This document shows, piece after piece, positions 1 through 22,804 of a stretch of DNA of 22,804 nt; position 1 is the first letter of the stretch, and each line of letters begins with the position of its first letter. The stretch comes from a virus. Both the position numbers and the translations under genes were made by a program. The notes below the pieces were generated by a model. It searched no databases. It was not told the DNA's origin and worked only from the letters and a program-made list of their open reading frames with translations. The DNA is taken from positions 1-22,804 of IMG/VR virus record IMGVR_UViG_3300042691_044433; one strand, given 5' to 3'.

Positions 1-190
1 CCTTGAAGATGCCGTCGCTGGCAGCCTCCACCTTGTTCAACTCGATCTGGGCAAGGTCACCCTGCTGTGCCATCTCAAGGAGACGCACCTGCATGTCAGC
101 CTTGGCCTTCTCCGCCTGACCCTTGTCGGGGATGACCTTGTCGAGGAGACCCCCGAGGACGGGCAGCAGGGCGGTGACGAGGGGCAACAT
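1..190 (-). CDS. 3TM (GTA-type) phage holin, N-terminal part
   Basis: Only the first 63 codons are in the window; the C-terminal part lies beyond the left edge. The visible protein starts MLPLVTALLPVLGGLLDKVI and continues through a charged stretch rich in Lys, Glu and Gln, ending NKVEAASDGIFK. This layout matches the N-terminus of the 3TM holin family of gene transfer agents and many phages: a hydrophobic start, then 'DKVIPDKGQAEKAK', then 'NKVEAAS' just before the first transmembrane segment. Holins of this family permeabilise the inner membrane at lysis. The membrane segments themselves are not in the window, so the call rests on the N-terminal pattern. The ATG at 190 has a good ribosome binding site (AAGGAG, 6-base spacer) that overlaps the stop of the upstream gene. 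An endolysin might lie beyond the left edge. Confidence 0.72.
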   Translation of the reverse strand, partial: MLPLVTALLPVLGGLLDKVIPDKGQAEKAKADMQVRLLEMAQQGDLAQIELNKVEAASDGIFK

Positions 191-196
191 GGTAGT

Positions 197-202
197 CTCC
201 TT
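197..202 (-). promoter_or_regulatory. Strong Shine-Dalgarno for the 3TM holin gene
   Basis: On the minus strand AAGGAG is followed by six bases and then the ATG at 190. The first two bases are part of the TAA stop of the 75-aa gene. It is one of the few clear ribosome binding sites here, because most junctions are start-stop overlaps. It fixes the holin start and suggests that its translation is initiated independently. Confidence 0.75.
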
Positions 203-428
203 ACTTCCTTACCCCGGAGGGGCTCACGGGCCAGCTCTTCCTAGCAGGACCAGTCTTCTTCTTGGCCATGGTGGCCTTCTGGGCGGGGGTCATCTTGGCG
301 GCAGCGGCGGCAGGACGGCAGGCGGGGTAGCCCCTCTTGGACTTCTCCGCCCCACTCCGGCCACAGGCCTTGCCCGTCTTTACGTCAACCCACTTCTCGC
401 CGAACCACTTCCCCAACCCGCCCTTCAC
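201..428 (-). CDS. Small basic phage protein, KWFxEKWVDV family (75 aa)
   Basis: A 75-residue basic protein beginning MKGGLGKWFGEKWVDVKTGK. It then has CGR (Cys22), GYPACRP (Cys37) and a Lys/Ala-rich segment with KMTPAQKATMAKKKTG. The pattern KWF-EKWVDV, CGR, GYPxCRP, MTxxQ recurs in unannotated small proteins of marine phages and some large eukaryotic viruses. Its function is not known to me. The start is GTG at 428, which makes a GTGA overlap with the preceding gene; the in-frame ATG further upstream would overlap that gene almost completely and its residues do not look like this family. The two Cys could bind metal or form a disulfide, but nothing here decides this. It follows two other tiny basic genes and precedes the holin. 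Confidence 0.7.
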   Translation of the reverse strand: MKGGLGKWFGEKWVDVKTGKACGRSGAEKSKRGYPACRPAAAAAKMTPAQKATMAKKKTGPARKSWPVSPSGVRK

Positions 429-595
429 TTCTTCTTCACGCGGTTGTCCGCGCCTCCCCACGTCCCGCCCTTCTTCTTGTACTCCTTGGCAGCCCACGCA
501 TTGGCATAGGCGCTGGGGTACACGTCGAACTTGGCTTTGGCCGCCGCCTTGGCAGCAGCCCACAGCTTGGGGTTCTTGGGGGTAGACTTGGCCAT
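425..595 (-). CDS. Small basic phage protein, FDVYPSAYANAW family (56 aa)
   Basis: This 56-residue Lys-rich protein reads MAKSTPKNPKLW, an Ala/Lys helix, FDVYPSAYANAWAAKEYKKK, then GGTW and a basic tail NRVKKK. The 'NPxLW...KFxVYPSAYANxW...YKKKGGxW' signature is a recognisable unannotated family in environmental phages and large DNA viruses (DUF5872-like, though I am not certain of the number). No catalytic motif is visible; small size and strong positive charge would suit nucleic-acid or protein binding, which is inference. The ATG at 595 lies one base after the stop of the upstream DUF6321-like gene (TGACATG). Its own TGA overlaps the GTG of the next gene. Another frame is open over the same bases, but it lacks this family signature. 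Confidence 0.75.
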   Translation of the reverse strand: MAKSTPKNPKLWAAAKAAAKAKFDVYPSAYANAWAAKEYKKKGGTWGGADNRVKKK

Positions 596-596
596 G

Positions 597-851
597 TCAG
601 CAGTTCCACGCCCGGAGGGACTTGTTGATGCGGGAGTTGGGATCGTTGGCCGTCTTCGCGGAGGTGAGCTTCTTCTTCATGCCCTTCATGCGGGCACAGA
701 AGCTATCCCGGCGGGGACCACCCTCAGGCTGAGGCGCCTTGAGACCGGGCTTCCCCGGGTTGGCCCTATTGTAGGAGGCGCGGCCCTTGGCATTGAGACC
801 CCCCTTGGGGTTCTTGCCTTCGGCGCGCTGCCACGCGGGGGTCTTAGCCAT
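597..851 (-). CDS. DUF6321-like small basic protein (84 aa)
   Basis: An 84-residue protein with the segment TPAWQRAEGKNPKGGLNAKG, then RASYNR, then DSFCARMKGMKKKLTS, ending NDPNSRINKSLRAWNC. These blocks (WQRxEGKNPxGGLNAKGRAS, SFCARMxGM and a C-terminal R-W-x-C) match the DUF6321 type of phage protein. Cys52 and the terminal Cys84 are conserved-looking and could pair or bind metal. The role is unknown. The start at 851 is favoured because the family begins at the TPAWQR block and because GGAG sits eight bases upstream. An in-frame start farther upstream would add 47 residues of out-of-frame phosphoesterase sequence. Its first eight bases (ATGGCTAA) overlap the end of the metallophosphoesterase gene. 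Confidence 0.8.
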   Translation of the reverse strand: MAKTPAWQRAEGKNPKGGLNAKGRASYNRANPGKPGLKAPQPEGGPRRDSFCARMKGMKKKLTSAKTANDPNSRINKSLRAWNC

Positions 852-1590
852 ATGCCTGCTCCAAGCTGCGGGTGCTGATGAATTCCCAGCCCCCGTGAGG
901 GAAGCCCCCCGACACACCCTTAAGTAGTGTAACCCCGGAGGTCCACATGGACTGGGCTGGCCCAGCATACCCTTCTTTTTGGGTGGGGTCAAGGTAGCAC
1001 CCGGCCACCAGCCCCATCATCTTGTGTTTGCCCTTGCGCACCGCCACGTCCCAGATGTGAGAGTGGCCCATGATGCAAGAGCGGTACTGCTTCTTGAGGA
1101 GGGTGGCGGCGGGGTACTCCCCACCCACGCTCTTCCCCATGACCCCCGTCACGAAGTAGTGGGAGGCTGCCATCCCCTTCACCTCGTACTCCTCAAGGAA
1201 GGGAACTACCTCCCACCCCTGCAGGAAGAGGTTGGCAGTACTAAGGGTACCCTGCAGCTCGGGGACGTTGTCCAGCGCCCTGTCAATGCGGGCCTCGTGG
1301 TTCCCCATGAGGAAGACCTTCTTGCCCTTCCACTCCCCCAAGGTGCGCAGCGCCACGTTGGCAGCCTCGATGTCGGCGGCTACCGTGCGGCCATCGAAGG
1401 AGGCCTTGCGCTTCCCGCTCCCCGTGAGGCTGCTCCCATCGTAGCTGCTGAGGGAGGGCATGTCCGCCAGATCCCCAAGACAGAGGAGCATGTCGGGGGT
1501 GGTGTCCTGCAGGTACTTGAGGAGCCAGCGGAAGCGGCGGGGGTTGACCCCGGGGCGGGCATGGGAGTCCGGCAGGACCAGTATGTTCAC
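844..1590 (-). CDS. Calcineurin-like metallophosphoesterase (248 aa)
   Basis: All the metal-binding blocks of the calcineurin-like phosphoesterase superfamily are present in order: D8-x-H10 (LPDSHAR), GD at 39-40 (LGDLAD), GNHE at 96-99, His144 (ASHYF) and GHSH at 175-178. Such enzymes use two metal ions to hydrolyse phosphomono- or diesters. The version with 'DMPSLSSYD' after the GD motif and the SHYF block is frequent in phages; its substrate is not known to me. The start is GTG at 1590, giving a GTGA overlap with the fusion gene upstream and placing LPDSH directly after a first beta strand. The open frame reaches 1683, but that extension overlaps the fusion gene and has no family sequence. 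It ends the glycan-type cassette, so a phosphorylated sugar, lipid or nucleotide substrate is possible but unproven. Confidence 0.9.
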   Translation of the reverse strand: MNILVLPDSHARPGVNPRRFRWLLKYLQDTTPDMLLCLGDLADMPSLSSYDGSSLTGSGKRKASFDGRTVAADIEAANVALRTLGEWKGKKVFLMGNHEARIDRALDNVPELQGTLSTANLFLQGWEVVPFLEEYEVKGMAASHYFVTGVMGKSVGGEYPAATLLKKQYRSCIMGHSHIWDVAVRKGKHKMMGLVAGCYLDPTQKEGYAGPAQSMWTSGVTLLKGVSGGFPHGGWEFISTRSLEQAYG

Positions 1591-3755
1591 TTGAAGACCT
1601 CCTTGAGGCTGGGCAGATCCTGCTTCTTGTCCCCCAAGATGAGCTTCCAGATGGTGGGTCCCACGCCCTCCCCGTGGCACCACACCCTGATACCCATCTG
1701 ACGGGCATTCTCGAAGAAGTACTGGGCGTCCTGCGAGGCCGCAATGAGTTCCCCGGTACTCCAGAACTTCTTGTCGGTCTGCCCGATGGTGATGTGCATG
1801 TACTTGGGGCGGCCCTGCTCATCCTTGGCCGTCTTGTCGATCTGCCCCTCGGGGTAGCAGAAGTCGAAGCCGAAGAGGTGGAACTCGCTGTACCCCAAGG
1901 ACTGGGCAAGGGAGAGGGCCCTCCACGCAGCACACGTCCCCCCGTTGATGAGGAGGCTGCCCTCCGGGAAGACCTCGCTCTTGATGAGGGCCTGCGTCAT
2001 TGCATGCCAGCCCCACACGTTCTTGGTCTTCGACATCACGTGCTTGGTGACAGAAGGATCCGACATGGAGGCCACCAGCACCTTCGTGCTAGGGGGGATG
2101 TCCTCAAGGAGGTCGGTGCGCTTGATGCCGTGGGTGGAGATCCCATCCACCGCCCGGGGATCCAGCAGGACGAGGTACTCGGGATCCACGCCCCACCCCA
2201 CCACCGTGGGGAGCGAGTGCTTCACCACCGCGATGTCGGCACCCTCGCGCCACATCTTGACGATCTTGTCCTTGCGCTTGTGGATGTCGGGGCCCGCCGA
2301 CACGATGAGGAGCTTCCTGTCGTGGGGCTTCGCCTTGGTGATCCACCTCTTCAGCAGGCCAAGGTTCTCCTTGACGTTGTTGATGATGTGGTCCTTGGGC
2401 ATGCAGTCTTGGGCCGTAACCTTGAGAGGCATGGCGCCCATACCCGCCGGGGGAAGGTCCGGGAGACCCTCACCCACCGCAGCGATGTTGACGATGCCGC
2501 CGCCCTGCACCGCGTCCTTCGACTTGTACACCTTCTTTTCGCGGAGAATGGTGGTGAAGGTGACTTCCACTCCACGGAACTCTGCGGCGGGAATCCCCCC
2601 GGCGTTGTCGGGGGTGTAATAGTCGTCGAAGACCACCACGGGAATGCGCTTGCACATCTCCCAGTCGTGTGCGATGGTCTCCACCGAGTGGCCCCCATCA
2701 AGCCACGCGAAGTCCACGCCGGGCACCTCCCGCAGCGTATCCTTGGTGTCACCCTTGGTGAGGTAGAAGTCGAAGTGCTTGCCCTTCTCCTTCATCGCGA
2801 GGCCGAAAGCGTGGAGCTTTGCCGTCACCTCCTCCAAGGAGAAGTGCTTCTTGACGTTGTGCTCCTTGGCATCGGTGTCCGCTGAGGCTTCCTCGAAGAG
2901 GTCATACCCATGGTAGACAACGTGGTCCCATTTCCCAAACGCAACCTGCGCCATCTGGATGGCCCGATCACCATTCCATGTGCCGGTTTCGAGGATGGTG
3001 CGTGGCATGTAGTGCTGGACGAGAGCCAGCAACTGGTCGTATCGGGTCTTCAACCCGTTGATCACCTTGTTCTTCCGGGCGCCCTTGAGGTGGGTGAAGA
3101 CCTCCTTGAGGGGGCTATTCTCAAAAGCGTCGAGCCCCACGTAGTTGGGGTCCACGAGGTTGACGGCTTCCAGCCCATGCAGCTTGTGCATCTGGAGGAC
3201 GCGCTCGAAGATGAAGGCGTCGGTCCACTCGCTGTAATTGAAGATCTCCCCGCTCATGTACAGGTCGTACATGTCGGCGATGACGGTGCGCCCCTCGTTA
3301 CCGGCGAAGTAGATGAAGCCGGTCTCGCTATAGTTGATGCCCTTGCGCCCGAGGTGGGTGACGTGGCCCTTGCACATCTCGCTGAGCCAAGCGATGGTGA
3401 GGGGCTTGGTGGTGATGACGTCGCCGTCGAGCCAGAGGAAAGGCTCTGGATCCTTGGCGGCATCATGGAGAGCGAAGACCTTTGCGCAGAATTTGAGGGC
3501 GTCGAGTCGGTAGTTGTATCCCTCGGGGGTCTCCCCATTCTTATCCGGGTGCTGGGTGCGGAAGGCGGTGAATCCTTCCACTTCCTCAAGACGTTTCACG
3601 GTGACAGCGCGATGCCCGCACGTGATCTCCGAGGGGTCCATCCCATCCACGTAGATGGTGAGTGAGATGTTGGAGTCCCAGAGGCGGGTTGACTCAAGGA
3701 AATTCTTGCCGTAAAGGTCCCAGCCCTTCGGCCCCCAAGAAGTGACGATCTTCAT
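1587..3755 (-). CDS. Glycosyltransferase / SAM methyltransferase / DUF115 three-domain fusion (722 aa)
   Basis: Three modules can be read. Residues about 1-225 look like a nucleotide-sugar glycosyltransferase with a DxD motif (WLDGD, D110 and D112) and the acceptor-side block 'NYSETGFIYF'. Residues about 235-400 are a class I methyltransferase of the Methyltransf_24 type: motif I E256-TGTWNG, then FAWLDGGHSVET (D353, H356) and FDDYY (377-380). Residues about 475-640 are a DUF115/MptE-like Rossmann domain: LLIVSAGPD (482-490), GGTCAAWRALSLAQSLG (605-621) and HLFGFD (626-631). DUF115 also occurs in Maf-type flagellin glycosylation proteins. Together they suggest building and methylating a glycan, perhaps on virion proteins or the host surface. 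The ATG at 3755 overlaps the stop of the preceding glycosyltransferase (ATGA), and the stop overlaps the phosphoesterase start. No frameshift is seen; the domains form one continuous frame. Confidence 0.85.
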   Translation of the reverse strand: MKIVTSWGPKGWDLYGKNFLESTRLWDSNISLTIYVDGMDPSEITCGHRAVTVKRLEEVEGFTAFRTQHPDKNGETPEGYNYRLDALKFCAKVFALHDAAKDPEPFLWLDGDVITTKPLTIAWLSEMCKGHVTHLGRKGINYSETGFIYFAGNEGRTVIADMYDLYMSGEIFNYSEWTDAFIFERVLQMHKLHGLEAVNLVDPNYVGLDAFENSPLKEVFTHLKGARKNKVINGLKTRYDQLLALVQHYMPRTILETGTWNGDRAIQMAQVAFGKWDHVVYHGYDLFEEASADTDAKEHNVKKHFSLEEVTAKLHAFGLAMKEKGKHFDFYLTKGDTKDTLREVPGVDFAWLDGGHSVETIAHDWEMCKRIPVVVFDDYYTPDNAGGIPAAEFRGVEVTFTTILREKKVYKSKDAVQGGGIVNIAAVGEGLPDLPPAGMGAMPLKVTAQDCMPKDHIINNVKENLGLLKRWITKAKPHDRKLLIVSAGPDIHKRKDKIVKMWREGADIAVVKHSLPTVVGWGVDPEYLVLLDPRAVDGISTHGIKRTDLLEDIPPSTKVLVASMSDPSVTKHVMSKTKNVWGWHAMTQALIKSEVFPEGSLLINGGTCAAWRALSLAQSLGYSEFHLFGFDFCYPEGQIDKTAKDEQGRPKYMHITIGQTDKKFWSTGELIAASQDAQYFFENARQMGIRVWCHGEGVGPTIWKLILGDKKQDLPSLKEVFK

Positions 3756-4513
3756 CGGTAGAGGTCCACCACATGTTTCCAGTTGAAGTACTCATGTTCC
3801 ACCAGCGCCTTCTCCGCATTCCAAGCGGCGGCGTAGGGGACGTCCTTGTAGTTGGGGAACCACGGTCCCCCGTCAGTGAAGTGCACGGCCTTCGGGCTCT
3901 CGTAAGAGTAGCGCGTGGTGGGACTGTGATATGGAAGCCAGTTCCACGTCTCGTCGATTTCCCCTATGGAGTCCGTCCACTCGAAACCGTGCAGCCACGA
4001 CCCCTTCTGTGTGTTGACTGCTTCGAGGTCCAGCTTCCGGCAGTGGGGGTGCATCGGATTCAGAACCATGAGGGAGGACCACAGTTTGCGATGGTACTGT
4101 GTCTGAGCCACCCCATCCATCTTGATGGATTCTTTGGGAGCAAACTTGTGCTTCACCACCGAGACTGCCACATCGGGGTCACAGAATTGGAGCATCTTCT
4201 TGATGTCGTCGAAGAAGATGAAGTCGCAATCCACGAAGACCACAAGGTCCTCGATGCCGTGCCTCTGGGCGATGTGGGGTACGAGGAAGCGCGAAAAGGA
4301 GAACTCCGTAGAGAACGGGCGCCCGTCCCCCACGTCGATCATCTGGTTGCCTTCCCGATAAGATGTGCGCCAATACTTCCCTGCAGCCTTCAGAGAATCC
4401 AGCTTGAGGGGGGTGACGACACAGGGGACGCTACAATGCCGCTTGACGCTATGCGCGGCTACCTTGTAGGCGATGTCCTCCCTAGAGTCATAGCCAATGA
4501 AGATGTGCAGCAT
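3752..4513 (-). CDS. Glycosyltransferase, GT8-like (253 aa)
   Basis: The protein starts MLHIFIGYDSREDIAYKVAA, the usual opening of phage and bacterial GT8-like transferases, and carries a DxD motif in VVFVDCDFIFFDD (D95, D97) that would bind the metal and nucleotide-sugar. A later TDSIGEIDETWNWLPY stretch followed by AVHFTDGGPW resembles the C-terminal HF-G-KPW region of GT8-type enzymes. No signal peptide or membrane segment is visible, so it should act in the cytoplasm. An in-frame TAA lies three codons upstream of the ATG at 4513, which fixes the start. No Shine-Dalgarno precedes it; instead a promoter-like sequence ends right at the ATG. It is the first gene of the cassette and overlaps the next gene by ATGA. 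Donor and acceptor sugars cannot be told from sequence. Confidence 0.85.
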   Translation of the reverse strand: MLHIFIGYDSREDIAYKVAAHSVKRHCSVPCVVTPLKLDSLKAAGKYWRTSYREGNQMIDVGDGRPFSTEFSFSRFLVPHIAQRHGIEDLVVFVDCDFIFFDDIKKMLQFCDPDVAVSVVKHKFAPKESIKMDGVAQTQYHRKLWSSLMVLNPMHPHCRKLDLEAVNTQKGSWLHGFEWTDSIGEIDETWNWLPYHSPTTRYSYESPKAVHFTDGGPWFPNYKDVPYAAAWNAEKALVEHEYFNWKHVVDLYR

Positions 4514-4536
4514 GCATGAATATTAGGGGGCATGCA
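4513..4536. repeat. Inverted repeat flanking the candidate -10 box
   Basis: On the plus strand TGCATG at 4513-4518 and CATGCA at 4531-4536 form a perfect 6-bp inverted repeat with a 12-base loop. The loop contains the putative -10 box, and one arm touches the start codon of the glycosyltransferase. It could be a repressor operator or a small hairpin. There is no following T-run, so it does not look like an intrinsic terminator. A 6-bp repeat can also arise by chance. Confidence 0.4.
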
Positions 4537-4549
4537 CGCGGGGGGTCAA
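4513..4549 (-). promoter_or_regulatory. Candidate sigma70-type promoter giving a leaderless transcript
   Basis: In the only real intergenic gap, the minus strand reads TTGACC (4549-4544), 18 bases, then TAATAT (4525-4520). These match the -35 consensus at 5 of 6 positions and the -10 consensus at 4 of 6. Counting seven bases from the -10 box puts the start of transcription on the A of the ATG at 4513, which would make the glycosyltransferase mRNA leaderless; fittingly, no Shine-Dalgarno is present. The A/T-rich -10 stands out in GC-rich surroundings. The -35 box overlaps the stop codon of the 49-aa gene. The match is by eye only; the phage may use its own or another host sigma factor. Confidence 0.45.
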
Positions 4550-4695
4550 GACCTTTTGTTGAAGAGGTCGAAGAGGGTCTTGATCTTTTCTTCCACCACG
4601 GCCAACCGGTTGTCCATCTTGGCGAGGAGTATGACGAGGGTGACGAAGCCCAGCCCCAAAGGCCAGAGCCTCGATACGATTTCCACAAAGTCCAT
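4546..4695 (-). CDS. Single-pass membrane protein, holin- or spanin-like (49 aa)
   Basis: A short gene translated as MDFVEIVSRLWPLGLGFVTL, then VILLAKMDNRLAVVEEKIKT and LFDLFNKRS. Residues about 9-25 form one hydrophobic membrane segment, and residues 26-45 form a charged amphipathic helix or short coiled coil with heptad-like hydrophobics. Tiny proteins of this design are common among phage lysis or virion-associated genes, but I cannot assign a function. The start is well supported: its ATG shares one base with the TGA of the giant upstream gene (TGATG). Two longer frames over the same bases give Ser/Trp- or Gly/Arg-rich sequences without protein character. It is the last gene before the 32-bp gap and promoter. 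Confidence 0.7.
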   Translation of the reverse strand: MDFVEIVSRLWPLGLGFVTLVILLAKMDNRLAVVEEKIKTLFDLFNKRS

Positions 4696-7595
4696 CAGAT
4701 CCTCCCGATGCGCTCCATGTACTCGCGCTGCACCACCTTGGGTACCGCATCCTTGCTCTGCGGCTCGATGATCTTCTTGACCTTCTCGCTGATGCCCGAG
4801 TTGAAGGAGGACGGATCTTGGATGATGCGATCCCGGGGGGCCTTGCCCTTGTCCTTCTCCATCACCTCGTTGCGCAGCGCGATGGCCTCCTCCCGGAAGG
4901 CGGGGTCCTTGGTCTGGTAGAATTTGGCCATGGCGACGGCGATCTTGTCGCTGTAGCTGCGGCGCAACCCCTCAGTCTTGGTGCCCAGCTCCTTGGTTTC
5001 GCGCAGCGCTTCGCGGGCCTCGGCCACCTTGGTGGGGGTAAAGCCGATGGCCACCCGGAAGATATCCCCCATGTCCTGCATCTCGCGCGCGGGAAGCACG
5101 GGCTCCAGCTTGCCGGGGCTGATGTAGCCCACTTCCTGCATGGCTTGGCTGCGCGCCGCGTTGCGGAAGGCGATGGGGAAGAGGGAGGCCACGGCCATGA
5201 GGTCCATGCCCTTCCGATGGTACATCACCGCATCCTCGATGCCACCCTTCACCGCCCCCATGAGGGGACCCATGTTGAGGAGGTCGAGGCTGAGGAGATT
5301 TTCGGGGACGACGTCGAGGGCCGTCCTCTTGGAGATGTCGATGCCCGTGGCGCGGAACGGCCCGTTGAGGACATAGTCGGCCAGCTCGGCGGGGGTCCCC
5401 ACGAAGGACAGCTCCGGCACCTCCTTGAAGAGCTGCTGGATGGTCTCCCGCAGTTCGGCCTTGAGGGCGGTGGGAGTCATGCCCAGCTCGGGCCCCACCT
5501 CCCTGAGCAGCTTGTCGAGGAGGTCACCCACGGGGGCGGCGAAGGGAAGACCCCAGAGGCCCGCCGTGGCGAAAAGCCCCAAGAGGTGCAGGGACATCAC
5601 CTTCTTGCCCACGTCGAGGGACATGAGGCCCTTGCCCCCATAGTATTCCATGGCGCGACGCTGGAAACCCAGCATCTTGAAGGCGAAGGGGGTAAATTGG
5701 AGGGAGAGGCCGCCCACCATACCACGCATGTTGGCGGCGCGAAAGCCCTTTCCCATGGTGAACTGGGTCTCGTTGATGGCCCACTCCACGGCATCGAGGG
5801 GAGTGTTGATGGTATCCCCCGTCCCCTCCGCCATCTTCTGGAGGCGCCCAAAGGACTTCTGGTCCTTGATGAGGTCGTAGGTGGCGAGGGCCGTGGTGAG
5901 GCGGTTCACCGACTCCGAGACGGAGAAGGCGAGGGACATCACCTCCATCACCTTGCCGGTTCCCTTGCCCAGCGCATAGAGGTTGGGGTCTTGGCTGCGG
6001 GCAAGGAAGGAGGGCGCTTGGTCGCGCGTAAGCATGGGCTCGATGGTCCCATTCTTGAACAGCTCCTCCACCAGCCTGCGCCTCTCGTCCCCCTTGATGG
6101 CATCGAAGTTGAAGATCTTCTCGGGGTCCGTGGTGAAGCGGATGCTGCGCAGCACCTCCGTCCCCGCCTTCATGGTCGCGAGGGCCGCCCTGCCCGTGCC
6201 CGCAATACCGGAGAGGAGGGGCCACGTCGTGTGGAGGACCTGCGTGGGCTGCACCAGCGCCGAGGAGATGTTGCCCCCGATGGTGTAGAGGTAGGCGAGG
6301 CCCTTCAGCTTGGCCGTGAGGGAGTCATCGCTGTGGAGGTAGCGCTCCGCATCCTCCGCGATCTGCTTCACTTGGGGGTTCTTGATGGCGTTGATGGTCT
6401 CGCGCCGCCCCAGCTCGGTGGCCTTGTTGGCGACCCAGTCCGTCATCGTGAAGGTGTAGGAGGGGAAGGTGCTGCGGAAGTAGCTGCTGAAGTTGTCCTC
6501 GCGCAGCCAGCCCGGCACATCCCGGCGACGCCGCAACCTTCCTTGACGCCCATGCTCCGCCTCGCTGCGAAGCCGCTCGATGACCTTCTTGGTCTCCTCG
6601 TAGGCGTTCTTCTTGCTGGGCACCATGATGCTCTGGAAGAGGGCGTCGATGGAGCTGAGGCTGTCCACGTCGGGGACGTAGGCCTCCATGAGTTCGCGCT
6701 CCTGCTGGAGGTCCCTCACCCGCACATTCTTCATGCCCGCCTTCTGCATCTCGGCGCTGCGCTGCATCGCCCTCTTGCGGGAAGTGCGGAGGCCCCCGGC
6801 ACCCAGCGCGGCCTCGAAGCCTTCGATGACCTTCTCCCCGCCGTTCTTGGCGAGGTTGGCCTGCAGCCTCTTGAGTTCCCTCTTGTCGGCCTCGCTGAGG
6901 GCCCCGACCTGCAGGGCATCGATCTTCTTCTGGGCGAGGGCGGGATCGAAGTACTCCACCGCGAAGCGGCCCCGGCGCACCTGCGGGAAGTAGTTCTCGC
7001 GCCGCGCCTCCTCCAGCATGCGGATGGTGGCCCTGTCGGTGGCGTTGGGGATGGCCTTCGTCTCGATGTCGGGGTCGTAGCCCAAGGAGGCCTTCACCGA
7101 CTTGATGATGTTGTCGTAGATGTGGTCGAGGACCTCGGCGGAATCCTTGCGCACCGCATTCAACTTGGGGTTGAGGGTGAAGCTCTCGCCCTTCTTGAGG
7201 CCCACGAGGTCGTCGGCGGCAGTGATGGTGTAGCTGCCATCTGCATTCTCGGCGCCCTTCATGCCCGCATTGAGGGCTTCCACCACCTTCATGATGGAGG
7301 CGGAGTCGGCATCGTTGAGGTTGCTGACGGCGCGGATGGTGGGCTGGTACATGTGGGCGAAGCGGGCGCGGATCTTCTCGCCCAGCTTGACGAGGTTGAC
7401 CCACGGCTTCAGCTCGGGGAATACCGACGCCTGATTGTCGATGGCGATGAAGGAGTTGGCGAACTGCTGGCACAGGCCCAACTGCTTGAGGAGGCTGGGG
7501 TTGTTGTCCTTCAGCTCGGCAGTGCGACGCAGGGCCAAGGCCTCCTGCATCTGCCTGCTGATGACGCCAGACTCTTGGGGATTACAGACGGCCAT
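4695..7595 (-). CDS. Giant internal virion / ejection protein, PLxRFG-like polyvalent type (966 aa)
   Basis: A very long, mostly helical protein. The block 'YTIGGNISSALVQPTQVLHT' (about residues 435-455) and the later 'LQFTPFAFKMLGFQRRAMEY' (about 620-640) resemble the hallmark region of PLxRFG-type and related large polyvalent proteins, which phages package and probably inject with their DNA. A hydrophobic patch at about 665-690 (HLLGLFATAGLWGLPFAAPV) could enter a membrane. The N-terminal part is charged and coiled-coil-like. Its position after the transglycosylase and another giant protein fits the T7-like order of internal core proteins, though there is no plain similarity to T7 gp15 or gp16. 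I chose ATG 7595 (MAVCNPQ), two bases after the upstream stop; GTG codons at 7601 (GTGA overlap) and 7607 are alternatives. Confidence 0.65.
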   Translation of the reverse strand: MAVCNPQESGVISRQMQEALALRRTAELKDNNPSLLKQLGLCQQFANSFIAIDNQASVFPELKPWVNLVKLGEKIRARFAHMYQPTIRAVSNLNDADSASIMKVVEALNAGMKGAENADGSYTITAADDLVGLKKGESFTLNPKLNAVRKDSAEVLDHIYDNIIKSVKASLGYDPDIETKAIPNATDRATIRMLEEARRENYFPQVRRGRFAVEYFDPALAQKKIDALQVGALSEADKRELKRLQANLAKNGGEKVIEGFEAALGAGGLRTSRKRAMQRSAEMQKAGMKNVRVRDLQQERELMEAYVPDVDSLSSIDALFQSIMVPSKKNAYEETKKVIERLRSEAEHGRQGRLRRRRDVPGWLREDNFSSYFRSTFPSYTFTMTDWVANKATELGRRETINAIKNPQVKQIAEDAERYLHSDDSLTAKLKGLAYLYTIGGNISSALVQPTQVLHTTWPLLSGIAGTGRAALATMKAGTEVLRSIRFTTDPEKIFNFDAIKGDERRRLVEELFKNGTIEPMLTRDQAPSFLARSQDPNLYALGKGTGKVMEVMSLAFSVSESVNRLTTALATYDLIKDQKSFGRLQKMAEGTGDTINTPLDAVEWAINETQFTMGKGFRAANMRGMVGGLSLQFTPFAFKMLGFQRRAMEYYGGKGLMSLDVGKKVMSLHLLGLFATAGLWGLPFAAPVGDLLDKLLREVGPELGMTPTALKAELRETIQQLFKEVPELSFVGTPAELADYVLNGPFRATGIDISKRTALDVVPENLLSLDLLNMGPLMGAVKGGIEDAVMYHRKGMDLMAVASLFPIAFRNAARSQAMQEVGYISPGKLEPVLPAREMQDMGDIFRVAIGFTPTKVAEAREALRETKELGTKTEGLRRSYSDKIAVAMAKFYQTKDPAFREEAIALRNEVMEKDKGKAPRDRIIQDPSSFNSGISEKVKKIIEPQSKDAVPKVVQREYMERIGRI

Positions 7596-7597
7596 GG

Positions 7598-10504
7598 TCA
7601 CCCGCACGAATAGTCATCTGGGATACCCTTCTCGGCAGCTTCATCTTGCTTGCGCATGCGCTTCATGGTCTTGTCGATGACGTCCTTGCCGCTCTTGGAG
7701 GTGCCCTGCGGGATCTCCCCCTCGGACATCAGCTCCTTGGCCTTCTGCAGGTTCTGGAGGTAGGCTTGGGCTTGCCCCGGCGTCATCTCGGAGATCTGCT
7801 CGCGCGTCAGCCCCGCCGAAAAGAGGTCCGTGCGCATCTTCTGCGTCATCATGAAGGGGGCCCCGGAGGGCTCCGTGATGGGCTTGGGCTGCGCAAAACC
7901 CCGGGCCCCAACCTCCTCCGGCTTCACCCTGCCTACGGGTTCCCTCTGGCGCGCACGATATACCAAGCCAGCTTCCTTGACAACCCCCTGCCTCTCAAGG
8001 GATTGCCAGAGTTCACCAGCCTGCTTCTGCGTGAGCTTCTGGCCCGCCGCCCCCTCCAGATCCTTGAGGGTGAAATTTTTGTTGGGGCTCGCCATGAGGC
8101 GATTGGCCACGGCGCCCCACGTCTGCTCGTCGATCCAGCGCGGCAAATTCTGGGGGCCGCCCTGTACCTCCCGCAGGGGGAAGGTGGTCTCCACGGGCAG
8201 CGGCTGCGGAGCCTCGGGGAATGCACGGGCGCCCCCACGCTCCCCACGAAGCTCGGGGATCTCGCCCCGGAAGGCTTCCTCTTGGGTGCCACTGCGAGGC
8301 TTGCGGAAGGTGCCGTCCTTGCTACGCACGAGGCGCATGGATTCTGGCACCCGCAGCATCCCCGCAGGGGTCACGTTCTTGGCAGGGGCATAACCTTCAA
8401 GGATCTGCTTGAGTTCCTGCATGCCCACGTCGCGGATGCCCGCGCGCTGCAATTCGTTCTGGAGGGCGGGCAGGGAGACGGTGCCCCCCGGAGGAACTTC
8501 CTTGAGGGCGTTTTCGAGGGTGATGGTACCCTGCTGCCCCAGCTTGGGCGTGGGAGGCTGCGTGGGCTGAGCCCTCTCCTGCTCCTCGCGCATCGCCACT
8601 TGGGCGCGCGTCCTCGCCTCCTCGTAGGGCAGCCGGGCAATCTGGTCGAGGCGCAGCCCCGCGCCCTGCAGAGCCTGCGTCTCCTCCTGCGTGAGGGTGG
8701 GCGCCGGAGCCTCCCGCGTAGGAGTCCCCCCGTAGGGCTGGCCGACCATGGGACCAAGCAGTTCACGCTCTTCGCGGCGCTGCTGGAGCGTGGTGTCAGC
8801 CTCGCCCCGGAGGAGGGACTGGGCCTCGGCGAACTGCTCGCGTACCCCCGGGATCTCAAGCATGCCCGGATCCTGCTGCACCTCATCGACGAGACGCTGA
8901 GCCTGCTGGCGCCTATAGGAGGGACCCTGCACCACGTCTTCCGTGGGGGCCACGTTGGGCGCCGTGACTTCGCGAGCCTGCACTTCCTCTTCGGTGCGCA
9001 TCCGCTGCGCCGTATCCACCACGTCGCGCTGGACCCCCGCCTTGAGGACCTTGAGGAGCTGCGGGACGGTGTAGGGCTTGCCGGTCTCCGGGTTGACCTC
9101 TCCCGTCTTCACCACGTCCTGCGCCAACCGGAGGAGGTCCTGCGGGTTGGGCGTGACGGTGGGACCCTTCTTGGTCTCCCCAACGTCGATGCGGATGTTG
9201 TCGAAGCGGTTGGTAGACTCGGCGGCCGCCCTCTTGAGGTAGTCCACTTCGCTGGGCGGAGGCCCCGGGATTATGGGAACTTCTTCGCCCGCGATGCGCT
9301 GTGCTACGTAGGCCTGCTGCTCTTCGGCGCGCTGCCGGTCGTAGGCTTCGCGACCAGCAATGGCACGCTGCATGCGCTCCTGCAATGCCTGCTCTTCGGC
9401 GGCCTTGCGCTGGTTCTCTTCGAGGGTCTGGGCGCGCTGGGCTTCTGCGGCAGCCTTGCTGCGGGCACCCATGGCACCGGCGACGCCACCAACGGGACCG
9501 GCACCCACGCCACCCTTGAGGCCCGCGTTGATGATCTCGTTCCAGTTGATGGTCTTGTCGGCGAGGATGGCGGAGGCCGCCTGATCGAGGAGTTCCTGCG
9601 TGCCCTCCGTGAGCCCCTCAAGGGCCGCAGTCTCCAAGGTGCCGCCGATTGCCCCGCTGATGCCGGGCCTGCCCTTGAGGAGGCGGGCGGAGATGACGTC
9701 GGTGAGCTTGTCGGAGAAGTCGGTGCCCCTCGTCTTGGCAAGGAGGCGCACGGGGCCGATGGTGTCCAGCATGGACTTCATGGTGCCCACGACGAAGGCG
9801 GCGCCCACGTTGTTGACGCCATCATCCGCCAGCGACTGGAAGGACTCGGGGACGTTGAGCAGGGAAGAGCCGAGGAAGGCGCCGCCCACCTGACCCGTAA
9901 GCTGGGAGACACTCTTGACGGCGGCCTCACGCGCAGCCTGCTGGGCGGCGGCAGTGATGGGCTCACCGAGGGCTTGGCGCTCCGCAAGGATGGCGGCTTC
10001 CCTCTTGGCAACTTGGGAGGCGAGGAGGCGTCCGGCCCCGAGGCGGGCACCACTCTCCGCCACCTTGGCGCCCGCCGCAGCAGCACCACCCACGCCAGCC
10101 GTGGCCGCCGTCAGGGCGAGGGAAGGAAGGGCCTCACCCACCGCTTCCCCGAGGAAGGAGAGGGCGGTGCCCACATCCTTGACGTCCTCGTAGGTGACGC
10201 GAGAGGACAGGCCCTTGGCGGCCAGCTCATCCATGCGCTTCTTGTAGGCGGCAAGGTTGCGCTGCGCAGCCTCCTCATACCCCAAGGCCTGCTGGGCCAA
10301 GGCGGGAATGAGTTCCATGGCCGTACCCTTGAGGCCCTCGAAGCCGGAGACCAGACCCCTCTTGAGGGCCCCCGGACCCTCCGGGTTCTTGCCCTCTACC
10401 CAGTCGATGCCATTCCACTCGACGTAGGATGCACCGGGCTTGCCGGTGGCGGGGACCCACTGTTCGCCCGCGTCATCCCACTCAAGTTTGCGGGGAGTTG
10501 CCAT
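7598..10504 (-). CDS. Giant internal virion / ejection protein with possible winged-helix repeats (968 aa)
   Basis: The N-terminal 50 residues are Trp-rich (LEWDDAGEQWVPATGK), followed by an Ala/Gly-rich region with weakly hydrophobic stretches (about 120-150, LPSLALTAATAGVGGAAAAG) and 'EGLTEGTQELLDQAASAI', a pattern frequent in large polyvalent phage proteins. The middle is Gln/Glu/Arg-rich and probably helical. Near the C-terminus two segments look like small helix-turn-helix or winged-helix units (about 700-740 and 825-870; the second has FTLKDLEGAAG, LTQKQAGELW and LERQGVVKE). No catalytic motif is seen. It lies between a coiled-coil protein and a second protein of nearly the same size, which suits a set of co-ejected core proteins. 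ATG 10504 starts six bases after the previous stop, without a clear Shine-Dalgarno. A virion role is inferred from context and family pattern. Confidence 0.6.
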   Translation of the reverse strand: MATPRKLEWDDAGEQWVPATGKPGASYVEWNGIDWVEGKNPEGPGALKRGLVSGFEGLKGTAMELIPALAQQALGYEEAAQRNLAAYKKRMDELAAKGLSSRVTYEDVKDVGTALSFLGEAVGEALPSLALTAATAGVGGAAAAGAKVAESGARLGAGRLLASQVAKREAAILAERQALGEPITAAAQQAAREAAVKSVSQLTGQVGGAFLGSSLLNVPESFQSLADDGVNNVGAAFVVGTMKSMLDTIGPVRLLAKTRGTDFSDKLTDVISARLLKGRPGISGAIGGTLETAALEGLTEGTQELLDQAASAILADKTINWNEIINAGLKGGVGAGPVGGVAGAMGARSKAAAEAQRAQTLEENQRKAAEEQALQERMQRAIAGREAYDRQRAEEQQAYVAQRIAGEEVPIIPGPPPSEVDYLKRAAAESTNRFDNIRIDVGETKKGPTVTPNPQDLLRLAQDVVKTGEVNPETGKPYTVPQLLKVLKAGVQRDVVDTAQRMRTEEEVQAREVTAPNVAPTEDVVQGPSYRRQQAQRLVDEVQQDPGMLEIPGVREQFAEAQSLLRGEADTTLQQRREERELLGPMVGQPYGGTPTREAPAPTLTQEETQALQGAGLRLDQIARLPYEEARTRAQVAMREEQERAQPTQPPTPKLGQQGTITLENALKEVPPGGTVSLPALQNELQRAGIRDVGMQELKQILEGYAPAKNVTPAGMLRVPESMRLVRSKDGTFRKPRSGTQEEAFRGEIPELRGERGGARAFPEAPQPLPVETTFPLREVQGGPQNLPRWIDEQTWGAVANRLMASPNKNFTLKDLEGAAGQKLTQKQAGELWQSLERQGVVKEAGLVYRARQREPVGRVKPEEVGARGFAQPKPITEPSGAPFMMTQKMRTDLFSAGLTREQISEMTPGQAQAYLQNLQKAKELMSEGEIPQGTSKSGKDVIDKTMKRMRKQDEAAEKGIPDDYSCG

Positions 10505-10510
10505 GCACTA

Positions 10511-11962
10511 TTACCGAGAAGGCCTTGGGGGAGGGGGACGAGTAGGCTCGCTCTCAATTCCACCCAGACTCCGAAACTCTTGCCTCAAGTCCACCCATTC
10601 GGGGTTTCTCTGGTAGTCTATATCGTTTCTCTGGATGTCGGCCATGCGCCTGCGAATACTCTCCATCCGAGCCCGGACGTCAGCAGCCGCTGCAGCATCA
10701 CCACGAGCCTGCGCACCAGTGGCGGCAACATCCCTGCGAGCATCTGCCGTGAGGTAGGCTCCGGTAGTGCGCTGCACGGCGGACTGCATGCGACGGATGC
10801 TCTCCAGCTCAGCTCGCTGCTCGGGGGTCCGCTGCTCCTCGGGGATACGCTCAAGCGGCTGCGCCTGAGTCTCAAGCCGCTGCACAATAGCAAAGACCTC
10901 TTGAGGGGGAATCTGTTGTCTCTGCACCGCCACCTTGAATTCCAGTTCGGCGCGGCGGATGGCATTCTCGGAACCCCGGAGGGATACCTCCAAGCGCTTG
11001 AGGGCTTCGTCGCTGACGCCCTTCTCGACGTCAAAGCGGGCCTTCTGGTACTGGAGGTCGCGGGTCTTGGCAGCCTCGCCAACGTCGAGGAGCTTGGAGG
11101 TGATGTCACGCTGCGCACCGAAGCGGCGGTAGGCTTCCTCGCGGGCCTCCTTCGCCTCCTCGCGCTTGCTGAGGCGCTCCTTCTCCTTCTCGGTCATGTA
11201 CTTCTCGGTGCCCTCTGCCACGGGCCCAGCGATGGCGGAGATGGCACTCTGGCCCAGCTTGGGCTCTGCCGCGAGAATACGGAGACCCGTCTGCAGCATC
11301 GTCATGTAGGGGTCGGCCTTGTAGGTTTCCTGCGCCTCGCGCTCCCCGGGCATCCCCGCGCTGAGCTTGCGCCGCGCCTCCTCCTCGTTGAGGTCTGCGG
11401 GGCGCGTAGGCATCGTGAACTTCGTGGGACCCGGGATTCCACCCATGCCAGCGCCACCACCAAGATACTGGCGCACCGCCGCATAGGGATCTGCGGGAGC
11501 TGCAGGAGGTGCCGTAGGGATGGCCCTCACGCCCTCTCCGACCTGCGGAGGCCCAGCCATCGTGGCCTCTTCGGCCTGCTGCGACGCCAGCATCTCGGGG
11601 GTGAGGCGGGGAGGACGCGCTCCCGTGGAGCGGAAGATATCGACCTCGGTGGGGGGCGCCGGAGGCTCGATGGGAATCATGCGCCGAAGCATCCGGTCCG
11701 CATAAACGGCGGCTACGGGGTCAGGCGGCGGGCGCGGCGTCGGCGGAGGCTCGGCACGCGGAAGAATGGGAGAGGCACCCCTCGGGAGATCGTAGGGGGC
11801 GCGCGTGACATCAATCATGGCCTCCCGAAGATCCACATCGAAGGTCTGGGGATCGTAGCCCATCCTGATGACGACGTCGGGCGGAAGCTGCCCACTACGC
11901 TGAAGCGCCGCCAACTCCCGCAGCTCGTTGTAAGGAAGCTGCTTCAGTGGATTTTCAGCCAT
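10511..11962 (-). CDS. Coiled-coil virion protein (483 aa), function unknown
   Basis: Residues 1-70 are polar. A Pro-rich linker follows (LPRAEPPPTPRPPPDP, about 70-85), then a flexible region rich in Pro, Ala and Gly to about residue 180. From about 230 the protein is highly charged and helical (EKERLSKREEAKEAREEAYR and similar), typical of long coiled coils, and it ends in another Pro/Arg tail. A short hydrophobic stretch, 'SAISAIAGPVAEG', lies before the coiled coil. I recognise no enzyme domain. Its place between the lytic transglycosylase and the giant ejection proteins suggests a structural or internal virion role. The start at ATG 11962 overlaps the previous gene by eight bases (ATGGCTGA); a TTG at 11974 in the same frame is less likely. 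Confidence 0.7.
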   Translation of the reverse strand: MAENPLKQLPYNELRELAALQRSGQLPPDVVIRMGYDPQTFDVDLREAMIDVTRAPYDLPRGASPILPRAEPPPTPRPPPDPVAAVYADRMLRRMIPIEPPAPPTEVDIFRSTGARPPRLTPEMLASQQAEEATMAGPPQVGEGVRAIPTAPPAAPADPYAAVRQYLGGGAGMGGIPGPTKFTMPTRPADLNEEEARRKLSAGMPGEREAQETYKADPYMTMLQTGLRILAAEPKLGQSAISAIAGPVAEGTEKYMTEKEKERLSKREEAKEAREEAYRRFGAQRDITSKLLDVGEAAKTRDLQYQKARFDVEKGVSDEALKRLEVSLRGSENAIRRAELEFKVAVQRQQIPPQEVFAIVQRLETQAQPLERIPEEQRTPEQRAELESIRRMQSAVQRTTGAYLTADARRDVAATGAQARGDAAAAADVRARMESIRRRMADIQRNDIDYQRNPEWVDLRQEFRSLGGIESEPTRPPPPRPSR

Positions 11963-12635
11963 AGGGGCCCCCAAGGATTTCGACGTCGGGACGGTAGCTG
12001 CCTACCCGCCCCAGCATCTGCTGGATGTCGTCGAGGCTGGCATCGCTGCGCTTCTGGAGGGCGGCCCCGCTGGGCTTGCCGGGGGCGGGCTTCACGGGGG
12101 GAGCCGGAGGCGGCGGCATGGGCGGCGAGATCTCGTCGCGCAGGGTCTGCTCGTCGCGCTGCTGCATGCTGCGGAGCTTGTTGGAATACTTCTGGGCGAG
12201 GGGCGTGCGGGGGATGCCCCCAGCCTTCGAGACGTTGCCGTAGCCCGCGAAATGCGTCACCGCCGTGAGGTGATTGAGGTCATCCTCGCTGAGATTGGGG
12301 AAGCGGCGCCGCAGCATGGTGCGGTTCTTGTCGGCCATGTCGGCGGCAGCCCACGCACTCTGCGAGACGCTGAAGGGGTCGATGTCGTAGATGCGCGCCG
12401 ACTTGGGCGTGAACTGCAGGATGCCCATGGCGCGGCCACCACCGGGAAGCGGGGTACGCCCCAGCTCGGTACGGGGGTTCACGGCGTCGGGCGTCTCGAT
12501 CTGCTGCAGGTTGACGAGGAAGTTGGGAGGAAATCCCCGCGACACCGCCGCCTCGATGAGCAGGTTCCGCTGCACCTCAGGGTTATCCTGATACTTCAAG
12601 TCGTAGTACTGTCGGAGCGGATTGTCGTCAGCCAT
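11955..12635 (-). CDS. Virion-associated lytic transglycosylase, SLT/lysozyme fold (226 aa)
   Basis: The protein has the marks of an SLT-type lysozyme-fold domain at about residues 25-140: the catalytic Glu candidate E47 in VNLQQIETPDAVNPRT, then GGGRAMGILQFTPKSA (67-80, the usual 'G-x-GLMQ-x-P' block), and HFAGYGN (128-134) in place of the common AYNAG. Such enzymes cleave the MurNAc-GlcNAc bond of peptidoglycan. In podovirus-like virions they open a local hole for DNA ejection. A Pro-rich linker (about 171-188) joins it to a short C-terminal tail. The gene sits directly upstream of the ejection-type proteins, which fits this role better than end-of-cycle lysis. The start is ATG 12635 (MADDNPLRQY), one base after the previous stop; the frame is open further upstream but only over the preceding gene. 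Confidence 0.82.
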   Translation of the reverse strand: MADDNPLRQYYDLKYQDNPEVQRNLLIEAAVSRGFPPNFLVNLQQIETPDAVNPRTELGRTPLPGGGRAMGILQFTPKSARIYDIDPFSVSQSAWAAADMADKNRTMLRRRFPNLSEDDLNHLTAVTHFAGYGNVSKAGGIPRTPLAQKYSNKLRSMQQRDEQTLRDEISPPMPPPPAPPVKPAPGKPSGAALQKRSDASLDDIQQMLGRVGSYRPDVEILGGPYG

Positions 12636-12636
12636 G

Positions 12637-13593
12637 TCAACGGCCAAATCCGGGCAGTCCAAGAGCCGTTGGAGACATGGCCGAAGCCCATGCGGCAGGA
12701 GATGCGGTGGGTGCACCGTAGCCCATGAGGTTGTAGATGGAGGCGCCAGTAAGGCCAAGACCAGCAACAGTCTGCAGGGGAGACTGCTGCGGGACCAGAG
12801 TCTGGCCCTGCGTCGTGGTGGTGGCGCCGGGCTGTGCTCCACGGAGGAGGGCCCCGAGCTGACCCAGTTGCTGCATGCCGTAGCCTTGGCCACGCATGTA
12901 TTCTTGGAAGGCGAGGTCACGTTGCTGCTGCTCCAACTGGCGTGGGAGAGCCTGCGACTTCATGATGGCGTCGAGACCCCCGAGACCCAACTGCTGGGCC
13001 TGTGCCCCCATGGAAGCAAACATCGGGGCGGCCTGCAACTGCCTTTGGGCCTCTGCCTGCTGGAGGGCGGTACCTGCAGTGAAGGCCCGCTCGGCCCCCG
13101 TCTGCTGGATGTCGGCGAGGCGCTGGCCCAGATTGCGCTCGGCCTCGGCCTCTTGGACGCCATAGCGGGCCCCGCCGAAGGCACCCTGACGAGAAGCCCC
13201 GAAGGCCATCTGCGGGCGCATCTTCTCGTAGTCGCGCACCGCCTCGCGCTTGGCGATGTCGGTGACGTACTGCGTGTAGGGATTCATGTAGGAGGAGTAG
13301 TCGATGTCCCCCACCCCACGGGAGCCCATGGCGGCGCTCTGGTAGCCAGCAGCGAGGCCGGGCATGTAGGCACCGGCAGCCATGGGGACTTGCCCGATGG
13401 TGGCCTCTTCGGTGGCACTCAGGGGGGCGATGCGCTCCCGGGGATCGTAGTATTCGTAGGGGCGCTGGGCGACTTCCTCCTGCCCGGCCTCAACGAGATT
13501 CTTGAGGGCTTCCTCGTACCACGCGGGGAAAGCGGAGGACTGCACCGTGGTGGTGGGTACAGCCTTGGCTTTGGAGGTGCAAAGTGAACCCAT
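12637..13593 (-). CDS. Conserved phage virion protein, MNPYTQ type (318 aa)
   Basis: The sequence begins with a short polar stretch, then SAFPAWYEEALKNLVEAGQE and PYEYYDPRERIAPLS. It continues with YMNPYTQYVTDIAKREAVRD, FGASRQGAFGGARYGVQEAE and long Gln/Ala/Leu helices. This pattern (PAWY, RIAPL, MNPYTxxVxDIAKREA, GAFGGxR) recurs in unannotated structural proteins of environmental podovirus-like phages, usually near the transglycosylase, as here. It ends in a Gly/Ala-rich tail (about 265-318). There is no catalytic motif; it is probably an internal or tail-associated virion component. The ATG at 13593 shares one base with the stop of the GNAT gene (TGATG), and the next gene starts one base after its own stop. 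Confidence 0.72.
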   Translation of the reverse strand: MGSLCTSKAKAVPTTTVQSSAFPAWYEEALKNLVEAGQEEVAQRPYEYYDPRERIAPLSATEEATIGQVPMAAGAYMPGLAAGYQSAAMGSRGVGDIDYSSYMNPYTQYVTDIAKREAVRDYEKMRPQMAFGASRQGAFGGARYGVQEAEAERNLGQRLADIQQTGAERAFTAGTALQQAEAQRQLQAAPMFASMGAQAQQLGLGGLDAIMKSQALPRQLEQQQRDLAFQEYMRGQGYGMQQLGQLGALLRGAQPGATTTTQGQTLVPQQSPLQTVAGLGLTGASIYNLMGYGAPTASPAAWASAMSPTALGLPGFGR

Positions 13594-14030
13594 CAGAAAC
13601 CCCTGCTGTAGACGCCGCCCACTCGGGCAAATCCGTGGCGCTCGTAGAAATTGTCCTTGCGCACGACGTCCTCCCCATGCACCACTGCCATAAGGAGGGG
13701 AAGGCCCCGCATTGTAGCATATTCGGCGGCGGCGCGCAACAGGTGGGAGGCCACCCTAGAGGTGCGGGCACCGGCATCCACGTAGAAGACGAGGTCCCCT
13801 ATGAACTTGCCGTGGCTGTACCAGTGCTCCACCTCTTGGAGGGCGAGGACTCCCACCAGCCTGTCCCCCTTGTGGGCCACGAAGATGCGGCCCTCCGCGA
13901 GGCAATCATGCAGGGCCCCCTCCACCTTGTGGGGGGCTACGGGCGGCAACTGCATGGGGGAGGTGCGGTGCATCTGCATGAGGAGGGCCCCGATGGCGGG
14001 AATGTCCCCTTCCTTAGCGGCGACGATCAT
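13593..14030 (-). CDS. GNAT-family N-acetyltransferase (145 aa)
   Basis: This is a compact GNAT fold: MIVAAKEGDIPAIGALLMQM opens the first strand and helix, then RIFVAHKGDRLVGVLAL (strands 2-4). YVDAGARTSRVASHLLRAAA (84-103) stands in the acetyl-CoA pyrophosphate-binding loop; it keeps the R-x-x-R-x-A form seen in phage GNATs rather than the classic Q/RxxGxG/A. FYERHGFARVGGVYSR (128-143) is the typical C-terminal motif. It would move an acetyl group from acetyl-CoA to an amine; the substrate is unknown. The start at ATG 14030 lies inside the end of the 783-aa gene (17-base overlap). The frame remains open upstream over that gene, but the residues there are not GNAT-like. Its place inside the virion block suggests it may act on a structural protein. 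Confidence 0.82.
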   Translation of the reverse strand: MIVAAKEGDIPAIGALLMQMHRTSPMQLPPVAPHKVEGALHDCLAEGRIFVAHKGDRLVGVLALQEVEHWYSHGKFIGDLVFYVDAGARTSRVASHLLRAAAEYATMRGLPLLMAVVHGEDVVRKDNFYERHGFARVGGVYSRGF

Positions 14031-16365
14031 AGATGCGCACCAGATCCCCAACGCTGTAGTTCTTGGGCGGCTGCTTCTCGTGCCCGTATGCCTTCTTGCG
14101 GATGGCCTTGCGCAACCCGTCGAGCTTGCGGGCCCCCGCCGCGTTGTTGCCATCCCCCAATGCAGCCACCGTGGCCGCATCGAAGACGAACTCACCGGAG
14201 GAGAGGCGGGCAGGCTGCTTCCCATCGATGATGGCGGGCACGTCGTCGTCCATGCCGCCGCTCTTGCCGGGGACGTAGCCGCCCTCGGCATAGGTGAAGG
14301 GGTTGCCGGGACGCCGCACGCCCAGAGACCCGTAGATGTCGCTGGGACTGCGGGGCTGCACCTTGGAGGAGATGTAGGAGGGCGCAAGGGTGGGAGCCAC
14401 CTCGGCCACCGTAGGCTCTTGCGGGGCCATGGTGGGCACGCCGATGTCGCGGGAGTCGCCGCCCGTGGAGTAGCTGGTGGTGCTGGGCGCAGACATGGAT
14501 GCCACCCCCGGGGCAGAAGGAGTCCCGATGCCGAGGGCTTCACCCACGCCGCGCCCCACAGCCGTAGCCATGGAGCCAACAGTGGGACCGCCCAGCACGT
14601 TGGAGAGTGCGTTGATGGGACCGAAGGGCGTGAAGGAGGTGGCCACGTTGAGGGCGGTGGAGATGGGATTCTCGATGGCATTCATGGCGCGCTCGTAGGC
14701 AAAACCCAGCGCCCTATCCATGAGGCTGCGCTCGGGCACCGGAGCCATGGCCCCCTCAAGGTAGCCCGAATCGACATCTTCGCCAACCGAGGGATCGCCG
14801 CCAATGCCGGGGCCCACCCCGTCGTAACCCCCATCGCGTTCGGAGGCGTCGCCAAATCCGCCATCGACCATGCCGCCCTCGTCGTAGCGCATCGCGCCGC
14901 GAAGGCCAAAGGGGTTGACGGAGCCGCCATCGGCATAGCCCCGCTGCACTGCTTCAAGTCCGCGCATCACTTCCCCACCTTTCTTGAACCCCATGGCAAG
15001 CTGATTCTCGTGAGAGGCAACTTTCCCGCCCTTGGCGTATCGTCCGAGAAGGTGCTCCCAGCGGTCTCCAGTAGTAATATCCACAGGGTCATACATGGCC
15101 CTGCGACCCGCTTTATACATTTCTAAGTACGCCTTGGGAATTCCAGAAACGACTGTGGACAACTCATCTTCGGGGACAGCCCGCAAAGATTCAGTCATCC
15201 GAGCTTCCATCTCTCCGGGGTTAGTTCGATACTTTGCGACTTTCTTTTTCCAGACATCATCGTAGGCCTTGGCCTTCGTCAGCAGATGTTGGATCTGATC
15301 AGACGTAAGTGTTGATAGAGGGTATTGACCGACAAGATAATCTAAAAATTCGGCCTTGTCTTTTTTTGACGGTGTCCTAAAATACGTATCAAAAAGAGTT
15401 TGAATTCCACTCCTGCTGTCATTCGGAATGAGCTTATCCAAAGCATCAGAGTATTCAGCTTTTGCCAAGTCAAATTTAGGGGGCGCGGAACCCGAAAAAC
15501 TAGCTCCCCGAACCCAATTTTCATCCCGTTGAATTGCATGCTGAATCTCATGCAACAAAGTATCCCGTAGATCTTTTGGGGTACTAATTCCTACGTTAAT
15601 TGTTCTCGGGTCTCCAAACTCTCGTGAAACATATGAGCCCGAAAGTTCAGCAGAAGGTCTTGGTTGAACCTTGATGTACTCAAAATGAGGATAAGCTTCG
15701 AACAATTCTGGATGCTCAATAGCATCCTTCAAATAATTATGACGTAGCGTAGTTCCTTCATACGGATAGATTATAGGGGAGTCTGGTGTAGCTGTTGACT
15801 TGATGAGATTTTGCAGCCCTTCCTCGGAAAGAAAAGCGGACTCCTTGATGCGCATCGGTGCGTCAGAAATCAGGAAGCGGGGAATCACGTCTTCTGGCTC
15901 GCCACTCTGAGTCAACTTTCGGGCCCGGCTTTGCCCCACAATGGCAGACGGACTGAGGGAAATTTTTTCTGGAAGATATGCCAGAAGTTCGGCGTCGCTG
16001 ACGTCGGGAGCCGGGGTGTTGCGCATCTGGCGATACGCGGCTTGGGCTTCCGGCAGTTGGGCCCGAGGACCCACGAACATCCCGAGGGAGCCTCGGGGGA
16101 CCCGACCTGAGGAGAGGGCGATGCCTCCGCCGCCCACTGCACCCGTGGCGTCGATGATGTCCTTATAGGTGACTTCCTCCGGGGGGAGGTCTCCCTTGAA
16201 GGCGGCCCCGATCTTGAGGGCGGCGCGCAGGGGTTCCGCGATGATGGCAGGGACGGCAAACTCCGCCTCCCCCGTATCCTTGCGGGTGCGGAAGGGCAGG
16301 ATGGTGGCGCGGTCGTAACCCTCATCCTCGAAGGGGAGGCGCAGAGGATTGGGCTTGTCGCTCAT
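14014..16365 (-). CDS. Virion protein with embedded HExxH metallopeptidase-like (LPD23-type) domain (783 aa)
   Basis: Residues 1-110 are GC-rich-coded and end at GMFVGPRAQL. Residues about 160-435 form a separate domain with INVGISTPKDLRDTLLHEIQ, giving HExxH at 272-276, and a downstream PGEMEAR block (383-389) that could supply the third zinc ligand, E385. This matches the metallopeptidase-like LPD23 domain of large polyvalent phage proteins. Residues 440-540 are Gly-rich with repeated KGG/EGG/DGG motifs. The C-terminal part (about 690-760) has GGYVPGKSGGMDDDVPAIID, then LSSGEFVFDAATVAALGDGN, a signature common in podovirus-like virion proteins. Codons in the metallopeptidase part are far more AT-rich than the rest. 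ATG 16365 overlaps the previous stop (ATGA). Whether the peptidase is active, and whether the protein is packaged, is inferred. Confidence 0.78.
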   Translation of the reverse strand: MSDKPNPLRLPFEDEGYDRATILPFRTRKDTGEAEFAVPAIIAEPLRAALKIGAAFKGDLPPEEVTYKDIIDATGAVGGGGIALSSGRVPRGSLGMFVGPRAQLPEAQAAYRQMRNTPAPDVSDAELLAYLPEKISLSPSAIVGQSRARKLTQSGEPEDVIPRFLISDAPMRIKESAFLSEEGLQNLIKSTATPDSPIIYPYEGTTLRHNYLKDAIEHPELFEAYPHFEYIKVQPRPSAELSGSYVSREFGDPRTINVGISTPKDLRDTLLHEIQHAIQRDENWVRGASFSGSAPPKFDLAKAEYSDALDKLIPNDSRSGIQTLFDTYFRTPSKKDKAEFLDYLVGQYPLSTLTSDQIQHLLTKAKAYDDVWKKKVAKYRTNPGEMEARMTESLRAVPEDELSTVVSGIPKAYLEMYKAGRRAMYDPVDITTGDRWEHLLGRYAKGGKVASHENQLAMGFKKGGEVMRGLEAVQRGYADGGSVNPFGLRGAMRYDEGGMVDGGFGDASERDGGYDGVGPGIGGDPSVGEDVDSGYLEGAMAPVPERSLMDRALGFAYERAMNAIENPISTALNVATSFTPFGPINALSNVLGGPTVGSMATAVGRGVGEALGIGTPSAPGVASMSAPSTTSYSTGGDSRDIGVPTMAPQEPTVAEVAPTLAPSYISSKVQPRSPSDIYGSLGVRRPGNPFTYAEGGYVPGKSGGMDDDVPAIIDGKQPARLSSGEFVFDAATVAALGDGNNAAGARKLDGLRKAIRKKAYGHEKQPPKNYSVGDLVRIYDRRR
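15060..15880. other. Low-GC island inside the 783-aa virion gene
   Basis: Hand counts of 60-base rows give 40% GC at 15301, 37% at 15361, 38% at 15541, 38% at 15661 and 48% at 15781, against 70% at 14521. The drop coincides with codons for residues about 160-435, the metallopeptidase-like domain, and the reading frame is uninterrupted at both ends. This is what a domain-sized recombination from a donor of different composition would leave. Confidence 0.8.
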
Positions 16366-16625
16366 GTCTGGTCCACCTTTACGAGACCCTTGTCCTGCAG
16401 GTCGCTGAGGAGCTTCACCAATGTGTTGGCCACCGCAGTGACAGTTATGTTACCGAGGTCGATGGTGGCGCTGGTGGGTATTGTACCAGAAACTGCGTAG
16501 CCTGTCACTGCGGGGCCCGTCACCACCTGCCCGTGGTAGAGGTTGAGGACGCGCACCAACTCGCCCCATGAGCGCTGGGCATCCGGGAGGAGGGATGCGG
16601 GGGGAAGAGGAAGCAGGGGCTTCAT
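16362..16625 (-). CDS. Small phage protein, probably tail- or fibre-associated (87 aa)
   Basis: The protein begins MKPLLPLPPASLLPDAQRSW and then GELVRVLNLYHGQ, followed by a beta-rich middle with TSATIDLGNITVTAVAN, and a C-terminal helix ending LVKLLSDLQDKGLVKVDQT. Phage proteins with a similar 'R-W-x-x-E-L-x-R-x-L-x-L-Y' start and a 'LL-DL-x-x-GLV' end often lie beside tail genes, but I know no function. The start is ATG 16625, which forms an ATGA overlap with the hub/nozzle gene. Its stop forms ATGA with the 783-aa gene, so both ends are coupled. The in-frame extension to 16673 would overlap the upstream gene and carries no family-like sequence. Confidence 0.65.
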   Translation of the reverse strand: MKPLLPLPPASLLPDAQRSWGELVRVLNLYHGQVVTGPAVTGYAVSGTIPTSATIDLGNITVTAVANTLVKLLSDLQDKGLVKVDQT

Positions 16626-18475
16626 CGCTGGCCGTCCGGCGCGACACGGAAGCGCAAGGCACCGAGGCGCCAAGAAGTGTTGACCCCGTCGCCGTCAATG
16701 CGGTAATATGCTTGACGGCCACGTATGCGCAGATCGATCTTCTGCGTGTGGGCCGACACGGTGAAGGGACCCTTCGTCACCTCCTGAGAGGCGGGAGTGT
16801 TGGGATACTTGAGGGTGTGGAGGGTAATCTCCACGTTGCCCGGCATCGCATCTCCATTCCTGTCGGAGAAGTCGGGAACGATGCGATCCAAGAAGATGAG
16901 TTCCTGACCCGCATCAAGGTCAAAGAGATTGCTCTCGATGTAGGAAGGAAGTGCCTGCCCGTCGTCATCGTTGCCATATTCGTGGTAGTACAATTTGGTA
17001 GCCGAAGAGGCCACGCCCGCCGCGATGGGGTAGGTGGCAATCCCTTGGTCGATCCACGCCGTGCGCACCATGCTGCCGATGCTCCACGTATTCTCCATGT
17101 AATTGAAGATGACGTAGCGGTCTACTTCCCCGGAGGTGGTGGGGTAGAACCAGATGACCTCGTTGTAGGAGGTGTTGCTCCCACACACGATCTTGTCCAA
17201 CTGGGTGCGATCAAGGGCCTCGAAGACGTAGCGCAGCACGTTGCACTTGAGGGGCTGGGCGGCTGCGCCATCATACACCATGAAGCGCTCATCGGCCATC
17301 CAGAAGGTACGGCCACCCACCTCCACCATGGCGTTCTGCCCCAAGGTGCCGCAGTTGGTGCCAATAAGCTGGAAGCCGAAGGTGTAGGGCGGGCCCACCT
17401 GCTGCATGCTGTAGAGGTTCTCGTCGGTCCATATCAGGATCTGGCCACGGGTACGGCGCGCCGCCACGATCTTGGAGGCACCCGAGAGGACCTTGTCGCC
17501 CGCCGTGTTGGTGGCGGAGGCCGTCCAATCGTTGATGTTCTCTTGGCTGCACCACCGGATGTAGAGGGGGTTCACCACCGACGTGAGGGCGTCGGGGCAC
17601 CCGAAGGTGATGAGATGGCGATCTTCGGGGCTGACGAGGATCTGCGTATTCTGGGAGGGCGTGGCGGTAACCTGATAGGCCCTCTTGGCGGTACCTTGGG
17701 AGGAATCCCAATAGTAGATGCCGTTGTTGCGGGGGCACGCAACGAGGTCCTCGCCCCAATTGTCCATGCTCCAGTAGCGCAAGGGGGCCACGAAGGCGGA
17801 GGAGGCAGGAGTGCCCCAGCCTTGGCCCCCGCTCCACACACCGGCGCCCCACCCGAAATTGGGCGCATTGCTGGCGAAGCCGGAGGGGTGGAGGAAGAAG
17901 CCGGTTGCGAGACCCCCGCCCGAGGCAGAGGTGGCTGCGGCGGTGACCCCGGTGTCGATGGTGAAGGAGTTGGCGTCCACCACCGCGATCTCGAAGCCCC
18001 CAAGGGGAGCCGACACGGGGTAGACGTTGCCCCCAACGGTGGTTGCCACGGAGGTGAAATAGAAGTAGTCGCCCGAGCTGTGACCGTGGGCCGACACGGA
18101 GACCGTGATAAGGGTGGAGCCCGCCGAAGTGCTGATGATGTTGGAGGCCGACACGGAGGTATCGACGGGGGTGATGTCGTAGTACTTGCCCCCGTCCCAC
18201 ACCATGAGGTGGGAGTTGGTGCCCACCGCCAAATAGGTGGTGCCCGCGAGGTTGACCCACGTGAAGAGGCTGCGGCCCACGCCGGGAACTTCTACGGTGT
18301 CGCCCACCCCGTTGATGTTTTGCCAGCCGCCGATCTTCTCGGGCTTGCCGCTACGGAAGCGCACCTTGTCGCCATCGTACCAGCCGCCCTCACCCGCATA
18401 GCGGGTCAACTCCCGGTTGATTCCGGCAGAAGCAGGTACCAGAAGGAGACGGGGACTCTGGATGCCGTCAGCCAC
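16622..18475 (-). CDS. Tail hub/nozzle-like structural protein (617 aa)
   Basis: A large, beta-rich protein starting with RLLLVPASAGINRELTRYAG and EGGWYDGDKVRFRSGKPEKI followed by GGW. This N-terminal signature is common in environmental podovirus-like phages at the position taken by T7 gp12 (nozzle) or the P22 gp10 hub. The rest has many short strands with Trp and Tyr (LMVWDGGKYYDITP, YIRWCSQENINDWT, ILIWTDENLYSMQQVGPPYT), as expected for a beta-propeller-like tail protein. There are no enzyme motifs. Start: GTG 18475, overlapping the holin-like gene by eight bases (GTGGCTGA). It is the first long gene of the virion block and is followed without gaps by the small and ejection-type genes. Exact equivalence to gp12 or gp10 is inferred from position and fold character. 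Confidence 0.72.
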   Translation of the reverse strand: MADGIQSPRLLLVPASAGINRELTRYAGEGGWYDGDKVRFRSGKPEKIGGWQNINGVGDTVEVPGVGRSLFTWVNLAGTTYLAVGTNSHLMVWDGGKYYDITPVDTSVSASNIISTSAGSTLITVSVSAHGHSSGDYFYFTSVATTVGGNVYPVSAPLGGFEIAVVDANSFTIDTGVTAAATSASGGGLATGFFLHPSGFASNAPNFGWGAGVWSGGQGWGTPASSAFVAPLRYWSMDNWGEDLVACPRNNGIYYWDSSQGTAKRAYQVTATPSQNTQILVSPEDRHLITFGCPDALTSVVNPLYIRWCSQENINDWTASATNTAGDKVLSGASKIVAARRTRGQILIWTDENLYSMQQVGPPYTFGFQLIGTNCGTLGQNAMVEVGGRTFWMADERFMVYDGAAAQPLKCNVLRYVFEALDRTQLDKIVCGSNTSYNEVIWFYPTTSGEVDRYVIFNYMENTWSIGSMVRTAWIDQGIATYPIAAGVASSATKLYYHEYGNDDDGQALPSYIESNLFDLDAGQELIFLDRIVPDFSDRNGDAMPGNVEITLHTLKYPNTPASQEVTKGPFTVSAHTQKIDLRIRGRQAYYRIDGDGVNTSWRLGALRFRVAPDGQR

Positions 18476-18641
18476 CTTTGCGCCTCTTCAAGAAGTCCTG
18501 TACGGTGCGGGACTCATAGATGCGGATGCAGGTCCACACGATGGTGAAGAGGGCGGCGATGGCCGGAAGGATACCCGCGAGGGTACCCACCACCGTGGCG
18601 ACGCTGGCGGTATCCACGAGGGTCTTGGTGGACTCATCCAT
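18468..18641 (-). CDS. Small holin-like membrane protein (57 aa)
   Basis: This 57-residue protein runs MDESTKTLVDTASVATVVGT, LAGILPAIAALFTIVWTCIR and IYESRTVQDFLKRRKGG. It has a polar N-terminus, a long hydrophobic stretch (13-39, which could be one long or two short membrane helices broken at Gly-x-Leu-Pro) and a strongly basic tail. This is the usual design of small phage holins, and similar 'LPAIAALFTIVWTxIRIxE' proteins are found near tail genes in marine phages. Start ATG 18641 overlaps the end of the preceding membrane-protein gene by eight bases (ATGGATGA). Its stop in turn overlaps the hub gene start by eight bases. With the 3TM holin near the left edge, the window holds at least two holin candidates. 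Confidence 0.68.
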   Translation of the reverse strand: MDESTKTLVDTASVATVVGTLAGILPAIAALFTIVWTCIRIYESRTVQDFLKRRKGG

Positions 18642-19107
18642 GGACGGATACCCACAGGAGGATGCCGAGGAGGAAGCCCACGCAGCACTCCGCCCTCTCG
18701 GTCCACTTGCCCCCGAGGGGTTTGTTGACCGCATAGGCCACCATGAAGAGGATGCCGCCGAGGGCATTGAGGAGGACCCACGGGTTGTGCCACGCGAGGG
18801 GCGCGAGGGAGATTGCCGCCACTGCCACCCCCCAGAGGGCAAGGTAGAAGTGGTCCCTTCCCTTCTCCGTGAGGCCCATGGACTTGTCGAAGTAGGGGAG
18901 GGTCATCGCCGCAAAGACGAAGGGCCACAGCACCGCCAGCTTCCACTGGAGGTAAGCGAGGGGAGCCACGATGAGGGCGCTTGTGACGATACGAGTGATG
19001 CCCGTGCCCACATGGATGCCCACCATGCTGGTAAGCTGATTGAGCGCACCGCCGCGCAGCCGCCAGCAAAACGCGCACCATGCCGCATACAGGAGCCAAC
19101 CGATCAT
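18634..19107 (-). CDS. Multi-pass membrane protein (157 aa), function unknown
   Basis: Strongly hydrophobic throughout, with likely membrane segments at about 1-15, 40-55, 57-72, 88-106, 110-128 and 140-155. Short charged loops separate them, including FCWRLRGGALNQL (13-25) and DKSMGLTEKGRDHF (74-87). The W-R-L-R-G-G block near the N-terminus resembles unannotated phage and bacterial membrane proteins, but no function can be assigned. The neighbouring holin-like gene allows a lysis, antiholin or superinfection-exclusion role; this is speculation. The start ATG 19107 overlaps the fibre gene stop (ATGA). The in-frame extension to 19173 lies inside the fibre gene and is polar, unlike the rest. 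Confidence 0.7.
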   Translation of the reverse strand: MIGWLLYAAWCAFCWRLRGGALNQLTSMVGIHVGTGITRIVTSALIVAPLAYLQWKLAVLWPFVFAAMTLPYFDKSMGLTEKGRDHFYLALWGVAVAAISLAPLAWHNPWVLLNALGGILFMVAYAVNKPLGGKWTERAECCVGFLLGILLWVSVHG

Positions 19108-20714
19108 GGGTTCACCTGCGCGTTGTTGGGCTTCTTCGACTGCACGAACCGCTTGCCAGCAGTCGCCGTCCAAGTGTTGGAGCCGCTAGCGTTGTAGCTG
19201 GAGCTCGACGAGCGCAGCTTGAACCCGCCAGCGGTCTTGTCCGCATGGGTGCCGAAGGTCACGGCGTTTCCGTTGATCGTCAGCGTCGCGGGGTTGCCGT
19301 CCGTCCACACGAATGGCCCATCGGCCGCTGCGTTGCCGGTGAAGGTTCCGCTGGTGGAGACTGCGGTGCTGGTGATGTTGGCGGTCGAGAGGGCCTTGAA
19401 GCCGCTGGGCGGGGTGTATGCGAATGGGCGTTGACCGAAATTGAAATCAGCAACGCCGCCGCTCTCAGCAGAAGCAGCAAAACGATACGGGCCGGTCAGC
19501 CCGGTGAACGCGGCATTCGTGCCAGCTACAGGATCGCCGCTGTTTTGAACGGTGCCGTTCTTGCTGAAATATAGCTTGCCGTTGTCGGCATCGATTATGA
19601 TCCCGATGACATCGCTGGCGACATAGCTGTTCCCATATGAGGTATAGGAGGCTGAATTAACCTTCTGTCCGCTGTAGTAATACGCATAGGTATAGGTGTC
19701 TTGCCCCAGATACCTGTTGGCCGCTGGGTTTGTCGTTCCGGTAATTATGCCGGGGACGAACTCCGCGATATCAGCGCCCATCGTCACTTCGCAGTACCAC
19801 TTTCCAGACGCCATTTGGATTGTGTTGTAGGCTTGCGCATTGCCACCAGTAGCCTTCGTGAAATTCAAATTGGCAGACGCATAGGTTCCAGTCGTGCCGC
19901 TCAAATCAAGCGGATTAAGCGTCGAATAGTTGTTCGTCGGCGTGTCGGTCATCTGGTCGAACGTTACGCCGCTCGTCACCGAAATGCCGCTGGTCGTGAA
20001 GTTGTTGCTGTTGCCAGAGGTGTCGTAGCCGATGGTCGTCGTGCTGGCGGCGTCCTTGAACTGAAGGAAGAAGCCGTTGGTGCCATAGGTGCCGCTGTAC
20101 GCCTTCGGCACCCACACGCCTGTGATGGCGTCGGTCTGGCCGAAGCTAGAAGGCGTCAGGGCTTGGCCGTCTATCATGTAGAAGTTGGCGATGTATCCGT
20201 CGAGATAGGTTCCGTTAACGGTGTCCGACATGATGCGATACGCGGTCGATGCGGCATTTAGGTAGGTATTGGAATTCTGCGTCGGATACGAGCCAGAGAC
20301 ATACGTCATGGCTACGCCATTCCAGTACACCTTCACTCTGTCGGCTGCCGTTGCTTGCGTCGTGTCGACGGCAATGACGAGATGACCCCAAGCCGATGGA
20401 TCTCTGAACAGGCCAGCGAAATTGATGTCATTTGTTGCGTCGTTGCGAACGAAGATCCGACCGGCGCCGCTCGCCAAGTTCCAGCCGATGATTCCGTTGT
20501 TGGCGCTTGAACTGACGATGCCAACCTGAGTGCCTGAAAACAGCGAAGGCGCGGCCTTCATCCACGTCGAATAGGTGACCTTCTTCTGATCGGTCGGGGA
20601 CGCGCCGCTGGTCCGCGACAGGTACGCGCTGTTGCTCGCGCGGAAGCGCAGCGAGTTGGCGATCTGGTAGCCAGCGCCGCTGCCGGCCAGCAAAACTTGG
20701 TGGATTGCGGACAT
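19104..20714 (-). CDS. Tail fibre / receptor-binding protein with LamG-like and SPRY-like domains (536 aa)
   Basis: Residues about 20-190 look like a concanavalin/LamG beta-sandwich (SLRFRASNSAYLSRT, VTYSTWMKAAPSLFSG, WGHLVIAVDTTQ, YLDGYIANFYMIDGQAL). A typical linker TFDQMTDTPTNNYSTLNPLD (251-270) leads into a SPRY-like sandwich at about 300-430 (SGKWYCEV, IGIIIDADNGKLYFSKNG, FNFGQRPFAYTPPSGFKAL). The C-terminus is Ser/Thr/Ala-rich and beta-prone. This order is common in fibre proteins of environmental phages and points to glycan or protein binding on the host surface. Three sampled rows (19801, 19861, 20161) give about 47-52% GC, clearly below the neighbours, which suggests recent acquisition. 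ATG 20714 shares one base with the previous stop (TAATG). No chaperone or peptidase domain is seen. Confidence 0.85.
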   Translation of the reverse strand: MSAIHQVLLAGSGAGYQIANSLRFRASNSAYLSRTSGASPTDQKKVTYSTWMKAAPSLFSGTQVGIVSSSANNGIIGWNLASGAGRIFVRNDATNDINFAGLFRDPSAWGHLVIAVDTTQATAADRVKVYWNGVAMTYVSGSYPTQNSNTYLNAASTAYRIMSDTVNGTYLDGYIANFYMIDGQALTPSSFGQTDAITGVWVPKAYSGTYGTNGFFLQFKDAASTTTIGYDTSGNSNNFTTSGISVTSGVTFDQMTDTPTNNYSTLNPLDLSGTTGTYASANLNFTKATGGNAQAYNTIQMASGKWYCEVTMGADIAEFVPGIITGTTNPAANRYLGQDTYTYAYYYSGQKVNSASYTSYGNSYVASDVIGIIIDADNGKLYFSKNGTVQNSGDPVAGTNAAFTGLTGPYRFAASAESGGVADFNFGQRPFAYTPPSGFKALSTANITSTAVSTSGTFTGNAAADGPFVWTDGNPATLTINGNAVTFGTHADKTAGGFKLRSSSSSYNASGSNTWTATAGKRFVQSKKPNNAQVNP

Positions 20715-21155
20715 TACGAGACTCCGATGCCCGAGATGACCCACTCGGTGTTGGCGATCTTGACGATGGTGGCAATCCCGGCGGCGGCCAACTGCCTGCC
20801 ACCCACCCCCGCATCGAAGGCATTGTAGAGGGTATCGACGCAGGAGATGTCGATGGGCCCCGCCGATGCATGATTGATGAAGGTGATGGCGGTGCCGATG
20901 GCGAAGGCCACCGACGTGTTGCCGGGGATGGTGTAGGTGGCGGTGGAAGTGGCGGAGGCCGGATGGAAGATCTGCTTGCCCGCATCGGCAGAGACGAGGG
21001 AGTAGACGCTGGCCTGCACATTCTGGATGACGCGGGAGATGGCGGCCTTGGCGCCCTCCGGGGTCACGGCTTGGTCGGCGGCAATACCCTCAAGGGTAGC
21101 GGAGGTATCCGCGAGGCGCACGAGACCAGCCGAGGTGTTGGTGGCGCTAGCAATC
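20714..21155 (-). repeat. Fibre C-terminal module, copy A
   Basis: This tract codes for the last roughly 145 residues of the second fibre (from SATNTSAGLVRLADTSATLE to VISGIGVS). It pairs block by block with the end of the truncated fibre at the right edge: SAGLVRLAD, AVTPE, SRV-QNVQA, LVSAD-G, HP-SAT, LAA---ATI-K and ISG-GV are shared. The encoding DNA also keeps short exact matches, for example around the CTGCACATTCT tract, so duplication is more likely than convergence. Confidence 0.75.
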
Positions 21156-21673
21156 CCGAGGGTTACGCGCACCGCAGAGGCGTTGGTGACGCTGAGGGCC
21201 CCGTTGATGTTGACCGTGGAGGAGAAGGTGTTGACGCCCTCGAAGGTGTTGGCGGCACTGAGGAGGGCCGAAGGCGGCAGCGCATTGACGAGGCTGGTAC
21301 CCGTGGCCACCAAGAAGACCCAGAGGTCGCGGGGAAGGACGACACCCGTGCCCGCCGAAGTGCGGAAGGTGACGTCGGCGCCCGAGGCTTGGCAGCGCAC
21401 CCAGTAGGTCTTCTCCACGTCGGGGACGATGACGCTGATGGCGGAGGTCAAGGTGCCCGTGAGATCCAACACGGCGTTGCGCGCCTGATCTACCACGCCA
21501 TCGGCGGCACTCACCACGTAGCTGGAACCGCCCGAGATGTCGATGGCCTCATAGCCGGTGATGGCCTGCTGCAGGAGGTTGAGGTTGTTGTTGGTCTTGA
21601 CGCCCCACGTGTTGGCATTCTCGCCAGTGGCCTGCAATTCGAGGCGGAGGGTGGATGAGTAAGTAGAGGGCAT
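20714..21673 (-). CDS. Tail fibre-like protein with shared C-terminal module (319 aa)
   Basis: The N-terminus MPSTYSSTLRLELQATGENA followed by NTWGVKTNNNLNLL is the standard start of many phage fibre proteins (L-x-x-ATGE-x-x-x-TWG-x-x-x-N-x-N). The middle holds beta-rich segments typical of fibre shafts (TFEGVNTFSSTVNINGALSV) and the 'SAGLVRLAD' block seen in repeat-built fibres. The last roughly 145 residues match those of the truncated fibre at the right edge. It should form part of the adsorption apparatus, perhaps joining a head- or tail-proximal end to the LamG/SPRY fibre encoded next. I chose ATG 21673, which shares one base with the adaptor stop; the GTG just before it (21676) would make a GTGA overlap and is equally possible. 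Confidence 0.8.
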   Translation of the reverse strand: MPSTYSSTLRLELQATGENANTWGVKTNNNLNLLQQAITGYEAIDISGGSSYVVSAADGVVDQARNAVLDLTGTLTSAISVIVPDVEKTYWVRCQASGADVTFRTSAGTGVVLPRDLWVFLVATGTSLVNALPPSALLSAANTFEGVNTFSSTVNINGALSVTNASAVRVTLGIASATNTSAGLVRLADTSATLEGIAADQAVTPEGAKAAISRVIQNVQASVYSLVSADAGKQIFHPASATSTATYTIPGNTSVAFAIGTAITFINHASAGPIDISCVDTLYNAFDAGVGGRQLAAAGIATIVKIANTEWVISGIGVS

Positions 21674-22326
21674 CACACGCCTCCCAGCAGGGTGTTGTCG
21701 CCACCAGCGGGCGAGTCATTCTTGAGGTTGTCATCCTGACGAGTGCGGCGGGCCTCGTTGCGCAGCTTCGCAACCGCGTCCTGATACTTGCCTTCCCAGA
21801 TGGCGGCGGCCTGATAGTTCTTCATGAACATGCAGGCCTCGTGCATGCACCCGTAGAAGAGGGCCTCGGGGGCATACTCGGTGAGCCAGTTGGTGGAGGT
21901 ACCCACGGGGCCGATGGAGGTGGGGATCTGGACGTAGGAGATCTCCACGGAGGCCTGCGAGGAGGGCGCGGGGGCAATGAGGAGCTGGTTGTATCCCCAG
22001 CGGGCGTAGTACTTGGGTTCACCCACGGAGGTGCGCTGCGGCCAGTACTCTCGGAGGAACTCGTCGGTACGCATGATGAGCTGGTTGTACCTTCCCGCCG
22101 AAACGTAGTTCACAGCCTTCAGCACCAGCGCGTCGGAGGGGACCGAGACGAGATAGGTGGAGACCGTCGCGGTAGTGTATACCACGAAGCCGTAGGTGTC
22201 AATGTCGCGGGAGAGGCGCATCCGCGTCTGGTCGATGAAGGTGGGGATGGCATCGGCAAACTCGGTGTCGTCATTCTCCGAGGCCGACTTGATGTAGTCG
22301 TAGAGCTGGGTGTAGGAGGTGGACAT
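21673..22326 (-). CDS. Head-tail adaptor, SU10/gp6-like (217 aa)
   Basis: The protein starts MSTSYTQLYDYIKSASENDD, then FADAIPTFIDQTRMRLSRDI, and continues with YLVSVPSDALVLKAVNYVSA, EFLREYWPQRTSVGEPKYYA, LLIAPAPSSQASVEISYVQI, NWLTEYAPEALFYGCMHEAC and IWEGKYQDAVAKLRNEARR. Each block matches the adaptor proteins of podovirus-like phages (SU10 adaptor or gp6-like connector), which bind the portal ring and link it to the tail. About 217 residues is a usual length. Charged and Asn-rich residues fill the C-terminal tail. Start ATG 22326 shares one base with the stop of the truncated fibre (TGATG); a slightly earlier start at 22356 would read into that gene. Finding it between two fibre genes is unusual; portal and capsid genes would be expected beyond the right edge. 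Confidence 0.85.
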   Translation of the reverse strand: MSTSYTQLYDYIKSASENDDTEFADAIPTFIDQTRMRLSRDIDTYGFVVYTTATVSTYLVSVPSDALVLKAVNYVSAGRYNQLIMRTDEFLREYWPQRTSVGEPKYYARWGYNQLLIAPAPSSQASVEISYVQIPTSIGPVGTSTNWLTEYAPEALFYGCMHEACMFMKNYQAAAIWEGKYQDAVAKLRNEARRTRQDDNLKNDSPAGGDNTLLGGV

Positions 22327-22775
22327 CAGGTGACTCCTGCGCCAGAGATCATCCACTGACCCGTATCGACCTTGATGATGGTGGCAAGGGCGGGAGCCGC
22401 CAGAGTGCGGTTGCCCGTGCTGCCATCATTGGCGAAGACGAGGGTGTCGGTGGTGATGGAGACGGTGACGGTGCCCGCCGAAACCTGATTGATGAGGGTG
22501 ATGACGGCCCCCAGAGGGAAGAATACCGAGGCGCTGCTGGGGATGATGATGGTGGCGGCAGCAGTGGCCGACGTGGGATGGAGGACGTGCCGCCCGATAT
22601 CCGCAGAGACCAGCGTGTAGGTGGTGGTAGCCTGCACATTCTGCTGGACGCGGGACATCACCGCGTAGCTGGCCTCTGGGGTAACGGCCCGCTGCGTATC
22701 GGTGCCAGCAAGGGCCGCACTCACGTCGGCAAGGCGCACCAGCCCCGCAGAAGTCTGGGTGGCGCTGGTGATGTT
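22326..22775 (-). repeat. Fibre C-terminal module, copy B
   Basis: This is the partner of copy A, coding for the C-terminal part of the truncated fibre from SATQTSAGLVRLADVSAALA to MISGAGVT. By eye roughly half of the residues agree, with few gaps. The similarity begins near the right edge of the window, so its full extent cannot be judged. Confidence 0.75.
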
Positions 22776-22804
22776 GAGGGCGCTGAGGAACCCCGCCTTG
22801 TCGG
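22326..22804 (-). CDS. Tail fibre-like protein, C-terminal part (5' end outside window)
   Basis: The frame is open to the right edge, so only the last 158 residues are present. They read DKAGFLSALNITSATQTSAG, then LVRLADVSAALAGTDTQRAV and TPEASYAVMSRVQQNVQA, and end WMISGAGVT. Apparent starts inside this stretch (for example GTG at 22739) are internal codons, because the shared module begins upstream of them. The content matches the fibre encoded after the adaptor, making the two a tandem pair separated by the adaptor gene. Function is likely adsorption or fibre assembly. Whether the missing N-terminal part resembles the other fibre cannot be seen. Confidence 0.72.
   Translation of the reverse strand, partial: DKAGFLSALNITSATQTSAGLVRLADVSAALAGTDTQRAVTPEASYAVMSRVQQNVQATTTYTLVSADIGRHVLHPTSATAAATIIIPSSASVFFPLGAVITLINQVSAGTVTVSITTDTLVFANDGSTGNRTLAAPALATIIKVDTGQWMISGAGVT

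Follow-up and report, generated by a model that had tools for sequence, protein, structure and literature searches.

A phage protein joining a GT-A glycosyltransferase, a SAM methyltransferase and a DUF115 domain

The fusion gene and its neighbours

The stretch of viral DNA that we analysed (22,804 nucleotides, hereafter the window) encodes a fusion of a GT-A glycosyltransferase, a SAM methyltransferase whose catalytic signature is complete, and a DUF115 domain; the gene is under purifying selection and lies beside a second glycosyltransferase gene (Table 1). A preliminary description had reported a 722-aa frame without naming its strand. The frame is intact, with an ATG start and no internal stops, and it lies on the minus strand; the plus-strand frame over 1587-3755 is interrupted by stops. 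In the translation, the signatures are at the residues originally described: D110-G-D112, E256-TGTWNG262, D353-GGH356, S486-AGPD490, G605-GTCAAW611, and F628-GFD631.

Table 1. Features of the fusion gene and of the adjacent genes in the window.
Feature	Position	Strand	Basis or location
722-aa GT-methyltransferase-DUF115 fusion protein	1587..3755	minus	same domain order in 25 other full-length contigs
GT-A glycosyltransferase domain, residues 1-230	3066..3755	minus	structure model and fold matches
DxD motif, residues 110-112	3420-3428	minus	GT-A domain
Class-I SAM methyltransferase domain, residues 231-432	2460..3065	minus	PF13578, fold matches, invariant residues
Methyltransferase motif I	2970-2990	minus	residues 256-262
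DGGH	2688-2699	minus	methyltransferase domain, residues 353-356
FDDYY	2616-2630	minus	methyltransferase domain
DUF115 / MptE-like core, residues 456-636	1848..2390	minus	PF01973
SAGPD	2286-2300	minus	DUF115 core
GGTCAAW	1923-1943	minus	DUF115 core
FGFD	1863-1874	minus	DUF115 core
C-terminal extension of the DUF115 part, residues 637-722	1590..1847	minus	conserved QD 675-676
Calcineurin-like metallophosphoesterase	844..1590	minus	PF00149 E 4.4e-6; phrog_221 E 1.8e-32
253-aa second glycosyltransferase-like protein	3752..4513	minus	phrog_28018 E 1.2e-64; weak Glyco_transf_8 E 0.58
PLxRFG-domain virion/ejection-type protein, upstream of the cassette	4695..7607	minus	NF032893 E 5.8e-32; phrog_11358 E 2.4e-26

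The three-domain order proved to be conserved among homologues: all 25 of the other full-length contigs, at 62-93% identity, keep it, and each of the domains has a low dN/dS, which rules out an assembly error or a gene-fusion artefact. For the whole gene, dN/dS was 0.12-0.24 in seven of seven comparisons of the window with its relatives, showing that purifying selection acts on the frame. A phage protein in BFVD (A0A6J7X5Q0, 714 aa) matches the fusion along its whole length at 32% identity, and PDB sequence searches with the full-length fusion gave no match.

The gene for the 253-aa glycosyltransferase-like protein overlaps the fusion's start codon by 4 nt, and homologues of this protein were found within the fetched flank of 40 of the 52 distant loci and in 18 named phage records. 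Pelagibacter phage Mosig carries such a homologue as well as a relative of the GT domain, and the partner also occurs in Caulobacter phages such as CcrColossus. On the other side, the metallophosphoesterase probably starts at a GTG (1588-1590) that overlaps the fusion's stop. This gene also adjoins the fusion in G002, G003, L128, L129, and L130 (L numbers denote loci of distant relatives); a search of G001 did not find it.

An association with sugar metabolism is supported by this partner glycosyltransferase and by a GDP-mannose 4,6-dehydratase (closest PDB entry 1rpn, E = 7.6e-105). The dehydratase is present in all three near-complete sister records of over 55 kb and in none of the 30 other records, all of which are 34 kb or shorter, and it also occurs near the glycosyltransferase in the distant loci L141, L151, and L160. 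In G002, it is about 32 kb away from the fusion gene and could have another purpose. Other sugar genes occur in distant loci too: L128 has one of the UDP-glucose/GDP-mannose dehydrogenase family, and L140 one that is cytidylyltransferase-like.

Support for the three domains

Residues 1-230 had no Pfam match at E ≤ 1, so we folded this part alone. The model (pLDDT 86, pTM 0.84) was placed in the GT-A fold by Foldseek (E = 4.2e-8). Its best fold matches are alpha-1,3-galactosyltransferases, including the bovine enzyme (1g8o; Z 14.8, rmsd 3.0, 185 of 233 residues aligned); these searches covered the entries that Foldseek ranked, and families outside that ranking may also be related. No sequence model recognised the domain as GT6 or GT8 (Pfam at E ≤ 1 and PDB sequence searches), so we describe it as GT6/GT8-like in fold and assign no family membership. 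In the alignments, D110 and D112 do not vary in any of the 26 close rows or the 8 diverse rows and, together with E144, D179, and H222, stay invariant down to about 29% identity. K224 and G225, next to H222, are invariant as well.

The methyltransferase domain matches Methyltransf_24 (PF13578) at residues 255-379 with a marginal score (E = 1.2e-5, 26.6 bits versus a cut-off of 26.3), and the scores in relatives are 37.1 bits (L142), 40.7 bits (L140), and 65.5 bits (L164). Its fold matches, at Z 14-15, include COMT/TrmR and the sugar O-methyltransferases CalS11, MycF, and SpnH, among many others; kinship in fold to the latter three is compatible with action on a sugar hydroxyl. Six residues (E256, D285, D353, H356, D377, and D378) are invariant in all nine of the diverse intact copies, and we take them to have the catalytic or metal-binding role that they have in MycF-type enzymes.

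The DUF115 domain spans residues 441-722, and its core matches PF01973 (currently named "MptE-like") well above the cut-off (residues 456-636; E = 5.7e-16, 59.2 bits versus 34.6). The same family was found in all five of the sister contigs that we checked and in neither of two named phages. The preliminary description had linked DUF115 to Maf-type flagellin glycosylation factors, and this relationship is borne out: with our profile of the domain (A6), the best PDB match is the Maf structure 5mu5 (E = 7e-4), which also matches in fold (Z 14.4). When we tested for the N- and C-terminal domains that surround the core in Maf, 5mu5 aligned across residues 237-704 of the model, but at an rmsd of 14.5. 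The C-terminal extension, which is modelled with low confidence, aligns in all 13 of the diverse DUF115 copies, and Q236 and D237 (profile A6 numbering) are invariant. The full-length model has a pTM of 0.39, and much of its DUF115 half is predicted with low confidence, so the DUF115 pocket is poorly modelled. Overall, family models combined with structure prediction and fold searches support a distinct enzyme fold for each of the three segments of the polypeptide, as first proposed.

Distant relatives and described proteins

In the distant relatives of the GT domain, the glycosyltransferase and DUF115 stay joined, while the methyltransferase may be present, absent, eroded with loss of its catalytic residues, or encoded by a separate gene. 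Nine DUF115 loci from three lineages (L128; L132, L137, L138, and L139; and L143 to L146) lack a live internal methyltransferase, and in all nine the cassette has a separate methyltransferase-type gene. We considered whether the middle stretch in L132, L137, L138, and L139 might be a new enzyme and rejected this: its alignment with the methyltransferase is confined to the final ~50 columns (hhalign probability 47.5, P = 1.9e-4), and it has neither the SAM half nor the catalytic residues. The series is modular, with the fusion as one of its states, and the polypeptide can do without the methyltransferase. The idea of an assembly line is therefore only partly upheld: there are three folds and their order is conserved in close relatives, but a fixed series of three steps is not the general rule. 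In a tree, the DUF115 forms are united by a branch with a support of 89/90, which is below the star level, and several long branches meet in this tree. The tree's counts of changes leave out row L140, which falls within the DUF115 group.

In all 13 of the distant DUF115 loci, the same stretch includes a terminase, portal, or PLxRFG gene (the portal being phrog_1216), and in L132, L138, L140, L143, and L144 the start of the portal gene and the end of the fusion gene overlap by 4-8 nt. Virion markers were found in 3 of 39 distant loci without DUF115, a comparison that is biased because the marker genes were drawn partly from the DUF115 loci.

The preliminary description knew of no phage protein with this domain order. 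We likewise found no described phage GT-MT-DUF115 protein in the open-licence PMC literature (an apparent mention of DUF115 in PMC12839542 is of DUF1156), and the DUF115 part matched none of 50,697 named phage records, even at E ≤ 5. The GT domain alone matched two of these records, and the L129 and L144 fusions matched the same two through their GT part only. A three-domain viral glycan enzyme is not unprecedented, however, since chlorovirus PBCV-1 encodes A064R, a 638-aa GT-GT-MT protein that decorates the capsid-protein glycan with methylated rhamnose, according to PMC9614988. Both proteins have three transferase domains, of which the first is a GT-A domain with DxD and another is a class-I SAM methyltransferase. 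The likeness is an analogy only: the fusion's order is GT-MT-DUF115, and A064R has a second GT of another family, with no DUF115, and acts on an N-glycan in a giant algal virus. Among phages, PMC11256854 recounts that phage-encoded glycosyltransferases of mycobacteriophages Che8 and Rita are linked with glycans on major capsid proteins, with no mention of a GT-MT-DUF115 fusion in its passages on them.

In Campylobacter, Maf4 has a DUF115/PF01973 core and modifies protein (PMC9298399). The fusion shares this core with the Maf of Magnetospirillum (5mu5) but differs from it in lying in a phage virion-gene setting rather than a flagellar one and in carrying an active-looking methyltransferase, and we do not class it as a Maf. 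The donors of Maf are CMP-nonulosonates, and we know of no GT-A domain in Maf. The pterin pyrophosphokinase MjHPPK/MptE (8sd5) shares its Pfam family and fold with the DUF115 part but is a stand-alone enzyme. A scan of genome contigs gave no relative, and no host was found.

Proposed function and alternatives

We favour, with moderate confidence, the view that the fusion is a multi-domain glycan assembler whose product is a short glycan with O-methylation, a virion protein being its most likely site. The DUF115 domain is more likely to be a second transferase than a domain for generic further processing, and it would add the first sugar to protein side chains (Ser/Thr), as in Maf. The GT-A domain and the adjacent 253-aa glycosyltransferase would lengthen the chain, with a donor that may come in part from the phage's own GDP-mannose 4,6-dehydratase, as a GDP-6-deoxyhexose precursor, and the methyltransferase would cap the sugar by O-methylation. 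Fusion would hold successive transferases at a fixed proportion, and methylation would be an exchangeable step that is provided in cis or in trans. A virion protein is the most likely acceptor because, across several different gene contexts, the cassette is found within blocks of virion genes. Against this view, PF01973 also includes pterin pyrophosphokinases, and Maf enzymes draw on CMP-nonulosonates.

Genes for glycosyltransferases, methyltransferases, and sugar nucleotides are the usual kit for making surface polysaccharides, and the cassette might instead modify a host glycan (LPS or capsule) so as to mask receptors or exclude superinfecting phages. In MW202713, a lone relative of the GT domain is near a gene annotated as glycosyltransferase tibC and a PLP-dependent enzyme, which fits this explanation. 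Still, we consider it unlikely: exclusion genes do not usually lie in the virion block, where this cassette is found, with portal-gene overlap in several lineages; we noticed nothing of the membrane or flippase type in the cassette genes that we scanned; and Maf is a precedent for DUF115 in modifying protein (PMC9298399).

It also seems unlikely that DUF115 is a nucleotide-dependent diphosphokinase of the MptE type, which would activate a sugar or pterin for the GT domain and would not itself transfer sugar to protein. The name of the Pfam model and the fold match to MjHPPK (8sd5; Z 13.4, rmsd 4.0, 179 residues aligned) favour this role, but in the profile search Maf is the nearest solved protein, and the match to MjHPPK is weak (E = 0.39). 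Also, five loci without DUF115 (L141, L164, L169, L170, and L171) instead have a GT29-like gene directly upstream of the GT; yet treating this neighbour and DUF115 as one family is unsupported, as the homology is unconvincing by hhalign (probability 3.9). Phage DNA glycosyltransferases exist, and the methyltransferase parts of L164 and L140 match phrog_2675, which PHROG labels as a DNA methyltransferase. Even so, the virion-gene position, the fold matches to COMT-like and sugar O-methyltransferases, and the lack of any noticed base-hypermodification gene among the G002 genes scanned (a partial annotation) make glycosylation or methylation of hypermodified phage DNA bases a very improbable role.

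Returning to the virion-glycan assembler, a more specific and tentative possibility is an exchangeable cassette for virion glycosylation in uncultured tailed phages. Its fused GT-A/DUF115 core would include DUF115 as a protein-priming O-glycosyltransferase, the counterpart of Maf; its target would be the adjacent portal or ejection protein; and a swappable methyl cap would diversify the surface. If so, phage lineages delete, inactivate, or replace the methyl module and thereby diversify the surface of the particle. Few systems for virion glycosylation are known in phages. This one offers a defined enzyme with natural variants in which one catalytic step is missing or has been lost, together with a visible donor gene, so a comparison of these variants can test in what order the reactions occur and what methylation does. 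It also brings DUF115, known from flagellin glycosylation, into a phage setting, as a soluble fusion with which to decide whether the domain transfers sugar to protein.

The fused gene and its domains

The preliminary description had proposed that a single phage protein joins a glycosyltransferase (GT), a methyltransferase (MT) and a DUF115 domain, and the open reading frame that encodes it is real and intact. The window is a 22.8-kb virus contig with additional matches to virion families among its genes. The 253-aa gene upstream ends 4 nt inside the start of the fusion gene, and at the other end a metallophosphoesterase gene probably begins with a GTG that overlaps the fusion's stop. Because their ends overlap, the three genes are probably translated together. 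The same overlap is present in G002, one of three near-complete sister records (56.8, 61.2 and 59.6 kb) that all have genes for terminase, portal, major head protein and DNA polymerase; the best named-phage matches of the terminases are Pelagibacter phages (~41% identity). A small neighbouring DUF6321 protein is also well conserved (76-88% when G002 is compared with the window or with sister phages), and two DNA polymerase A genes have apparent intein-like interruptions.

Features by sequence and position
Sequence	Positions	Feature	Remarks
Window	597-992	DUF6321 protein	PF19846, E 8.7e-20
Window	844-1590	Metallophosphoesterase
Window	1587-3755	Fusion, 722 aa	Minus strand
Window	3752-4513	253-aa protein
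Window	4695-7607	PLxRFG ejection-type protein	Upstream of fusion cassette
Window	19104-20744	Virion structural protein	phrog_19943
G001	22906-23844	GDP-mannose 4,6-dehydratase
G002, stretch L090	14108-15055	GDP-mannose 4,6-dehydratase
G003	36493-37446	GDP-mannose 4,6-dehydratase
G002, stretch L090	13641-14063	Ferritin/Dps-like	PF00210, E 9.5e-20
G002, stretch L092	14385-16712	DNA polymerase A	Matches end near residue 311, restart near 604
L061, another relative	8443-10299	DNA polymerase A, apparently split	HINT-like stretch (by eye)
L164	3330-3983	GT29-sialyltransferase-like
L141	1993-2562	GT29-sialyltransferase-like
L170	3315-3980	GT29-sialyltransferase-like
L140	4576-5112	Cytidylyltransferase-like	PF01467, E 3e-12
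L174, L176, L177	near 735-1532	Cytidylyltransferase-like

In Pfam, residues 456-636 match PF01973 (DUF115; E 5.7e-16), residues 255-379 match Methyltransf_24 (E 1.2e-5, barely above the cut-off), and residues 1-230 have no match at E<=1. Modelled by itself (pLDDT 86, pTM 0.84), this N-terminal domain aligns over 185 residues with alpha-1,3-galactosyltransferases and blood-group transferases, at Z 14.8 and rmsd 3.0; the fold matches also include glycogenin, GlyE and LARGE1. On this model it is a GT-A glycosyltransferase, probably a retaining one, judging from the families of those matches. The full-length model (built with 26 sequences; mean pLDDT 70.8) has a pTM of 0.39, so its domain packing is unreliable. 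Its MT part resembles COMT/TrmR (Z about 15) and the sugar O-methyltransferases CalS11 (Z 14.6), MycF (14.2) and SpnH (13.9); for its C-terminal part the matches are Maf (5mu5; Z 14.4, though with an rmsd of 14.5 across two domains) and MjHPPK (8sd5; Z 13.4). Thirteen diverse DUF115 copies were combined into a profile, whose first match in the PDB was Maf 5mu5 (E 7e-4; MjHPPK, E 0.39). The proposed kinship with Maf holds, as do the folds of the GT and MT domains and the assignment of the third domain to the DUF115 family.

Conservation and known counterparts

A pattern scan gave 21 loci with relatives, which further searches enlarged. Besides the window, 25 contigs have the full-length gene (62-93% identity), and all 25 share the domain order, which rules out an assembly artefact. 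Against seven full-length relatives, dN/dS is 0.12-0.24 for the whole gene and 0.07-0.36 by domain. In BFVD, a 714-aa uncultured-phage protein aligns along the whole length (32% identity), followed by other "MptE-like" phage proteins of 540-700 aa. So the architecture is present in sequence databases; we found no description of it in the open-licence literature searched.

Chlorovirus A064R, a three-domain GT-GT-MT protein with activities proven by assay, completes a capsid glycan with methylated rhamnose (PMC9614988); the fusion would work in a similar way but differs in domain order and third domain. Maf proteins, which are associated with flagellin glycosylation (PMC9298399; see also PMC4065374), share the DUF115 core.

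Partner genes, possible sugar supply and candidate acceptors

Aligning the GT domain with relatives that included two from named phages, and searching with the result, gave 52 distant loci (L128-L179; best 80 of 130 matches). Homologues of the 253-aa neighbour are found, mostly adjacent, in 40 of these (best 80 of 130) and in 18 named phage records. GDP-mannose 4,6-dehydratase is present in 3 of 33 records queried, exactly those above 55 kb (none of the other 30 exceeds 34 kb); the G002 copy is 62-81% identical to the others. The enzyme is also encoded near the GT in L141, L151 and L160 (best 80 of 130). A Ferritin/Dps-like gene, with a homologue in G003, adjoins the G002 copy. Some distant cassettes contain a cytidylyltransferase-like gene. 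In five DUF115-less loci (best 80 of 130), a GT29-sialyltransferase-like gene (below the Pfam cut-off) lies immediately upstream of the GT and is a possible functional substitute for DUF115.

Computation establishes the sequence, the GT and MT folds, the DUF115 family, the conservation, the modularity and the gene context; from these we infer catalysis by each domain, the order of the glycan-building steps, a deoxyhexose donor and a protein acceptor. Within the fetched stretch, each of the 13 distant DUF115 loci (best 80 of 130) encodes a terminase, a portal or a PLxRFG protein, with marker seeds partly taken from these same loci. The portal gene starts inside the final bases of the fusion gene in five loci (L132, L138, L140, L143, L144), and a major head protein gene lies upstream in L164, L170 and L171. 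These nearby genes favour, but do not prove, virion proteins as acceptors; phage gene blocks double as expression units. One virion structural protein of the window is Ser/Thr/Gly/Asn-rich by eye and is a candidate O-glycan acceptor.

The modular series and the methyl step

Searches with three domain profiles sorted the 52 loci (best 80 of 130) into GT-MT-DUF115 (three: L129, L130, L142), GT-DUF115 without MT (five: L128, L143-L146), GT-remnant-DUF115 (four: L132, L137-L139), a split form in which a cytidylyltransferase-like gene separates the GT gene from an MT-DUF115 gene (one: L140), GT-MT without DUF115 (L164) and GT alone (the remaining 38). Independent lineages are fewer than loci, since L143-L146, L129/L130 and L138/L139 are near-identical. 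The remnant keeps the C-terminal strands of the MT; motif I and the SAM half are gone, and it has H or D at position D353, R/Q/A at H356, H/R at D377 and G at D378, so it is very probably inactive.

In a GT-domain tree (63 rows, 48 different), one change accounts for the DUF115 link (L140 not counted; the branch, with support 89/90, is not starred), and three are required for the methyltransferase label. L128 is nested, with starred support, within methyltransferase-bearing forms, which suggests that it lost its MT domain. In all nine DUF115 loci whose fusion has no live methyltransferase of its own (best 80 of 130), a further methyltransferase-type gene is present. It is of FkbM type in L128; the L132 group has two of Methyltransf_23 type, one of which falls short of the curated cut-off in L132; and L143-L146 have a gene with weak methyltransferase and 2OG-oxygenase matches. 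FkbM-type genes also flank 25 of the 38 GT-only loci (best 80 of 130). The same seeds found no separate methyltransferase gene in the window or the three sister records, a weaker statement because they were drawn from the distant loci. The most informative feature of the series is that the methyl step has been lost and replaced.

What the first reader, a model, noticed from the sequence alone, without database searches (positions are those of the whole stretch)
15060..15880. Metallopeptidase-like domain inserted in a virion gene as a low-GC island
Within one uninterrupted reading frame GC falls from about 70% to 37-40% and returns. The low-GC part corresponds to the domain carrying HExxH. Such sharp, domain-sized composition change points to recent recombination that swapped or inserted a functional module into a packaged protein.
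Basis: seen in the sequence. Interest (0 to 1): 0.75.

Follow-up and report, generated by a model that had tools for sequence, protein, structure and literature searches.

The report
Swapped enzyme module in phage protein
Two nearly identical uncultured phages carry different enzyme domains, a predicted metal-dependent protease in one and a predicted ADP-ribosyltransferase in the other, in the same segment of one gene among their particle genes, so the domain-sized dip in GC marks a real exchange of the enzyme part.

Summary
Within one open 783-codon gene (14014-16365, minus strand) third-position GC drops from 0.81 to 0.44 and recovers; no shuffle comes close. The main interpretation, a module swap, is supported directly. 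Sister contig L002 (86-96% DNA identity in the aligned pieces) has the same gene with the same ends, but between window 16041 and 14991 it carries an unrelated domain: ART-PolyVal (PF18760, E 3e-17), an ADP-ribosyltransferase, instead of the HExxH domain. Other variants at the same locus have no recognisable enzyme; many start at what is now internal Met467, so a leader plus enzyme was probably added to an older protein. Two caveats. A small synonymous AT bias in this HExxH domain is general (43 of 51 phage ORFs, mean -0.05), so part of the dip is intrinsic, but the window's (-0.35) lies 5.6 SD beyond. And the tree does not reject joint inheritance of leader and HExxH domain, so which enzyme came first is open. 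The domain belongs with the zincin-like metallopeptidases of phage polyvalent proteins (Iyer et al. 2017); peptidase activity, packaging and injection are inferred. A clear example of a known kind.

The parts
14014..16365 (-). 783-aa gene with the island: N-terminal leader + HExxH domain + lineage-specific backbone with conserved C-terminus
   Evidence: open frame; homology by parts
16054..16323 (-). leader (residues 15-104), high GC; found in front of HExxH domains in other phages and in front of the ART in L002
14992..16040 (-). exchanged segment: no DNA homology to the sister contig, which has 512 other bases here; weak similarity resumes at about 15042
15070..15990 (-). AT-rich island (maximum-likelihood GC boundaries)
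15181..15732 (-). zincin-like metallopeptidase core (residues 212-395)
   Evidence: alignments A1, A2, A4; models
15538..15552 (-). HEIQH, residues 272-276: predicted zinc ligands H272 and H276, catalytic E273
   Evidence: H, E, Q, H invariant in 46 sequences
15199..15216 (-). GEMEAR, residues 384-389; E385 predicted third zinc ligand
   Evidence: matching E and R invariant in 25-row alignment A4
14836..15039 (-). four 17-residue repeats [YF]x[KDE]GGxV (residues 443-510) at the right-hand junction
14965..14967 (-). Met467, aligned with the start codon of enzyme-less homologues (MKGIESVMRGYADGG...), probable former start of the gene
14017..14292 (-). conserved C-terminal tag (residues 692-783), 81-94% identical in the variants aligned; weakly like the C-terminus of tape-measure proteins
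16622..18475 (-). upstream neighbour: virion structural protein (phrog_3287), used as synteny anchor
16362..16559 (-). small conserved gene (65 aa) between the anchor and the swapped gene
13593..14030 (-). downstream GNAT acetyltransferase gene, overlapping the end of the 783-aa gene
12637..13593 (-). DNA ejection protein (phrog_4287)

Best explanation
The island is an exchangeable enzyme module in a small phage effector-like protein encoded among the particle genes. Shown: this phage lineage has at one locus a protein with a constant C-terminal tag; the other members read carry no recognisable enzyme, while the window and its sister L002 have an N-terminal leader plus an enzyme domain, and the enzyme differs between them (HExxH zincin-like domain here, ART-PolyVal there), with sharp junctions. 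Inferred: recombination in the conserved leader on one side and in the backbone and Gly-Gly repeat region on the other replaced one enzyme by the other, and at least the AT-rich HExxH module came from a lower-GC phage not long ago. Inferred function: the protein is assembled into the particle by its constant part, enters the host with the DNA, and the zincin cuts itself or a host or defence protein early in infection, as proposed for polyvalent proteins. Confidence below is for the exchange; for virion delivery and peptidase action it is about 0.5.
For: Composition break beyond that of the same domain in other phages. L002: flanks at 80% (N) and 92% (C) aa identity and 86-95% DNA identity, unrelated middle, PF18760 at 64 bits against a cut-off of 31; left junction preceded by a 38-base exact match, right junction followed by near-identity. 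Enzyme-less variants at the same position after the same head gene (ten of them without any Pfam match), many of whose starts align with Met467. HExxH module recognised in 190 viral contigs and many bacterial genome loci, often in very large ORFs, with invariant HEIQH and downstream GE..AR; models give the zincin order of strands and helices, top structural neighbours IrrE/PprI. Gene neighbours are head and ejection proteins. Polyvalent-protein framework: PMC5512222.
Against: In all 24 leader-bearing proteins that are long enough, other than L002, the leader goes with an HExxH domain, so the zincin may be the original partner and the ART in L002 the newcomer. The tree does not show incongruence. 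Part of the dip is intrinsic to this domain. The N flank is much more diverged than the C flank (4-fold divergence 0.28 against 0.087), so several recombination events are mixed here. Fold matches to solved zincins are weak (Z 5.0 or less). No evidence of packaging or activity.
Confidence: 0.8

Rival explanations
1. Leader and zincin arrived together as one unit and fused to the backbone; the zincin is ancestral here, and the swap happened in the L002 line, where an ART replaced it. The AT-richness of the zincin is then an old or intrinsic trait rather than a mark of recent import. (A sub-case of the exchange: it differs in direction.)
For: The leader occurs only with HExxH domains except in L002; AU test compatible with joint inheritance (p 0.885); zincin cores are AT-biased in most relatives; the ART in L002 is also AT-biased (residual -0.16) whereas ARTs in general are not, which fits an import into L002.
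Against: Leader GC3 is 0.82 and zincin GC3 0.38 in the same gene, a gap of 0.44 against at most 0.26 in 21 leader-bearing relatives; after a shared residence in a GC-rich genome both should have drifted alike.
Confidence: 0.35
2. Assembly artefact: the metagenome assembler joined two phages at the conserved leader and at the repeat region, producing a chimeric gene.
For: Single contig; junction zones are conserved; three other contigs (L101, L102, L104) end at the same point 103 bases into this gene, showing that assembly is difficult here.
Against: Frame is kept across both junctions and the conserved zincin residues are intact; L002 independently has a complete, different in-frame module at the same place; a leader-zincin order is found in unrelated phages.
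Confidence: 0.06
3. No transfer: local codon choice is low in GC because of selection at this domain (for example folding speed or low expression), and the difference from L002 is an old divergence.
For: Small synonymous AT bias in 43 of 51 relatives.
Against: Size of the window's dip (z -5.6) and replacement by an unrelated domain in a sister contig.
Confidence: 0.05

Closest known systems
Zincin-like metallopeptidase (MPTase) domains of phage polyvalent proteins, with LPD23 (PF18838); Iyer et al. 2017, PMC5512222
   Same: HExxH helix, later helix with conserved glutamate, three-stranded sheet, occurrence in proteins encoded near virion genes; leader-LPD23-zincin proteins of 340-570 aa are common in viral contigs.
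   Different: The window domain is diverged (18-26% identity), is not hit by any Pfam model, has no recognisable LPD23, and sits fused to a locus-specific backbone.
ART-PolyVal (PF18760), as in sister contig L002
   Same: Fills the same slot in the same gene in a sibling phage; widespread in large phage proteins.
   Different: Unrelated chemistry; strand-1 motif reads YTGTS rather than the histidine described for the HYD clade.
IrrE/PprI-type zincins (PDB 3dte, 8sln)
   Same: Top structural neighbours of the relative's model, 17-19% identity over about 100 residues.
   Different: Z only 5.0; no PDB sequence match to the window domain.
Phage T4 Alt (injected ADP-ribosyltransferase)
   Same: Model for how a packaged enzyme can act at the start of infection (from PMC5512222).
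   Different: Different ART clade, not fused to this backbone; only an analogy.

Membership tests
Zincin-like metallopeptidase | HExxH motif, invariant in the family | tested here: met
   H272, E273, Q275, H276 invariant across 46 sequences
Zincin-like metallopeptidase | third ligand glutamate in a later helix | tested here: met
   E of GE..AR invariant in 25 aligned relatives, E385 in the window; geometry not measured
Zincin-like metallopeptidase | core of a three-stranded sheet, HExxH helix, then glutamate helix | tested here: met
   secondary structure of the models: three strands, helix 154-172 with the motif, later helices; L050 model core pLDDT above 90
Zincin-like metallopeptidase | structural match to solved zincins | tested here: inconclusive
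   IrrE/PprI are the top rows but Z 5.0 or less; no Foldseek match at E 0.001
Zincin-like metallopeptidase | zinc binding and proteolysis | not testable with these tools
   needs protein
Phage polyvalent protein (Iyer et al. 2017) | encoded among virion genes | tested here: met
   neighbours are phrog_3287 head protein and phrog_4287 ejection protein
Phage polyvalent protein (Iyer et al. 2017) | two or more domains of disparate activity in one polypeptide | tested here: inconclusive
   one recognisable enzyme domain; leader and backbone have no known function
Phage polyvalent protein (Iyer et al. 2017) | delivered into the host with the DNA | not testable with these tools
   needs virion proteomics or an injection assay
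LPD23 (PF18838) | match to the Pfam model | tested here: not met
   no Pfam hit in the window protein at E 0.1; present in relatives between leader and zincin
ART-PolyVal (PF18760), for L002 only | score above Pfam cut-off | tested here: met
   64.1 bits against 31.2
ART-PolyVal (PF18760), for L002 only | H-Y-D active-site residues | tested here: inconclusive
   reads YTGTS at the strand-1 position by eye; no structure made
Tape-measure protein (considered for the C-terminal tag) | full-length homology to tape-measure families | tested here: not met
   only residues 688-743 match phrog_6090, at E 4e-4

The most novel reading that the evidence does not exclude
The locus is a dedicated payload slot: a constant, virion-directed backbone with Gly-Gly repeats and a C-terminal tag onto which related phages load alternative injected enzymes (none, metallopeptidase, ADP-ribosyltransferase) by recombination at the leader and repeats, and the slight AT bias of zincin cores across phages reflects constant traffic of these modules between genomes.
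Probability: 0.3. Interest if true: 0.7.

Novelty: new member of a known kind. Interest (0 to 1): 0.5.

Why it matters
Polyvalent proteins were described as built by domain accretion, from comparisons of distant proteins (PMC5512222). Here the exchange is visible between two sibling phages at base resolution, along with enzyme-less forms of the same gene and its probable former start codon. That gives a natural set of closely related variants for asking what each enzyme does, and a caution for using GC islands as evidence of transfer: this domain is mildly AT-biased almost everywhere.

Tried and rejected
Pfam, NCBIfam and PDB sequence searches with the window protein or domain gave nothing useful. 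The first fold search with the window model was dominated by a long helical insert; the only zincin listed was PprI at Z 4.7; BFVD matches are polyvalent-type phage proteins, so a relative was modelled instead. Tree of the domain: 146 columns, long branches; the first quick tree put the window near L093 and away from leader-bearing proteins, but this changed when long rows were removed and the AU test did not support it, so it is not used. Antisense gene in the island: no ORF of 100 aa or more lies on the plus strand between 15127 and 16567. Search for a donor: no relative of the window's whole zincin above about 40% identity in viral, phage, plasmid or genome collections (higher figures are for pieces of 20-30 residues around the motif), so the donor is unknown. 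Exact junction scan found no second contig. Literature searches for an earlier report of such a swap found only general polyvalent-protein papers in the library held.

Full report
WHAT WAS CLAIMED AND WHAT IS THERE. This is correct. The 783-aa gene (14014-16365, minus) has GC 0.68-0.71 on both sides and 0.39-0.44 in the middle in 150-base windows. Third-position GC is 0.81 outside and 0.44 inside residues 126-472, log-likelihood gain 59 against at most 8.8 in 20 shuffles, and the stretch is the lowest-GC 800 bases of the window. HEIQH is at residues 272-276.

HOW UNUSUAL IS THE DIP. They do, weakly. Among 83 loci with the same domain, GC of the domain minus GC of the flanks averages -0.037 (SD 0.045, lowest -0.157); the window has -0.20. 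Corrected for amino acids and measured against the rest of the same ORF, 43 of 51 non-redundant ORFs have a negative residual (mean -0.048, Wilcoxon p 5e-7), while ART domains show none (18 ORFs, p 0.25). The window's residual is -0.35, 5.6 SD from that mean; the ART of L002 has -0.16. So a mild AT bias belongs to this domain, and the window's island goes far beyond it.

THE SISTER CONTIG. L002 (IMG/VR 3300011113_000749) aligns with the window in pieces that sum to about 9.5 kb, at 86-96% DNA identity, in a mosaic of better and worse patches. Its copy of the gene has N-terminal residues 6-114 at 80% and 444-783 at 92% aa identity. Between window 16041 and 14991 there is no DNA homology: 1049 bases here, 512 there. 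The left junction follows a 38-base exact match; similarity after the right junction is near perfect from the GFKKGGEVMRG codons on. The L002 segment is PF18760 ART-PolyVal, 64 bits, E 3e-17. This is the direct evidence for an exchange of the enzyme domain.

THE LOCUS IN OTHER RELATIVES. With the upstream head protein as anchor, 71 contigs were fetched and the gene after it was read wherever present; a separate search with the conserved C-terminus added few new contigs. The closer relatives carry the same small gene, then a protein of very variable length (280 to about 850 aa) ending in the conserved tag of 79-92 residues. None but the window and L002 matches either enzyme domain, and ten diverse ones have no Pfam match at all. 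Many start MKGIESVMRGYADGGSVNPF or similar, which aligns with Met467 of the window (MRGLEAVQRGYADGGSVNPF). The simplest reading is that leader plus enzyme was added in front of an existing gene of this locus, its old start codon now lying inside the frame. Three contigs (L101, L102, L104) share the L002-type N-terminus but stop 103 bases into the gene, so their enzyme is unknown.

THE LEADER. Residues 15-104 define a leader found in 28 viral loci. Of these, 24 carry an HExxH-type motif after it, three are truncated, and one, L002 itself, carries the ART. In the relatives scanned with Pfam, LPD23 lies between leader and zincin. This shows that the leader is at home with the zincin, and argues that the window keeps the ancestral kind of enzyme, possibly as a replaced, AT-rich copy, and that L002 received the ART. 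The tree of the zincin core cannot decide: joint inheritance with the leader clade is not rejected (AU p 0.885). Direction is therefore left open.

WHAT THE DOMAIN IS. BLAST-level relatives are abundant in large phage proteins, in Pseudomonas phages such as AF and H66, and in bacterial genomes, where many may be prophages (not checked). H, E, Q, H of the motif are invariant in 46 sequences, and the later glutamate and arginine of GE..AR are invariant in a 25-row set. The window model (pLDDT 74) and the model of relative L050 (pLDDT 82, core above 90) show three strands, the HExxH helix and a later glutamate helix, the layout described for polyvalent-protein MPTases (PMC5512222). Structural matches to solved zincins are consistent (IrrE/PprI on top) but weak, Z 5.0. 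Membership in the zincin superfamily is therefore well supported by sequence and moderately by structure; peptidase activity is untested.

HOW IT MOST LIKELY WORKS. Shown: location between head and ejection genes, a constant C-terminal part across variants, an exchangeable enzyme in front of it. Inferred: the constant part places the protein in the particle, and the enzyme acts when it enters the host with the DNA, either trimming the protein itself or cutting a host protein. The ART in the sibling would serve an early-infection purpose by another chemistry. This follows the proposal of Iyer et al. and was not tested.

ALTERNATIVES. An assembly chimera cannot be fully excluded, as only this contig has the zincin version, but two in-frame joins with intact conserved residues, and an independent different module in L002, make it unlikely. 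Codon selection alone cannot explain an unrelated domain in the sister.

VERDICT. Observation confirmed; swap supported; recency and direction not settled; kind of protein already known, this instance new and unusually clear.

Noticed in passing
window 14836-15039: Four 17-residue repeats of [YF]x[KDE]GGxV (residues 443, 460, 477, 494), with a further copy at 692, start right at the right-hand junction; possible recombination or processing sites.
   Followed up: partly
51 phage ORFs among L018-L100: The zincin core is slightly but consistently AT-biased at synonymous sites within its own ORF (43 of 51); ART domains are not. No explanation.
   Followed up: partly
L002 6328-6810 and relatives L168, L169, L172, L173: This ART subfamily reads YTGTSKDK where HYD-type ARTs are described with a strand-1 histidine; the active site may differ.
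   Followed up: no
window 11555-11805 and 18804-21055: Further unalignable segments between the window and L002: part of the 487-aa ORF, and the genes between about 18.8 and 21.1 kb, so the genomes are mosaics with several exchanges.
   Followed up: no
L101, L102, L104 (ends): Three contigs from two samples all end 363 bases after the head gene, inside this gene, as if assembly breaks where variants branch.
   Followed up: partly
window 13593-14030: The GNAT acetyltransferase gene next to the swapped gene is not found in some relatives (L016, L103, L105, L117), another presence-absence trait of the locus.
   Followed up: partly
window 1587-4513: A 722-aa and a 253-aa ORF that look like glycosyltransferase and methyltransferase-type proteins, downstream of the large 968- and 970-aa virion ORFs; impression from reading the sequence only.
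   Followed up: no
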